Below are positions 1 through 64,000 of a stretch of DNA of 64,000 nt, piece after piece. Source of the DNA: Catenulispora sp. MAP5-51 (lineage in GTDB: Bacteria > Actinomycetota > Actinomycetes > Streptomycetales > Catenulisporaceae). The position numbers and the translations under genes were made by a program. The stretch covers positions 124,001 to 188,000 of the forward strand of contig NZ_JBGCCH010000017.1 in NCBI RefSeq assembly GCF_041261205.1, written 5' to 3'. Each line of letters opens with the position of its first letter. The stretch's first letter is position 1. The notes below the pieces were generated by a model. That model saw nothing but the letters and a program-made list of their open reading frames with translations. It was not told the DNA's origin and made no database searches.

Positions 1-2
1 CT

Positions 3-1346
3 CTACGCCAGCCCTGCCGCCACCTCGTCCAACCGCCCGCCGCGCGAAGCCTTCACCAGCACCACATCCCCGGCGGCGACGTGCTCGCGCAACCAGGCGA
101 CCGCCGCGTCGTTGTCCGGCAGTGGCACCGCGCGCACCCCGGCTCCGGCGGCGATCGGACGGGCCGCGGCGCCGACGGCGACCACGATGTCGGCGCGATC
201 GGCTGCGTAGCGTCCGACCGCGCGGTGCTCGGCCTCGCCGGTGGGGCCGAGTTCGCGCATCTCGCCGAGGACGGCGATGCGGCGGCCCGCCTCGATCGCG
301 GCCAGCGCGTCCAGGGCGGCGCGGGTGGAGTCGGGGTTGGCGTTGTAGGAGTCGTTGAGCAGGGTCGCGCCGCCGGCCAGGCCGCGCAGCTCCATGCGCC
401 ACTTCGACAGGGACGCGGCAGCCAGCGCCTTGGTCGCGGCCTCCAGGGGCACGCCGGCTGCCAGGCCGGCCGCCACGGCCGCCGCCGCGTTGAGCGCCTG
501 GTGCGCGCCGATGTGCGGCAGCGACACCAGGGCCGGGCCCTCGGCGGTCCGCAGTGTGAACGACGGCCGGCCGAGCCGGTCCAGGACCAGGTAGAGCACC
601 TGGACGTCGGCGTGCTCGGCGCGGCCGAAGGTCAGGACCGGGCCGTCGGTGAGGGCGCGCATCGCGGCCACGCGGGGGTCGTCGGCGTTCAGGATCGCGG
701 TGCCGCCCGGTGTCAGGCCTCGTACCAACTCGCCCTTGGTGGTGGCGATGGCCCCGCGCGACCCGAACTCGCCGAGATGGGCCCGGCCGACGTTCAGCAC
801 CACCGCGATGTCCGGCGCGACCAGGCCGGTGAGCGCGGCGATGTCGCCGACGTGCCGCGCCCCCATCTCCAGCACCAGGAACCGGGTGTCGGCGCCGGCG
901 CGCAGCATGGTCAGCGGCACGCCGAGTTCGTTGTTGAACGACCCGGCCGTGGCGACCGTCGGCGCGGCGCCGGACAGCACCGCCGCGATCAGGTCCTTCG
1001 TCCCGGTCTTGCCCTGCGAGCCGGTCACCCCGACCACCGTCAGCCCGGCCCGCAGCCGCCCCACGACGTGCGCGGCGAGCACCTGCAACGCGGCGCGCGC
1101 GTCCTCGACGACGACGGTCGGCAGCGCCGTGGGCCGCGAGCCGAGCACGGCCGCCGCCCCGGCGTGCGCGGCCTGCTCGACGTGGTCGTGGCCGTCGGCG
1201 TGCTCGCCGGCGAAGGCGACGAACAGGCCGCCGGGCTCGGCCTGGCGGCCGTCGATCACGGCCGGTGCGCTTACGGTCGCGGCGGCGTCGCCGGCGACCG
1301 TCCCGCCGACGACGGCGGCGATCTCGTCGAGACGGAGCGGGATCAT
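3..1346 (-). CDS. murF: UDP-N-acetylmuramoyl-tripeptide:D-alanyl-D-alanine ligase (MurF family)
   Basis: This 447-residue Mur ligase adds a D-alanyl dipeptide or depsipeptide to UDP-MurNAc-tripeptide in the cytoplasm. The ATP loop [10 protein letters not shown] lies near residues 109-118, and the MurF signature [10 protein letters not shown] lies near residue 330. Both ends are in the window: the stop is at bases 3-5 and the ATG at 1344-1346. It is divergent from vanH across 111 bp and sits away from any dcw cell-division cluster in this window. That suggests, but does not prove, a paralog dedicated to D-Ala-D-Lac precursors, as in glycopeptide producers that carry a second MurF. It could also be the only MurF of the strain. 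The family call is secure; the substrate preference is inference. Confidence 0.93.
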
Positions 1347-1457
1347 GAGGCGGACTCGTCATAGGTCATGCCGACCAGTCAAAGCACACCGGCATATCGC
1401 CGGTGTATCGAAAAGCTCATACATGCCGACAACCTCGCATTGTCTTGACTGGACGCC
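1347..1457. promoter_or_regulatory. murF/vanH divergent promoter region with nested inverted repeats
   Basis: This 111-bp spacer must hold both divergent promoters. It contains a perfect inverted repeat ACACCGGC-atatc-GCCGGTGT at 1386-1406. A second, wider pair places CCAGTCAA at 1375-1382 and TTGACTGG at 1445-1452. The 9-mer CATGCCGAC is also directly repeated, at 1367-1375 and 1422-1430. The symmetry about the middle of the spacer fits binding of a dimeric response regulator such as the VanR-like protein at 5244-5936. No binding data are available, so operator function is inference. Confidence 0.5.
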
Positions 1458-2417
1458 ATGGGAATCACCATCTACGGATGCGGCCAGGACGAGGCGGTCT
1501 TGTTCCGGGAGCTGGCAACGGGGTTCGGCGTTGTCCCTACCGTCATCGCGGAGCCGGTAACCGAAACGAACGCCGTACTGGCGTCGGGAAGTCGGTGTGT
1601 GAGCGTCGGACACAAGACTCGCATCACCAATTCCGCGCTTCAAGCGCTCAGCCGTGCCGGCGTCACATATATCTCCACTCGGAGCATCGGCTACAACCAC
1701 CTCGACGTCGACTACGCACGCAGCGTCGGCATCCGCGTGGAGAACGTCAGCTACTCGCCCGACAGCGTCGCCGACTACACGGTGATGTTGATGCTGATGG
1801 TGGTACGCCACGCCAAATCCCTCGTCCGCCGCACCGATGTCCACGACTACCGACTGCATGACGTCCGTGGCAGAGAACTGCGAGATCTGACAGTCGGTGT
1901 GGTCGGGACCGGTCGGATCGGCGCCGCCGTTGTGGATCGACTGCAGGGCTTCGGATGCCGCGTGCTGGCGCACGACCGTAGCCCTAAATGTTCGGCCGAA
2001 TATGTGCTGCTCGACGAGCTGCTGCATGGCAGCGACATCGTCACGCTGCACACGCCGCTGACCGCCGAGACTCACCACATCTTGAATGCCGAACGCATCG
2101 AGAACATGAAGCCCGGTGCTTTCGTCATCAACACCGGACGTGGCTCGCTCCTCGACACCGAGGCTCTTCTCCAAGGGCTGGAAAGCGGACGTTTGGGCGG
2201 CGCCGCGCTGGATGTCCTGGAGGGTGAAGAAGGAATCTTCTATACCGACTGCCGCGACCATCCCATAGAAAGCAAAACGCTGCTGCGGTTGCAGGAACTG
2301 TCGAACGTGCTCGTCAGTCCGCACACCGCCTACTACACCGACCACGCCCTGAGCGACACCGTCGAGAACTCCATCGTCAACTGTCTGAAGTTCGAGAGTG
2401 GGAATCACTATGGATAA
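1458..2417 (+). CDS. vanH: VanH-type D-lactate dehydrogenase
   Basis: This 319-residue D-2-hydroxyacid dehydrogenase would reduce pyruvate to D-lactate with NAD(P)H to supply VanA. The nucleotide-binding GVVGTGRIG is near residues 147-155. The catalytic set is Arg228 in NTGRGSL, a Glu in the EGEE stretch near 256, and His289 in SPHTAYY. It is the first gene of vanHAX and overlaps the vanA start by 8 bp. Third codon positions are noticeably richer in A and T than in neighbouring genes, which may reflect transfer of the resistance cassette. Its assignment as VanH rather than another D-hydroxyacid dehydrogenase rests on family resemblance plus the adjacent vanA and vanX. Confidence 0.95.
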   Translation: MGITIYGCGQDEAVLFRELATGFGVVPTVIAEPVTETNAVLASGSRCVSVGHKTRITNSALQALSRAGVTYISTRSIGYNHLDVDYARSVGIRVENVSYSPDSVADYTVMLMLMVVRHAKSLVRRTDVHDYRLHDVRGRELRDLTVGVVGTGRIGAAVVDRLQGFGCRVLAHDRSPKCSAEYVLLDELLHGSDIVTLHTPLTAETHHILNAERIENMKPGAFVINTGRGSLLDTEALLQGLESGRLGGAALDVLEGEEGIFYTDCRDHPIESKTLLRLQELSNVLVSPHTAYYTDHALSDTVENSIVNCLKFESGNHYG

Positions 2418-3447
2418 GCTGAAGATCGGGATCATGTTCGGGGGCTGCTCCGAGGAACACCCCGTCTCCGTAAAGTCCGCGCGGGAGGTCGCGAAGCACC
2501 TCGACACCGGCAAGTACGAGCCCTTCTACATCGGGATCACGCGCAACGGCGCTTGGAGGCTGTGCGACGGCCCAGACGATGGCTGGGAGAACAACAGCCG
2601 TCCGGCCGTGCTGTCGCCGGACCGGAGTGTGCGCGGACTGCTCGTCCTGGATCAGGGACGGTACGAGACCATCAACCTCGACCTGGTCCTACCGGTCCTG
2701 CACGGCAAGCTCGGCGAGGACGGCGCGATGCAGGGCTTGCTGGAGCTGGCCGGCATCCCCTACGCGGGCTGCGATGTCCAGGCTTCCGTGCTGTGCATGG
2801 ACAAGGCGCTCGCCTACCTCGTCGTCCGGAACGCCGGCATCGCCACGCCGAAGTTCTGGACCGTGACGCCGGAGGAGAAGATCGAGCCCGACGAGCTGTC
2901 GTATCCGGTCTTCGTGAAGCCGGCGCGCTCGGGGTCCTCGTTCGGGGTCAGCAAGGTGTCCGGCGAAGACGAGCTGGCCGGCGCGGTGGAGACGGCGCGG
3001 CTGTACGACTCGAAGGTGCTCATCGAGGAAGCCGTCATCGCCGACGAGATCGGCTGCGCGGTCCTGGGCACCGGCGACGACCTGCTGGTCGGGGAGGTGG
3101 ACCGGATCGCGCTGACGCACGGGTTCTTCAAGATCCACCAGGAGAGCGCCCCGGAGACCGGTTCGGAGAACGCGACGTTCATCGTCCCGGCCGACATTCC
3201 GGCGCGGTCGCGATCGCTGATTCAGGAGACTGCGAAGGTCGTGTACCGCGCCCTCGGCTGCCGGGGGATCTCCCGCGTGGACTTCTTCTTCAAGGGCGAC
3301 GGGACCGTCGTCTTCAACGAGGTCAACACACTGCCCGGCCTGACCTCCTACAGCCGCTACCCGCGGATGATGGCGGCCGCCGGGTTCCCGATGAACGAGG
3401 TCATCGACCGGCTGGTGTCGGTGACGCTCACGGGGGCCGTCCGGTGA
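2410..3447 (+). CDS. vanA: VanA-type D-alanine--D-lactate ligase
   Basis: This 345-residue ATP-grasp ligase joins D-Ala to D-lactate, giving the depsipeptide that vancomycin binds poorly. The N-terminus MDKLKIGIMFGGCSEEHPVS, the FFKIHQE omega-loop segment with His243 (equivalent to VanA His244) and the VNTLPG metal site near residue 305 all match D-Ala-D-Lac ligases rather than ordinary Ddl. ATG 2410 is preferred over the in-frame GTG 2398 because family members begin with MD(K/R)LKIG. A GTGGGA sequence precedes it. It overlaps vanH by 8 bp and vanX by 4 bp, so translation is probably coupled. Specificity is assigned from these residues and the context, not measured. Confidence 0.96.
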   Translation: MDKLKIGIMFGGCSEEHPVSVKSAREVAKHLDTGKYEPFYIGITRNGAWRLCDGPDDGWENNSRPAVLSPDRSVRGLLVLDQGRYETINLDLVLPVLHGKLGEDGAMQGLLELAGIPYAGCDVQASVLCMDKALAYLVVRNAGIATPKFWTVTPEEKIEPDELSYPVFVKPARSGSSFGVSKVSGEDELAGAVETARLYDSKVLIEEAVIADEIGCAVLGTGDDLLVGEVDRIALTHGFFKIHQESAPETGSENATFIVPADIPARSRSLIQETAKVVYRALGCRGISRVDFFFKGDGTVVFNEVNTLPGLTSYSRYPRMMAAAGFPMNEVIDRLVSVTLTGAVR

Positions 3448-4052
3448 CCGATGACTTCGTCTTCGTGGACCAGCTGGTGTCCGGGCTCCGGTGGGACGCC
3501 AAGTACGCGACGTGGGACAACTTCACCGGCAAGCCGGTCGACGGCTACCTGGCGAACCGCATCGTCGGCACGACGGCGCTGTGCGCCGCGCTGGAGGAAG
3601 CCCAGAAGCACGCCGGCGAGCTCGGCTTCGGCCTGGTGCTGTGGGACGGCTACCGCCCGCAGCGCGCCGTCGACTGCTTCCTGCGCTGGTCGCGGCAGCC
3701 CGAGGACGGCCGCACCAAGCCCCGGCACTATCCGAACATCGACCGCGCGGGCATGTTCGAGCAGGGCTACGTCGCCGCCAAGTCCGGCCACAGCCGAGGC
3801 GGCACGGTCGATCTGACGCTGTATCACGTGGCCACCGGAGAGCTCGCCGCGATGGGCGGTGGCCACGACCTGATGGATCCCGTCTCGCACCACGACGCCG
3901 GCGGGATATCGCAGGCCGAGCAAGTGAACCGGTTGGCGTTGCGGTCGATCATGGAGGCCGGCGGCTTCCGTCCGTACGACTGCGAGTGGTGGCATTACAC
4001 GTTGAAGGACGAGCCCTACCCGGACACGTACTTCGACTTCCCCATCACCTAG
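3444..4052 (+). CDS. vanX: VanX D-Ala-D-Ala dipeptidase
   Basis: This zinc D,D-dipeptidase (M15D family) hydrolyses cytoplasmic D-Ala-D-Ala so that only D-Ala-D-Lac reaches MurF. At 202 residues it has exactly the classical VanX length, and the key residues fall at the classical numbers: Arg71, zinc ligands His116 and Asp123 in SGHSRGGTVD, catalytic Glu181 and zinc ligand His184 in CEWWHY. The GTG start overlaps the vanA stop as GTGA. The 3' end overlaps the convergent sensor kinase by 8 bp, which leaves no room for a terminator between them. Confidence 0.97.
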   Translation: MTDDFVFVDQLVSGLRWDAKYATWDNFTGKPVDGYLANRIVGTTALCAALEEAQKHAGELGFGLVLWDGYRPQRAVDCFLRWSRQPEDGRTKPRHYPNIDRAGMFEQGYVAAKSGHSRGGTVDLTLYHVATGELAAMGGGHDLMDPVSHHDAGGISQAEQVNRLALRSIMEAGGFRPYDCEWWHYTLKDEPYPDTYFDFPIT

Positions 4053-5247
4053 GGACCAGCAATGCGGTCGGCACGTAGCGGGCCTCGGCCGCGTCGGAGG
4101 CTGGGAAACGGCGCGCGCTCGGCAGCCGGACCGTCACGCGCAAGCCCCCGTCGGGCCGGGCCGTCAGGGTGAGGGTGCCGTCGTGGGCCGCCGTGATGCT
4201 CTTGACGATCGCCAGTCCGAGGCCGACCCCGCCGTGGTCGTTCTGGACGCGTTCGGTGCCGCGCTGGAACGGCTCGGTGAGCGTCGCGACCAGGGCCGGG
4301 GCGAGATGTCCACCGGTGTTCTCCACGGTCAGCTCCACACCGTCGGCGTCGACGTCGGTGGTGACCCAGATGGTGCCCCGGCCCGGCAGGTTGTGGACGA
4401 TCGCGTTGTGGACGAGGTTCGTCGCCAGCTGTAGCAGCAGCGCGGGGGAGCCGATCGCGGGGGCCACGCCGCCGGCGGTCTCTATGGCCAGGCCGCGCTT
4501 CTCGGCCACCGGGAGCAGCGTCTCGGCGGCTTCCTCGGCCATCAGCGACAGGTCGACCTCCTGGCGGGCGAAGGACCGCTGGTTGGCCCGGGTGAGCAGC
4601 AGCAGTGCCTCGGTGAGGTCGATCGCGCGGGTGTTGACGGCGTGGAGCCGGTCGATGAGCCGGCCGGTGTCGCGGTGCGGGTCGTCGCGGGCGGCGTCCA
4701 GGAGCGACTGGGTGATCGCCAGCGGGGTGCGCAGCTCGTGGGAGGCGTTGGCGGCGAACCGCCGCTGTTCGGCGACGTGCGCCTCGAGCTGCGCGAGCAT
4801 GGTGTCGAAGGCGTCGGCGAGCTCGCGGAATTCGTCGTTGCTGCCCTCCAGTTCGATGCGGTGGGACAGCGAGCCGGTCGCCGCCTGGCGGCTGGCCTCG
4901 GTGATGCGGGTCAGCGGGGCGAGCATGCGGCCGGCCAGGAACCAGCCGCCGACCAGGCCCAGCAGCAGCAGGAAGAGCACCGCGACGGCCGCGGCCGGGA
5001 CGAAGCCGCGCATCAGGTCCGATTGGCTGGGGCCGACGAAGAACATGACGGGGGTGGTCTCGGGCGCGTTCTGGGCGATGGACTTGCCTTCGTTCAGGGC
5101 GGAGTCGTCCGGCAGCCAGCGCAGCGCGAACACCCAGGCCACGGCGATCAGCAGCGATCCGGCGAGCACGACCAGGCCGGCGTAGCTGAAGGTGAGCTTG
5201 AGGCGGGCGCTCAGCCCCGGCGCCCGGTCGGTGGTGCGCGCTATCAT
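4045..5247 (-). CDS. vanS: VanS-like sensor histidine kinase
   Basis: This 400-residue membrane kinase would autophosphorylate and control the VanR-like partner in response to glycopeptides or to wall damage. One membrane helix lies at about 22-42, followed by a short extracytoplasmic loop of about 40 residues, a second helix at about 83-105, a HAMP linker, the H-box ASHELRTPLA with His170, an N-box NLVHNAIVHN and a GLGLAIV G-box. The short sensor loop matches actinomycete VanS proteins. The start overlaps the regulator stop by 4 bp (ATGA). The vanS name comes from position beside vanHAX; the inducing ligand cannot be read from sequence. Confidence 0.88.
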   Translation of the reverse strand: MIARTTDRAPGLSARLKLTFSYAGLVVLAGSLLIAVAWVFALRWLPDDSALNEGKSIAQNAPETTPVMFFVGPSQSDLMRGFVPAAAVAVLFLLLLGLVGGWFLAGRMLAPLTRITEASRQAATGSLSHRIELEGSNDEFRELADAFDTMLAQLEAHVAEQRRFAANASHELRTPLAITQSLLDAARDDPHRDTGRLIDRLHAVNTRAIDLTEALLLLTRANQRSFARQEVDLSLMAEEAAETLLPVAEKRGLAIETAGGVAPAIGSPALLLQLATNLVHNAIVHNLPGRGTIWVTTDVDADGVELTVENTGGHLAPALVATLTEPFQRGTERVQNDHGGVGLGLAIVKSITAAHDGTLTLTARPDGGLRVTVRLPSARRFPASDAAEARYVPTALLVPR

Positions 5248-5936
5248 CGGCGTCCCCCTTCGCCGTCCGGTTCGGCATCGATGCGATAGCCGACGCCCGG
5301 CACGGTCGCGATGACCCAGGGCTCGCCGAGCCGTTTGCGCAGGGCCGAGACGGTGATCCGGACGGCGTTGGTGAAGGGGTCGGCGTTCTCGTCCCAGGCC
5401 CGCTCCAGCAGCTGCTCGGCGCTGACGACCCCGCCCTCGGCCCCGATGAGCACCTCCAGGACGGCGAACTGCTTGCGGGTGAGGGCGACGTAGCGGCCGT
5501 CGCGGAACACCTCGCGGCGGAACGGATCCAGGCGCAGCCCGGCGATCTCCCGGACCGGCGGCCGGCTGTGCGCTCGCCTGCGGTCCAGCGCGCGCAGCCG
5601 CAGCACCAGCTCCCGCAGGGCGAAGGGCTTGGTCAGGTAGTCGTCGGCACCGAGTTCGAAGCCGCTGGCCTTGTCGTCGATCCGGTCCGCGGCGGTGAGC
5701 ATGAGGATCGGCATCCCGGTGCCGGAGGCGATGATGCGCTTGGCGATCTCGTCGCCCGAGGGGCCGGGGATGTCGCGGTCCAGCACGGCGATGTCGTAGC
5801 TGTTGACGCCGAGCAGCTCCAGCGCGGTGTCGCCGTCGCCGGCGATGTCGGCGGCGATCGCGTCCAGCCGCAGGCCGTCACGGATGGCCTCGGCCATATA
5901 GAGCTCGTCCTCGACGACCAACACACGCATGCCCAC
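5244..5936 (-). CDS. vanR: VanR-like OmpR-family response regulator
   Basis: This 230-residue regulator has an N-terminal receiver domain with acidic residues ED near 9-10, phosphoacceptor Asp53 in VLDRDIPG and Lys near 103 in LTKPFAL. A C-terminal OmpR/PhoB winged-helix DNA-binding domain follows. It probably activates vanHAX and perhaps its own operon once phosphorylated by the adjacent kinase. Gene order on this strand is carboxypeptidase, regulator, kinase, with 47 bp before this gene and a 4-bp overlap after it. Family assignment is secure; the target sites are inferred. Confidence 0.92.
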   Translation of the reverse strand: MGMRVLVVEDELYMAEAIRDGLRLDAIAADIAGDGDTALELLGVNSYDIAVLDRDIPGPSGDEIAKRIIASGTGMPILMLTAADRIDDKASGFELGADDYLTKPFALRELVLRLRALDRRRAHSRPPVREIAGLRLDPFRREVFRDGRYVALTRKQFAVLEVLIGAEGGVVSAEQLLERAWDENADPFTNAVRITVSALRKRLGEPWVIATVPGVGYRIDAEPDGEGGRR

Positions 5937-5983
5937 GATGGTACGAGGCGGTGTATATCGTCTCCGTATCCAGAAACGGCGGC
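5937..5983. promoter_or_regulatory. vanR upstream gap sharing motifs with the vanH and dac leaders
   Basis: The 47-bp gap contains CGGTGTATATCG at 5949-5960, which resembles CGGTGTATCG in the vanH leader at 1401-1410. It also contains CCGTATCC, which recurs upstream of the carboxypeptidase near 6986. These shared words may be pieces of a common VanR recognition site or promoter. They are short and could be coincidental. Confidence 0.3.
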
Positions 5984-6964
5984 CTATCGGCCGGCGATGC
6001 GGTCGACCAGCTCTTTCGCCCCCAGCAGCCCCGCCGCGATCTGGTCCGCGCCCGGCTGCCCCAGCACGACGCCGGTGATCGTCGTCTGTCGGCCGCCGAC
6101 CGTCCGGACGGCCTGGAACGCGAAGCAGCCGCCGGCGGCGTTGTCCGAGCCGGTCTTGACCCCGACGAACCCGTCGTGGCCCAGCAGCGTGTCGGTGTTG
6201 GCCACGGTGCCGGCGACCGGCAGCGTCGCGGCCGGCATGGCGACGATCGCCGCGAACGCCGGCTCGCTCATCGCCCGGTCGACGATCTGCACCTGGTCGG
6301 CGGCCGTGGAGACGGTCGCCTGGTCGAAGCCGCTCGGGTCGGTGTAGTGCGTGGCGGTCATGCCCAGCGAGCGGGCGGTGTCGTTCATCTTCGCGACGAA
6401 GGCGTCCGTCGAACCGGCGTCCCAGCGGGCCAGCACCGCCGCGATGTTGTTCGCCGAAGGGAGCAGCAGCGCCTCCAGCGCTTGCCGTTCCGTCAACTGC
6501 TCGCCGGCGGCCACGGACACGATCGACTGTTGCAGCGCGCGCCGCCGAGCCGTATCGGCGACGTCGGCGGCGGTGAGGGTGAGCGTCGGGCCGTCCTGGC
6601 CGGCCTTCAGCGGGTGGTCGCGGAGCACGAGGTAGGCCGTCATCACCTTGGTGACGCTCGCGATCGGCGCCGGGTGTTGGTTCGGGCCGGCCTGGATGTG
6701 CGACTGCCCGCTCTCGACGAACGCCGCCTGGCCGTGCGCCGGCCAGACTGTCGTGGCGGGGACCCGGTTGTCCGGCCGGTCCGCGTCGGACGAGCTGGAC
6801 GGCGGCGGCAAAGGGAACTGCGGGGCCGCCGCCGAGTCCCCATGCCGGTTGATCACAGCCAGCGCCGTGTAGGAAAGAACGCCGGTCAGCGCCGCGCCGA
6901 CGACGACAAGAGCCACGACGGCGGCGGGACGCCTCGGTTCACTGGAAGCCACGCTCCCAGTCAA
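5984..6964 (-). CDS. Serine D-alanyl-D-alanine carboxypeptidase (S11/PBP5 family)
   Basis: This 326-residue membrane-anchored enzyme would remove the terminal D-Ala from peptidoglycan pentapeptides outside the membrane. It has an N-terminal helix near residues 15-37, a Pro/Ser-rich stretch, then the penicillin-binding triad: Ser103-x-x-Lys106 in SVTK, SAN near residue 170, and KTG near 275. It is upstream of and co-directional with the vanRS-like pair. Penicillin-fold VanY proteins are known in VanD-type clusters, so a resistance role trimming residual D-Ala-D-Ala stems is reasonable. It could equally be a general DacA-type enzyme that happens to be next door. Confidence 0.88.
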   Translation of the reverse strand: MTGSVASSEPRRPAAVVALVVVGAALTGVLSYTALAVINRHGDSAAAPQFPLPPPSSSSDADRPDNRVPATTVWPAHGQAAFVESGQSHIQAGPNQHPAPIASVTKVMTAYLVLRDHPLKAGQDGPTLTLTAADVADTARRRALQQSIVSVAAGEQLTERQALEALLLPSANNIAAVLARWDAGSTDAFVAKMNDTARSLGMTATHYTDPSGFDQATVSTAADQVQIVDRAMSEPAFAAIVAMPAATLPVAGTVANTDTLLGHDGFVGVKTGSDNAAGGCFAFQAVRTVGGRQTTITGVVLGQPGADQIAAGLLGAKELVDRIAGR

Positions 6965-7042
6965 GGCAGCGAGCTGTTGCCGCCCCGTATCCGGTTTTCG
7001 GTATGTCCACGATATGCACCACCGGACAGGCCCTGGCTTACA

Positions 7043-7058
7043 AGTTGTCTATACAACT
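7043..7058. promoter_or_regulatory. GntR/HutC-type operator-like palindrome
   Basis: The 16-bp sequence AGTTGTCTATACAACT is a perfect AGTTGT/ACAACT inverted repeat around ctat. It has the GT-N-TA-N-AC style of HutC-subfamily GntR regulators and resembles DasR-type sites (ASTGGTCTAGACCAST) at most positions. It lies 73 bp before the phosphoesterase start and 79 bp from the carboxypeptidase start, in their shared divergent promoter region. The binding protein is not identified. Confidence 0.45.
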
Positions 7059-7131
7059 ATTCACTGCCATGTCACACATGCTCTCCCGTGCTGAGGGCCG
7101 GCCGTAACAGCCGCCGGACACTGTCCCAGCC

Positions 7132-9060
7132 ATGTCTTCCAAGCCCCAGGGCACCTTCCGCAGAACCCTCCGCTCCGGCGCGGTCATCACCGCCGCCGTC
7201 GCGGTGCTCGGCGCCGGAGCCGACGCCGCCTTCTCGATCGCGGCCCCGGCCGCCACCGCCGCCGCCACCGCCGCCGACGCCTCGACGCTGACCCAGACCA
7301 CCTCCGGCGCCGTCCAGCAGGGCGCCCCGGTCACCTTCGCCTACAGCGTCCCGGCCGGGAGCGTGAACGCGAAGAACTGGATCGGCATCTACAAGCCGAC
7401 CGACACGCCGGGCACTCAGGGCTCGACGAGCTGGCAGTACGTCACGGCCGCCGCCGGCACGGCCACCTTCGACACCCACGCGCTGGCCGCCGGGGACTGG
7501 AAGGTCTACCTGTTCTACAACGACGGCTACACCGTCCTGGCCGGCCCGATCACCCTCACCGTGACGCCCGCCGCGCCCCCGGTGGTGGTCCCGCCGCAGC
7601 CGGACACCGGCACCGGCCCGAACCTGATCGTCAACGGCGGCGCCGAGCAGGGCGAGGGCACGCTGGACGGCGTCGACACCAACACCGTCCCCGGCTGGAA
7701 GGTCGACGGCCTTCTGAACTCCGTCGCCTACGGCGCCACCGGCGGCGAGGGCGTCGCCGACTTCGCGAAGCTGACCACGCCCGGGCCGGTGGACCGCGGG
7801 CAGAACTTCTTCGCCGGCGGGGGCGGCGGCGTCAGCACCGGGACCCAGACCGCGGACGTCAAGGCCGCGGCGAAGCAGATCGACACGGGCAAGGTCACCT
7901 ACAACCTGACCGCGTGGCTCGGCGGCTCCGGCACTGTCGCCGACACCGCCGGCGTGGTCAGCACCTTCCTGGACGCGCACGGCAAGACCCTGGGCACCGC
8001 CACGCTCGCCCCGGTCACCCCGGCGATGCGGAACAACACCACGAGCCTGATCCCCGAGCAGTCCCTCGGCAAGATCCCGGCAGGGACCCGCTCGGTCCGC
8101 ACCGTGCTGACCGTCACCGGCAACCAGCCCACCGACCGCACCGGCCACGGCCTGGGCTTCGCCGACGACCTCTCGCTGCGCATCTCGGCCCCGATCGCGG
8201 CCCCGGCCGCGCCCAAGCCGCCGACCGTGAAGGTCCCCGGCTACGACCACGTGTTCGTGGTGATGATGGAGAACCAGGACTACAAGGGCATCGTCGGCAA
8301 CACCGCGCAGGCTCCCTACCTCAACAGCCTGCTTCCCAAGGGTGCGAACCTCACCGACGCCCTCGGCGAGACCCACCCCTCGGACCCGAACTACGTCGCC
8401 CTGGCCGGCGGCAGCCTGTTCGGCGTCACCGACAACACGCCGTTCACCAGCACCGTCAACGCCCAGCACGTCGGCGACCTCGTCGACAACGCCGGCGGCA
8501 GCTGGCGCGGCTACATGGAGAACGCCGCGCAGCCCTGCGACACCACGGCCCACGGCGCTTACACCATCGACGACCTGCCGTTCTACTTCTTCAACGACAT
8601 CAAGAACAACCCGGTCAACTGCGCGGCCCACCTGCTGCCGCTCACCCAGATGACCACCGACCTGAAGTCGACCGCGACCACCCCGACCTTCGCCTGGCTC
8701 AGCGCCGACGACTGCGACGACATGGAAGGCTGCGGCGTGAAGGCCGGCGACACCTGGCTCGCCAACACTCTGCCGACCCTCTTCAACTCGCCCGCGTGGA
8801 AGACCCAGCGCTCCCTGCTGATCATCACCTGGGACGAGGACGCCGCCGACGGCCAGAAGAACCTGCAGAACATCCCCACGCTGGTGCTGGGATCGCAGGG
8901 CACGGTGAAGGCCGGCTCGACCGACGCCGGCCGGTACACGCACTACAGCGTCCTGCGCACCATCGAGGCGGCGCTCGACCTGCCCAGCCTGACGAAGAAC
9001 GACCTGTACGCCCCGGCCATCGAGGGCATCTGGAACCGCCAGGACCACGACGACCAGTAG
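7132..9060 (+). CDS. Secreted phosphoesterase-family protein (acid phosphatase/phospholipase C-like)
   Basis: This 642-residue exported protein has a signal peptide followed by an Ala-rich stretch in its first ~50 residues. Next comes a beta domain around residues 55-145 (NWIGIYKP ... WKVYLFYNDGY) like the N-terminal domain of some actinobacterial phosphoesterases. A carbohydrate-binding-like jelly-roll follows (NLIVNGGAEQGEG ... VPGWKV). The C-terminal catalytic domain starts near residue 365 with YDHVFVVMMENQDY and carries the METAL-type residues of PF04185 (MEN, TWDED near 565, THYS near 605). It probably cleaves phosphate monoesters or phospholipids outside the cell. The exact substrate cannot be read. 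It is preceded by a GntR-like operator and followed by a strong hairpin. Confidence 0.85.
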   Translation: MSSKPQGTFRRTLRSGAVITAAVAVLGAGADAAFSIAAPAATAAATAADASTLTQTTSGAVQQGAPVTFAYSVPAGSVNAKNWIGIYKPTDTPGTQGSTSWQYVTAAAGTATFDTHALAAGDWKVYLFYNDGYTVLAGPITLTVTPAAPPVVVPPQPDTGTGPNLIVNGGAEQGEGTLDGVDTNTVPGWKVDGLLNSVAYGATGGEGVADFAKLTTPGPVDRGQNFFAGGGGGVSTGTQTADVKAAAKQIDTGKVTYNLTAWLGGSGTVADTAGVVSTFLDAHGKTLGTATLAPVTPAMRNNTTSLIPEQSLGKIPAGTRSVRTVLTVTGNQPTDRTGHGLGFADDLSLRISAPIAAPAAPKPPTVKVPGYDHVFVVMMENQDYKGIVGNTAQAPYLNSLLPKGANLTDALGETHPSDPNYVALAGGSLFGVTDNTPFTSTVNAQHVGDLVDNAGGSWRGYMENAAQPCDTTAHGAYTIDDLPFYFFNDIKNNPVNCAAHLLPLTQMTTDLKSTATTPTFAWLSADDCDDMEGCGVKAGDTWLANTLPTLFNSPAWKTQRSLLIITWDEDAADGQKNLQNIPTLVLGSQGTVKAGSTDAGRYTHYSVLRTIEAALDLPSLTKNDLYAPAIEGIWNRQDHDDQ

Positions 9061-9082
9061 TCCCTTCAGAGCTCTGATCCGT

Positions 9083-9118
9083 GTCAGGCACCGGCGATAG
9101 TCTTCGCCGGTGCCTGAC
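9083..9118 (+). terminator. Perfect 15-bp stem-loop overlapping the next gene's start
   Basis: GTCAGGCACCGGCGA at 9083-9097 pairs perfectly with TCGCCGGTGCCTGAC at 9104-9118 around a six-base loop. It begins 22 bp after the phosphoesterase stop, where a terminator would be expected, but it has no T-tract. Its right arm contains the GTG proposed as the next gene's start. It may be a terminator, a translational block, or both. Confidence 0.6.
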
Positions 9119-11968
9119 GAACTCACCGAAGACGAGCGCCTCGAAGCCTTCATAGCCGAGCTCACCGCCGACCCCCGCCGGGCCAAGGCAGTCGCGGCGC
9201 GGTGGGCGAAACCGATGCCGGCGAACGAGGCCGTCGCCTTCCTGGAGCAGGCGTGCCGGACCCTGGCCGCCGGCAACGATACCGAGGCGGCCGCGGTCTG
9301 CTTCAGCCACATCGGCGTCCTGGATCCCGCGGCCGACGAGGCCGGACTCGGCCGGCTGCACGCGCGCTTCCTGGACTTCGCGCCGCTGGCCGCGATCGCG
9401 CCGAAGGACTACCGCGCGTATGCCAAAACCCTGACAGCCAAGACGGACCCCGCCACGGCCCACACTCGCTTCCGCGAAGTGGTCTGCGCGGCGTTCGACG
9501 CCGGCCTGGTCCCGTACGCCGCGGTCTTCCCCGACCTGCGCTCACTCGCGCGCGGCGCGGGGATCAAGAAGGCGATCGAGGAGGTGTTCCTCGCAGAGCG
9601 CATGCTCCGCACCGGCGCCATGGCCGCCGCTTCGTTGAAGGTCTGGCAGGGGGCGGTTCCAGCGCTGGAGCGCCTGGTGGCCGGCGATGAGGACCTCCTG
9701 AGGCTGTTGGTCCAGAACGAGCCCCGGGACGGATCAGACACCCCGGAGGTCGCCGCGCAGATCCGCCACCTGTGGTTCGGGCTCCTGGCCGAGGCCGGGG
9801 CCGGCCGGATGCTGGACGCCGCGTGGTTCGCCGGCCCCGGGGCGATGTGCCAGATGGGATACCTGTTCCAATTGGTGGACCAGTCCGACGTGCCGGGATG
9901 GGAGCCGGCGGACGGCTCGGTCCCGGACGACGGCCCGCAGTTCTCCTTGGCCCGCGAGTTCGCGCCCGGCGATCCGGGAGAGGAGCGCTACAACTGGCCG
10001 CACTGGGCCGGTTCGAGCTCGGCGATGCAGACGTTCGCCGAACAACTCCGAGGTGTCGACCCCGAGACGTGGGCCTGGCACGCCGAGCAGATGAGCGGCT
10101 TCGTTGCCAGGTTCGGCTACTTCATGAACGTCGACTACGAGAAGTATCTGGCGGACGTCTGGGGCGCCGGCAAGGCGATGCGCGCCCTGCTGTGCGAGCA
10201 GGTGGACAAGTGGGTCGCCGACGCAGCCTCGACCGGGCTGCACGCCCTGGACGCGGCGTTGCTGCGGCTGTCGCGGCTCGCCGACGGCGGCTATCAGGGC
10301 CTTGATCCCAGTCTCGCCGCGAGGATCTCGGTCACCGATCCCTCCATCGCGCTCATGACGACACTGCGCAACGGACTGCCGGCCGAACTGGCCCTGCCCG
10401 GGCCGTTGGGCGACCCGAAGAACCAGCTGTTCTCCACGATGCGCGTGGCCCTGGACGGCACGCGGCTGACCCTGACCAGCGGCTGGGGAGCCCACGTCTT
10501 CGAGCCCTGGCAGCAGCAGGTCAACATCCCGGCGACCATCCTGCCGAACGAGGCCTCGGTCACGCTGTGGCACGACGGGACCGGGCTGCGCGTGGCCCGG
10601 CGCGTGGGCAAGCGGCGGCACAGCTTCGTCCTCAGCGGCCGTGACCGCGATTCGCGTCTCACCCTGGACCAGAATCCGGTATGGCCGCAGGCTCCGACCG
10701 AGGCGCAGGTCTTCTTCCCTGGAGCGCGCGAGGCGACGCGGGTGTCCAGCGGCGACGGTTTCGCGTACGTCCACGCGCCCGAGGGCACGGCCGCGATCCG
10801 AATCCCGTTCGGCGGACTGCAGAACCCCAGGGGCAAATCCCGGCTCGTCGCCCCGCCGGCATGGTGGCAGTACCTGGAGGCCGTGGACGTGATCGGCTCC
10901 AAGGCGCTGCGCGCGGTCGATGAGACCCAGGCGCGCAGGCTGCTCGCCGCGGGCCACCACGGCCCGGCGACCGCTGCCCAAGCGGTGTCCGAGGTCCTGC
11001 CCGACGTGACCGACCCGCACTTGCGCGACGCGGTGGCCGACGCGGCCGTCACCGCCGCGAACTGCGTGGTCAACGCCACGCATCTGCGCCGGCGGCTGGG
11101 ACTGCCGCAGCCGGAGTCACTGCCGGAGTTCCTGGACTGCCGCCCCGATCTTCCCTTCTACGCCAGCAGCCGGACGGTTGCGGGCAGCCGGCTGCTGGAC
11201 GCCGTAGTGCGCGCGGCGGCCGAGGCGGAGCCCGCACCGGATGGAGCGCTGCGTCTGGTGCGGACCATCGAGGTACCGACAGGCGGGGTCGGCTTTTGGT
11301 ACGAGGGCAACCTGGTCGGCGGGGCCGCTCTGCGTCTGGCCTGTCCGTGGTCGCCGGCCGTCGAGCGGGCCCGACGGCTGGAAACGTTGCAGGCCATGGC
11401 GAACACGCCGCAGGCCGACGGGACGCGGCGGTGGCGGTACCGAGACCTCGACCTCGAACGCGGCTTCGACGGCAAGCTCGCCGGACAGCTCTGGAGGACG
11501 CCGACAAGTGTCCTGGCCGTGGTGAACAACGGGCAGAGCAAGAAGGTCCTGATGCTGGAGTACGCGCCGGACGGCGTCTTCGATCCCCGTTACCCGGACA
11601 CCTGGACCGCTGCCAAGGAGTACATCCGCAGGCCCGGCTGGGGCAGTCCCGACCAGATCGCGGCGTTCCTCCGGCTGCTGGACCAGGCGGGTAAGAACCC
11701 TGTCTCCTTCAGCGCCGCGCAAGCGACCGAGCTGGCGGAGAAGGCCGACATCAGCGTGGGGGACGCGGCGCGCGCCTGCTTCGGCGAGACCACCGACAAC
11801 CAGCCGAAGGACCTGCGCGCGCTGTACGGCACCCGCGATCTGAGCTACCGCCAGATCGACGGGCTCAGGGAGCAGCTCATGCCCGAGGACCCGGCCGACC
11901 TGTGGCGCACCGGGCTCACCGTCGAGAAGGCGGCCGCTTGGTGGAACGCCACGCGGCCCGACTGGTGA
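9110..11968 (+). CDS. Large protein of unknown function, 952 aa
   Basis: I do not recognise a named domain with confidence. The protein is soluble, with no signal peptide or membrane helix. Its N-terminal ~250 residues are Ala/Leu-rich helical repeats (LEAFIAEL, AVAARWA, AFLEQACRTL). A Trp- and Gly-rich middle contains WGAHVFEPWQQQ and VGFWYEGN, followed by a second helical section ending in DLWRTGLTVEKAAAWWNATRPDW. The overall style resembles large actinobacterial proteins often labelled simply as DNA-binding or hypothetical. The GTG start is chosen because the following PDELTEDERLEAF reads as a normal N-terminus, but it sits inside a hairpin. ATG 9215 is a possible alternative. Confidence 0.75.
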   Translation: MPDELTEDERLEAFIAELTADPRRAKAVAARWAKPMPANEAVAFLEQACRTLAAGNDTEAAAVCFSHIGVLDPAADEAGLGRLHARFLDFAPLAAIAPKDYRAYAKTLTAKTDPATAHTRFREVVCAAFDAGLVPYAAVFPDLRSLARGAGIKKAIEEVFLAERMLRTGAMAAASLKVWQGAVPALERLVAGDEDLLRLLVQNEPRDGSDTPEVAAQIRHLWFGLLAEAGAGRMLDAAWFAGPGAMCQMGYLFQLVDQSDVPGWEPADGSVPDDGPQFSLAREFAPGDPGEERYNWPHWAGSSSAMQTFAEQLRGVDPETWAWHAEQMSGFVARFGYFMNVDYEKYLADVWGAGKAMRALLCEQVDKWVADAASTGLHALDAALLRLSRLADGGYQGLDPSLAARISVTDPSIALMTTLRNGLPAELALPGPLGDPKNQLFSTMRVALDGTRLTLTSGWGAHVFEPWQQQVNIPATILPNEASVTLWHDGTGLRVARRVGKRRHSFVLSGRDRDSRLTLDQNPVWPQAPTEAQVFFPGAREATRVSSGDGFAYVHAPEGTAAIRIPFGGLQNPRGKSRLVAPPAWWQYLEAVDVIGSKALRAVDETQARRLLAAGHHGPATAAQAVSEVLPDVTDPHLRDAVADAAVTAANCVVNATHLRRRLGLPQPESLPEFLDCRPDLPFYASSRTVAGSRLLDAVVRAAAEAEPAPDGALRLVRTIEVPTGGVGFWYEGNLVGGAALRLACPWSPAVERARRLETLQAMANTPQADGTRRWRYRDLDLERGFDGKLAGQLWRTPTSVLAVVNNGQSKKVLMLEYAPDGVFDPRYPDTWTAAKEYIRRPGWGSPDQIAAFLRLLDQAGKNPVSFSAAQATELAEKADISVGDAARACFGETTDNQPKDLRALYGTRDLSYRQIDGLREQLMPEDPADLWRTGLTVEKAAAWWNATRPDW

Positions 11969-11998
11969 CCGGGCCCGTCCCGGGGTGATCATCGAGTC

Positions 11999-12655
11999 AT
12001 GGAATACCTCGTCACGATGACCACCCGTGTGCCGGACGGGACGCCGCCGCAGGAGGTGGACGCGGTGCGGGCCCGCGAGGCCGAGCACACGCGCGACCTC
12101 GCGGCCCGGGGACGCGTACTGAGGCTGTGGCGCCCGCCGCTGGCACCGGGGGAGTGGCGCACGATCGGGCTGTTCACCGCCGACGACGCGGAGGATCTGG
12201 AGCGGACGCTGGCCTCGATGCCGCTGCGGGTCTGGCGCACCGACGAGCCGGTGGCGCTCGGCGTGCACGGCAACGATCCGGGACCCGGCGCCGTGGCTCC
12301 GGCGACCGGCGATGACGAGTACCTGGTGACGTTCACCGTGCGCGTGCCCGACGGCGCCGACGCGCAGGCCGTCGAACAGATGAACGCGGACGAGGCCAGG
12401 CGCGCGCGGGAGCTGGCGCAGCAGGGGAACCTCATCCGCTTGTGGACGCTACCGGTTCCGGGACAGAACCTCGGGCTGTGGCAGGCCCCTGACGCCGCCT
12501 CGATGGAGGATGTGCTGCGGTCGCTACCGATGACGGCGGGCGGCTGGCTCGGTGTCGAGACCGTGCCGCTTACGCGGCATCCGAGCGATCCGGGCGGTCC
12601 GGGAGGTCCGGGAGGTCCGGGAGGTCCCGGCGATCGATCCGGTTCTGCCACCTGA
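11999..12655 (+). CDS. Tandem muconolactone isomerase-like (MIase) domain protein
   Basis: This 218-residue protein has two copies of a small ferredoxin-like domain, residues ~1-90 and ~104-195. Each starts with EYLVT(M/F)T(T/V)RVPDG, continues with a helix rich in Arg/Ala/Glu and has an R-L-W strand. This matches muconolactone delta-isomerase-like proteins, usually single-domain in catabolic pathways. No partner pathway genes are adjacent, so substrate and catalysis are unknown. The last ~20 residues are a GGP repeat tail. That DNA also reads as the C-terminus of a decayed convergent gene, so the native stop may have been lost. Confidence 0.75.
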   Translation: MEYLVTMTTRVPDGTPPQEVDAVRAREAEHTRDLAARGRVLRLWRPPLAPGEWRTIGLFTADDAEDLERTLASMPLRVWRTDEPVALGVHGNDPGPGAVAPATGDDEYLVTFTVRVPDGADAQAVEQMNADEARRARELAQQGNLIRLWTLPVPGQNLGLWQAPDAASMEDVLRSLPMTAGGWLGVETVPLTRHPSDPGGPGGPGGPGGPGDRSGSAT

Positions 12656-13202
12656 TCGTGAAGAACGTGAGCGCCACCAACAGCCACGGGAGCTCGCCCA
12701 GCGCCCCGAACTGGCTGTCGGTGAAGGTGAAGATCTCGGTCACCAGCAGGTCGAGCAGGACCGCCGTGCGCGCCGGCGTCGGTGCCGTGCGGCTCGCCGG
12801 TCGCCGCCTGGACGGTGAACACGATCGCCACGACGAGGTGCGAGAGCACCAGCAGGGCGAAGACCGCCTGTTCGGCGAACGGCAGGTACGCGCCGCGTTC
12901 GGCAAGCCGGCGCACGAGCTCGCCCAGGCGGACCAGACGCCCCGGGGCGCGTTCCGGGGCCAGGGCCAGCAGATGGCGGACGGCGTCGCGGTCGGCATCG
13001 GGACAACCGTCGAGCAGCCACCCGGTCGGCCGGCTGCCCGACCGCCGCCGTCGCCGTCGCGGTGTCGCGGCCCAGGAAGGAGGCCGTCACCAGCAACGCG
13101 GCGAAGACCAAGTAGATGATCGAGGCGGCCGGACGGTAGAAGTAGTCGTTGGTGGTGGTCAGGTACTCGCCGACCTCGTTGTGATGGCCATCATCCGGTC
13201 AT
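12570..13202 (-). pseudogene. Frameshifted membrane protein, remnants in three reading frames
   Basis: Reading leftward, coherent protein-like sequence continues across frames. The first piece is NEVGEYLTTTNDYFYRPA followed by a helix ending ASFLGRD (about 13190-13030). The second is WLLDGCPDADRDAVRHLL to QAVFALLVLSHLVVAIVFTV (about 13028-12780). The third is AVLLDLLVTEIFTFTDSQFG to LLVALTFFTIRWQN (about 12785-12570). The best start codon, ATG 13202, is in yet another frame from the first piece. The whole would be a membrane protein of roughly 200 residues with three helices. At least two indels separate the pieces. Either the gene is decayed or the assembly has local indel errors. The family is not recognised. 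Confidence 0.7.
12589..12640 (+). repeat. GGTCCGGGA-type 9-bp tandem repeat at convergent gene ends
   Basis: Near-identical 9-bp units (GGTCCGGGA) repeat about five times. On the plus strand they encode the GGP tail of the MIase-like protein. On the minus strand they encode a DLP repeat at the end of the membrane-protein remnant. Slippage here would change both C-termini. Confidence 0.7.
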
Positions 13203-13332
13203 GGTCACCGCTCGAGGGTAGCGGACACCCCCGCGCCACCGTCCCGCAAGCGACCTGTTCACCGAAGCCACCGACCTGTCGCGATATCGTGTCCGGACAT
13301 CGACCCTGGTAAACGATCATGGAGGCGGGGCA

Positions 13333-13554
13333 ATGGGACAGCACGGCAAGGCGCCCGAAGACGTGGAAAAGCTCTTCCAGACCTTCGACCTGGACGGCGA
13401 CGGCCGGATCACCGCCGAGGAGCTGAAGGCGGCCCTGGCCGAACTCGGCGAGGACGTCACCGTCGAGGACGCCGCCGAGCGCATCGGCACCGGCGACACC
13501 GACCACGACGGCACGATCAGCCTGGACGAGTTCCGGGCCTTGATGGCGGGCTGA
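13333..13554 (+). CDS. Small EF-hand calcium-binding protein
   Basis: This 73-residue acidic protein is made almost entirely of two EF-hands. The loops are DLDGDGRITAEE near residues 19-30 and DTDHDGTISLDE near 55-66, with Asp/Asp/Asp or Asn and Glu at the calcium-coordinating positions. It resembles the small calmodulin-like CabC/CabD/calsensin proteins of actinomycetes, which bind or buffer calcium. The start ATG has a strong GGAGGCGGGG sequence just upstream. It is monocistronic and followed by a powerful stem-loop terminator. Whether it is a buffer or a sensor cannot be decided. Confidence 0.9.
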   Translation: MGQHGKAPEDVEKLFQTFDLDGDGRITAEELKAALAELGEDVTVEDAAERIGTGDTDHDGTISLDEFRALMAG

Positions 13555-13589
13555 GGCACCACCTCGAACGGCTCGCTTTAGTACGTAAA

Positions 13590-13640
13590 CCGGCGGCGTG
13601 CCCGCGCGGCGCTTCAGGCGTCGCGCGGGCACGCCGCCGG
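13590..13640. terminator. Bidirectional terminator, 19-bp perfect stem
   Basis: CCGGCGGCGTGCCCGCGCG at 13590-13608 is perfectly complementary to 13622-13640, and the stem can extend by four more pairs including one G-T. It lies between the convergent EF-hand and DUF4082 genes, so it can serve both. Confidence 0.85.
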
Positions 13641-13651
13641 AGTTTCGGGCA

Positions 13652-15115
13652 TCACGATGCGGTGAAAACCACATCCACCCAATAGTTGGTCCCGTCGCCC
13701 GAATCGCCCGGGAACGTCGGCGAACTCCCGTACCCGTACGTCCCGTTCCCCTGGCTGCTCGTACTGGCCAGCGCGGTCAGCGGGTAGCTCTGGCGCGGGT
13801 AGCTGAAGTACCCGGTCGTGTAGGCGTACTTCCCAGCCGGCGCGTGATACGACGCCACGTACACGACCCCGGCGGTTACAGCCACCGGCGTGCTGAACGT
13901 CATGGTCTGCCACCCGTCGGCGGTCTCGTTGCTGAACGTGCCGGTCGCCAAGCTGGTCTCGGTGCTGCTGTTCCACAGCGTTCCGGTGTGGACCCCGGTG
14001 TTCGTAGCGCCCTTGTAGAACCGGATCCCGGTCACCGTTCCGTTGACCGCCGGTGTGAAGCGCATCCCCAGCTCCACGGAGTTGGGATCGTTCGAGTCCG
14101 GGACCTCCGGTGTCGTACCGGAGCCGGAGCCAGAGCCGCTATCGAACAGCGAACAAGGGCACGTATAAGCCGGCGCCGTACTGTCGGTGGTGAACTTCCA
14201 CGTAGCCGGATCGTCCATAGCGTTGCCCCACGCATCCGACGCTTGAACCGAAGCGGTGAACACTGTGCGCGACGGCAACTGCGTTCCCGGCGTGAACGTC
14301 GCCGCCGTGCCATCCGCGTTATAGCTCACAGCGCCAGGCACCTGGGCGCCGGAAGCATCGGTGAGGCTGAACCGCATAGTGCTCGGATCCACCGGCGCCG
14401 AGAACGTCGCGTTGACCGACGCCGTGGCGGTGACGCCGCTCGCGCCGCCGGCAGGCGTCGTGCTCTTTACCGTCGGCGCCGAGGTGGGCACGCCGGCGTT
14501 GTCGTAGACCACGTCCACCCAGTAGTTGGCGTCGTTGTGGCTCAGGTTGGGGAAAGCCGAGGCGCCGTCATACGTGTAGACGCCGTTCCCGCCACTCGCC
14601 CCGTCCGCCGGAGCCGTGATCGGCGCCTGCCCCGCAGGCCCGTTGAGGAAGTAGCCGACGTCATAGGAGTAATGACCGCCGGGCGCGTAGTACGACGCAA
14701 CATACGTGGCGCCCTCCCTGACCGGCACCGGATCGGCGAACATCAGCGTCTGCCACCCACTGGCGGTCTCATTCACGAAGGTGCCGGTGGCCAGCAGCTT
14801 CCCATCAGAAGTCCACAGCGACCCGGTATGCACCCCGCCGTTGGTGCTCGCCTTGTAGAACCGCACCCCGTCGATCCGCCCGTTGTCCGACGGAGTCACC
14901 TTCACTCCGACCACCACGCTGTACGGATCACCCGAATCAGCGGTTCCAGGCGTGGAGGACGAAGGGAAAACCGAACAAGGACACTGGTCCGCCCGCGCCG
15001 GTGCGCCGGCGCCGACCTGCCCGCCGACGGCCAGCGCGGCCGCGAGGGCGGCGACGCCGGCGCGGGCGCGCAAGCGCGAGCCCAAGCCCCGGCGCGATGT
15101 GGATGCAGCCATCAC
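13652..15115 (-). CDS. Secreted DUF4082 / Ig-like / DUF4082 protein
   Basis: This 487-residue exported protein has an Arg-rich signal peptide ending near APARA (residue ~42). Two DUF4082 domains lie at about 46-205 and 320-487. Each begins with a CPC-S-(V/L)-F motif and contains GVRFYK or GIRFYK, NGGVHTG or NTGVHTG, a TASGWQT or TADGWQT segment and a terminal NYWVDVV. An SbsA-type Ig-like domain sits between them (PTVKSTTPAGGASGV ... WKFTTD). DUF4082 is commonly attached to secreted or surface proteins, some with glycan-related domains; no catalytic domain is present here. It probably acts as an extracellular binding protein. The internal duplication is clear. Confidence 0.88.
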   Translation of the reverse strand: MMAASTSRRGLGSRLRARAGVAALAAALAVGGQVGAGAPARADQCPCSVFPSSSTPGTADSGDPYSVVVGVKVTPSDNGRIDGVRFYKASTNGGVHTGSLWTSDGKLLATGTFVNETASGWQTLMFADPVPVREGATYVASYYAPGGHYSYDVGYFLNGPAGQAPITAPADGASGGNGVYTYDGASAFPNLSHNDANYWVDVVYDNAGVPTSAPTVKSTTPAGGASGVTATASVNATFSAPVDPSTMRFSLTDASGAQVPGAVSYNADGTAATFTPGTQLPSRTVFTASVQASDAWGNAMDDPATWKFTTDSTAPAYTCPCSLFDSGSGSGSGTTPEVPDSNDPNSVELGMRFTPAVNGTVTGIRFYKGATNTGVHTGTLWNSSTETSLATGTFSNETADGWQTMTFSTPVAVTAGVVYVASYHAPAGKYAYTTGYFSYPRQSYPLTALASTSSQGNGTYGYGSSPTFPGDSGDGTNYWVDVVFTAS

Positions 15116-15345
15116 AGACCCCCTGGAGGACGCGCCCGGAACCGGCGCCTTGCGGGGCCGGACATGCGAGCACAGTAGGGGATGGCGGGGCGGTATGTAA
15201 GAGTTCTGATGTTGTCTGCTGCGAGGGCGGTCTGAGGCGGTCTGGGGTATTCCTCGGCGAGCCGGCGCCGGCCGCGGTCGGCGCGGTCCGCATCTGGTTG
15301 ATTTCGCAACCTTCGGATATACCGGATGCCGGAGAGGAGCAGCAC

Positions 15346-16001
15346 ATGATCACCTCCGAACAAGTACGTACCGTGATCGACCGCGCGGTCTGGGACAGCC
15401 AGGGCCGGAATGGGACAGCGTGAAGACCGGCCTGTTCGGCACCAGCGAGTCCTTCGTGTCGATCCGCGAGGCCTCGATGGTCGACGACCGCCTCGAGGTG
15501 CCCTACGCCAAGGACATGGTGAAGAACGCGCCCAACGTCGACGTCGACGCGGGCGGCCACGGCATCGACTGGGATGCCGCCTGGCAGCAGGCGCAGGTCG
15601 GCAGGGACGGGAAGATGGGGCGCGCCGACGGCGACGGTGCCGCTGGGGCTGCCGGTATGGCCGGTGGCGCTGCCATGGGTGCCGCGGCCGGCAAGACCTC
15701 CGGCACCACCACAGGCACAGGTACCGCGCCCAACACCAGCAAGGCAGCGGCCGACGCCCGAGCCCGAACTGACGGCGAAGCCATGATCCGCTCCGAGGAG
15801 CGGATGCACGTCACCACCGAACGCCAGCAGGCAGGCCACGCGCGCCTGCGCAAGTACGTGGTCACCGAGCAGCAGGAACAGACCGTCCCGGTCCGGCATG
15901 AGGAGGTCCGTGTCGAGCGCGAACCGATCACCGACGCCGACCGACAAGGAGGCAAAGCGCTAAGTAAAGGAGCTGAGGAACGGCGCAGCAGGGTTCGCTG
16001 A
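15346..16001 (+). pseudogene. Deleted PRC-barrel/DUF2382 stress-protein gene
   Basis: ATG 15346 opens a typical PRC-barrel N-terminus, MITSEQVRTVIDRAVWDSQG, then runs into a stop near 15420. Family sequence resumes in another frame as PEWDSVKTGLFGTSESFVS. The beta strands normally found between (an IGKVGQVYLDD-like stretch) are missing, so an internal deletion shifted the frame. The C-terminal DUF2382 part (EERMHVTTERQQAGHARLRK ... EEVRVEREPITDADR) also stops early, without the usual repeated YsnF half. A shorter product could start at GTG 15420. TGGGACAGC repeats at 15391-15399 and 15411-15419 flank the lesion. Intact relatives are general-stress proteins. Confidence 0.75.
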
Positions 16002-16012
16002 TGCGAGCCCTG
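15989..16012. terminator. Stem-loop holding the DUF2382 stop codon
   Basis: CAGGGTTCGC at 15989-15998 pairs with GCGAGCCCTG at 16003-16012, with one G-T pair. The tetraloop TGAT contains the TGA stop of the DUF2382 remnant. A terminator role is likely but there is no T-tract. Confidence 0.5.
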
Positions 16013-16037
16013 CGCGCGGATCTGTGGTCCGGGCGAG

Positions 16038-16080
16038 CTCAAGGCTGGGCTAGGTCAAGGCTGGACTAGCTCAAGACTGG
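16038..16080. repeat. 16-bp tandem repeat, about 2.7 units
   Basis: Units CTCAAGGCTGGGCTAG (16038-16053), GTCAAGGCTGGACTAG (16054-16069) and a partial CTCAAGACTGG (16070-16080) run into the stop codon of the CNNM/CorC gene on the other strand. I see no function. Confidence 0.6.
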
Positions 16081-17129
16081 TCCGTCTCATCCTGGAACTC
16101 CCCGATGAGCTCCTCCAGCAAGTCCTCCAACGCGACGATCCCCACGATCCCGCCGCCCTCGCCACCGCCCTCGCCATCCCCATCGGCCACCAGCGCCAGC
16201 TGGGAGCGGTTGCGGCGCATCTCCGTGACCGCGTCGGCTCCGGTCTGGTCCGCGCGCAGCGTCAGTGCGTCGCCGGCGAGTTCGCCGACGTCCGGGTCGC
16301 GGCCGTCGGTGGTCGCGCGGACGGCTTCGCGGACGTGGACCAGGCCGATGGGGTGGTCGTCGGGGCCGGTGACGGGGAAGCGGGAGTGGCCGGTGGCGCG
16401 GCTGCGGTCCTCCACGGTGCTCGCGGTGGCGTCGTGGGCGACGGTGACGGTGTCCGCCCAGGGGATCATCACCTCGGACAGCAGGGTGTTCTGCAGGTGC
16501 AGTACTCGCGCCAGCAGCCTTTGCTGCACCGGGGGGATCAGGCCGTGTTCAGCGGATTGCCGGACCAGCATGCGCAGATCCTCGGGGGTGTGGGCCTCGG
16601 CCAGTTCGCTCTGCGGTTCCACCTTCAGCAGGCGCAGCAGGCCGTTCGTCATCGCGTTCAGGGCGACCAGGGGCCAGCGGACCAGTTGGGTGAAGGCGCG
16701 GAAGGGCAGTGCGACCAGGGCTGCGGAGCGTTCCGGGTGGGTGATCGACCAGGACTTCGGGGCCATCTCGCCGACGACCATGTGCAGGAACACCACCAGC
16801 ATCAGGCTGCCGGCGAACGCGATGCCGTACGCCACGTCCTCGGGCAGGCCGGTCGCCTTGAACACCGGGTCCAGCAGGTGCGCGACCGCGGGTTCGGCCA
16901 GGGCGCCCAGGCCGAGGGTGCACAACGTGATGCCCAGCTGGGTGCCGGCCAGCATCAGCGACAGCTCGCGGGTGCCGGCCACCGCGACGCGGGCCGCGCG
17001 GCTGCCCTCGGCGGCCGCCGCCTCCAGCCGGTGCCGCTTGCTGGTGACCAGGGCGAACTCGGCGGCGACGAAGAAGGCGTTGCCGGCGAGCAGGAAGGCG
17101 GAGATGACCAGGGCCCAGGCACTGTTCAC
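16071..17129 (-). CDS. CNNM/CorC-type membrane protein with CBS domains
   Basis: This 352-residue inner-membrane protein has a CNNM (DUF21) transmembrane domain with about four helices in residues 1-200 and a cytoplasmic CBS pair in residues ~205-335. It ends in VALEDLLEELIGEFQDE, the usual motif before a CorC_HlyC domain, which is lacking here. Relatives are implicated in magnesium and cobalt efflux or tolerance. The GTG start overlaps the upstream paralog's stop by 4 bp, so the two are co-translated and may form a heteromer. This is the shorter partner. The older name hemolysin is not supported functionally. Confidence 0.9.
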   Translation of the reverse strand: MNSAWALVISAFLLAGNAFFVAAEFALVTSKRHRLEAAAAEGSRAARVAVAGTRELSLMLAGTQLGITLCTLGLGALAEPAVAHLLDPVFKATGLPEDVAYGIAFAGSLMLVVFLHMVVGEMAPKSWSITHPERSAALVALPFRAFTQLVRWPLVALNAMTNGLLRLLKVEPQSELAEAHTPEDLRMLVRQSAEHGLIPPVQQRLLARVLHLQNTLLSEVMIPWADTVTVAHDATASTVEDRSRATGHSRFPVTGPDDHPIGLVHVREAVRATTDGRDPDVGELAGDALTLRADQTGADAVTEMRRNRSQLALVADGDGEGGGEGGGIVGIVALEDLLEELIGEFQDETDQS

Positions 17130-18577
17130 GGGGCCTCCTCGCCTTCGGGACCCTGAGAGCCCTGAGAGCCCTGCGAGTCCTGAGGGTCCTGAGGGTCCTG
17201 GGCGCCCTTAGAGCCCTGCGAGTCCTGAGCACCCTGAGAACCTTCCACCGCCCGCGCCGTGATCAGCACGGTCGCCGGCACCTGCCGCGCGACCGCGGCG
17301 ATGTGGATCAGCACCGACAGCATGCTCGGCCCGTCCTCGGTGTACGGCGCCCGCACCGTCAGCTCCACCTCGTCGCCGATCCGTGCGGTCCGGCCGAGGC
17401 GGTGCAGGACCAGTCCCGACATCGTCGTGTAGTGCTCGCCGGCCGGCAGGGGGATCCCGGTGGTGTCGGCGACCTCGTCGATGCGCATCCGGGCCGGGAC
17501 CATCCAGACGCCGTCGGGGCGCTGCTGGATCACGGCGTCGTTGATGTCGTCCTCGTCCCAGATCTCGCCGACCAGTTCCTCGGTGACGTCCTCCAGGGTC
17601 ACCACCCCGGCGAAGCCGCCGAACTCGTCGATGACGCAGGCCAGCTGCCGGTGCTCGGAGCGCAGGCGTTCCAGCAGTTCGGGCAGCGGGAGGTGTTCGG
17701 GCACCATCGGTACCGGCGAGCAGACCCGCCGGACCGCCGTGGTGGCCCGCTCCGCGGCCGGGACCGCCAGGACCTCGGTCAGTCCGACCACGCCGAGCAG
17801 GTCGTCCAGGCTCTGGCCGGTCACCGGGAACCGGGAGTTGCCGGTGACCAGCAGCTCCACGGCCCGGGACACCGGCGCGTCGGCGGACAGGGTGTGCACG
17901 TCCACCCGCGGCGTCATGGCCTGCCCGGCGGTCAGCCCTCGGAAGTCCAGCGCGCGGTCCAGCAGCCGCGACAGCTCGGTGTCCAGCAGGCCCTGGGTGT
18001 GGGACTCGTCGATGATGTGCTGCAGGTCCTCCTCGCTGGCCCCCTGCGGCAGTTCCTCGACCGGCTCGATGCCGGCCGCGCGGACGAGCCGGGCGGCGGC
18101 GCCGTCGAACAGCCGCACGACGGGACCTGCGACCTTCAGGTAGAGCAGGGTGGAGCCGGCGAGTCCCTTGGCGGTGTCCAGCGGCCTGGCGATGGCCAGG
18201 TTCTTGGGCAGGAGCTCGCCGATCACCATCTGCACCACGGTGGCCACCGCCAGCGCCACCACGACCGCCAGCGACAGCCGCGCGCCGTGCGACCACCCGG
18301 TGAACCCCAGCAGGTCGGCCAGCCCGGAGCCGAGCAGCGGCTCGGCGACGTAGCCGACCAGCAGCGCGGTCACCGTGATCCCGAGCTGGGCCCCGGAGAG
18401 CATGAACGACACCTGCCCGGTGACCTCGTAGGCCCGCTCGGCCGCGGCGTCGCCCTTCTCGGCGAGCTGCCGCAGCCGTCCCCGGTCCGCCGCGATGAAG
18501 GCGAACTCCTGCGCCACGAAGTAGCCGGTGGCCGCGGTGAGCACCGCGATCGCCAGCAGGCCGAGGAGAGTCAGCAT
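17126..18577 (-). CDS. CNNM/CorC-type membrane protein with CBS and CorC_HlyC domains
   Basis: This 483-residue protein has a CNNM domain (MLTLLGLLAIAVLTAATGYF at the start, residues 1-200), paired CBS domains (~205-340, with NSRFPVTGQSLDDLLGVV and VTLEDVTEELVGEIWDE) and a CorC_HlyC domain (~350-435). It probably takes part in divalent cation export, with CBS domains sensing adenine nucleotides. ATG 18577 is chosen because it opens directly into the first membrane helix; the frame stays open further upstream by chance. The last ~45 residues are a hydrophilic Gln/Gly/Ser/Asp repeat tail encoded by 9-bp DNA repeats. Confidence 0.9.
   Translation of the reverse strand: MLTLLGLLAIAVLTAATGYFVAQEFAFIAADRGRLRQLAEKGDAAAERAYEVTGQVSFMLSGAQLGITVTALLVGYVAEPLLGSGLADLLGFTGWSHGARLSLAVVVALAVATVVQMVIGELLPKNLAIARPLDTAKGLAGSTLLYLKVAGPVVRLFDGAAARLVRAAGIEPVEELPQGASEEDLQHIIDESHTQGLLDTELSRLLDRALDFRGLTAGQAMTPRVDVHTLSADAPVSRAVELLVTGNSRFPVTGQSLDDLLGVVGLTEVLAVPAAERATTAVRRVCSPVPMVPEHLPLPELLERLRSEHRQLACVIDEFGGFAGVVTLEDVTEELVGEIWDEDDINDAVIQQRPDGVWMVPARMRIDEVADTTGIPLPAGEHYTTMSGLVLHRLGRTARIGDEVELTVRAPYTEDGPSMLSVLIHIAAVARQVPATVLITARAVEGSQGAQDSQGSKGAQDPQDPQDSQGSQGSQGPEGEEAP
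17151..17242. repeat. 9-bp tandem repeats encoding a Q-G-S/D tail
   Basis: About ten degenerate 9-bp units of the CCCTGAGAG / TCCTGAGGG type encode the low-complexity C-terminus of the longer CNNM protein. The array is likely length-variable between strains. Confidence 0.65.
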
Positions 18578-18726
18578 ACTGAGCCGGGCGCCGCGCGGCG
18601 GCGGCGGATCGCGGTGCGGGGATGGTCGCCGGCGTCGGCATCGTCGTCGAGGCGCATGATCAGGACCATATCGCGCACCCCGGCCCGGCGCGTGGCACGT
18701 CGCGGGCGGCGCCCCTCGGCCCGCCC

Positions 18727-19818
18727 TCAGCCGGCCGGGGTGAGTTCGTAGCCGAATGACTGCCCGGAGGCGTTGGTCGCGGCCCCCACGATCACGCCGC
18801 CGTCGTTGATCCCGTCGGCGGTGTCCAGGGTGAAGCCGGAGCCGGCGGGGATCAGGGTGTTCAGATCGGCGGCCTGGCCGTTCTGGTAGACGAAGGCGTG
18901 GCCGTCGCCGTCCTGGCCGACGATGACGCCGCCGTCGTTGATCGCGTCGGCCGCGGCGTCGCCGCCCCCGGTGCCGGGGACGTGCAGATCGGTCACGGTG
19001 CCGTTGGCGAACAGCACGGCGTGCGCGTCGGTGTCGGCCGCCAGGACGTCGGCCCCGACGGCCTGGCCGCCCGCGTTGACCGCCAGCGCCTCGGAGGTGA
19101 GGCTCCCGGGCAGCTGGCCGAGCGTCCGGACGGTGCCGTTCTGCCACGCGGCGGCCTGGAAGACGGACGTCCTGGTGTCGGCCTGCCCGACGATCAGGCC
19201 CGCGTCGTTGACGGCGATCGGCTCGACGTCCACGCCGCCGTTCGGCAGCGCCGGGAGCCGGGTGACCGTGCTGCCGCTGATGGTGAAGCCGACGTCGCCG
19301 TGGAAGGAGCCGAACCCGGTGATCAGCCCGTTGTCGTTGATCGAGGTCAGCGCGGGGGTGGCGACCAGGTTCTGGAGCCCGACGGCCGCGCCGACATCGA
19401 TCGGGGCGGAGCTGCCGGCCCACTCGACCGCCGCCTTGACCCCGCTGGAGAACGACGTGGCCGAGCCGACGATCGCGTCGTGGTCGTTGATCGCCTCGGG
19501 GTTGGCTGCGGAGTCGGTGTTCGCCGCGTCTCCCGGCGAGCCGAGGAACACCATCTTCGTGGCGCCGGCGGGCAGCAGGAAGCCCTCCTGGGTGATCGCG
19601 CCCTTCTCGATGGAGATGCCGAAGACGTCTCCGGTCTTGGTGATCCCGAACAGTTCCGTTCCCGCGCCGCCGACGATCGTCAGCTTGTACCGGGGAGCCG
19701 TCGCGGCGTGCGCCGGCGCCACGGACGCCGGGCCGACAGCCAGGAGCGCGGCCGTGGCGGCGGCGTTCAGCGCCCGGGCGCGGGTGGTGCGGATCGGCCA
19801 CAGATGTGCACGAGTCAT
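18727..19818 (-). CDS. Secreted HAF-repeat protein
   Basis: This 363-residue exported protein has a signal peptide ending near APAHA. It then carries a series of HAF-type repeats with the core IND(N/G)G(L/V)I(T/V)G. Examples are AINDHDAIVGSA, SINDNGLITGFG, AVNDAGLIVGQA, AINDGGVIVGQD and GINDGGVIVGAA. Such proteins are extracellular beta-repeat proteins of unknown function. ATG 19818 is preferred to the GTG nine bases upstream because AAAGGG lies 8 nt before it. The downstream CNNM genes are separated by ~150 bp. Confidence 0.88.
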   Translation of the reverse strand: MTRAHLWPIRTTRARALNAAATAALLAVGPASVAPAHAATAPRYKLTIVGGAGTELFGITKTGDVFGISIEKGAITQEGFLLPAGATKMVFLGSPGDAANTDSAANPEAINDHDAIVGSATSFSSGVKAAVEWAGSSAPIDVGAAVGLQNLVATPALTSINDNGLITGFGSFHGDVGFTISGSTVTRLPALPNGGVDVEPIAVNDAGLIVGQADTRTSVFQAAAWQNGTVRTLGQLPGSLTSEALAVNAGGQAVGADVLAADTDAHAVLFANGTVTDLHVPGTGGGDAAADAINDGGVIVGQDGDGHAFVYQNGQAADLNTLIPAGSGFTLDTADGINDGGVIVGAATNASGQSFGYELTPAG

Positions 19819-19908
19819 CGAATACACCCTTTCGTGGAAAGGCTGAGGCGTGTCAGTCGGTCTGACACGGTTTCGACCTCGTGGAGGTAATACGGGCCTG
19901 GGTTACGC

Positions 19909-20871
19909 TCAGAAGGCGGGCACGCCGTGCTCCCAGGACTCCCAATCCCCGGTGATCTCATTGGCGAGCCGCGATCCCACCCGCCAGACGTTCTCGGCGG
20001 CCAGCGACCAGCCGACGTCCTGCGTGAACGCCGACTCGGCGGCCTGGCCGGGCGCCGGCCGGTCGAAGTTCGCCCCGGCGCGCAGCACCGCCACACGCGC
20101 GAAGTCGGCCAGCCCGGCCTGCGCCGCCCGGTCGAGCGCCAGCAGGATCGCGTTGTCCTCCATCTGCGTCACCGCGTACCGGCCCCGGCGGTCGGTGTAG
20201 TCGCGCACCCAGCTCCGGGCCCGCGCGCCGAGCAGGTCGCCGGACCAGAACACGCTCTGTGTCAGCGACGACCCGCACAGCACCTCAGGGCCCTGACCTC
20301 CGGCGCCGGGATAGCCGGCGCGCAGCGCGGCGACCGCCGGGTCGTCGGCCAGCGCCACGCCCGCGCCGAGGGCGGCGGCGGCCTGCCGCAGGGGGGCGTC
20401 CAGCTCGTACACCTCGCCGGGCACCCGCAGCTCCGGGGGCTTGCCCGGCGCGCTCGCCCCCAGCGCCACGAACCCGTGCGGCCAGCTCGCGGGCATCTCC
20501 CTGGCGTCCAGCTCATGGGCGTAGCCGCCGTGCACCGCGAAGTCGGCGCAGACCACCGACCCGACCGTGCCCACCGCCGGGTCGATCCCGGCGATGCCCG
20601 CGACGAGCACGTACGCCTGTGAGAGGTCGAACAGCCCGGACAGCGCCAGCGCCGCGACCGAGGCCGCGGCGTTGGCCTCGCCCATCCCGGTGGTCAGCAG
20701 CCACAGCCCGTCGGCGCGGCCGTGCACCAGCGGGAACTCCGGGCCGAGCCCGGGGACGGCCACGGCGGTGTCCAGGCCCTCGCGCTCCCGCCACCGGAAC
20801 GCCTCGCCGTGCCCGTCCTCCGGCTCGGTGTCGAACATCGTCACCACCAGCACCCGCACCTGCCGGACCAT
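19909..20871 (-). CDS. Purine nucleoside permease (NUP) family protein
   Basis: This 320-residue protein matches the NUP family (PF06516): MFDTEPEDGHGEAFRWRER at the N-terminus, LVAGIAGIDPAVGTVGSV mid-protein and VTQMEDNAILLAL in the C-terminal half. NUP proteins were named from fungal nucleoside uptake, but the fold is related to purine nucleoside phosphorylases. This copy has no membrane helix, so a soluble nucleoside-binding or phosphorylase-like role is as likely as transport. ATG 20871 starts just before the conserved domain and is preferred over the more distant upstream start. Confidence 0.85.
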   Translation of the reverse strand: MVRQVRVLVVTMFDTEPEDGHGEAFRWREREGLDTAVAVPGLGPEFPLVHGRADGLWLLTTGMGEANAAASVAALALSGLFDLSQAYVLVAGIAGIDPAVGTVGSVVCADFAVHGGYAHELDAREMPASWPHGFVALGASAPGKPPELRVPGEVYELDAPLRQAAAALGAGVALADDPAVAALRAGYPGAGGQGPEVLCGSSLTQSVFWSGDLLGARARSWVRDYTDRRGRYAVTQMEDNAILLALDRAAQAGLADFARVAVLRAGANFDRPAPGQAAESAFTQDVGWSLAAENVWRVGSRLANEITGDWESWEHGVPAF

Positions 20872-20914
20872 CGCACGTCTCGCTTCCGTCTCGCCTGACT
20901 GGTCAGGGAAGCGA

Positions 20915-21862
20915 TTATCGAGGCTGAGCCAGCCGCGCACGCACCCGAGCGGCCAGCCGTGCCAACCGCTTCACCGGCCACCACAGCACGATCACCAGCA
21001 CCGCGAACGGCAGCAGCGTGCCGACGACCACGAGCAGGACCTTGAGGGTCGCGGTGAACGCCTGCCATCCGTCGTGCAGGCCGCGCTGCAGCGCGTTCCG
21101 GTGCTTGACCGCCGGCGTCGGCGCCGGCGCCTCCGGCACCAGGAACGTGACGGTGATCGTCGACAGCGACACCTGGTCGTTCAGCGTGGCCAGCTGCGCC
21201 TGCATCGACTCCAGGTCCGCCTCGCGCCGCGACAGCTCGCCTTCGAGCGTGACCACGTCGGCCATGTTGGCCGCGTTCTTCATCAGGTCCGTGATCCGGC
21301 TGATGGCCGCCTGCTGCGCGGTGATCCGGCTGCTGGTGTCCACGACCTGCGAGGTGACGTCCGAGGCGGAGCGGGTCTCGTCCTGCACGGTGCCGCCGGT
21401 GCCCAGTTGACCGATCACCTTGTCGAAGGCCGCCGACGGCACGCGCAGCGTCACCGTGGACTGCGTCACCCCCTGCACGTCCGGCACGGTCCCGGACTGG
21501 GACTTCTCGTCGCCGACGAAGCCGCCGTTGACCGTCGCCAGCGACTCGGCGTTCGCGGTGGCGGACGCGACGTCCTTCGTGCGGACCGTCAGCGTGGCCG
21601 TGTAGACCAGGCTGCGCCCGGCCACCGGCGCCTTGGCCAGCGCGCTCTGTCCCTGCCCCGACGCGGGCGCCCCCGGGCTCGGCGCCACGTCCCCGGACAT
21701 CGCGGGCCCGCCGCTTCCGCCGCTTGCACCCATCGGCGCCGCCGCTGCGTTGGACGCCGACGAACTGTTCTCTTTGCTGCTTCCGCAGCCGGCACTGAGT
21801 CCGACCGCCAGGACCGCGGCCACCACCGCCACGATCCGCCCCACCCGAGCACCCTGTCTCAT
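20915..21862 (-). CDS. DUF4349 lipoprotein
   Basis: This 315-residue lipoprotein has signal and lipobox LSAGC, so the lipid-anchored Cys is near residue 26. A Ser/Gly/Ala-rich linker follows. The DUF4349 domain (residues ~85-300) includes LVYTATLTVRTKDVASA, a coiled-coil stretch (ITDLMKNAANMADVVTLEGELSRREAD, quoted in part) and a C-terminal membrane helix with WWPVKR. These proteins are conserved in actinobacteria and bacilli, with unknown function at the cell surface. It is divergent from the Tim44-like gene, with a perfect 22-bp palindrome in the shared leader. Confidence 0.88.
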   Translation of the reverse strand: MRQGARVGRIVAVVAAVLAVGLSAGCGSSKENSSSASNAAAAPMGASGGSGGPAMSGDVAPSPGAPASGQGQSALAKAPVAGRSLVYTATLTVRTKDVASATANAESLATVNGGFVGDEKSQSGTVPDVQGVTQSTVTLRVPSAAFDKVIGQLGTGGTVQDETRSASDVTSQVVDTSSRITAQQAAISRITDLMKNAANMADVVTLEGELSRREADLESMQAQLATLNDQVSLSTITVTFLVPEAPAPTPAVKHRNALQRGLHDGWQAFTATLKVLLVVVGTLLPFAVLVIVLWWPVKRLARLAARVRARLAQPR

Positions 21863-21895
21863 CCGTCCGGCCCTCCAAAGGCCCCGGCTCCGCCC

Positions 21896-21917
21896 GGCCG
21901 TCCACCGGTGGACGGCC
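21896..21917. promoter_or_regulatory. Perfect 22-bp palindrome in a divergent promoter region
   Basis: GGCCGTCCACC is followed directly by its reverse complement. The site is 34 bp from the DUF4349 start and in the 289-bp divergent leader shared with the Tim44-like gene. Its position and gapless symmetry suggest an operator; a chance G+C-rich palindrome is possible. Confidence 0.4.
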
Positions 21918-22151
21918 TGTGACCGAGTTGCACGGCACTGGGACGGCGGGCCGCGGTCGGCGGTTCCCGTTCCCGCGCTCACGGTTCGGTCACAAGCCGG
22001 CATCGGTACGGCACTGGCAGCGACGCCGGGGCTGCCCGGCGGCCGCTGTACGTGCAGGTAGCGGCGTTCCGGAACGGCTCGGGTCCTTGGCACCAGGCCG
22101 TCTTGCCGTACCTTGTTTTAAGGCGTTTCTGATTTCTCAAGGGGGACTCAA

Positions 22152-23501
22152 GTGCGTATCGGGCGGCGGATTCTCGTGGTCGCGGCAGTCGTCGCGCTGG
22201 GCAGTCCGGCAGTGGCGCAAGCCCGCGGTGGGGGCGGCGGCCACGGGTTCGGCGGCGGTGGGGGCGGCGGCGGTCACAGCGGCGGGGGCGGCGGCTTCCA
22301 CGGCGGCGGGATCGTGGCGGTCGGCGGGGGCGGCGGATCCGTCGCGATCCTGGTGCTCCTGGTGATCATCGTGCTGCTGTGGCTCGTGTTCCGGTCCCGC
22401 AAGGGCGGTTCCAAGAGCGGTCTGAACACCGGGTCGGACAGGGCGGCGCACCGTTCCGACGCCGCGGCCCAGCAGCGCAACACCCAGCTCGAGGCGCGGA
22501 TCGAGAACCTGGCCCAGAGCGATCCGACCTTCGCCCTGGACGCGCTCAAGCAGCGCACCGTCTGGCTGTACACGACCGCGCAGCGGGCCTGGACCGACCG
22601 CGACCGCGTCGTGTTGAGGCAGATCCTGTCCCCGGTGCTGTACGTGAAGTGGGACGAGGAGCTGCGCGACTACGAGTCGCGCGGCGAGGTCAACATCGTG
22701 CGGATCGTCTCGGGGCCGACGATCGAGCTGGTCAACATCGCCAACCGGGCCGGGGAGACCAACGACACCGTCACCTTCCGGATCACCGCGACGCTCGACG
22801 ACCGCGTGCAGCGCGCCTACGGCGGGCAGGCGACGCGCAAGGACAACTCGACCCGCCCGGTCGAGTACTGGACGCTGCGCAAGGACGCCTCCGGCGCCTG
22901 GATCGTGGCCTCCATCGAGCAGGCCGCCGAGGGCGCGCACCACCTGACCGACGCCATCGAGACCGACGCCTGGGACCAGAAGGCGGTCGCCCGCGACGCC
23001 GTGCTCGAGGTGGCCCAGAACGTCTCGGTCCCGGGGGCCGGCGCCGAGATCCTCTCGCTCACCGGCATCTCCTGGAGCACCGACGCCGACGCCGCGGCCG
23101 GCGACCTGAGCGTCCTGGACGGCCGGTTCGACAAGGCGGTCCTGGAGGTCGCGGTCGAGCAGTTCCTCGAGGAATGGGCCATGAACGACGGCAGCCTCGA
23201 CTTCACCCCGGTGCGCACCCTGAACCGCACGGTCATGCGCGACGCCGCCGTCGGGCGGGTCGAGGTGCGCTCGCTGCTCTCGCGCGAGCCGATCGTGGTG
23301 CGCATCGTGGTCGAGGCGGAGGGCTTCTACTACGAGGTCGACCGCCGGACCGAAGAGGTGCTGCTCGGCGACGCGCACAAGCGGCGGCCGTTCACCTTCT
23401 CCTTCGACCTGCGCCTCGACGGTCCGACGGCGAAGGGCTGGACGGTCGTCGCGGCCGACACCTCGCTGCCCGGGTCGCACATCGCGGGGCACCGCTCGTA
23501 G
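22152..23501 (+). CDS. Tim44-like domain membrane protein
   Basis: This 449-residue protein has a signal-like first segment, a striking Gly/His-rich stretch at residues ~25-60, and a membrane helix at ~64-83 (VAILVLLVIIVLLWLVF). Two cytoplasmic-type domains of the Tim44/ribosomal L45 fold follow (residues ~105-270 and ~280-440). The fold recurs in NTF2-like scaffolds and in bacterial membrane proteins of unknown role. The GTG start has GGGGGA upstream. Its stop codon, TAG at 23499-23501, lies inside a repeat unit, so the last residues (GHRS) may not be ancestral. Confidence 0.85.
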   Translation: MRIGRRILVVAAVVALGSPAVAQARGGGGGHGFGGGGGGGGHSGGGGGFHGGGIVAVGGGGGSVAILVLLVIIVLLWLVFRSRKGGSKSGLNTGSDRAAHRSDAAAQQRNTQLEARIENLAQSDPTFALDALKQRTVWLYTTAQRAWTDRDRVVLRQILSPVLYVKWDEELRDYESRGEVNIVRIVSGPTIELVNIANRAGETNDTVTFRITATLDDRVQRAYGGQATRKDNSTRPVEYWTLRKDASGAWIVASIEQAAEGAHHLTDAIETDAWDQKAVARDAVLEVAQNVSVPGAGAEILSLTGISWSTDADAAAGDLSVLDGRFDKAVLEVAVEQFLEEWAMNDGSLDFTPVRTLNRTVMRDAAVGRVEVRSLLSREPIVVRIVVEAEGFYYEVDRRTEEVLLGDAHKRRPFTFSFDLRLDGPTAKGWTVVAADTSLPGSHIAGHRS

Positions 23502-23560
23502 GTCAGAAACGGTGCACCGCTCGTAAGACAGATAACGGGGCACTGCTCGTATGTCAGAAA
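23489..23560. repeat. Three 25-26-bp repeats holding both convergent stop codons
   Basis: Three related units start GCAC(C/T)GCTCGTA: 23489-23513, 23514-23539 and 23540-23560. Each continues with a GTCAGAAA-like block. The Tim44-like gene stops in unit 1 and the AsnC gene stops in unit 3. Spaced, degenerate terminal repeats of this style occur at the ends of IS21-type and Mu-like elements, so this may be a solo insertion-sequence end. No transposase is nearby. Confidence 0.6.
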
Positions 23561-24534
23561 TCTGAAGCCGGGCCATGGAGACCCGCGGCACCTTTGTAGG
23601 TCTCCAGCACCGGCGAGCTGTCGACGCTGTGCACCCCGCGCAGGGTGGCGATCCGCGTGCTGAGGTACGTGTACAGCGCCGGGATGTCGCGGGTCACCAG
23701 CGAGGCGTGCAGATTGGCCGCCCCGCTGGTGGCGGCGACGAACGCGACCTCGGGATGTGCGGCGAGCGCCAGGCCGGCCGCTTCCATCCGCGCGGGCTCG
23801 ACCGTGAGCCACAGCAGCGTGCGAACACTGAGGCCCAGCATCGGCCAGCGGACGTCGACGTGGAAGTAGAGCACGCCGCCGGCGCGCAGATCGGCGATCC
23901 GGCGCTGCACCGTCGAGCGGGAGGCGCCGGTCTGCGCGGCCAGCCAGGCGGTGGTGGCGCGGCCGTCGTCACGCAGGAGGCCGATCAGGCGGCGGTCGAG
24001 GTCGTCGAGATCCTTTTCTGAGGCGCGGTTCTCCGCATCCGCAGGCCGCACAAGCGCGATCTGCTCCGGTGTGAGCGCGGTGAGCTTGGCGGCGATCCCG
24101 GCGGGGCGTCCGGAGAAGATGTGGAGCAGGCAGTGGGCCGTGACGTCCAGGACGCGCGCCGTCTTCGGCAACTCGCGCAGCAGCAGGCTCTCGCCGGGGG
24201 TGGCCGCGGCGGTCGTGCAGACCAGTTCGGTGCCGCCTGACGTCCGGCTGATCCACGAGGTGTCGCTGCGCCGGGCCAGGGCTTGGGCGATCGCTTCCGC
24301 CGAGTCGGGGGTGCAGCGGATGCGGACCAGCCACTCCACGTGCCCGAGCTTGCCTCGGTCCACCAGACCCCATACGCGCAACGCGTTCGACGAGCGCAGA
24401 CGGATGTAGCGGCGCGCGACGGTCTGCTCCGACACGCCGATGGCTTCGGCGACCCGCGAATAGGGCACGCGGCCGTCGATGTGGAGCGCGTGCAGGATCT
24501 GCTCGTCGATCGGGTCGAAGTCGGTGGTATTCAT
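23554..24534 (-). CDS. Double-module AsnC/Lrp-family regulator
   Basis: This 326-residue regulator contains two AsnC-type units. The first helix-turn-helix is at residues ~8-50 (DEQILHALHIDGRVPYSRVA) and is followed by a RAM-like domain. A second helix-turn-helix lies at ~175-215 (LDDLDRRLIGLLRDDGRATT) with its own RAM-like domain. Such fused Lrp proteins are common in actinomycetes. It is transcribed divergently from the flavin monooxygenase, 84 bp apart, which it probably controls. The effector is unknown. Its last residues are encoded within the repeat array at 23489-23560. Confidence 0.9.
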   Translation of the reverse strand: MNTTDFDPIDEQILHALHIDGRVPYSRVAEAIGVSEQTVARRYIRLRSSNALRVWGLVDRGKLGHVEWLVRIRCTPDSAEAIAQALARRSDTSWISRTSGGTELVCTTAAATPGESLLLRELPKTARVLDVTAHCLLHIFSGRPAGIAAKLTALTPEQIALVRPADAENRASEKDLDDLDRRLIGLLRDDGRATTAWLAAQTGASRSTVQRRIADLRAGGVLYFHVDVRWPMLGLSVRTLLWLTVEPARMEAAGLALAAHPEVAFVAATSGAANLHASLVTRDIPALYTYLSTRIATLRGVHSVDSSPVLETYKGAAGLHGPASDF

Positions 24535-24618
24535 CGCTGAATTCCTCGCAGTGCCGGATTCGCCCACCATACCTGCGCTGGATGGAGACACCGGACCTTC
24601 CCGGCCGACGATCGGGGC

Positions 24619-26235
24619 ATGAACGAGAACACCACTGACCACTCCACTGACCGCACCACCGGCCACACCACGGACCACACGTCGGTCCTGATCGTCGGCG
24701 GCAGCATCGTGGGCGTCTCCGCCGCGCTGTTCCTCGCCTCCCGCGGCATCACGCCGATCCTGCTGGAGCAGCACGTCGGCATCTCGCCCCGGCTGCGCGC
24801 CAAGCTCTTCTATCCCCGCACCATGGAGGCGTACCGGGCGGTCGGGGCGGCCCAGGACATCTACGCGATCGAACACAGCCGCCCGCGCAGCGAGTACGCA
24901 GCCGTCGTCGAATCGCTGGCCGGCGCCGAGATCCGGCGCTGGCGCCTGCCCGCCGCCGACGACTACAGCGCCGTGTCGCCGTGTCAGGGCGCGATGGTCA
25001 AGCAGGGGGACGCCGAGCGCGTGCTGCGGACGCGGGCCTCCGCCGCGGGTGCGGACCTGCGCTTCGGGCATCGCTTGATCGGCTGGGAGCAGACGGCGCA
25101 GCGGGTCGCGGCTGAGGTGCTGGACGAACGCGGCGTCCGCTACGCGATAGAGGCCGACTACCTGCTGGCCGCCGACGGGAGCGCCAGCTCGGTCCGGGAG
25201 GCACTGGGGATAGCACGAAGCGGGGACCAGGCCCTTGCCTCCTGCATGGAGATGAGCTTCGCGGCGGATCTGCGCCCGCTGCTCGACGGCCGCCCGCTGG
25301 CGCTGGCCTTCGCCGACCAGCCCGGCCGCCCCTTCCTGTCGTGGACCACGGACCAGGACGCGGGAGCGGTGTCCGTCACCTACGACCCGGCGACCACGGA
25401 CCCGGACACCGAGTTCACACCAGAGCGCTGCCAGGCCGTCGTCGCGGCGGCCCTGGGCCTGCCCGCCTCCGACTTCCGCATCACCGGCGCGCGCCCCTGG
25501 CAGATGGCCGGCTGGGTCGCCGACACCTTCCGCGCCGACCGCGCGTTCCTCCTCGGCGACGCCGCCCACGTCTGCCCGCCGGTCGGCGGATTCGGCGCGA
25601 ACACCGGCATCCAGGACGCCTGGAACCTCGCCGCCAAGCTGGTATCCGTGCTGCGTGGCGACGCCGGGGCACGGCTGCTCGACCGGTACGAGGCCGAACG
25701 CCGCCCGATCGCGCAATTGACGGTCGGGCAGGCTGTAGCGCGCTTGGCTGGCGAGCGTGGTCAGGCTGGCGAGAGCAGGCAGGCGGTGCCAGTGCCAGTG
25801 CTCAGCGAGGCGGCTGTGGCGCTTGGCTATCGGTACCCCGGGACCGCCGACACCGAGACCGACAGCGTCTTGCCACTCGCCGCCGAACCCGACCACTGGC
25901 ACGGCGAACCCGGCACCCGCCTGCCGCACCTCCCGCTCGCCGACACCTCAAGCCTCGACCTGGTCCGCGATGGTCGCCACGCCCTCCTGACCGGCCCGCA
26001 AGGCCAGATCTGGGCCGAGGCAGCCCGCAGCCTCGACCCCTGCGGAGCCCTCCTGGATATCCCCGACATCCCGCCGTCGAGCGTCGGGCCCGAGTGCGGC
26101 ATCGGCGAGGACGGAGCGTTGCTCGTCCGCCCCGACGGCGTGGTGAGCTGGCGCGCTACACACCTCACCGCCGTACCCGCCGCGGATCTGGAGACCGCGC
26201 TCCAGCAGGCGCTGGCGCGCGACGCCGAGCTCTAA
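24619..26235 (+). CDS. FAD-dependent aromatic monooxygenase (PHBH-like)
   Basis: This 538-residue group A flavoprotein hydroxylase has the N-terminal Rossmann motif VLIVGGSIVGVSAALFL near residues 23-41. It also has the DG motif LLAADGSASSVR near 190 and the GD motif FLLGDAAHVCPPVGGFGANT near 310. A C-terminal thioredoxin-like domain follows, as in larger members such as the tetracycline/rifampicin and polyketide hydroxylases. It would use NAD(P)H and oxygen to hydroxylate an aromatic or polyketide substrate, possibly an antibiotic. The likely regulator is the divergent AsnC protein. The substrate is not evident. It overlaps the convergent exonuclease gene by 4 bp. Confidence 0.9.
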   Translation: MNENTTDHSTDRTTGHTTDHTSVLIVGGSIVGVSAALFLASRGITPILLEQHVGISPRLRAKLFYPRTMEAYRAVGAAQDIYAIEHSRPRSEYAAVVESLAGAEIRRWRLPAADDYSAVSPCQGAMVKQGDAERVLRTRASAAGADLRFGHRLIGWEQTAQRVAAEVLDERGVRYAIEADYLLAADGSASSVREALGIARSGDQALASCMEMSFAADLRPLLDGRPLALAFADQPGRPFLSWTTDQDAGAVSVTYDPATTDPDTEFTPERCQAVVAAALGLPASDFRITGARPWQMAGWVADTFRADRAFLLGDAAHVCPPVGGFGANTGIQDAWNLAAKLVSVLRGDAGARLLDRYEAERRPIAQLTVGQAVARLAGERGQAGESRQAVPVPVLSEAAVALGYRYPGTADTETDSVLPLAAEPDHWHGEPGTRLPHLPLADTSSLDLVRDGRHALLTGPQGQIWAEAARSLDPCGALLDIPDIPPSSVGPECGIGEDGALLVRPDGVVSWRATHLTAVPAADLETALQQALARDAEL

Positions 26236-27092
26236 CCGAGAGCCACGGCCTGCTCGACCGGCTTGCGCTGGGCCGGGATCGCCGCCATGTCCCAGTCGTA
26301 CACGCACGTCACCGGAGCGTGATCCGACCACCGCTCCGCATACGTGGCCGCCCGCTCCACGACCGCCGAGGCGGCGACCTCCGCGAGGTTCGCCGAGGCC
26401 ATCTGGTAGTCGATGCGCCAGCCGCTGTCGTTGTCGAAGGCCTTGCCGCGGAAGCTCCACCAGGAGTACGGGCCCTCGACGCCGGGGTGCAGGTTGCGGA
26501 CCACGTCGGCGTAGCCGGCGTTGGTGAGCACGCTGGTGAGCCACTGGCGTTCCTCGGGGAGGAAGCCGGAGTTCTTCTGGTTGGCCTTCCAGTTCTTGAT
26601 GTCGGCTTCCTGGTGGGCGATGTTCCAGTCGCCGCAGACCAGGACCGCTCGGCCGGTGGCGGCCGCCTCGGTGGTGAGGGTGGTCAGGTGGGCGTGGAAG
26701 GCTTCCATGAAGCGTTCCTTCTCGGCCTGGCGTTCGGTGCCCACTTCGCCGGCCGGGAGGTAGAGGCTCGCGACGGTCAGGGTCGGCAGGTGCATCTCGG
26801 CGTAGCGGCCGGAGGCGTCGAACTCGGGCGCGCCGAAGCCGATGCGGGTGGCGGTGGGGGCGATGCGGCTGAACAGGGCGACGCCGGCGCGGCCCTTGGT
26901 GGCGGCCGGGGCGACGACCGTGTGCCAGCCCTCGGGGGCGCGCAGGTGGGCCGGGAACTGGTCGGGCTCGGCTCGCACCTCCTGGAGGCACACGACATCG
27001 GCCGGGGTGGTGTTCAGCCACTCGGTGAAGCCCTTGGCGGCGGCGGCGCGGATGCCGTTGACGTTGACGGTGGAGACGGTCAGCACGCGCAC
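26232..27092 (-). CDS. Exonuclease III-family AP endonuclease
   Basis: This ~286-residue member of the endonuclease/exonuclease/phosphatase fold repairs abasic sites in DNA and trims 3' ends. Motifs are VNVNGIRAA at the N-terminus, CLQEVRAEP with the metal-binding Glu, CGDWNIAHQEAD with Asp and Asn, and WSDHAPVT with the catalytic Asp-His. It is the ExoA-like type usually found as a second copy beside XthA in actinomycetes. GTG 27092 (reading MRVLTVSTVNVNG) is used; GTG 27086 is nearly as likely. Confidence 0.93.
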   Translation of the reverse strand: MRVLTVSTVNVNGIRAAAAKGFTEWLNTTPADVVCLQEVRAEPDQFPAHLRAPEGWHTVVAPAATKGRAGVALFSRIAPTATRIGFGAPEFDASGRYAEMHLPTLTVASLYLPAGEVGTERQAEKERFMEAFHAHLTTLTTEAAATGRAVLVCGDWNIAHQEADIKNWKANQKNSGFLPEERQWLTSVLTNAGYADVVRNLHPGVEGPYSWWSFRGKAFDNDSGWRIDYQMASANLAEVAASAVVERAATYAERWSDHAPVTCVYDWDMAAIPAQRKPVEQAVALG

Positions 27093-27200
27093 CAGCGTAA
27101 CGGGCGCCGGGGACCGGCACGGCCATCGGCACCGGCGGTGACCGGCGCGTTCGAGGTAATCGAGATGACGGCGGCCGGGTATCACCGGCATCATGCCTGG

Positions 27201-28181
27201 ATGACGAGCCCATCGGACCGATCAGGTCGGACGCTTCCAGCCGCCAGTGGTGTGCGCGCGCCGTGGTCCACTGTGCCGGAACACCTCCAGGCCCGCGTCC
27301 TGGCGATGCTGGGCGGGGGAGAAGTGGTCGAGGCGGTGTCGCAGACCGGCGGTTTCTCGCCGGGTCCGGCGGTACGGCTGCGGACCTCGGCCGGGCGCCG
27401 GGCGTTCGTGAAGGCGGTCAGCGCGGAGTCGAACCCTGATTCGCCGAGCATGCACCGCCGGGAGGCCGCCTACTCCGCCCAGATGCCCGAGCACGCGCCG
27501 GTGCCCAAGCTCCTGGGCTCCCTGGACGAGGACGGCTGGGTGATCCTGGTCTTCGAGGAGATCGACGGCCACAACCCGGGCCCGGACTGGGATCCGGACG
27601 AGCTGCGCAGGACCGTCGAGGCCCTGGGCGAGATGTCGGCGCTGCTGACCCCCTCGCCGTTCGACGCGCCGCCGGTCGCCAAGGAACTGGCCGGCTTCAC
27701 CGGCTGGCGCACCTTGGCGAAGGCGTACGCGAACGGAGAGGACGACCTGGCCTGGCTCGACCCGTGGGCCGTCGAGCGCTTGGACCGGCTGGCCGCGATC
27801 GAGGAGGCGATGGCCCCGCTGTGCGTCGGCGACACGCTCGTCAACCTGGATGTGCGCGCCGACAACATCCTGATCGCCGCTGACCGCGTCTACTTCGTGG
27901 ACTGGCCGTGGGCCTCGCGGGGCGCGGCGTGGCTGGACATGGCGCTGTTCGTGCCGAACGTCTGGATGTACGGCGGGCCGGAACTGGCGCGCGTGGTCAT
28001 GGAGCATCCGGTGCTGACCGCCGCCGATCCCGAGGCGGTGCGAGCCTTCGCCGTCGGTCTCATCGGCATGATCACGTACGCCGGCCGCCGGCCCTCCCCG
28101 CCCGGATTGCCGACGCTGCGTACCTTCCAGCAGGCCTTCAGCACCGCCGGTCTGGAGTGGATCCGAAGCCTGATGGAGTGA
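27201..28181 (+). CDS. Aminoglycoside phosphotransferase-like kinase
   Basis: This 326-residue APH/choline-kinase-fold protein has an N-lobe Lys in AFVKAVS near residue 73, a catalytic loop LVNLDVRADNILI near 215-227 and a metal-binding DWPWAS near 235. The usual leading His of HxDxxxxN is Leu here, but Asp and Asn are kept. Family members phosphorylate aminoglycosides, homoserine, sugars or other small hydroxylated compounds. There is no context that selects a substrate, so antibiotic resistance should not be assumed. ATG 27201 is the only in-frame start before the conserved region. Confidence 0.85.
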   Translation: MTSPSDRSGRTLPAASGVRAPWSTVPEHLQARVLAMLGGGEVVEAVSQTGGFSPGPAVRLRTSAGRRAFVKAVSAESNPDSPSMHRREAAYSAQMPEHAPVPKLLGSLDEDGWVILVFEEIDGHNPGPDWDPDELRRTVEALGEMSALLTPSPFDAPPVAKELAGFTGWRTLAKAYANGEDDLAWLDPWAVERLDRLAAIEEAMAPLCVGDTLVNLDVRADNILIAADRVYFVDWPWASRGAAWLDMALFVPNVWMYGGPELARVVMEHPVLTAADPEAVRAFAVGLIGMITYAGRRPSPPGLPTLRTFQQAFSTAGLEWIRSLME

Positions 28182-28226
28182 GGCATGGACTGAGGTTCGG
28201 CTTGCGGGCACATGACTCTTCCGCTT

Positions 28227-28244
28227 TTAACGCAATCGCGTTAA
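28227..28244. promoter_or_regulatory. TetR operator-like palindrome
   Basis: TTAACGC-aatc-GCGTTAA is a perfect seven-base inverted repeat placed 10 bp before the tetR GTG. The size and spacing fit an autoregulatory TetR operator covering the promoter of a leaderless or near-leaderless transcript. Confidence 0.55.
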
Positions 28245-28254
28245 CGTGCGCAGC

Positions 28255-28890
28255 GTGAGCGCACGGATCAGGATCCTGGAAGCGGCCGAGCGGCGTTTCG
28301 CCGAGGACGGCATCGAGGCGGTGTCCCTGCGGCAGATCGCCGCCGAGTCCGGCCAGCGCAACACCTCGGCCGTGGCCTACCACTTCGGCACGCGGGCCGC
28401 GCTGGTCGGCGCCCTGTACGAACACCGCATGACGCCGATCAACGCGCGGCGCCTGGAGTTTCTGGCGGCGAATCCCGACGCCGACGTGCGCACGTATGTC
28501 AGAGCTCTGGTCGAACCACTGGCCGGGACGCTGACCGACGCCGAGAAGGCCGGGCGCCCCTCCTGGTATCTGCGCTTCCTCGCCGAGGCGATGCGCTACC
28601 CGGAGTACGACCCGGCGTCGGTGGCGATCGCCCTGGAACGGCCGGAGGCCTCCAGCATCCGGGCCCTGATATCCGGTCTGCTGGCGGCGACCGGCCCGCT
28701 GCGGCTGCCGCCGGGCGTCTTCGCCGAACGGATGCGCCTGCTGGCACTGCTGGTCATCACGTCCCTGGCCGATCGTGAACGGCATCCGGGGACCGGCGTC
28801 GGCACCGAGACGCTGGTCGCCGCCGGGGCCGCGATCCTGGCCGATCCACCGCAACCACCGCAACCGCCGCAACCACCGCACGAGGAGTGA
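28255..28890 (+). CDS. TetR/AcrR-family regulator
   Basis: This 211-residue regulator has the N-terminal helix-turn-helix ILEAAERRFAEDGIEAVSL ... AVAYHFGTRAALVGAL (residues ~6-55). The C-terminal ligand domain includes a PSWYLRFLAEAM segment, and the protein ends in a PPQ repeat. GTG 28255 gives the usual MSARIRILEAA start. A palindrome at 28227-28244 probably binds it. The dioxygenase gene starts 3 bp downstream, so the pair should be one transcript and the regulator may respond to the dioxygenase substrate. Confidence 0.9.
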   Translation: MSARIRILEAAERRFAEDGIEAVSLRQIAAESGQRNTSAVAYHFGTRAALVGALYEHRMTPINARRLEFLAANPDADVRTYVRALVEPLAGTLTDAEKAGRPSWYLRFLAEAMRYPEYDPASVAIALERPEASSIRALISGLLAATGPLRLPPGVFAERMRLLALLVITSLADRERHPGTGVGTETLVAAGAAILADPPQPPQPPQPPHEE

Positions 28891-28893
28891 GCG

Positions 28894-29817
28894 ATGGCCC
28901 CCTATCCCACCCTGCAAGCCCTGCTCTCCGGCCGCGGTCTGGCCGCCGGTCCTCGCAGAGGTCTGCGACGCCTGCCCGAGGGCGAGGAATCCCAGCCGTA
29001 CGACCACATCACGGTCGCGCCGTGCACTTCGCTGATCGGCGCGCAGATTTCGGGCATCGATCTCGCCGAACCGGTCACGCCCGAGGTATTCGCCGAACTC
29101 GACCGCGCGCTGCTGGAATTCAAGGTCCTGTTTTTCCGTGATCAGCACCGGGTCACCGGGGCCCGGCATCGCGATTTCGCGCAAATGTGGGGCGAATTGG
29201 AGGTCCATCCCTTCCTGCCGCAAGGGGAGGTCGCGGAGATCGTGCGATTCGAGAAGGGGGCAGAGAACGCCGGCGTGGAGAACGTCTGGCATGCCGACGT
29301 CACCTGGCGCGAGAAGCCGGCGCTCGGCTCGGTGCTGCGGGCCGTGGAGGTGCCCGAGGCCGGCGGCGACACCTGCTTCGCGGACATGGCCGCCGCCTAC
29401 GACTTCCTGCCCGAGCACGTCAAGACGGCGATCCGGGGCCGGGTCGCGGTGCACGACTTCACGCTGCCGTTCGGCATCGGCATGGACCCGGACAAGCTCA
29501 AGGAGATGCAGGAGAAGTACCCGGCGGTGGAGCATCCGGTGGTGCGGATCCATCCCCGGACCGGCCGGCGCACGCTGTTCGTGAACGGGATCTTCACCAC
29601 GCACATCGTCGGGCTGCCGGAGGAGGAGAGCGAGGAGCTGCTGAAACTGTTGTTCCAGCAGGCCTCCGTGCCGGAGTACCAGGTGCGGTTCAAGTGGGAG
29701 GCCGGCTCGATCGCGTTCTGGGACAACCGGGCCGTGCAGCACTATGCGGTCAGTGACTATTTTCCGCAGCGCCGGGTGATGGAGCGTGCTGCGATTCTGG
29801 GTGATCGGCCTCGGTAG
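28894..29817 (+). CDS. TauD/TfdA-family 2-oxoglutarate dioxygenase
   Basis: This 307-residue non-heme iron enzyme couples 2-oxoglutarate decarboxylation to hydroxylation of a small substrate, as in taurine or 2,4-D degradation. Iron ligands are His133 and Asp135 in WHADVTW and a distal His near 289 in NRAVQHYAV. The 2-oxoglutarate-binding Arg is in the following QRRVMER. The substrate is not defined. The N-terminal ~40 residues extend beyond typical TauD. The gene is co-transcribed with tetR and its 3' end overlaps the convergent NYN gene by 68 bp. Confidence 0.9.
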   Translation: MAPYPTLQALLSGRGLAAGPRRGLRRLPEGEESQPYDHITVAPCTSLIGAQISGIDLAEPVTPEVFAELDRALLEFKVLFFRDQHRVTGARHRDFAQMWGELEVHPFLPQGEVAEIVRFEKGAENAGVENVWHADVTWREKPALGSVLRAVEVPEAGGDTCFADMAAAYDFLPEHVKTAIRGRVAVHDFTLPFGIGMDPDKLKEMQEKYPAVEHPVVRIHPRTGRRTLFVNGIFTTHIVGLPEEESEELLKLLFQQASVPEYQVRFKWEAGSIAFWDNRAVQHYAVSDYFPQRRVMERAAILGDRPR

Positions 29818-31078
29818 GCGTAGGCGGGGCCGGCTGCACGGGCGGCGGGGACTGGGGGGCGGGGACGGTCGGCGGCGAGGGCTGCGGGGCGGGGACGGCC
29901 GGCGGCTCGCCGGTGGTCGGGGCTTCGGGTGCGGGCGCTGCGGGCGGTGCCGGTGCCGGCGCGGGTGCCGGTGACTCCGAGGCCGCCCCGGGCCCGGCCC
30001 CGGCCGCTGCCCAGGCTCCGGCGTCGGCCACACCCTCCCCGCCGTGCTGCTCCCGCCACTTCTTCAGACCGTCCAGGAACCCGGCGCGCAACTCGTGCTT
30101 GATCGGCTCCAGCTCCGCCTCCCAGGTGTCGATGCCCAGGTCGTTGGCGAAGCGCAGCAGGTCCGGGTCCAGGTCGTGCGGGACCCAGGTCCAGGTCGCG
30201 GTCCAGTCGGTGAGCCGGCGGCGCTCGGCCTCGGTGGCCCGGGCCATCCAGCGCGCCACGTAGGCCCGGCCGACGTCGATGGGCTCGGCGCGGCCCATGC
30301 TCTTGTTCTCCTCGGCGTCCAGGAAGCGCTGGGTCGGGGAGGTGACCTGCCACAGTTTGGGGAAGCGGCTGTTGGCCAGCGGGCTCTTGGGCGTCTCGGT
30401 GGGGTGCAGGACGCGCTGCGGCATGTCCAGCGGCGAGGGGAAGGCCTTGTGGGCGGGCTTGGCGTGTTCGCCGTGTTCGCCGTGGCTCCCGGGCTTGGCC
30501 GGTTCGCAGCCGCCGTGCTCGCCATGGACGGCCGAGGGTTTCACCCAGACGTAGGGCTTGAGCCACTCCTCGGACAGCGTCATCGACTTGTCCACCGCGG
30601 CGATCAGCTCCAGCGACTGGTTGTAGTCCGAGGCCGCGCCCCACAGGTGGATGCGGGTTCCGTACTCCTGGGCCTCCTCGACCGCGTGCAGCAGGTCCTC
30701 GTCGCCGCTGACCAGCACCACGTCGGCGACCGCGCGCTTGCGGGCCAGGCCCGTGAGGTCGGCGTGCAGGAAGGTGTCGACGCCCTTCTGTTCGTACTTG
30801 CCGTCGTCGCGCCGGACCAGCTTGCCCAGCCGCAGCTTGACCCCGTCCAGGACGCGCAGCAGCCGCTGGTCCCGGGTCGGGCCGGTGGCCGGGGCGGCGT
30901 CGTACCAGTACACGCGCAGGACCGGCAGCCCGGTCTCGGCGGCGGCGCGCTCGGTCAGCGCGGTCACCAGGCCCGGGTAGTCGACGTCGATCCCGGGGCG
31001 GCCGGGGTCGCCGCTCACCACGTTCGCGGCGGCGGCCAGCACATATCCAGCGTCGACCAGCACGGCACAGCGATCCAT
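29750..31078 (-). CDS. NYN-domain (PIN-like) putative nuclease
   Basis: This 442-residue protein begins with an NYN domain (residues ~1-165). Conserved acids appear in AVLVDAGY, in GVDTFLHADL and in LVSGDEDLLHAVEEA. These are the metal-binding residues of PIN-like ribonucleases. A middle region (WVKPSAVHGEHGG ... FPKLWQVTSPTQRF) and a Trp-rich helical segment follow. The last ~90 residues are Pro/Ala low complexity. It probably binds or cleaves RNA, but the target is unknown. The repetitive tail overlaps the dioxygenase 3' end by 68 bp. Confidence 0.87.
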   Translation of the reverse strand: MDRCAVLVDAGYVLAAAANVVSGDPGRPGIDVDYPGLVTALTERAAAETGLPVLRVYWYDAAPATGPTRDQRLLRVLDGVKLRLGKLVRRDDGKYEQKGVDTFLHADLTGLARKRAVADVVLVSGDEDLLHAVEEAQEYGTRIHLWGAASDYNQSLELIAAVDKSMTLSEEWLKPYVWVKPSAVHGEHGGCEPAKPGSHGEHGEHAKPAHKAFPSPLDMPQRVLHPTETPKSPLANSRFPKLWQVTSPTQRFLDAEENKSMGRAEPIDVGRAYVARWMARATEAERRRLTDWTATWTWVPHDLDPDLLRFANDLGIDTWEAELEPIKHELRAGFLDGLKKWREQHGGEGVADAGAWAAAGAGPGAASESPAPAPAPAPPAAPAPEAPTTGEPPAVPAPQPSPPTVPAPQSPPPVQPAPPTPTEADHPESQHAPSPGAAENSH

Positions 31079-31175
31079 TGGCTAAAAGTGTCACATGGTC
31101 GCGGAACGTGGCAACACGACAGACCGGCAGTCACACGGCTTTACCGAATAAGCCCGCTGACGGCAGAATCAGGGC

Positions 31176-31943
31176 ATGGGGACACTCGGGGGGATGATGA
31201 CTGAGTTCTCGCAGCGCCGTCGGCGAATGCGGAATATGACAGCAATATGCGTTGTCGCGATCATCGCGGCGGCGCTCCAGGGCTGCGCGAGCAGCGGCAC
31301 GGTGGCGGGCCCGGGCCAGACGGCTCCGACGGGGACGGCCTCCAGCAGCCCCGCGGCGTCGCCGACGCAGACCGCGAGCCCGACCGGGACGGCGTCGGAC
31401 TCCGATACCGCGACCACGGCCTCGACCACGGCATTGGCCGCCAGCTCGAGCACGACCACCGCCCCCGCCGCGCCGGCCACCGGCGGCTGGACCCCGCAGG
31501 GCCAGCTGGCGAACCCCGAACAGATCGACCAGGTGGTGAACCCCGACAAGTCGGTCACCGCGACCTGGCCGAAGGGCGCCCCGCCCGGCAAGGCGCTGAC
31601 CATCAAGATGCGCGCCGCCCGCAACGGCGCCAAGATCGTGATCCACCTGGCCATCGACAACGAGAGCGGCCAGCAGGTCAGCATGAGCGAGGGCGTGTTC
31701 ACCGGCGGCACGGTCCTGGACGCCTCGGGCAACGACCTGAACATGGACAACTTCGACCCGCTGTGGACCCTCGGCAGCGGCAGCTCGGACGGCAACATCG
31801 ACCCGGGCCAGCCCCTGATCGGCGACTTCGTGGTCGACGCCCCGGCCGGGGGCTCGACGCTGAACGCCTACTGGACGCAGGCGGTCTCCGAGGGCGGGAT
31901 CATGAGCGGGATCATCCTGATCCGGGATATTCCGATCAACTGA
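31176..31943 (+). CDS. Putative lipoprotein with Thr/Ser-rich linker
   Basis: This 255-residue protein has an Arg-rich N-terminus, a hydrophobic segment and lipobox LQGC, so the lipidated Cys is near residue 37. A long Thr/Ser/Ala linker (residues ~40-100) follows. The C-terminal beta domain includes ALTIKMRAARNGAKIVIHLA and resembles extracellular immunoglobulin-like domains (DUF4352-like), though I cannot name it firmly. ATG 31176 is used; ATG 31194 or 31197, just after GGGGGG, are alternatives that keep the lipobox. A strong terminator follows. Confidence 0.72.
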   Translation: MGTLGGMMTEFSQRRRRMRNMTAICVVAIIAAALQGCASSGTVAGPGQTAPTGTASSSPAASPTQTASPTGTASDSDTATTASTTALAASSSTTTAPAAPATGGWTPQGQLANPEQIDQVVNPDKSVTATWPKGAPPGKALTIKMRAARNGAKIVIHLAIDNESGQQVSMSEGVFTGGTVLDASGNDLNMDNFDPLWTLGSGSSDGNIDPGQPLIGDFVVDAPAGGSTLNAYWTQAVSEGGIMSGIILIRDIPIN

Positions 31944-31980
31944 CGTTCGGGGCGGGCGGGGTGTGCATTCGAAGGAGTGT

Positions 31981-32026
31981 AGAAGCGCGCCCCCGGATCC
32001 CGAGCGGGATCCGGGGGCGCGCTTCT
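31981..32026. terminator. Bidirectional terminator, 22-bp perfect stem
   Basis: Bases 31981-32002 are perfectly complementary to 32005-32026 around a two-base loop, with AGAAGCGCGCC on the left and GGCGCGCTTCT on the right. The structure lies between the convergent lipoprotein and ileS stops and ends in the T-rich TTCTTG on the plus strand. Confidence 0.9.
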
Positions 32027-32030
32027 TGCG

Positions 32031-35237
<3,207 letters not shown>

Positions 35238-35540
35238 GACCGCGGTGCCTTCCTTCGTCGTAGGTCTCAAAACCGACGAAGGGACGACACTGGCACTCCC
35301 TATACAGAGCGACTCTCTATATAAGGGGCCGGTACCGCGGTACCACCCTCCTTGACACACCGCGGTCAACGGTATGTCCACTTCATTGGTATCCGGCCGG
35401 GTCTACTCGGGCTCGGGCCCTTTCTTCCGGCGGCTCGGGGGTGATTTTCGCGCGGCGTCCGCCTCCGGGCTCGCACCGTCCCCGGATCGCTGAGGCTTTC
35501 CCGCCGCGCTACTCGTCCCGTCGCTGCCTGCTCGGGTACT
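35238..35540 (-). promoter_or_regulatory. T-box riboswitch leader of ileS
   Basis: On the minus strand the leader contains the conserved T-box AGGGTGGTACCGCG (35349 down to 35336), which pairs with uncharged tRNA ends. Upstream is a stem I region with a candidate ATC isoleucine specifier (35487-35485) in the context GCGATCCGGGG. Between the T-box and the start, CCTTCGTCG pairs with CGACGAAGG (35252-35282), partly hiding the GAAGGAAGG ribosome site. This matches translational T-boxes of actinobacterial ileS: uncharged tRNA-Ile should open the ribosome site. Outer limits of stem I are approximate. Confidence 0.9.
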
Positions 35541-35558
35541 CGTGTCATTGTAAGCGGT

Positions 35559-35837
35559 ATGGAGGAGCTCCGAATTCCAATTCGCGTGAAGCCCGGAAGC
35601 TCCCGCACGAGGGTCGGCGGACGGCACGGTGATCGGTCACTCATCGTGGCCGTCACGGCCAAGGCGGTCGACGGCGCGGCGACCGAAGCGGCGCTCCGAG
35701 CGGTCGCCGATGCCTTGGGAATGCCCCGCCGCGCGGTCGTGTTGATCACCGGAGCCACCTCGCGCGACAAAGTCTTAGGTGTTTCTTCGGAAGACCCGGA
35801 AACGCTGCGCGAGCTGGTGCGGGACCTGCTCGGCTGA
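35559..35837 (+). CDS. DUF167/YggU-family protein
   Basis: This 92-residue protein matches the small DUF167 family: IPIRVKPGSSRTRVGG at the start, LIVAVTAKAVDGAATEAALRAVADALG, and LITGATSRDKVLGV. Structures of relatives exist but no function is established. It is divergent from ileS, so its promoter must lie beside or within the DNA for the T-box leader's upstream part. The ATG is followed immediately by GAGGAG, and no clear upstream ribosome site is seen, so translation may be leaderless. Confidence 0.92.
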   Translation: MEELRIPIRVKPGSSRTRVGGRHGDRSLIVAVTAKAVDGAATEAALRAVADALGMPRRAVVLITGATSRDKVLGVSSEDPETLRELVRDLLG

Positions 35838-36082
35838 ACCGGGCGCGATCCCGCGGAAGACCCGCTTCAGCAGCTCGCGGCGACCACTTAGCCCGAACGA
35901 GTGAATGTTTGGTGCGCGTGTGTTCGACGGGAACTGGTGGGCGGGTTGGGACGTTTCTCCCCTCACGAAGCGTGATTAGCGGGGGCTCGGTGCGGGCACG
36001 CTACACGTCGCGTGTGAGTTGGGGGCGGACGGGTTGTGATGCTCGGCATGAGCGCACTGCGCCGCCACGTCAGAGAGCGAGG

Positions 36083-36844
36083 ATGACGGCCGTGACGACG
36101 AGTAGGACCAAGGCATCAGAGGCGGCCACGGGGGCCACGCACGCCGCGAAGGCGTCCGTCAAGAACAAGGCGGCCGGCAAGGCGGTGCCCACGCCGACTC
36201 GCGCCGCGACCGGGGCCACCGCGGCCCCGCCGACCCGCCGCTCGGGCGCCGGTGAGGCGAGGCGGTCGGCGAGCGGGCCGGCCGCTTCGGTTTCGGCGAA
36301 GGTTTCGGCCAAGCCCGCGGCGGCCACAACCGCTGCAAAGACTTCAGCTGCGCAGGACTCAGCTGTGAAGACCCCGGCGCCGGAAGCCGCCGCGGAGAAG
36401 GAGACGCCCATGACGGTCACGCAGATCACCGAGACGATGGCCGGTGTCGGCGGGCTGCCGCCCTACCGGTCCGGTGAGGACCCGTGGACCACCGACGAGG
36501 TCGGTGAGCTCCAGGCCGAGCTCGAGGGCGACGCCGCCCGGCTGCGCCGGGAGATCAGCGTCGCCGAGACCGGCATCGCCGACCTGTTGCGGGACTCCGG
36601 CGAGGGAGCCGGCGACGACCAGGCCGACGCCGGGACCAAGAACTTCGAGCGCGAGCACGAGATGGCGATAGCGAACAACGCCCGGGAGATGCTGCAGCAG
36701 ACCGAGCGGGCGCTGGCGCGGCTGGCCGCCGGGACCTACGGGGTGTGCGAGTCCTGCGGCGAGCCGGTCGGCAAGTACCGGCTGCAGGCCTTCCCGCGGG
36801 CCACGCTGTGCATGAGCTGCAAGCAGCGGCAGGAACGGCGCTAG
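36083..36844 (+). CDS. DksA/TraR-type zinc finger protein with long Ala/Lys-rich N-terminus
   Basis: This 253-residue protein's C-terminal ~140 residues form a DksA/TraR unit: a helical coiled-coil (DEVGELQAELEGDAARLRRE ... EMLQQTERALARL) and a four-Cys finger, CESCGEPVGKYRLQ ... CMSC. In actinomycetes such proteins may bind RNA polymerase like DksA or RbpA-like factors; the exact role is open. The first ~110 residues are Ala/Lys/Thr low complexity, resembling histone-like tails. A shorter product could start at ATG 36410 (MTVTQITETMAG). It lies upstream of lspA. Confidence 0.85.
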   Translation: MTAVTTSRTKASEAATGATHAAKASVKNKAAGKAVPTPTRAATGATAAPPTRRSGAGEARRSASGPAASVSAKVSAKPAAATTAAKTSAAQDSAVKTPAPEAAAEKETPMTVTQITETMAGVGGLPPYRSGEDPWTTDEVGELQAELEGDAARLRREISVAETGIADLLRDSGEGAGDDQADAGTKNFEREHEMAIANNAREMLQQTERALARLAAGTYGVCESCGEPVGKYRLQAFPRATLCMSCKQRQERR

Positions 36845-36944
36845 GTCGCCGGGAGTGAGGACGTCCGTGAGCCCGGCGTGCGCCGGGCCCGGCCGCGATC
36901 TTCTCGGTGATCGAGCGTCGCCCGGTCTGCCGCGAAGGTAGGGT

Positions 36945-37781
36945 GTGCGCGTGGCTTCAGAAGTACGTGCGGATTCAGAGGTGGCCGAGGACGTGGCCGG
37001 GATCGTCGACGACGCCGACGGGGGTGCCGGGCAGACCGGCGCCTCCGAGGCAGCCGGAACGGCAGAGGCGGCTGAGACGGCCGAGGCGGCTGAGGCGACC
37101 GGGACGACCGGGACGGCTGAGGCGACCGGGACGACCGGGACGACTGAGGCGACCGAGACGACCGAGGCCCCGCGGCGCAAGCGCCGGATCGGCATCGTGC
37201 TGCTGTTCGCGGCGCTCGCCCTGACCCTGGACGTGACCAGCAAGGCGATCGTGGTCGCGCAGATGCAGGACCGCGGCCCGATCCACGTCACCGGCGGATT
37301 CCTGAACATCACCCTGATCCGCAACTCGGGCGCGGCCTTCTCCATCGGCGAGGGCCAGACCTGGGTGTTCACCATCATCGCCGCGGGGGTGGTGTTCGTG
37401 ATCCTGCGGGTCTCGCGCAACCTGCGCTCGCTGCCCTGGGCCATCGCGCTCGGGCTGCTGCTCGGCGGCGCGCTGGGTAACCTGAGCGACCGGCTGTTCC
37501 GCTCGCCGGGCATCGGCCGCGGCGACGTGGTCGACTTCCTGCAGTTCCCGACCTTCCCGCTGGTGCACTACGACTTCCCGGTGTTCAACCTCGCGGACTC
37601 CGCGATCGTCGTCGGCGGGTGCCTGATGGTGCTGCTGTCCTTCCTGGGCATGCAGCCGGACGGGACCCGGCACAAGGAGGTCCCCGAGGGCGCCTCCGAC
37701 GGTGCCGCCGAGGGCCCCTCCAAGGACGTCTCCAAGGACGCTTCCAAGGGCGTCGAGGGCGGGGACGACGCTGCCGGATAA
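36945..37781 (+). CDS. lspA: Lipoprotein signal peptidase
   Basis: This 278-residue aspartic membrane protease removes signal peptides from prolipoproteins, of which several are encoded nearby. Four helices span residues ~80-245. Catalytic aspartates are in GNLSDRLFR and FNLADSAIV, with NSGAAFS the preceding conserved motif. The enzyme is normally about 160-200 residues; here an acidic Ala/Glu/Thr/Gly repeat N-terminus (~75 residues) and a charged C-terminus extend it. The stop overlaps the next start as TAATG, so translation is coupled to the pseudouridine synthase, an arrangement common in bacteria. Confidence 0.93.
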
Positions 37782-38719
37782 TGGTGGCCATGTCTGATCT
37801 CCGCTCTCTCCCCATCCCCGACGGCCTCGAAGGCGAACGCCTGGACGCCGCGCTGGCCCGCATGTTCGGCCTGTCGCGCACCCGCGCCGCCGAACTGGCC
37901 GCGGACGGCCGGGTGCGGGTGGACGGCGCCGAGGCCGGCAAGTCCGACCGGGTGCACGGCGGGTCGTGGCTGGAGATCGAGCTGCCGCCGGCCGCCGACC
38001 CGGTGGCGGTGAAGGCCGAGGCCGTCGAGGGCATGAAGATCGTGCACGACGACGAGGACATCGTCGTCATCGACAAGCCGGTCGGGGTCGCGGCGCATCC
38101 GAGCCCGGGCTGGCTGGGGACCACCGTCGTCGGCGGGCTGGCCGCGGCCGGGTACCGCATCTCCACCTCCGGGGCCTCCGAGCGCCAGGGGGTCGTGCAC
38201 CGGCTGGACGTCGGGACCAGCGGCCTGATGGTGGTGGCCAAGTCCGAGCGCGCCTACACCCTGCTCAAGCAGGCGTTCCGGGACCGGACCGTGGACAAGC
38301 GCTACCACACCCTGGTGCAGGGCCACCCGGACCCGATGCGCGGGACCGTGGACGCCCCGATCGGCCGGCACCCGCACCACGACTACAAGTTCGCGGTGGT
38401 CCGGGACGGCAAGGACAGCGTCACGCATTACGAGACGATCGAGGCCTACCGTGCGGCCACGCTGCTGGCCATCAAGCTGGAGACCGGCCGGACGCACCAG
38501 ATCCGGGTGCACATGGCGGCCCTGCGGCACCCCTGCGTCGGGGACCTGCAGTACGGCGCCGACCCGAAGCTGGGGGAGCGGCTGGGGCTGGGCCGGCAGT
38601 GGCTGCACGCGGTGAGCCTGGGCTTCGAGCACCCCGGGACCGGGGACTGGGTGCAGTTCGAGAGCCGGTATCCGGACGACCTGCAGCACGCGTTGGATCT
38701 CATCGCCTCGGAAAGCTGA
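37781..38719 (+). CDS. rluD: RluD-type 23S rRNA pseudouridine synthase
   Basis: This 312-residue RluA-family enzyme isomerises uridines in large-subunit rRNA. An S4 RNA-binding domain is at residues ~15-75 ([20 protein letters not shown]). The catalytic Asp is in [12 protein letters not shown] near 144. [14 protein letters not shown] is the second family signature, near 230. The start at 37781 overlaps the lspA stop by one base; ATG 37790 (MSDLRSLP) is an alternative with GGTGG before it. Which uridines are modified is inferred from the RluD-like sequence only. Confidence 0.92.
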
Positions 38720-38779
38720 TTCCGCGGCTTCCCGGCGTTGCTGCCGAGCCCCGGGCGATCACGGCGGTTGACTTGGTCC

Positions 38780-39664
38780 GTGGCGAAGAGGACGGATTGG
38801 TGGTGGCCGCCGGCCCACCCGCGCACCTGGGCGGCGATGGTCGGCGCGGTGGCGCTGGTGGCGCTGGCCACGCTGATCGGGGTGTACCTGTCCCATCTGG
38901 ACCGCGGCGGCCGGCACAGCGGCTTCGAGGCCGGGGCGGCCGGCGTCCCGGACCGCGTCGACATCGTGGCCACCATCAACCAGGTCAACGCCGCCCGCAA
39001 TGACGCCGACCTGCGGGTGTTCGTCAGTGTCACGGGCGCGTACGCCGAGGACGAAAGCGGCGTGTACCCCAAGCAGGACGTGACGGTCAGCACCTCCTCG
39101 CTGTCCACCGGCGAGCTGGCCTTCCCGGCGGGCAAGCGCATCGTGGCCCAGGACACGCTGCTGGACCTGGTCGGCGGCGACATCGCCGACTACCCCTTCG
39201 ACCGCTACACGACCACCATCCGCTTCGCCGCCGACGTCGCCGGCAAGCCGGTCCCCACCACGCTCGCCATCATCGACTCCGACCCGGGCTTCGTGACCCG
39301 TGAGAAGGCCGACGGCGACGTGTACGCCCCCGGCTTCGACGTCCAGCTGCGCCGCACCCGCGGCACGTTCGCGATGGTGTGGCTGATGTACGTGATCATG
39401 TGGTCCCTGGCCCTGGCGGTCCTGACCGGCGCCCTGGTCATGGGCCACCGCCGCCTGGGCATGGTCTGGCCGGGCCTGGGCTGGATGGCCGCCTCGCTGT
39501 TCGCGCTGGCCGGGTACCGGAACACGGCGCCGGGCCAGCCGCCGATCGGCTGCCTGCTGGACTACACCGTGTTCCTGTGGGCCGAGGCGATCGTGGCGTT
39601 CTCGGTGGTGTACGCCGTGCTGCGGGGGACCAGGGTGGAGGTGGCGGCTGAGGCAGAGGGCTGA
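38780..39664 (+). CDS. DUF4436 membrane protein
   Basis: This 294-residue protein has one N-terminal helix (residues ~20-40), an extracytoplasmic beta-rich domain with DIADYPFDRYTTTIRF and a C-terminal group of three helices (from ~195). This matches the layout of DUF4436 proteins from actinobacteria, which have no established function. The GTG start gives MAKRTDWWWPPAHP; an upstream TTG is less likely. It follows the pseudouridine synthase by 60 bp and is convergent with the ybaK-like gene, leaving only 4 bp between their stops. Confidence 0.8.
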   Translation: MAKRTDWWWPPAHPRTWAAMVGAVALVALATLIGVYLSHLDRGGRHSGFEAGAAGVPDRVDIVATINQVNAARNDADLRVFVSVTGAYAEDESGVYPKQDVTVSTSSLSTGELAFPAGKRIVAQDTLLDLVGGDIADYPFDRYTTTIRFAADVAGKPVPTTLAIIDSDPGFVTREKADGDVYAPGFDVQLRRTRGTFAMVWLMYVIMWSLALAVLTGALVMGHRRLGMVWPGLGWMAASLFALAGYRNTAPGQPPIGCLLDYTVFLWAEAIVAFSVVYAVLRGTRVEVAAEAEG

Positions 39665-39668
39665 GGCG

Positions 39669-40166
39669 CTACCCCTCCCGCCCGATCTCCGCCACCACCG
39701 CGCCGGTCAGCCGCACCAGCTCCTCGGGCGAGAGCTCGATCTCCATCCCGCGCTTGCCGGCCGAGCAGAACATGGTGTCGAACATCAGTGCGGTCTCGTC
39801 GACCACGGTCGGCAGCTGCTTGCGCTGGCCCAGGGGCGAGACGCCGCCCAGGACGTAGCCGGTGGTGCGGGTCACGGCGGCCGGGTCGGCCATCGCGGCC
39901 TTCTTGCCGCCGACCGCGGTGGCCAGCGCCTTGAGGTCCAGGGAGCCCGAGACCGGGACCACGGCCACGGTCAGCTCGCCGTCCACGTCCGCGACCAGGG
40001 TTTTGAAGACGCGCTCGGGCTCGACGCCCATCACGTCCGCCGCCTCGCGGCCGTATGAGGCCGCGGCCGGGTCGTGGTCGTAGGTGTGGATCGTGAACTC
40101 CACGCCTTCCTTGCTGAGCAGGGCGGTGGCCGGCGTGCCGGTCGCCTGACGGTTCTTCGCTGCCAT
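39669..40166 (-). CDS. ybaK: Cys-tRNA(Pro) deacylase (YbaK family)
   Basis: This 165-residue editing protein hydrolyses mischarged Cys-tRNA-Pro or related aminoacyl-tRNAs in trans. The sequence matches YbaK: ATALLSKEGVEFTIHTYDHD at the start, VFKTLVADVDG with the key Lys, GSLDLKALATAVGGKKA and GGVSPLGQRK. The ATG is followed by a basic segment, as in relatives. It stands alone between convergent and divergent neighbours. Confidence 0.93.
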   Translation of the reverse strand: MAAKNRQATGTPATALLSKEGVEFTIHTYDHDPAAASYGREAADVMGVEPERVFKTLVADVDGELTVAVVPVSGSLDLKALATAVGGKKAAMADPAAVTRTTGYVLGGVSPLGQRKQLPTVVDETALMFDTMFCSAGKRGMEIELSPEELVRLTGAVVAEIGREG

Positions 40167-40277
40167 GGGGCAATCGTGCCAGCCGGGGACCCGGCGCGGA
40201 CGGCCGGCGGCCCACTTCGGGCACATCGGCGACTCCCGGCTGCCAGGATGGGGCGCGGCATGAAAAGCTGATGGACG

Positions 40278-41333
40278 ATGAACGACCAGACTTCGCCGAC
40301 TGCCGATGGGCAGGGCCCGGGTTCCTCGCCGTGGCGGAACCCCTTCGAGGAGCCGCAGAGCGCGCAGGGGCTGCCCGGCGTGCCGCCGCCCCCGCCAGCA
40401 ACCGTCGGCGGCGGGCCGGGTGGTCCGGGCGGTCCGGCTGGTCCGGGCGGTCCCGGCGGGCCGGGCGGTCCCGTCGGCTACGGCGCCGGTCCCGCGGTGT
40501 CGGCGCCGCGACGGACGCTGACCGGGACCCTGCTCGCCTGGCTGCCCGACCTGCTGGTCGCGGCGATCCTGGTGGTCCTCGGCGCGGTGCTGGGCGTGCT
40601 GTCCGGGCTGGCCTGGTACCGCTTCGCGCCGACGGTCTGGCTGACGCTGCCGGCCAACGCGGTCTCGCAGGTGACCTCCGGCGTCGACCAGTCCGCGCTG
40701 CTGGTGGAGCCCGAGGCCAAGGGCATCGCCAGTGTCGACGGGTACTACTTCGTCTTCACCGCGATCGTCGGCCTGCTGCTGGGCGTCCTGGGCTTCTTCC
40801 TGGCGCGGCGCGGTTTCCTCAGTGAGCGCGACCGCGAGGGCGAGCGCGACGGCGCGGCCGTCGGCGCCTGGGCCGGCGTGCTGCTCGGCGGCCTGGTCGC
40901 CGCCACCGTGGCGGCCGCGATCGGGCGCTGGGTGTCGATGCCGGATCCGCTGACCGTGCTGCACACCATCGCCGCCGGCCACAACTTCCACGCGCCGGTC
41001 GCCCTGCACGCGCAGGGGCTGTACCTGGCCGCGCCGCTGCTGGGCCTGGTGCTGTTCCTGGCGCTGACCGCGGCGTTCACCAAGCCGGCGCCGCAGCACC
41101 ACGGGCACCAGGGCTACTTCACCGCCGATGATCCTTACGGGTTCCGGGGCGGTGCCCCCGGCGGCGGTGTCCCGGACCGGGTGCCGCCCGGCGGCGTCCA
41201 GGACCAGGTCCCGCCGTCGCAGCAGCTGCCGGGCACGAACGGCCGTCCGGACGAGCGCCCCGGTGGGAACGGTCCCGACGGGACGCCCGGTGCGAACACG
41301 GGTGCGTCGCAGGCGGACAACTCGCTGGGCTGA
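40278..41333 (+). CDS. Four-helix membrane protein (DUF2567-like)
   Basis: This 351-residue protein has a Gly/Pro-rich N-terminal ~80 residues with a GGPGGPG repeat. Four predicted membrane helices follow at about residues 92-114, 155-176, 196-217 and 250-268, with a loop RFAPTVWLTLPANAV between the first two. The hydrophilic Gly/Pro tail contains HHGHQGYF. The helix pattern and TVWLT loop resemble actinobacterial DUF2567 proteins, which have no known function. Low-complexity ends probably vary between strains. A strong terminator follows. Confidence 0.75.
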   Translation: MNDQTSPTADGQGPGSSPWRNPFEEPQSAQGLPGVPPPPPATVGGGPGGPGGPAGPGGPGGPGGPVGYGAGPAVSAPRRTLTGTLLAWLPDLLVAAILVVLGAVLGVLSGLAWYRFAPTVWLTLPANAVSQVTSGVDQSALLVEPEAKGIASVDGYYFVFTAIVGLLLGVLGFFLARRGFLSERDREGERDGAAVGAWAGVLLGGLVAATVAAAIGRWVSMPDPLTVLHTIAAGHNFHAPVALHAQGLYLAAPLLGLVLFLALTAAFTKPAPQHHGHQGYFTADDPYGFRGGAPGGGVPDRVPPGGVQDQVPPSQQLPGTNGRPDERPGGNGPDGTPGANTGASQADNSLG

Positions 41334-41357
41334 GGCCTGGCTGAAGCTGGATTTCTT

Positions 41358-41388
41358 GGCGGCCGCAGCTCACAGAGCTGCGGCCGCC
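41358..41388. terminator. Bidirectional terminator, 13-bp perfect stem
   Basis: GGCGGCCGCAGCT at 41358-41370 pairs perfectly with AGCTGCGGCCGCC at 41376-41388 around CACAG. It separates the convergent membrane protein and Lon-N domain genes. Confidence 0.85.
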
Positions 41389-41402
41389 GACCATTGCCCG
41401 GC

Positions 41403-42068
41403 TTACCGGCTCCGCCGCCGCAGCAGGTCGACCGCCGGCAGCGACGGCAGGTTCTTCAGGATCCCGGTCTCCCGGCGCAGGATCTTCGCCTCGGCGCGCA
41501 GCCGGTCCACGGTGCTCTCCGTGGTCAGCAGCTGCTGCTTCTCATAGGTGTCCAGCACCGTAGCGGCACCGATCAGGTACGACAGCACCGTCGGGTCCTC
41601 CGGCAGTTCCGGTATCGCGCCGACCTGCACGCCGCGCAGCTCCGACAGCGCGCCCTGGTACTTGCGGAACAGCGCGGTCAGCCCGGGCGCCAGCACCTCG
41701 GCCTCGGGGCCGGCGACCTCGTCGAGCAGCTCCACCTCGCCGCGGGCGTAGGGGCCCTCGTCGTCGTAGGCCTCCAGGCGGAAGCGGTGGACGCCGGTGG
41801 TGGTGATGTCGAAGCGGCCGTCCTCGTACTCCACGATCGAGTCGATCTCGGCGGTGCAGCCCACGTCGTACAGCGCCGTGACCTGGCCGCGCCCCACCTC
41901 GTGGCCGTCCTTGACGGCCAGCACGCCGAACCGCCGCGGGGCGCCCTCGGGCAGCCCGGACAGGTCGCGCACCAGCTGCCGGTAGCGGTGCTCGAAAATG
42001 TGCAGGGGGAGTACGACGCCCGGGAAGAGCACGCTTCCGAGGGGGAACAGCGGCAGCTCTGTCGTCAC
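41403..42068 (-). CDS. Lon N-terminal (LON substrate-binding) domain protein
   Basis: This 221-residue protein consists of the LON substrate-binding fold: [20 protein letters not shown] at the start, [17 protein letters not shown] and GCTAEID. It lacks the ATPase and protease domains of Lon. Such stand-alone proteins may bind substrates or act as adaptors, and relatives of cereblon share the fold. It is divergent from hisD, 102 bp apart. Function is not established. Confidence 0.9.
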
Positions 42069-42170
42069 GGACCCAATCTAGTCGCTGCCCGCCCGGGAAC
42101 CAGTCGGCCCGGCGTGCCCACTCTGCGGACGCGCCGGTCCGGCGCCGGTGACCGAACTAGAATCGGTGCC

Positions 42171-43502
42171 GTGATCACTCGAATCGACCTGCGCGGTCGC
42201 GCTCTGGACACGGCCCAAGCCGATCCTCGCGCCCTGGTCCCCAGGGCCGAGCTGGACGTGGAGGCGGCCCTGGCCGTCGTCCGCCCGATCGTCGAGGACG
42301 TGCACCATCGCGGCGAGGCGGCGCTGATCGAGTACGCACAGAAGTTCGACGGGGTCGAGCTGGCCCAGGTCAAGGTCCCGACCGCTGCGCTCACCGAGGC
42401 GCTGGAGAAGCTTGATCCGCAGGTCAGGGCCGCGCTGGAGGAGTCGATCCGCCGGGCCCGCACGGTGCACCGGGACCAGCGCCGCGAGGCCAGGACCACG
42501 CAGGTCGTGCCCGGTGGCAGCGTCACCGAGCGCTGGGTGCCGGTGGACCGGGTCGGGCTCTACGTGCCCGGCGGCCGGGCCGTGTATCCGTCCTCCGTTG
42601 TGATGAATGTGGTGCCCGCGCAGGAGGCCGGGGTCGGCTCGCTGGCCGTGGCCTCGCCGCCGCAGAAGGAGTTCGGCGGCCTGCCGCACCCGACGATCCT
42701 GGCCGCGTGCGCGCTGCTCGGCGTGGACGAGGTCTACGCCGCCGGCGGCTCGCAGGCCGTCGCGATGTTCGCCTACGGCTACGGCGATGCGGAGGGAAAC
42801 CTCGTCTGCCGCCGCGCCGACCTGGTCACCGGCCCCGGCAACATCTACGTCGCCGCCGCCAAGCGCCTGCTCAAGGGGGTCATCGGCATCGACGCCGAGG
42901 CCGGCCCGACCGAGATCATGGTGGTCGCCGACGCCACCGCCGACGCCGGCATCGTCGCCGCCGACCTGATCAGCCAGGCCGAGCACGACCCGCTGGCCGC
43001 CGCGGTGCTGGTCACCGACTCCGAGGAGCTGGCCGAGGCGGTCGAGAAGGAGCTGGAGGTCCGGGTCGCCGCGACCAAGCACTTCGAGCGCATCCGCGAG
43101 GCCCTGGCCGGCCGCCAGTCGGCGATCGTGCTGGTCGACGACATCGAGGCGGCGCTGATCGTGGCCAACGGCTACGCCGCCGAGCACCTGGAGATCCAGA
43201 CCCGGAACGCCGCCGAGGACGCGGCCAAGGTGCGCAACGCCGGCGCGGTGTTCGTCGGCTCCTTCGCCCCGGTGAGCCTGGGAGACTACCTGGCCGGCTC
43301 CAACCACGTGCTGCCCACCGGCGGCTGCGCCTGCCACAGCTCGGGGCTGTCGGTGCAGAGCTTCCTGCGCGGGATCCACGTCGTGGACTACACCCGCGAG
43401 GCGCTGGCCGAGGCCTCCGGCCTGGTCGTGGCGCTGGCGAACGCCGAGGACCTGCCGGCCCACGGCGAGGCCGTGACCGCCCGCTTCGAAGAGCGGGGCT
43501 GA
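42171..43502 (+). CDS. hisD: Histidinol dehydrogenase
   Basis: This 443-residue zinc enzyme oxidises L-histidinol to L-histidine in two NAD-dependent steps, the last reactions of the pathway. Typical segments are [52 protein letters not shown] and SVQSFLRG. The GTG at 42171 gives a normal-length N-terminus (MITRIDLRG). It opens the his cluster; hisC begins 3 bp after its stop. No regulatory structure was recognised in the 102-bp leader. Confidence 0.97.
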
Positions 43503-43505
43503 GAC

Positions 43506-44609
43506 GTGGACTACCGCGACCTGCCGATCCGCGACGATCTGCGGGAGCTGACGCCGTACGGCGCGCCCCAGATCGACGTGCCGTATCCGCTGAACACGAA
43601 CGAGAACCCTTATGGTCCGCCGCCGGAGCTGGTGGCGGACCTGGCCAAGGCCGTCACCGACGCGGCGACCACGCTGAACCGCTACCCGGACCGCGACGCG
43701 ACCGACCTGCGCAAGGACCTGGCCGACTACCTCGGCCACGGCCTGACCGCTCAGAACCTCTGGGCAGCCAACGGCTCCAACGAGGTCCTGCAGCAGATCC
43801 TCCAGGTCTTCGGCGGCCCCGGCCGCAGCGCCATCGGCTTCGAGCCCTCCTACTCGATGCACCGCCTGATCGCGCTGGCGACCGCGACCGAGTGGATCTC
43901 CGGCCTGCGCGAGGGCGACTACACGCTGGACGCCGCCAAGGCCGTGGGCGCCATCGAGGAGCACCGGCCGAACATCGTCTTCCTGACCTCGCCGAACAAC
44001 CCGACCGGCACCGCGATGGAGCTGGACGTGATCCGCGCCGTGCTCAAGGCGGCCGACGGGGTCGGGGCGATGGTGGTGGTGGACGAGGCGTACTTCGAGT
44101 TCGCGCGGCCCGGGACGCCCTCGGCGCTGACGCTGCTCCCGGAGCACCCCCGGCTGATCGTCACCCGCACCATGTCGAAGGCCTTCGCCATGGCCGGCGC
44201 GCGGGTCGGCTACCTCGCCGCCGACCCGGCGGTGATCGACGCGCTGCTGCTGGTGCGGCTGCCGTACCACCTGTCGGCGCTGACGCAGGCCGCCGCGCGG
44301 ACCGCGCTGAAGCACGTCGGCGCGCTGCTCGGGACGGTCGACGCGGTGAAGGCGCAGCGGGACCGCATCGTCGAGGAGTTGTCGGCGCTTGGTCTGCACG
44401 TCGTCCCGTCCGACGCGAACTTCGTGTTCTTCGGCGTCCCGGGCGGGGACCAGAAGGCGCTATGGGCCAAGGTGCTGGAGCACGGCGTCCTGATCCGCGA
44501 CGTGGGCATCCCCGGCATGCTGCGGGTCACCGCCGGGACCGAGTCTGAGACGACGGCGTTCCTGGACGCCTTGAAGGAGAGCCTTGCCGTGTTGGATGGA
44601 GAATCGTGA
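43506..44609 (+). CDS. hisC: Histidinol-phosphate aminotransferase
   Basis: This 367-residue PLP enzyme of fold type I converts imidazole-acetol phosphate and glutamate to histidinol phosphate. Recognisable parts are the N-terminal [28 protein letters not shown] with the cofactor Asp, and the Schiff-base Lys in [15 protein letters not shown]. The start GTG follows hisD closely, and its TGA overlaps the hisB GTG as GTGA. Confidence 0.96.
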
Positions 44610-45196
44610 GCCGCGTGGGCAGGGTGGAGCGGACGACCGGCGAGACCGGCGTCCTGGTGGAGGTCGACCTCGACGGAACCGGCGAGGCCGAGATCTCCAC
44701 CGGCGTGGGCTTCTTCGACCACATGCTGCACCAGCTGGCCAAGCACGGCCTGTTCGACCTCACCGTGAAGACCGAGGGCGACCTGCACATCGACGGCCAC
44801 CACACGGTCGAGGACACCTCGCTGGCCCTGGGCGCCGCGTTCCGCGAGGCGCTGGGGACCAAGGCGGGCCTGCGCCGGTTCGCCGACGCCCGGGTCCCGC
44901 TGGACGAGACCCTGGCCGAGGTGGTCGTTGACCTGTCCGGGCGCCCCTACCTGGTGCACGAGATGCCCGAGGGCCTGGCGCCGATGATCGGGGACTTCGA
45001 CACCGAGCTGACCCGGCACATCTTCGAGTCGTTCGTGGCGCAGGCGCAGATCTGCCTGCACATCCGCGTGCCCTACGGCCGCATCGCGCACCACGTGGTC
45101 GAGGCCCAGTTCAAGGCCCTGGCCAGGGCGCTTCGGGAGGCCTGCTCGCCGGACCCTAGAGTGAGCGGTATTCCGAGCACGAAGGGTGTCCTTTAG
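44606..45196 (+). CDS. hisB: Imidazoleglycerol-phosphate dehydratase
   Basis: This 196-residue manganese enzyme is monofunctional and lacks the histidinol phosphatase domain of E. coli HisB, as usual in actinobacteria. Metal-site motifs are [28 protein letters not shown], and the second-half [17 protein letters not shown] and [19 protein letters not shown]. It overlaps hisC by 4 bp and is followed at 2 bp by a tiny membrane protein gene. Confidence 0.97.
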
Positions 45197-45198
45197 AG

Positions 45199-45369
45199 AT
45201 GACCGGTAGTTACGCGGCCGCGGGACTTCTGTTCCTCGGCCTCTTTCTCCTTGGCGGAGCCTTCTCCCTGTTCCGGCAGGCCTCCGGCAACGGCAACATG
45301 CGCGTGATGTCGATACTGCTGGTGCTGTGCGCCGGCATGGCGATCGCCGGCGGGGTGATGCGCTGGTGA
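45199..45369 (+). CDS. 56-residue membrane protein inside the his operon
   Basis: ATG 45199 opens a 56-residue protein with two hydrophobic helices ([19 protein letters not shown] at ~7-25 and [19 protein letters not shown] at ~37-55). A short polar turn, [10 protein letters not shown], separates them. Its TGA overlaps the hisH GTG as GTGA, and hisB ends 2 bp before it, so it is translated as part of the operon. A small membrane protein is found at this spot in other actinomycete his clusters to my recollection. Its function is unknown. Confidence 0.8.
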
Positions 45370-46004
45370 GCAAACCCACGGTCGTGGTCCTGGACTACGG
45401 CTCCGGCAACATCCGGTCGGCCGAGCGGGCCCTGGAGCGCGCCGGCGCGCAGGTCACCGTGACCGCCGACGTCGATGCCGCGCTGAACGCCGACGGGCTG
45501 TTCGTCCCCGGGGTCGGCGCGTACGCGGCGTGCATGGCCGGGCTCAAGGCCGTCAAGGGCGACCGGATCATCGGGCGGCGGCTGGCCGGCGGCCGGCCGG
45601 TGCTGGGGATCTGCGTCGGCATGCAGATCCTGTTCGAGCGCGGGGTGGAGCACGGCGTGGAGACCGCCGGGTGCGACGAGTGGCCCGGGACCGTGGAGCG
45701 GCTGGACGCGCCGATCATCCCGCACATGGGGTGGAACACGCTGGACGTCCCCGAGGGCTCGCGGCTGTTCGCCGGGATCGAGGCGGACGCGCGGTTCTAC
45801 TTCGTTCACTCCTACGGAGTGCGCAAGTGGGAGCTGACCGACACCGGACGGATGGCCGCGCCGTTGGTGACGTGGGCGACCCACGGGGAGCCGTTCGTCG
45901 CCGCGGTGGAGAACGGTCCGCTGTCGGCCACGCAGTTCCACCCGGAGAAATCCGGTGACGCCGGTGCGCATGTGCTGGAGAACTGGCTCAAGCAGCTCGC
46001 CTGA
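45366..46004 (+). CDS. hisH: Imidazole glycerol phosphate synthase, glutaminase subunit
   Basis: This 212-residue class I glutamine amidotransferase makes ammonia for HisF. The triad is a nucleophilic Cys in GICVGMQ near residue 83, and His and Glu in FHPEKSG near 195. [16 protein letters not shown] is the typical N-terminus, and [12 protein letters not shown] precedes the oxyanion region. GTG 45366 overlaps the preceding stop. It works as a heterodimer with HisF, encoded two genes downstream. Confidence 0.97.
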
Positions 46005-46047
46005 ACAGCGCCCGTTTTATCAACACTCGAAGAACAGGGATCTGATC

Positions 46048-46779
46048 ATGTCCGGCAACCTCGAACTCCTGCCCGCCGTCGACGTCGCCGACGGCCAGGC
46101 CGTCCGCCTCGTGCAGGGCGCCGCCGGCTCCGAGACGTCCTACGGCGACCCGCTCGCCGCCGCGCTGGCCTGGCAGAGCGCCGGGGCGGAGTGGATCCAC
46201 CTGGTGGACCTGGACGCCGCCTTCGGGCGGGGGACCAACGCCGACCTGCTGGCCGTCGTGATCGGCTCGGTGGACGTGAAGGTCGAGCTCTCCGGCGGCA
46301 TCCGCGACAGCGTGTCGCTCAGGCGCGCGCTGGCCACCGGTTGCGCCCGCGTCAACCTCGGCACCGCCGCCCTGGAGCGCCCGGAGTGGGTGGCCGAGGT
46401 GATCGCCGAGCACGGCGACAAGATCGCGGTCGGCCTGGACGTGCGCGGCACCACCCTCTCCGCGCGCGGCTGGACCCAGGAGGGCGGCCAGTTGTTCGAG
46501 GTGCTGCAGCGCCTGGACGCCGACGGCTGCGCGCGCTACGTGGTCACCGACGTCAACCGCGACGGCACCCTGACCGGGCCGAACCTGGACCTGCTGCGCG
46601 ACGTCTGCGCGGTCACCGACAAGCCGGTCGTGGCCTCCGGCGGGGTGTCCTCGCTGGCTGATCTGGAAGCGCTGGCGACGCTGGTGCCGATCGGCGTCGA
46701 GGGCGCTATCGTCGGCAAGGCGCTCTATGCGGGCGCCTTCACGCTTGAAGAAGCCCTCGAACTCACCAGGAGCGCGTGA
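46048..46779 (+). CDS. priA: Bifunctional phosphoribosyl isomerase PriA (HisA/TrpF)
   Basis: This 243-residue TIM barrel isomerises ProFAR for histidine synthesis and, in actinomycetes, also phosphoribosylanthranilate for tryptophan synthesis. The HisA-like features are [18 protein letters not shown] with a catalytic Asp, [11 protein letters not shown], and [15 protein letters not shown] with the second Asp. No trpF occurs in the trp cluster in this window, which supports the dual role. The bifunctional assignment is by family and context and has not been tested here. Confidence 0.92.
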
Positions 46780-46782
46780 GAC

Positions 46783-47178
46783 ATGAGCAGCATCCAGCGG
46801 ATCGGCTCCGACGGGCAGTGGGAGAACGAGTACGGGTACTCCCGTGTGGTCGTCGCCGGCCCCCACGCGTGGGTGGCGGGCTGCACCGCCACCGTCGACG
46901 GCGTGGTGCAGGGCAACGGCGACCCGGCTGCGCAGATGAAGGTCGCGCTGGAGACTGCTCGCAAGGCGCTGGAGCAGGTTGGGTTCGGACTGCATGATGT
47001 GGTGCGGACGCGTTGGTACGTGGTGCACGCCCGGGACGTCGCCGAGGTGGGGCGGGCGCACGGCGAGGTCTTCGCCGAGTGCCGGCCGGCTGCCACGGCA
47101 CTGGTGGTGTCGGGGCTGATCGACCCCGGGATGCTGGTCGAGGTGGAGTTGGACGCCTACCGGTCGCAGAGCGCGTGA
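46783..47178 (+). CDS. RidA-family imine/enamine deaminase-like protein
   Basis: This 131-residue protein of the YjgF/YER057c/UK114 family typically removes reactive 2-aminoacrylate-like intermediates or acts in amino acid metabolism. Segments [43 protein letters not shown] and [20 protein letters not shown] fit the family, and the Arg that binds carboxylates is in RTRWYV. It lies between priA and hisF, 3 bp after priA, a position suggesting a helper role in histidine biosynthesis. Confidence 0.9.
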
Positions 47179-47204
47179 CGACTGTTTTCGCAAAGGAGCA
47201 GCAA

Positions 47205-47993
47205 GTGAGCACCGCCGCCCTCGGCCAGCTGGCCGTCCGCGTGATCCCGTGCCTGGACGTCGACGCCGGCCGGGTGGTCAAGGGCGTGAACTTCGAGAAC
47301 CTGCGCGACGCCGGGGACCCGGTGGAGCTGGCGCGCGCCTACGACGCGGCCGGAGCGGACGAGCTGACCTTCCTGGACGTGACGGCGTCCTCGGACGCGC
47401 GCGAGACGGTGTACGACGTGGTCGGCCGCACGGCCGACCAGGTCTTCATCCCGCTGACCGTCGGCGGCGGCGTGCGCACGGTGCTTGACGTGGACCGCCT
47501 GCTGCGCGCCGGAGCCGACAAGGTCGGCGTGAACACGGCGGCGGTGGCACGGCCGGAGCTGATCGCCGAGATCGCCGACCGCTTCGGCAACCAGGTCCTG
47601 GTGCTCTCGGTGGACGCGCGGCGCTGCCCGCAGGGCGTGAGCACGGACTCAGGCTTCGAGGTCACCACCCACGGCGGCCGTCAGTCCACCGGCATCGACG
47701 CGGTGGCCTGGGCGGCGCGGGCGGCGGAGCTCGGCGCGGGGGAGATCCTGCTGAACTCGATCGACGCCGACGGAATGAAGCAGGGCTTCGACCTGGAGAT
47801 GCTGGCCGCGGTGCGCGCCGCGGTGACCGTCCCGCTGATCGCCTCCGGCGGCGCGGGCGCGCGGGAGCACTTCGTACCGGCGGTGGGGGCGGGGGCCGAC
47901 GCGGTGTTGGCGGCTTCGGTGTTCCACTTCGGGGATGTGACGATCGGGGAGGTCAAGGATTCGCTGCGTGGGGCGGGGTATCCGGTGCGGTAG
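47205..47993 (+). CDS. hisF: Imidazole glycerol phosphate synthase, cyclase subunit
   Basis: This 262-residue TIM barrel closes the imidazole ring using ammonia from HisH, yielding IGP and AICAR. The catalytic acids are Asp in [15 protein letters not shown] and in [24 protein letters not shown] and [12 protein letters not shown] bind phosphate. GTG 47205 is chosen because AAAGGAG lies a few bases upstream. It ends the upstream his block; the palindromic region begins about 60 bp after its stop, so it may also terminate this transcript. Confidence 0.97.
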
Positions 47994-48051
47994 GGAGCGG
48001 GTTGTGGTGGAGCGGGCTGTGGCAGAGCGGGGCACGGTTGCTGCTTGGTGC

Positions 48052-48353
48052 TGCGGTTTGTTCGTGGGTTGACAGTCAAGGGCGTTTTCTTACGGCTTCG
48101 CGCGGGTTGAAGACGGATCCGCTGGTGGCGCGGTCGTGGGGGTGGTGCTCATCACGCGTTGGCTGCTGATGGTCTGGGTAGGTGGTGGGGTCTACTGCCA
48201 CAGTCAAGGTCAAGAGCGGCAGTCAAAGGCGACGGTCAAGGGCGCCTCCGGCGGCGCCTGCGCGGCGAGCGGCCTCGCTCCGGGGAGTGGGGGGCCGCGT
48301 AGTTGGGCGGCGGACGCTGCTTGTGGTCGCCTTCGTCCCGGATTCCCCGTCGC
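48052..48353. repeat. Left arm of ~300-bp inverted repeat
   Basis: This arm runs from TGCGGTTTGTTCGTGGGTT to the first palindromic element. It matches the reverse complement of 48731-49051 at most positions, with long exact blocks such as GGGCGTTTTCTTACGGCTTC and CGCGTTGGCTGCTGATGGTC. Differences include single-base changes and a shorter tract of CAGTCAA-type repeats. Confidence 0.85.
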
Positions 48354-48489
48354 ATCGTCGCCTTACGGAAGCAGACCGGTCCGGCGGTATCAAGTCGGAT
48401 CGCAGAGCTGTGGGTCCAGTATCAGCGACTTGACACCACCGGCCCGGCCTGCTTGGCTACGCCCGCCGACGCGACGGGGAATCCGGGAC
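48335..48489. repeat. Palindromic element copy 1 (155 bp)
   Basis: GTCCCGGATTCCCCGTCGC at 48335-48353 is perfectly complementary to 48471-48489. Inside it, 48369-48397 pairs with 48426-48454 (AAGCAG ... CAAGTCG against CGACTTG ... CTGCTT) with four mismatches. The element has the same architecture as copy 2. Confidence 0.8.
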
Positions 48490-48498
48490 AAACCCACC

Positions 48499-48573
48499 TG
48501 TGGGAAGAGTTCCCACACCACACGCACACACCGCCTGGCCGCCGCTGTGCCTCACCGAGTGGACCCCGTCCAC
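48499..48573. repeat. Two short hairpins at the palindrome centre
   Basis: TGTGGGAA-gag-TTCCCACA occupies 48499-48517 and GTGGAC-ccc-GTCCAC occupies 48559-48573. Both are perfect and lie between the two palindromic elements. Confidence 0.7.
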
Positions 48574-48589
48574 ACCACAGACCGGGGTT

Positions 48590-48749
48590 GTCCCGGATTC
48601 CCCGTCGCTTCGGCGGTGCTTGCACAACCATCCCGGCCTGGGCGGTGTCCAGCCGGACGAAACCGGTGGCCAGCAACAGTGATCCGGCTTGACACCGCCC
48701 AGGCCGGGATGGTTCCCTCCGGGCGCTGAAGCGGCGGGGAATCCGGGAC
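48590..48749. repeat. Palindromic element copy 2 (160 bp)
   Basis: GTCCCGGATTCCCCGTCGC recurs at 48590-48608 and pairs, with one mismatch, with 48731-48749. A long inner pair, 48626-48657 with 48683-48714 (AACCATCCCGGCCTGGGCGG at its start), is almost perfect over 32 bp. The outer ends are shared with copy 1 while the inner arms differ. Confidence 0.8.
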
Positions 48750-49051
48750 AAAGGCGACCACAAGCAACGACCGCCGCCAGACAGCGAGGCCCCCCATCCC
48801 CGGAGAGAGCGCCGCTCGCCGCGCAGGCGCCGCCGGAGGCGCTCTTGACTGTGGTTCTTGACTGTGGTTCTTGACTGTGGCTTTTGACTGTGGCTTTTGA
48901 CTGTCGCCGTAGACCCCACCACCTGCCCAGACCATCAGCAGCCAACGCGCCCCGACCACCACCCCACGACCGCGCCACCAGCGGATCCGTCTTAAACCCG
49001 CGCGAAGCCGTAAGAAAACGCCCTTGACCGTTAACCCACGAACAAACCGCA
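48731..49051. repeat. Right arm of ~300-bp inverted repeat
   Basis: This is the reverse-complement partner of 48052-48353. It is slightly longer because it contains an expanded 13-bp tandem repeat. The outer end is marked by AACCCACGAACAAACCGCA. Confidence 0.85.
48845..48908. repeat. 13-bp tandem repeat, five units
   Basis: Units TTGACTGTGGTTC (two), TTGACTGTGGCTT (two) and a final TTGACTGTCGCC run without gaps. The left arm has only scattered CAGTCAA words at the matching place, so the array expanded or contracted after the arms formed. TTGACT resembles a -35 box, which may be chance. Confidence 0.85.
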
Positions 49052-49063
49052 CCCGCCCCGCGA

Positions 49064-49117
49064 CCCCCAAGCACGCACCCCCTGCACGCACCCCCAAGCA
49101 CGCACCCCCTGCACGCA
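49064..49117. repeat. 27-bp direct duplication
   Basis: The unit beginning CCCCCAAGCACGCACCCC occurs twice exactly, at 49064-49090 and 49091-49117. It lies just outside the right arm and upstream of the ABC operon. Confidence 0.85.
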
Positions 49118-49231
49118 CCCCCTCCATCCCGCTATGCACCGCGCCATACATCCCACGATGCAGTCCAGCCGCCTCCAAGTTCGCCGTCTGGTCTGACGAC
49201 CGCGAGGGGTGTCGGGCCATAGCGTTGCCGC

Positions 49232-50176
49232 ATGATCGAGGCACGCAGCCTGACTAAACGCTACGGCGACAAGACCGCCGTCTCCGACTTGTCCTTCACG
49301 GTGCGCCCTGGGGTGGTGACTGGTTTCCTGGGGCCGAACGGTGCTGGGAAGTCCACCACCATGCGCATGATTCTGGGGCTGGACCGGCCGAGCTCCGGTT
49401 CGGTGACCGTCAATGGCAAGGCCTATGCCGAGCACTCCGCTCCGCTGCATGAGGTCGGTGCTCTGTTGGAGGCCAAGGCCGTCCACACCGGGCGCAGCGC
49501 CTACAACCATCTGCTCGCGCTGGCCGCGACCACCGGGATCGAGCGGTCTCGGGTCGACGAGGTCATCGACCTCGTGGGTCTGCGCGAGGTGGCCAAGAAG
49601 CGCGCTGGGGGGTTCTCGCTCGGTATGGGGCAGCGGCTCGGTATCGCCAGCGCTTTGCTGGGCGATCCGGACACGCTGATCCTGGACGAGCCGGTGAACG
49701 GGTTGGACCCCGAGGGCATCCTGTGGATCCGGAACCTGCTCAAGGACCTGGCTTCTGAGAACCGGACCATCTTCGTCTCCAGCCACCTGATGTCCGAGAT
49801 GGCGCTCACCGCTGAGCACCTGATCGTGATCGGGCAGGGCAAGTTGATCGCCGACACGTCGGTGGCCGAGTTCATCTCGCGGGCCTCGACCGGCAGTGTC
49901 AAGGTGCGTACTCCGGAGGCTGCGAAGCTGCGGGAGTTGCTGGCCGGGCCGGATGTCACCGTGTCCTCCTCTGTCGAGGGGACGCTGCAGGTCCAGGGGC
50001 TCACCAGCGATCGGATCGGCACCATCGCGGCGGAGAACCGGATCACACTGTTCGAGCTGGCGCCGCACGAGGCTTCGCTGGAGGAGGCGTTCATGGAGCT
50101 CACCGGCGACGCCGTGGAGTACCGTGCGCCGGCACCGGCCAGCGCGACCACCACTGACGTCGAGGTGAACGCATGA
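49232..50176 (+). CDS. ABC transporter ATP-binding protein (ABC-2/DrrA type)
   Basis: This 314-residue ATPase energises the membrane protein encoded next. It has Walker A GPNGAGKST near residue 35-43, signature FSLGMGQRLG near 130, Walker B LILDEPVNGLDP near 155 and H-loop FVSSHLMSEM near 190. A C-terminal domain like that of DrrA/BcrA exporters follows. Such systems export lipids, antibiotics or peptides. The next four genes (permease, kinase, regulator) form a classic sensing/export module. The stop overlaps the permease ATG by 4 bp. Confidence 0.93.
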   Translation: MIEARSLTKRYGDKTAVSDLSFTVRPGVVTGFLGPNGAGKSTTMRMILGLDRPSSGSVTVNGKAYAEHSAPLHEVGALLEAKAVHTGRSAYNHLLALAATTGIERSRVDEVIDLVGLREVAKKRAGGFSLGMGQRLGIASALLGDPDTLILDEPVNGLDPEGILWIRNLLKDLASENRTIFVSSHLMSEMALTAEHLIVIGQGKLIADTSVAEFISRASTGSVKVRTPEAAKLRELLAGPDVTVSSSVEGTLQVQGLTSDRIGTIAAENRITLFELAPHEASLEEAFMELTGDAVEYRAPAPASATTTDVEVNA

Positions 50177-51003
50177 CCGCCGTCACGCAGGCGCCGGCTC
50201 CGGTGCGCCGGGTCCACACCGGCAAGGTCACCCAGGGTCGGGTGATCAAGAGTGAGTGGATCAAGTTCCGGACGCTGCGCTCCTCGCGCTGGTCGCTGAT
50301 CGCCGGGGTCGGGGCGATGATCGCCATCGCGCTGCTGTTCAGCCTGGCGATGAAGAGCCACTACCCGCACATGAGCCACGCCCGGCAGAAGGAGGTCGAC
50401 CCGGTCGCCGACCCGATGCGCGGGGTGTTCCTCGGGCAGTTGGCGGTCGGGGTGCTCGGGGTCATGATGATCACCGGTGAGTACACCACCGGCATGATCC
50501 GGGCCTCGCTGGCCGCCGCGCCCAAGCGGCTGCCGGTGCTGTGGGCCAAGGCGCTGGTGTTCACGGTCGTGGCCTGGACGATCATGACGATCACCGCGTT
50601 CGTCTGCTTCTTCCTCGCGCAGTCGATCTTCTCCTCGATCCACCTGAACAAGTCGCTCTCCGACCCGGGTGTGCTGCGCGCGGTGTTCGGCGAGGGCCTG
50701 TACCTGACGGTGGTCGGGCTGCTGGGTGTCGCTCTGGGGGCGATCATCCGCAGCACCGCCGGGGCCATCGCGGCGCTGTTCGGGATCCTGCTGGTGCTGC
50801 CGGTGCTCGGCGAGGTCCTCAACCTCACCTCCTGGGGCGACCACGTCAACCCCTACCTGCCGAGCAACGCCGGGCAGCAGATCATGGCGCTGACCACGAC
50901 TTCGCCGGACATGAAGCCGTGGCCCGGGTTCCTGCTGTTCCTTGGTTACGCTGTGGTGGCGATGGCCGCGGCGGCCTTCCTGCTCAAGAAGCGAGACGCG
51001 TGA
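50173..51003 (+). CDS. ABC-2 type transporter permease
   Basis: This 276-residue membrane protein has a ~45-residue cytoplasmic N-terminus (GRVIKSEWIKFRTLRSSRWS) and six predicted helices, with GEYTTGMIRASLAAAPKR after the second. This is the usual ABC-2 permease layout. It pairs with the preceding ATPase. The substrate is unknown, though resemblance to bacitracin- and lantibiotic-type self-protection or stress exporters is possible. Overlaps of 4 bp on both sides show tight translational coupling. Confidence 0.9.
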   Translation: MTAVTQAPAPVRRVHTGKVTQGRVIKSEWIKFRTLRSSRWSLIAGVGAMIAIALLFSLAMKSHYPHMSHARQKEVDPVADPMRGVFLGQLAVGVLGVMMITGEYTTGMIRASLAAAPKRLPVLWAKALVFTVVAWTIMTITAFVCFFLAQSIFSSIHLNKSLSDPGVLRAVFGEGLYLTVVGLLGVALGAIIRSTAGAIAALFGILLVLPVLGEVLNLTSWGDHVNPYLPSNAGQQIMALTTTSPDMKPWPGFLLFLGYAVVAMAAAAFLLKKRDA

Positions 51004-52331
51004 CCTCAGCGACCGTCCCCGAAGACCCCGGCAGCCGCCGGGGCCTTCGGGCTGTCGTGGACGCGCCGACCGCCGTGTCGGCGTGGCTGAGCTCGCCGGG
51101 GATGAAGCGCTTCCTGCAGGCCGCCGGGCTGGAGAACCTGGTGCGGCGCGGGCAGCGGTGGACCTCGTCCCATTCCACGATCGTGGACTCCGTGCTCGTC
51201 GCGGCGGTCCTGGTCCCGCTCAGCGGGCATCAGGCCCTGCATCCGGCGCGCCACGCTGTGCTGGGCTGGGTGCTTCAGTTCGCCTTCTTTGTGCCGCTGG
51301 CGCTGCGGCGCCGGTTCCCCAGCGCGGTGTTCGCCATCGTGGCCGGCGCCGCGCTCGTGCAGTGGGTCGCGGGCCTGGTGATGGCGATGCCGCCGGAGGA
51401 CTTCGCGCTGCTGATCGCGCTCTACACGGTCGCCGCGCACACCTCGATCCGCCGCTGCCTGGCCGCGATCGGCGTCATGGAGGTCGGCGCGGTGCTGGTC
51501 GCGGTGTCGTGGCCGTACCAGGGCGCGGCGCTGCGGGTCTTCGTGTTCGTCTCCGGCATGGTCACGGCCGCCGCGGTGCTCGGCGTCAACACCCGCACCC
51601 GGCGCGCCTACTTCGCGACGCTGGAGGAACGCGCGCGCCGCCTGGAGTTCGAGCGCGACCAGCAGGCGCAGATCGCCGCCGCCGCCGAGCGCGCCTCGAT
51701 CGCGCGGGAGGTGCACGACGTCGTCACGCACAGCCTGTCGGTGATGGTCGCCCTCACCGACGGCGCCTCCTACGCGGTGCACACCGCGCCGGACCGCGCG
51801 GCCGAGGCCGTCGCGAAGGCCTCCGAGGTCGGGCGGCAGGCGATCACGGACATGCAGCGGGTCCTGGGCGTCCTGCGCGGCTCGGCCGGCGCCACGATGG
51901 CCGAGCTGCACCCGCAGCCCGGGCTCGCGCAGCTGGACACGCTGCTCGCCGAGGTGCGGGTGGCCGGGCTGCCGGTGGAGCTGGTGGTCAGCGGCGCGCG
52001 GCCGGACCTGTCCTCGGGCGTGGAGCTGGCGGTGTTCCGGGTCGTGCAGGAGGCGCTGACCAACACCCGCAAGCACGCCGAGCCCGGCGCGTCGGCGCGG
52101 GTGCGGCTGGACTTCGCGGCGGACGCCGTGGCCGTGACGGTGCTGGACGACGGTGCGACGGCGGATGTGAAGCCCGATGCGGCCGGCGGACACGGGATCG
52201 CCGGCATGAAGGAACGGATAGCGGCGTACGGCGGGGAGCTGGAAGCCGGGCCGCGCGGTATCGGGCGGGGGTGGCGGGTGCATGCCCGGGTGCCGGTGGC
52301 GGCCCTCGGCGCCGAGGCGGGCCCGGCATGA
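51000..52331 (+). CDS. NarL/DesK-type sensor histidine kinase
   Basis: This 443-residue kinase has about five membrane helices in residues ~62-210 with short loops, so it probably senses within the membrane. A coiled stretch (YFATLEERARRLEFERDQQA) then leads to a HisKA_3 dimerisation motif REVHDVVTHSLSVMV with the phosphorylated His near 239. An HATPase domain follows, with EALTNTRKHA and GHGIAGMKERI. The GTG start overlaps the permease stop. It likely controls the LuxR-type regulator next to it in response to a membrane-active signal. Confidence 0.92.
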   Translation: MTSATVPEDPGSRRGLRAVVDAPTAVSAWLSSPGMKRFLQAAGLENLVRRGQRWTSSHSTIVDSVLVAAVLVPLSGHQALHPARHAVLGWVLQFAFFVPLALRRRFPSAVFAIVAGAALVQWVAGLVMAMPPEDFALLIALYTVAAHTSIRRCLAAIGVMEVGAVLVAVSWPYQGAALRVFVFVSGMVTAAAVLGVNTRTRRAYFATLEERARRLEFERDQQAQIAAAAERASIAREVHDVVTHSLSVMVALTDGASYAVHTAPDRAAEAVAKASEVGRQAITDMQRVLGVLRGSAGATMAELHPQPGLAQLDTLLAEVRVAGLPVELVVSGARPDLSSGVELAVFRVVQEALTNTRKHAEPGASARVRLDFAADAVAVTVLDDGATADVKPDAAGGHGIAGMKERIAAYGGELEAGPRGIGRGWRVHARVPVAALGAEAGPA

Positions 52332-53011
52332 TCAGCGTCCTGCTGGTGGATGACGCCCCGCTGCTGCGCATGGGATTCCGCATGGTCCTGGAGGCGCAGC
52401 CGGACGTCGAGGTCGTCGGCGAGGCCGGCGACGGCGCCGAGGCCGTGGCACTGGCCACGCAGCTTCAGCCGGACGTGGTGCTGATGGACGTGCGCATGCC
52501 CGGCGTCGACGGCATCGAGGCCACCGCGCGCATCACCGCCGCCCAACTGCCCTCGCGGGTCCTGATCCTCACGACGTTCGACCTCGACGAGTACGCCTTC
52601 GCCGCGCTGCGCGTGGGTGCCGCCGGCTTCCTGCTCAAGAACGCGCACCCCTCCGACCTGATCGCCGGGATCCGCACCGTGGCCGCCGGCGACGGCGTGG
52701 TGGCCCCCCGCATCACCCGCCAGCTCATCGAGGCCTTCGCGCGCCAGACCGATCCCGCCACGGCCGGTCCGCGCGCCGACGAGCGCCTGGAGCGCCTGAC
52801 CGACCGCGAGCGCGAGGTCCTGGTGGAGATCGCGCGCGGCCAGTCCAACGCCGAGATCGCCGAGAACCTTCAGCTGTCCGAGGCGACGGTGAAGACTCAT
52901 GTCAGCCGGATCCTGCCGAAACTGGAGCTGCGCGATCGGGTGCAGGCGGTGGTGTTCGCCTATGAGGTCGGGCTCGTCGCCGCCGGTTCGCCGCCGGGTG
53001 GAGAGAAGTAA
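52328..53011 (+). CDS. NarL/LuxR-type response regulator
   Basis: This 227-residue regulator has a receiver domain with DD at 8-9, phosphoacceptor Asp near 54 in VVLMDVRMPG and Lys near 104 in FLLKNAHPSD. A LuxR-type helix-turn-helix follows (LTDREREVLVEIARGQSNAE ... SEATVKTHVSRIL). It is the cognate partner of the preceding kinase by 4-bp overlap. It probably regulates the ABC-2 genes in the same operon. The two exporter genes downstream, 119 bp away, are also possible targets. Confidence 0.94.
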   Translation: MISVLLVDDAPLLRMGFRMVLEAQPDVEVVGEAGDGAEAVALATQLQPDVVLMDVRMPGVDGIEATARITAAQLPSRVLILTTFDLDEYAFAALRVGAAGFLLKNAHPSDLIAGIRTVAAGDGVVAPRITRQLIEAFARQTDPATAGPRADERLERLTDREREVLVEIARGQSNAEIAENLQLSEATVKTHVSRILPKLELRDRVQAVVFAYEVGLVAAGSPPGGEK

Positions 53012-53130
53012 GCTCCGCCTAACCAAACCGGGAGTAATAGTCGCGCATCCGGAATGGGTTTTACCCGGCCGGGTGTTGTCCGCCAGAGTGGATGCCGGGC
53101 AGGGTCTCGGCGTGACATGGGTGGGATGAC

Positions 53131-54960
53131 GTGAGTACGGAGAGTTTACAAACGGCTGCGCGGACGAAGGACTCGATCCTCAAGCGCGGGTTCGGGCTGC
53201 TGGGTGTCGCGATCCGCACCGAGCCGCGAGTCTTCGCGGCCGCGGTCACCGGCAGCGCGGTGTACGGGATCATGACGGTCGGCGCGGCCTGGGCCGTGGG
53301 CTGGGCCACCGACCACGCGGTCCTGCCGGCGTTCGCGGCCGGGAAGGTGCCGGCCGGGGCGACGCTGACCGCCGGGCTGCTGATCCTGGGCGTGGCGCTG
53401 GCCAAGGTGATGGGCATCATCGGGCGGCGGCTGCTGGCCGGGGTGATGCAGTTCCGGCTGCAGTCGCGCTATCGGCGCGCCGTCTCCGAGCGCTACCTGC
53501 AGCTGCCGCTGTCCTGGCACCGCCGGCACCCCACCGGCCAGCTGCTGTCCAACGCCGGCTCGGACGTGGACATGACCTGGCAGTTCATCGCGCCGCTGCC
53601 GATGTCGCTGGGCGTGCTGATCATGATGGTCGCGGCCCTGGTGTCGATGGTGCTCACCGATCCGGTGCTGGCGATCATCGGCTTCCTGCTGTTCCCGGCG
53701 ATCATCGTGCTCAACACCGTCTACCAGCGCTACGCCGCGCCCCGGCTGGCCGCCGCGCAGGAGATGCGCGCCGGGGTCGCCGAGATCGCGCACGAGTCCT
53801 TCGACGGCGGCCTGGTCGTGAAGACCCTGGGCCGCGAGGACGAGGAGACCGTGCGCTTCGCCGCCGCCGCGGACCGCCTGCGCGACGCCAACATCTCCGC
53901 CGGCCGCGCCCGCGCCTTCTTCGACCCGGCGCTGGAGGCCGTCCCCAACCTCGGGGTGCTGGTCGCGCTGCTGGTCGGCACCTCCCGGGTGGCCTCCGGC
54001 GCGATCCAGGCCGGGCAGGTCGTGCAGGTCGCCTACCTGATCACGCTGCTGGCCTTCCCGCTGCGCGCCATCGGCTGGGTCCTGGGCGAGCTGCCGCGCT
54101 CGGTGGTCGGCTACGCCCGGGTCAAGGCCGTGCTCGACGCCCAGGGCGACATGGAGTACGGCACCGCGCAGGCGCCCTCGGACGGTGCCGCCGAGGTCCG
54201 GCTGGACCACGTCAGCTTCGGCTACGACGGCCAGGAGATCCTGCGCGGCATCGACCTGAGCCTGCGGCCAGGCTCGACCGTGGCGCTCGTCGGGCCGACC
54301 GGCTCGGGCAAGTCCACGCTCACCGGCCTGCTGGCCCGCCTGGCCGACCCCGACGGCGGCGCGGTCGAGTTGGACGGCACCGACGTCCGCGAGTTCGCCC
54401 GCGGCCAGGTCCCGGCACAGGTCTCGCTGGTCCCGCAGCAGACCTTCCTGTTCGCGGACAGCATCCGCGACAACATCCGGCTGGACCGGGACGCCGACGA
54501 CGAGCGGATCTGGGCCGCGCTGCGGCTGGCGCAGGCCGAGCGCTTCGTCAAGCGCCTGCCCGAGGGCCTGGACACGGTCATCGGCGAGCGCGGCGCGACC
54601 CTGTCCGGCGGCCAGCGCCAGCGCCTGGCCCTGGCCCGGGCCCTGATCCGCGACCCCCGGCTGCTGATCCTGGACGACTGCACCGCCAGCGTCGACCCGC
54701 AGGTCGAGGCCGCGATCCTGGGCGGGCTGCGGGACGCCGCCGGCGAGGGGACGCTGGCCTCCACGGTCCTGGTCGTCGCCTACCGCAAGGCCACGATCGC
54801 CCTGGCCGACGAAGTCGTCTACATGGAGCACGGCCGGGTCGTGGACCGCGGGCCGCACCTGGAGCTGGTGGAGCGCTGTGCGGGATACCGCGATTTGATC
54901 ACCGCCTACGAACGCGACCACGAAGAGCGCGACGGCGAGCTGCAGGAGGTCGGGATATGA
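53131..54960 (+). CDS. ABC exporter half-transporter with degenerate ATP site
   Basis: This 609-residue type IV exporter half has six helices in residues ~30-320 and a nucleotide-binding domain at ~355-590. Walker A is GPTGSGKST and the signature LSGGQRQR is intact. The residue after Walker B is Asp (LLILDDCTASVDP) instead of catalytic Glu, and the switch His is Tyr (VVAYRKAT rather than AHRLST). This marks it as the non-hydrolysing half of a heterodimer such as TM287/288 or BmrCD. The partner follows with a 4-bp overlap. Substrate may be a drug, lipid or peptide. Confidence 0.92.
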   Translation: MSTESLQTAARTKDSILKRGFGLLGVAIRTEPRVFAAAVTGSAVYGIMTVGAAWAVGWATDHAVLPAFAAGKVPAGATLTAGLLILGVALAKVMGIIGRRLLAGVMQFRLQSRYRRAVSERYLQLPLSWHRRHPTGQLLSNAGSDVDMTWQFIAPLPMSLGVLIMMVAALVSMVLTDPVLAIIGFLLFPAIIVLNTVYQRYAAPRLAAAQEMRAGVAEIAHESFDGGLVVKTLGREDEETVRFAAAADRLRDANISAGRARAFFDPALEAVPNLGVLVALLVGTSRVASGAIQAGQVVQVAYLITLLAFPLRAIGWVLGELPRSVVGYARVKAVLDAQGDMEYGTAQAPSDGAAEVRLDHVSFGYDGQEILRGIDLSLRPGSTVALVGPTGSGKSTLTGLLARLADPDGGAVELDGTDVREFARGQVPAQVSLVPQQTFLFADSIRDNIRLDRDADDERIWAALRLAQAERFVKRLPEGLDTVIGERGATLSGGQRQRLALARALIRDPRLLILDDCTASVDPQVEAAILGGLRDAAGEGTLASTVLVVAYRKATIALADEVVYMEHGRVVDRGPHLELVERCAGYRDLITAYERDHEERDGELQEVGI

Positions 54961-56789
54961 GCACCGCCGTCGCCGAACTCGATGACGCCGACCAGACCAC
55001 CGTCGTCCCGGCCGGCTATCAGCTTCCTGAAGCCTCCGACGGCGGCTACGCCGTCCTGCGCCGCGGCGTCCGCCTGGCCCCGGCCTTCACCAAGGGCCTG
55101 GGCATCACGGCCGCCCTGGCGCTGATCGCCACCGTCGGCCGGGTGGTGATCCCGCTGACCGTGCAGCAGACACTGGACCACGGGATCCTCGCCAAGGGCG
55201 GCACCGACTACGGCGTGGTGCGGAACATGGTCGCGCTCAGCGCCGTGGCCGTGCTGATCACCGCGGTGTCGGCGTACCTGATGAACTTCCGCCTCTACAC
55301 CTCCAGCGAGCGCGGGCTGGCCGAGGTGCGCACCAAGGCCTTCCGCCACGTGCACGACCTGTCGCTGCTGCACCAGCAGGCCGAGCAGCGCGGCGCGCTG
55401 GTCAGCCGGGTCACCAGCGACATCGACACGGTCACGGTGTTCATCCAGCAGGGCGGCATGCAGCTGTTCGTCGCCGTCGCGCAGGTCGTGGTGGTCACGG
55501 CCGTGATGGCGGTGTTCTCCTGGCAGCTGACCATCCTGGTCTGGGTCTGCTTCGTGCCGATGTTCCTGGTCATGCGCAAGATCCAGGGCCGGACGGGCCG
55601 GGCGTACCGCAAGGTGCGCCGGCGCTACGGCAAGATGCTCGGCGAGGTCTCCGAGGCGCTGGTCGGCGCCGACGTGCTGCGCGCCTACGGCATCGAGGAC
55701 CGCACCGGGGCCCGGATCGGCGCGGCGGTGGAGGACACGCGCGACTCCCAGGTACGGACCCAGCGGCTGATCGTCGTCACCTTCTCCATGGGCGAGCTGG
55801 TCGCCGGCCTGGTGAACTCCGCGATCGTGGTCGTCGGGGTGATGCTCGGGGTCGGCGGCCACCTGTCCGCCGGCGACCTGACGGCGATGCTGTTCCTGGT
55901 GAACCTGTTCATCTCGCCGGTGCAGTTCGCCACCGAGCAGCTCAACGAGGCGCAGAACGCCATCGCCGGCTGGCGCCGCATCGTCGGCCTGCTGGAGGAG
56001 CCGCCGGACGTGGTGGACCCCGGCGAGGCCGGCGTGACGCCGCCGGAGGGGCCGCTGGGCGTCGGCTTCGAAGAGGTCGTGTTCGCCTACCCCGGCGGCG
56101 CCCCGGTGCTGCACTCGCTGACCACCGAGATCACGCCGCGCACCCGGGTGGCGGTGGTCGGGGAGACCGGCTCGGGCAAGACGACGTTCGCCAAGCTGCT
56201 GACCCGGCTGATGGACCCGAGCTCCGGCCGGATATTGATCAACGGGGTGCCGCTGAAGGACGTGGACTTCGAGACGCTGCGCTCCCGCATGGTGATGGTG
56301 CCGCAGGACGGCTTCCTGTTCGACATGACGGTCGGGGACAACGTCCGCTACGGCAAGCCCGGCGCCACCGACGCCGAGGTGCGGCGGGCGTTCGAGGACC
56401 TGAGCCTGACCGACTGGCTCGACGGGCTGCCCGAGGGCCTGAACACCCGGGTGGGGCAGCGCGGCGAGTCGCTGTCGGCGGGCGAGCGGCAGCTGGTGGC
56501 GCTGGCCCGGGCCTACATCGCCGACCCGGACCTGCTGGTGCTGGACGAGGCCACCTCGGCCGTCGACCCGGCGACCGAGGTGCGGATCACCCGCGCGCTG
56601 GACGGGCTGACGCGGGGGCGGACGTCGATCGCCATCGCGCACCGGCTCTCCACGGCCGAGGCCGCGGACGAGGTGTTCGTGTTCGACGCCGGGGAGATCG
56701 TGGAGCGCGGTCCGCACCGGGAACTGGTCGGGGCCGGCGGGGTGTACTCGGGGCTGTACGAGAGCTGGTCGCGGCAGCAGTCTTCGTAG
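54957..56789 (+). CDS. ABC exporter half-transporter, catalytic partner
   Basis: This 610-residue half-transporter has six helices (~45-330) and a nucleotide-binding domain with Walker [10 protein letters not shown], Walker [14 protein letters not shown] with catalytic Glu, and H-loop IAIAHRLST. Its signature is LSAGERQ instead of LSGGQ. In a heterodimer each ATP site uses Walker motifs from one chain and the signature from the other. The canonical site is therefore this chain's Walker motifs plus the partner's LSGGQ. The degenerate site combines this altered signature with the partner's Asp and Tyr. A tandem repeat begins 1 bp after the stop. Confidence 0.94.
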
Positions 56790-56790
56790 A

Positions 56791-56888
56791 TTCGGCTGCC
56801 AGCGCAGTTTCGGCTGCCAGCGCAGTTTCGGCTGCCAGCGCAGATTCGGCAGCCAGCGCAGATTCGGCAGCCAGCGCAGATTCGGCAG
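56791..56888. repeat. 18-bp tandem repeat, 5.4 units
   Basis: Units of TTCGGCTGCCAGCGCAGT, drifting to TTCGGCAGCCAGCGCAGA, run from 56791 to 56880, followed by a partial unit to 56888. The array lies between the convergent exporter and DUF1707 genes. Each unit contains the weak palindrome GGCTGCC. A termination or slippage role is possible. Confidence 0.85.
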
Positions 56889-56907
56889 CCTGATCGGATA
56901 TGCCGGA

Positions 56908-57513
56908 TCAGGCGGGGCCCTCGTTCGACGGTCCCGCCTCGCCCGGCTTGTGCCAACGCGCCACCACCGAGCCGTGCTTGTTCCGTCCGACCAGGCGGAC
57001 GTGCAGCACCTCCGGCGTGCCGTCGTCGGGGTTGGTGATGTCGACGCCGCCGTGGCGCACCGACAGCTCGTTGGCGTCCACCGTCATGCCCGGGCCGAGC
57101 AGGAGCGTGACGCCGTTGCCGCGTCCGCGCATCTCGATGATCAGCTCGGGCCCGCTGCGCACGGCGCTGGTCAGGTCCAGCGTGATCGGGCACCACAGCG
57201 TGCGCAGCACCAGCCGGTGCGGCAGCTTCCACCGGCCCTCGCGGCGCACCGGGCCGTGCTTCTCGCGGATCCTCACCACTTCTCCGGCCGAAGCCGCCGG
57301 CGCCGGGGCCACGCCGGCCCCGGGCTCCAGGTCCGCGGTCAGCGGCGCCAGCGCCTCGAAGGTGCGCGCCGTCAGCGCCGTCTCCACGCGCTCGTCGTAC
57401 TCCGCGGGGTCGAGGCGGCCGTCGCTCACGGCGGCTCGCAGCGTGTCGATGACTCGGTCGCGGTCCGCGTCGGAGGCGCGCAGCACAGGCTGCTTGGCCG
57501 GATCGGTCGACAT
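56908..57513 (-). CDS. DUF1707 domain protein
   Basis: This 201-residue protein has the DUF1707 N-terminal motif [25 protein letters not shown], continuing [19 protein letters not shown] beta-rich C-terminal domain ([10 protein letters not shown]-like strands, [18 protein letters not shown]) resembles cell-wall-active antibiotic response (LiaF-type) domains. Such proteins are common in actinobacteria and may take part in envelope stress or as SHOCT-like oligomerisation units. No membrane helix is seen here, so it is probably cytoplasmic. It is convergent with the exporter genes. Confidence 0.85.
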
Positions 57514-57631
57514 GCGGGCTCCCCCTGGACGGCAGTGGTGACGACCTTCACGTTATATCGCAATCAGGCCGCCGGTCGCAGGAACCGAACCCGCGCGACG
57601 TGCCGCCCGGGCCGCGGGCGACAATGGGTGC

Positions 57632-58060
57632 ATGACCGACGAAGTCGCCACCCCCGCCCTGGACCCCGCGATCGCCGCCCGGCTCAAGCGCGACGAGCAC
57701 GGCTTGTTCGCCGCCATCGCGCAGCAGCACGACACCGGCGAGGTGCTGATGCTGGCGTGGATGGACGACGAGGCGCTGCGGCGCACGCTGGCCACCGGCC
57801 GGGTCACGTACTGGTCGCGCTCGCGCCGGGAGTACTGGACCAAGGGCGACACCTCGGGGAACGTCCAGGTGCTGAAGGCGGCCGCGGTGGACTGCGACGG
57901 CGACGCGGTGCTGCTGAAGGTGGAGCAGAGCGGCGGCGCGTGCCACACCGGGGACCGGACGTGCTTCGACGCCGGGGAGCTGCCGCTCGGCGCGGCCTCA
58001 AGCGCGGGCGCGGACTCGGCGTCGGCGGTGCGCGCGCCTCTGGGAGAATCGGCGGCATGA
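57632..58060 (+). CDS. hisI: Phosphoribosyl-AMP cyclohydrolase
   Basis: This 142-residue zinc enzyme opens the adenine ring of PR-AMP, the third step of histidine synthesis. Metal-binding motifs are [14 protein letters not shown] with three Asp and [12 protein letters not shown] with the zinc Cys. [19 protein letters not shown] is the substrate region. HisE is not fused. The last ~20 residues are an Ala/Ser extension. It is separated from hisF by about 9.6 kb of transport and repeat DNA. Its TGA overlaps the trpE ATG, tying histidine and tryptophan genes together. Confidence 0.95.
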
Positions 58061-59607
58061 CGGCCTTCCCCCCAGGGGTGGACACCCCGGACCTGCCGAC
58101 CTTCCGCGAGCTGGCTCAGGACCGCCGGGTGATCCCGGTGGTACGGCGGGTGCTGGCCGACGGCGAGACGCCGGTCGGGCTGTACCGAAAGCTCGCCGGT
58201 GAGCGTCCCGGCACCTTCCTGCTGGAGTCGGCCGAGCACGGCATCTGGTCGCGGTACTCCTTCGTCGGCGTCAGCACCGGCGCGGCGCTGAGCGAGAAGG
58301 ACGGCGCGGCGCACTGGATCGGCGAGCCGCCGGTCGGGCTGCCGGCCTCCGGCGACCCGATGGACGTGCTGCGCCAGACCCTGGAGCTGCTGCACACCCC
58401 GCGCCTGCCGGGGCTCCCGCCGCTGACCGGCGGGCTGGTCGGGTACATGGGCTACGACGCCGTGCGCCGCCTGGAGCGGATTCCGGAGCTGGCCAAGGAC
58501 GACCTGCAGATCCCGGAGCTGACCTTCCTGCTCAGCCTGGACCTGGCGGTGCTGGACCACGCCGACGGCTCGGTCTGGCTGATCGCCAACGTTTTGAACC
58601 ACGACAACCTGCCCACCGGCGTCGAGGCGGCCTACGCCCGGGCCGTGGAGCGGCTGGACGCGATGACCGCCGCGCTGAACGAGCCGATGGTCAACACCCC
58701 GGTGGTGTACGACCCGGCGGTGGCGCCGGACTTCAGCGCCAACCGCACCCCGGAGGACTACCGGGAGACGGTGCTGCGCTGCATCGAGGAGATCAAGTCC
58801 GGCGAGGCGTTCCAGATCGTGGTGAGCCAGCGCTTCGAGGCGCCGGTCGAGGCCTCGGCGCTGGACGTCTACCGGGTGCTGCGCGCGACGAATCCGAGCC
58901 CGTACATGTACCTGCTGCGGGTCCCCGGCCCCGACGGCGGCGCCGAGGGCGGCTTCGACATCGTCGGCTCCTCGCCCGAGGCGCTGGTGAAGGTCACCGA
59001 GGGCCGCGCGATGCTGCACCCGATCGCCGGCACCCGCCCGCGCGGCGCCGACCCCGAGCAGGACGCGCAGCTGGCCGCCGACCTGCTGGCCGACCCCAAG
59101 GAGCGCGCCGAGCACCTGATGCTGGTCGACCTGGGCCGCAACGACCTGGGCCGGATCAGCCGCCCGGGCTCGGTGGAGGTCGTGGACTTCATGGCGGTCG
59201 AGCGCTACAGCCACGTGATGCACATCGTCTCCACGGTCATCGGCGACCTGGCCGAGGGCAAGACCGCCTTCGACGCGGTCACCGCCACCTTCCCGGCCGG
59301 CACCCTGTCCGGTGCCCCGAAGCCGCGCGCCATGGAGATCATCGAGCACAACGAGCCGACCCGCCGCGGCCTGTACGGCGGCATCGTCGGCTACCTGGAC
59401 TTCGCCGGCGACGCCGACACCGCCATCGCGATCCGCACCGTGCTGATCCGCGACGGCGTGGCCTTCGTGCAGGCCGGCGCGGGGATCGTGGCGGACTCCG
59501 ATCCGTTCGCGGAGGACCAGGAGTGCCGGAACAAGGCGATGGCCGTGCTGAAGGCGGTCGCGGTCGCCGGCACGATGCGGTCGGCGGTGGGAGAGGGTGC
59601 GCGGTGA
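58057..59607 (+). CDS. trpE: Anthranilate synthase component I
   Basis: This 516-residue enzyme makes anthranilate from chorismate, with ammonia from TrpG. The N-terminal feedback region includes [17 protein letters not shown], whose LLES matches the Trp-binding motif. The C-terminal chorismate-binding domain has [58 protein letters not shown] and [10 protein letters not shown]. No trpG or trpD is present in the window. Overlaps with hisI and the next membrane protein gene are 4 bp each. Confidence 0.97.
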
Positions 59608-60347
59608 GTACGGGAACTGAGAAGGGCGGGGTTGTGAAGGCCAGTGCTGTGAAGGGCGATGCGTCGGCTGCCGATCCCGCCCCGGCCCGCCGCAACAACC
59701 GCCGCGAACTGAGCCTCGTCGTCCTGCTGGCCCTGCTCGGCGGCATCCTCGCCTGGGCCGCGGCCGGCCGCCCCTGGGCCGCCGCGACCGTCGGCCAGGC
59801 GCCGAACACGCTCAAGGTCTCGGCCAGCGGCAACGACCTGTCCGCCGGCGTCACCGCGCTCGGCCTCACGGCGCTGGCCGGCGGCCTGGCGCTGTTCGCC
59901 ACGCAGCGGCTGGCGCGGCGGCTCGTCGGCGTGCTGCTGATCGCGGCCGGGATCGGCGCGGCGGTCTACGCCTTCGGCGAGCGCGGCACGAGTCATGCGT
60001 CACATGTCCTGGCCGACAAGGCCGCCACCAAGGGCTACGCGGCCGGGCAGGTCGCCGCGCACACGGCCTCCTGGTGGATCCTCGCGGCGTTCGGCGGGGT
60101 GCTGGTCGTGCTGGCCGGCGCGGCCACCGTCGTACGCGGTGCGACCTGGCCCGGGATGTCTTCGCGCTATGACAACGCCGCGACCGGGGCGGCTGCCGCG
60201 CGGGTCGTCGACCCCGGCAGTTCCAAGGACCTGTGGGACGCCCTGGACCGCGGCGAGGACCCGACCGGCGGCCCCGCCGCGGATCCGGCCGGCGGCCCCG
60301 CCGGGGCGGCCGCGCCGGTCAGCACCACCCCGCGTGCGGAGCATTAG
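59604..60347 (+). CDS. Trp biosynthesis-associated membrane protein
   Basis: This 247-residue membrane protein has four predicted helices, at about residues 36-55, 80-97, 105-123 and 155-178, with [20 protein letters not shown] first. It matches the family of membrane proteins embedded in actinobacterial trp operons (TIGR02234/PF09534). Function is unknown; a role in tryptophan or anthranilate transport or enzyme anchoring has only been guessed. The C-terminus is Gly/Ala/Pro-rich. GTG 59604 overlaps the trpE stop. Confidence 0.9.
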
Positions 60348-60401
60348 GCCGAATCGGTGACAATGGATGCGCCTGAATCACCTGTAAGTGCTAGGAGCAC
60401 C

Positions 60402-60608
60402 ATGTCGTCATCTTCCGGTGAGGACCACGGCAGCACCCCGGCTGCCTGGACCGCTGTCTTCCTCTGCATCATCGGCTTCCTGATCGGCGGCGCGGGCCTG
60501 GTGTTCGCCGTGCCGGCGGCGGCCATCGTCGGCGGCGGGATCGCCGTGATCTCCCCGATCGTCGGCAAGGCCATGTCCGCGATGGGTCTGGGCGCGGTCG
60601 CCAAGTAG
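60402..60608 (+). CDS. HGxxPAAW-family small membrane protein
   Basis: This 68-residue protein has two hydrophobic helices (VFLCIIGFLIGGAGLVFAV and AIVGGGIAVISPIVGKAM). It carries the motif HGSTPAAW that names an actinobacterial family found beside trp genes. The start ATG 60402 is chosen because AGGAG lies 6 nt upstream; in-frame codons further upstream lack this. Its function is unknown, but its place between trpE and trpC is conserved in streptomycetes to my recollection. Confidence 0.88.
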   Translation: MSSSSGEDHGSTPAAWTAVFLCIIGFLIGGAGLVFAVPAAAIVGGGIAVISPIVGKAMSAMGLGAVAK

Positions 60609-60687
60609 TCGCACCAGCTCGCACCAACCCGCACCGGGCCCGCAACGGCCCCGGGAACGGGTGCCGGACCTGCGGATCCGTACGCTT

Positions 60688-60721
60688 CGGAGCCCGCCGC
60701 GCAGTGTCGCGGCGGGCTCCG
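60688..60721. terminator. Stem-loop terminator before trpC, 14-bp perfect stem
   Basis: CGGAGCCCGCCGCG at 60688-60701 pairs perfectly with 60708-60721 around CAGTGT. It lies between the HGxxPAAW gene and trpC, so trpE and trpCBA are probably separate or partly separate transcripts, with the trpC promoter between about 60730 and 60850. Confidence 0.8.
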
Positions 60722-60864
60722 CGTTCGTCCCACCAGAAGATCACTGGACTTCGGAGACCCTCCGGAGCCGCTAGAGTGAGACGTCGGACACCCTCCCCAC
60801 CCGGTCGTACTCGGGGCGGGGTCGTCCGTCTGTCTGGTGTGGCGATCGAGGGGAGCTGACGACG

Positions 60865-61689
60865 GTGAACGTACTTGCCGAGATCATCGAAGGCGTCCGC
60901 CTCGACCTTGCCGAACGCCAGGAGAAGATCAGCCTGGACGACCTCAAGGCCCGGGTGGCGCGCATGGACAGCGCCATCGACGGCGTCGAGGCGCTGCGCC
61001 GCGGCGGAGCCGGCGGCGACGGTGTGAAGGTGATCGCCGAGGTCAAGCGCTCCTCGCCGTCCAAGGGCGCGCTGGCCGCGATCGCCGACCCCGCGGGCCT
61101 GGCCGCCGACTACGAGGCCGGCGGGGCCACCGTCATCTCCGTGCTCACCGAGCAGCGCCGCTTCGGCGGCTCGCTGGCCGACCTGGACGACGTGCGCAAG
61201 AAGGTCGACATCGCGGTCCTGCGCAAGGACTTCATCGTCACCAGCTACCAGCTGTGGGAGGCCCGCGCGCACGGCGCCGACCTGGCGCTGCTGATCGTGG
61301 CCGCGCTGGAGCAGCCGGCGCTGGAGTCGCTGATCGAGCGCGCCGTCTCCATCGGCCTGACCCCGCTGGTCGAGGTGCACGACGAGGAAGAGGTGCGCCG
61401 CGCGCTGGACGCCGGCGCCCGCCTGGTCGGCGTCAACGCCCGCGACCTGAAGACCCTCGAGGTCAAGCGCGACACCTTCGCGCGGCTGGCCCCGCTGGTC
61501 CCGGACGACGTCGTGCGCGTCGCCGAGTCCGGCGTGCGCGGCCCGCACGACCTGATCGCCTACGCCAACGCCGGCGCCGACGCGGTGCTGGTCGGCGAGT
61601 CGCTGGTGACCGGCAAGGACCCGCGCGCCGCGGTCGCCGACCTGGTCGCGGCCGGCGCGCATCCCGCGCTGCGGAACGGGCGCGCCTGA
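60865..61689 (+). CDS. trpC: Indole-3-glycerol phosphate synthase
   Basis: This 274-residue TIM barrel closes the indole ring from CdRP. Catalytic segments are [13 protein letters not shown] with Glu and Lys, [20 protein letters not shown] with Lys, [10 protein letters not shown] with Glu, and [12 protein letters not shown]. The second Glu is in RVAESGVRG and phosphate is held by LVGESLV. The start GTG has GGGGAG about 11 nt upstream. It is a separate protein, not fused to TrpF, consistent with PriA supplying that step. Confidence 0.97.
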
Positions 61690-61719
61690 GCGCCCGGTGA
61701 GACGGTAGAGTCCAGCATT

Positions 61720-61806
61720 GTGATGTCGAGCAAGCCCCGGGCCGCGGCCCGCCGCCGTCCCTGGTGGCGGCACGCCCCGGCGGCGCGCCGATGGCAGGAA
61801 GCGTAG
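61720..61806 (+). CDS. Short Trp-rich ORF in the trpC-trpB gap (possible leader peptide or TrpM/TrpX-like)
   Basis: GTG 61720 (or ATG 61723) opens a 27-28-residue basic peptide, M(M)SSKPRAAARRRPWW..., with adjacent Trp codons at 61762-61767 and a third at 61792-61794. The TAG stop lies in the loop of a hairpin (61797-61818), 51 bp before trpB. Alternative pairings exist upstream: GGGCCGCGGCCC at 61739-61750, and CCGCC with GGCGG around the Trp codons. This could be a translated attenuator sensing charged tRNA-Trp, or a degenerate relative of the small gene known between trpC and trpB in streptomycetes. There is no clear T-tract. Confidence 0.55.
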   Translation: MMSSKPRAAARRRPWWRHAPAARRWQEA

Positions 61807-61818
61807 TCGCCCGCTTCC
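61797..61818 (+). promoter_or_regulatory. Hairpin enclosing the short ORF's stop before trpB
   Basis: GGAAGCG at 61797-61803 pairs with CGCTTCC at 61812-61818. The short ORF's TAG (61804-61806) is the first triplet of the loop, so a ribosome terminating there would melt the stem. Confidence 0.5.
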
Positions 61819-61857
61819 GTCATAGCTGTACACATCACATATCACCGGGACATCTCC

Positions 61858-63170
<1,313 letters not shown>

Positions 63171-63174
<4 letters not shown>

Positions 63175-63980
63175 ACCGGCTCCAGGATGTGCTCAAGAGC
63201 GCGCGGGCGGAGAACCGCGCCGTCCTCATCGGCTACCTGCCGGCCGGCTACCCGTCCGTGGACGGCTCCATCGACGCCATGCGCGCCATGGTCGAGGGCG
63301 GCTGCGACGTCATCGAGGTGGGCCTGCCGTACTCCGACCCGGCGATGGACGGCCCGGTCATCCAGGCCGCCGCCGACCAGGCGCTGGCCCGCGGCGTGAC
63401 CACGGCGGACGTCATCCGCGCCGCCGGGGCCGTCGCCGACACCGGCGCGGCCGCGCTGATCATGTCGTACTGGAACCCGATCGAGCACTACGGCGTCGAC
63501 CGCTTCGCCGGGGAGCTCGCGGCGGTCGGCGGCAGCGGCGTCATCACCCCGGACCTGATCCCGGAGGAGGCCGGCCCCTGGATCACCGCGACCGACGCCC
63601 ACGACGTCAGCCGCGTGTTCCTGGTCGCCCCGAGCTCCACCCCCGAGCGCATCGCGCTGACCGCCGAGGCTTGCAACGGCTTCGTCTACGCCGGCGCGGT
63701 CATGGGCGTCACCGGCGCCCGCGACCAGGTCGGCCACTCGGCCCGGGCCCTGGTCGAGCGGACCCGGCAGGCCACCGACGCCCCGGTGTGCGTCGGACTC
63801 GGGGTCTCCACCGGCGACCAGGCCGCCGAGATCGCCGCCTACGCCGACGGCGTGATCGTCGGCTCGGCGTTCGTGCGGCGGCTGCTGGACAACCGCGACC
63901 CGCGCACGGGCGTGGACGCGGTCCGGGAGCTGGCGGCCGAGCTCGCCGACGGCGTGCGGCGGGGGAGCAAGGCGCGGTAG
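63171..63980 (+). CDS. trpA: Tryptophan synthase alpha subunit
   Basis: This 269-residue TIM barrel splits indole-3-glycerol phosphate into indole, which is channelled to TrpB, and glyceraldehyde 3-phosphate. The catalytic Glu is in [12 protein letters not shown] near residue 48 and the catalytic Asp is in the same motif near 59. Other landmarks are [28 protein letters not shown] and [10 protein letters not shown]. The GTG start overlaps the trpB stop. It is the last complete gene in the window; the final 20 bases show nothing further. Confidence 0.98.
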
Positions 63981-64000
63981 CGGTCCGCCCCGATCGTGCA

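Follow-up and report, generated by a model that had tools for sequence, protein, structure and literature searches.

The short open reading frame (uORF) between trpC and trpB of Catenulispora sp. MAP5-51 is one of four types of small frame found in this slot among actinomycetes, all of which carry near the stop codon an in-frame Arg-Trp pair spelled CGA-TGG and followed by C or T. We estimate at roughly 0.55 the probability that the uORF is a short translated regulatory frame in which CGA-UGG would sense Trp-tRNA and with which an internal trpBA transcript, often leaderless, begins, and we infer from the sequences that it may regulate trpBA. The preliminary description of this DNA had proposed an unusual internal attenuator. 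What stands of that proposal is a conserved, translated-looking frame directly before trpBA with its own promoter-like box, while a classical switch is not supported; nor is the slot unique, since Streptomyces trpM (trpX) occupies the same position.

The window, by which we mean the whole stretch of 64,000 nucleotides analysed, comes from a genome of 10.9 Mb (G000). Its tryptophan cluster runs in the order hisI (which we take to be hisI from its sequence), trpE, a TIGR02234-like membrane protein, an HGxxPAAW protein, trpC, the uORF, trpB, and trpA. On the forward strand, trpC (60865–61689; NF001369, 438 bits) ends with a stop codon at 61687–61689, and trpB (61858–63174; TIGR00263, 593 bits) starts with ATG at 61858. 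The uORF occupies 61720–61806 of the same strand with 28 codons from a GTG, or 27 from the ATG at 61723, and a TAG stop at 61804–61806, which leaves 51 nt to the trpB ATG. It encodes the basic peptide MMSSKPRAAARRRPWWRHAPAARRWQEA, with a Trp-Trp pair (codons at 61762 and 61765, together 61762–61767) and a third Trp codon at 61792–61794. These coordinates confirm the frame of 27–28 residues with a Trp-Trp pair and a third Trp, 51 nt before trpB, from which the preliminary description started. The trpE gene, the only one of three matches to the trpE model in the genome that passes the cut-off, most likely begins at ATG 58057 within the hisI stop codon. Thus, there is no room for a leader directly before trpE, and the uORF is the only Trp-codon control site noticed in the cluster from hisI on. 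The membrane protein between trpE and trpC (window 59604–60344) scores 65.6 bits against TIGR02234, just below the cut-off of 71.15.

Judged from the window alone, the Trp content of the uORF is not unusual. Among 785 ATG or GTG readings of 8–40 codons in the window, 13 contain two adjacent Trp and three or more Trp in all. These 13 include both starts of the uORF itself and, among the others, some readings nested within a shared frame. A TAnnnT box 6–8 nt before the start was found in four of the 785 readings, of which only the uORF contains Trp. The uORF rises above chance because of this box, placed 8 nt before its GTG, and because of the comparative evidence. A search of 394 genomes of the class with the 21-residue core gave 321 genomes with a match at E up to 1, of which only the locus itself stood out (5.9e-6, the next being 0.0018); the remainder was taken as noise. 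A 14-nt pattern tried as a marker had matches in 85 of 100 relatives, too many to be of use.

Within the family the uORF is constant. It is present in the trpC–trpB slot of 10/10 Catenulispora genomes (that of the window and nine others) and of 4/4 other family genomes sampled, and the nine same-genus and four same-family genomes carry a core like RAAARRRPWWRHAPAARRW. Conservation of the Trp codons, on which the preliminary description had let its proposal depend, was found, all three being kept in 14/14 Catenulisporaceae loci. Up to the third Trp, these 14 loci offer 20 codons for comparison; the third position varies in 16 of them and the first and second in four each, and pN/pS is 0.050/0.433 = 0.12 when codon pairs meeting a stop are skipped; in the other two frames of the same DNA the pattern is reversed. 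These substitutions indicate that the reading frame is under purifying selection. The sequence signs of translation to be looked for in a leader ORF with Trp codons thus appear to be present. In one Catenulispora locus (L012), a repeat with 31-nt inverted ends lies inside the uORF, and the frame stays open through it to the Trp codons. This repeat (L012:2772–2997, genome G003) is about 226 nt long, its inverted ends are 87% complementary, and it looks like a MITE. Related stretches are found in the genome of the window at C6:144898, C18:8257, C7:132783, C15:31617, and C3:603825, and relatives are present in all three Catenulispora genomes searched.

For comparison beyond the family, 265 loci were examined, and both trpC and trpB could be parsed in 238 of them. 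Ninety of these, gathered by the marker CGATGG, carry a uORF (14 Catenulisporaceae, 10 Actinomadura-type, 22 Nocardiopsis-type, and 44 Streptomycetaceae loci) and 148 do not, the latter including L169, L179, and L180, in which CGATGG was judged to be chance. Among the 27 unparsed loci are L117 and several from Streptomyces that are truncated at the end of a contig. The labels Actinomadura-type and Nocardiopsis-type were taken from L154 and L156, and the ten Actinomadura-type loci include the f3 locus L023. Where several CGATGG occurred (L020, L025, L043, L053, L168, L201, L231, and L257), one was picked by hand; of the trpB starts, six were assigned manually or by rule and the rest by a first-ATG rule. 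The loci without a uORF mostly have short gaps, with a median of 81.5 nt to the trpB motif vs 356 nt in the carriers. In family f17, 29 of 53 parsed loci carry a uORF; when the gap from trpC to the trpB motif is at least 130 nt, 29 carry it and three (L040, L281, and L291) do not.

The four types differ in length. The Catenulisporaceae uORFs have 28–32 codons and three Trp (103 codons and four Trp in L012), the Streptomycetaceae TrpM frames about 50–105 codons as called with a single Trp in 43/44 loci, and the Actinomadura-type uORFs 11–20 codons with one Trp, as in MLSEPLRERWRAYPILIQHG. In the Nocardiopsis type, whose start codons are uncertain, Arg-Trp is followed by one further codon and then TAG in 18/22 loci. 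The four peptides have little in common beyond Arg-Trp, and it is CGA-TGG-C/T near the stop that they share. The Trp-Trp pair, in contrast to its presence in 14/14 Catenulisporaceae loci, occurs in none of the 44 Streptomycetaceae and 10 Actinomadura-type uORFs. By this comparison of sequences, what is deeply conserved is not the Trp-Trp pair but the third Trp, within CGA-TGG-C. Across the 90 loci, the distance to trpB is 54 to 416 nt from the Trp codon and 30 to 392 nt from the stop, and the zero-frame stop precedes the trpB start in 90/90. Two further products were considered and rejected. A second, trpB-coupled ORF from the ATG inside CGATGG had frames spread over all three possibilities in each group, and its peptides were unconserved; for a conserved +1-frame product the stops were scattered, with the +1 frame passing the trpB start in 51/90 loci and the other shifted frame in 39/90.

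In the window, the heptamer CGA-TGG-C (Arg CGA, the third Trp, and a pyrimidine) lies at 61789–61795, and the base after TGG is C in 88 and T in two of the 90 uORFs. Since these 90 were gathered by CGATGG, the 90/90 for the hexamer itself is by construction; the counts free of this marker are those from a protein pattern and from TrpM proteins found by an NCBIfam model. With the protein pattern, CGA precedes the conserved Trp in 47/48 TrpM (a 49th hit, L257, was judged spurious and excluded) and in 14/14 Catenulisporaceae, and C follows in all 61 CGA cases. The NCBIfam-model sample, in which seven of the genomes had already been read earlier, gave CGA in 30/30 and the following C in 30/30. Elsewhere, CGA accounts for only 9/120 Arg codons preceding Trp (4/43 in this genome and 5/77 in other loci), and the base following Arg-TGG is C in 35/120. 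In a smaller count with other filters, CGA preceded TGG in 3/20 cases in window ORFs and in 1/5 in trpC/trpB. Elsewhere in TrpM, Arg is encoded by three to six codons at each of seven positions (six invariant, one 42/44), whereas the Arg before Trp is CGA in 44/44 of this set, which was chosen by CGATGG. That CGA is fixed while the other TrpM Arg codons vary indicates a constraint on the nucleotides and not on the amino acid alone. The one case of CGG rather than CGA before Trp is L117 (G129:C26), where a Streptomyces-like TrpM precedes the second of the trpB copies of an f17 genome.

TrpM/TrpX of Streptomyces (SCO2038; NF047334) is the closest known counterpart by position, as it lies in the trpC–trpB slot with an in-frame CGA-TGG-C near its 3′ end and is preceded by a TAnnnT box in 23/44 loci and in eight more of the second sample. 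As proteins the two are different: the TrpM family model has 43 positions and its members one Trp in 43/44 loci, whereas the window peptide has 28 residues, three Trp, and no match to the model at E up to 10 (cut-off 50 bits). The same model matched 0/10 Catenulispora genomes, 0/4 other family members, and 0/1 f3 genome, vs 181/182 Streptomycetaceae genomes (f2). The literature on TrpM, in the portions available, describes a trans-acting protein and not a Trp-codon uORF.

The box before the uORF (TAGAGT, 61706–61711, forward strand) resembles a −10 element and may belong to an internal promoter. A TAnnnT 6–8 nt before the start was found in 13/14 Catenulisporaceae, 10/10 Actinomadura-type, 23/44 Streptomycetaceae, and 0/22 Nocardiopsis-type loci, against a background of 20 among 6579 other ATG or GTG codons across the 90 loci. 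In the second sample of 30 TrpM it was present in 8 and missing in 22. In all 46 loci with a boxed start, this start is in frame with the CGA-TGG of the last Trp codon, although the distance from start to CGA ranges from 12 to 294 nt among the 23 of these 46 loci listed. The box and its spacing are consistent with a leaderless mRNA. No consensus sigma-70 promoter was found near the uORF. A search of the window's own genome for the box and GTG with a 7-nt gap gave one unrelated match; the 8-nt spacing in the window lies outside this pattern.

A hairpin is predicted at 61791–61823 of the forward strand, with arms at 61791–61803 and 61812–61823 and −17.2 kcal/mol, and the TAG stop indeed falls within its 8-nt loop, as the preliminary description had noted; the Trp-Trp pair sits at a GC-rich predicted stem. 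Taken alone, the window hairpin is unremarkable (z −0.9). The mean folding z after CGATGG is −1.56 in Catenulisporaceae, −1.2 in Actinomadura, −2.26 in Nocardiopsis, and −1.11 in Streptomycetaceae. In the comparison of the genus hairpin (eight of ten given, with seven distinct sequences; L015 and L016 were excluded because the aligner misplaced their loop insert), 93.7% of cells are paired and the changes are one-sided only, which is explained by a 5′ arm that is coding and invariant. At the position tested, a complete 8-bp partner is present in 16/22 Nocardiopsis-type loci, vs 0/14 Catenulisporaceae, 0/10 Actinomadura-type, and 2/44 Streptomycetaceae loci. Since the Nocardiopsis-type arm after the stop occurs in eight different sequences and shuffling gives only 5.8% partners, the Nocardiopsis-type hairpin covaries.

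The proposal that a stalled ribosome would switch between alternative stems at the Trp codons found no support. There is no intrinsic terminator with a U-tract in 61640–61900, the changes in the genus hairpin are one-sided, and the pairing comparisons revealed no conserved competitor stem to the hairpin. Matched combinations of the Trp-Trp region and the trpB start region paired no better (mean −12.97 kcal/mol) than mismatched ones (−13.42 kcal/mol). For a helix joining the 5′ end of the mRNA to the sequence ahead of trpB, matched sequences gave about −9.5, shuffled ones −7.2, and other 11-mers of the uORF −9.5, with L021 omitted; this helix is not claimed. Pairing of CGAUGG with a CCAUCG at the Actinomadura-type trpB start was also rejected, as L259, from the same genus and without a uORF, has the same trpB start. 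A search of 57000–64000 against Rfam gave four matches up to E 10, all far below the cut-offs, and no T-box. In Streptomyces loci such as L032–L034, the trpB Shine-Dalgarno stretch CCGTGAGG has a complement, save for one mismatch, in a CCCCACGG that recurs about 45 nt upstream of trpB; this possible sequestering stem was seen by eye.

Related leaders are known from actinomycetes. In S. lividans, the available text of PMC8079986 describes leaderless short ORFs with Trp codons before Trp-related genes, trpL1 before trpE and trpL2 before trpS, and trpL2 contains only one Trp and lacks a U-rich stretch; these leader ORFs lie before single genes, whereas the window uORF is internal between trpC and trpB. 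The S. lividans RNA-seq data as given there list eight leader peptides, and trpM is not among them (PMC8079986). The classical trp attenuators of Corynebacterium and Streptomyces likewise combine a short leader ORF containing Trp codons with hairpins after it, but according to the sections at hand of PMC1262725 their terminators are GC-rich with poly-U, and a gGCC-rGCy-GGCC pattern is conserved among them; no terminator was found at the window uORF. The same source places candidate attenuators before trpB1EDGC and trpB2A in Corynebacterium diphtheriae (PMC1262725). In the accessible portions of the open-access literature on TrpM and on attenuators before trp operons, trpE, and trpS, we found no Trp-codon uORF family at the trpC–trpB junction and no CGA-TGG context; a paper of 2015 to which PMC4833913 refers, and which deals with tryptophan-dependent attenuators of Actinobacteria, may overlap with the present results.

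In the sensing reading that we favour, a ribosome would read Trp at CGA-UGG and would pause there when Trp-tRNA is scarce. The paused ribosome could cover the 5′ arm of the following hairpin or alter termination, and the expression of trpB and trpA would change. The added Trp-Trp pair in Catenulisporaceae would make the uORF more Trp-dependent. Against Trp sensing, a single Trp codon is, in our judgement, a weak sensor by classical standards, and the box is missing in 21/44 Streptomycetaceae, 22/22 Nocardiopsis-type, and 22/30 further TrpM loci.

A more specific proposal, which we regard as speculative, is that CGA_UGG_C/U is itself a codon-context sensor. A weakly paired Arg codon in the P site would heighten the sensitivity to scarce Trp-tRNA at the next codon, and Trp hunger would cause a very strong pause or, with the Gly codon GGC or GGU in the +1 frame, a +1 shift past the nearby stop. 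These two ideas could explain the fixed CGA and the pyrimidine. The Trp-codon uORFs upstream of trpBA would then belong to a single family, for which a lone Trp codon can be sufficient and of which Streptomyces trpM is an extended member. Both GGC and GGU should be read by tRNA-Gly(GCC), which is present in this genome. Decoding of CGA by inosine only was rejected, since among the 59 of 60 tRNA places examined there are two tRNA-Arg(ACG) but also a tRNA-Arg(TCG), which weakens the argument from inosine-only reading. An accessory-looking compact tRNA array at G000:C6:234900–235450 (L333) contains Trp-CCA, Asp, Arg-TCG, and Cys; its model scores are below those of most other tRNAs, and it supplies a tRNA that reads CGA directly. 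The +1 heptamers of yeast Ty1 (CUU_AGG_C) and Ty3 (GCG_AGU_U) are similar in that a slow A-site codon follows a shift-prone or poorly paired P-site codon, and Ty1 has GGC in the +1 frame as at the uORF site. According to the part of PMC5009743 available, GCG of Ty3 can be replaced by CGA, slowness of the A-site codon has a greater bearing on +1 shifts, and abundance of the tRNA-Gly for GGC is important in Ty1. The yeast sites differ in that no conserved +1 product is found at the uORF, and the same part of PMC5009743 mentions no shift at CGA_UGG_C.

Among the alternatives to sensing at the uORF, the one that survives best, though we hold it to be improbable, is that the peptide acts in trans like TrpM of S. 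coelicolor, a small basic protein modulating Trp precursor supply, and that its position reflects operon organisation only. According to the available text of PMC5036795, replacement of trpM by a cassette makes growth on minimal medium slower, a defect that trpM supplied at another site complements, trpBA is said to be expressed independently, a polar effect is excluded by the authors with reference to unshown RT-PCR, and the S. coelicolor trp genes are not repressed by Trp. The lack of Trp repression and the complementation in trans favour a diffusible TrpM product. TrpM is moreover conserved as a protein, the window peptide is basic and under purifying selection, and a trp leader peptide of Sinorhizobium is described as having a trans role (PMC7298713, in the portion available). 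The proteins pulled down with TrpM are reported to include the ribosomal proteins S1 and S2. We note that the trpM replacement would have removed the heptamer too and that the cassette could itself drive trpBA. A protein function leaves the fixed synonymous CGA and the fixed pyrimidine after TGG unexplained, the window peptide has no NF047334 match, and the four types, of which the Actinomadura type has only 11–20 residues, are little alike beyond Arg-Trp.

Still less probable is a translation-loading or coupling element, in which translation of the uORF would hold the region accessible or supply ribosomes to trpB, with no sensing of Trp. The zero-frame stop before the trpB start in every locus is in line with it, and in the section at hand of PMC4833913 short leader genes near structural genes of Actinobacteria are proposed to aid reinitiation. 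The variable distance from stop to trpB, the unfixed frame relation to trpB, and the shared Arg-Trp with fixed codons, which coupling leaves unexplained, argue against it. We consider it unlikely, more so than coupling, that CGAUGGC/U is an RNA element for some bound partner and the reading frame secondary. The heptamer is nearly fixed at the nucleotide level, and UGGC/U could pair with the acceptor end of a tRNA-Trp with G73, the likely discriminator base in L313; against this, it is in frame in 46/46 loci where the start was placed independently, the frame is under purifying selection, no Rfam T-box match is near, and no constant paired partner was seen. Finally, chance or decayed sequence without function, as Trp-rich small ORFs that are not rare in the window and a hairpin z of −0.9 would allow, is contradicted by the conservation and in-frame tests and is most improbable.

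If the sensing reading is true, TrpM, a studied but puzzling protein, and the mini-ORFs of other actinomycetes would be members of one cis-acting tryptophan-sensing family, in which one Trp codon would be enough when its codon context is fixed. The uORFs also offer a simple test of whether an attenuation signal can lie in codon context instead of in repeated codons.
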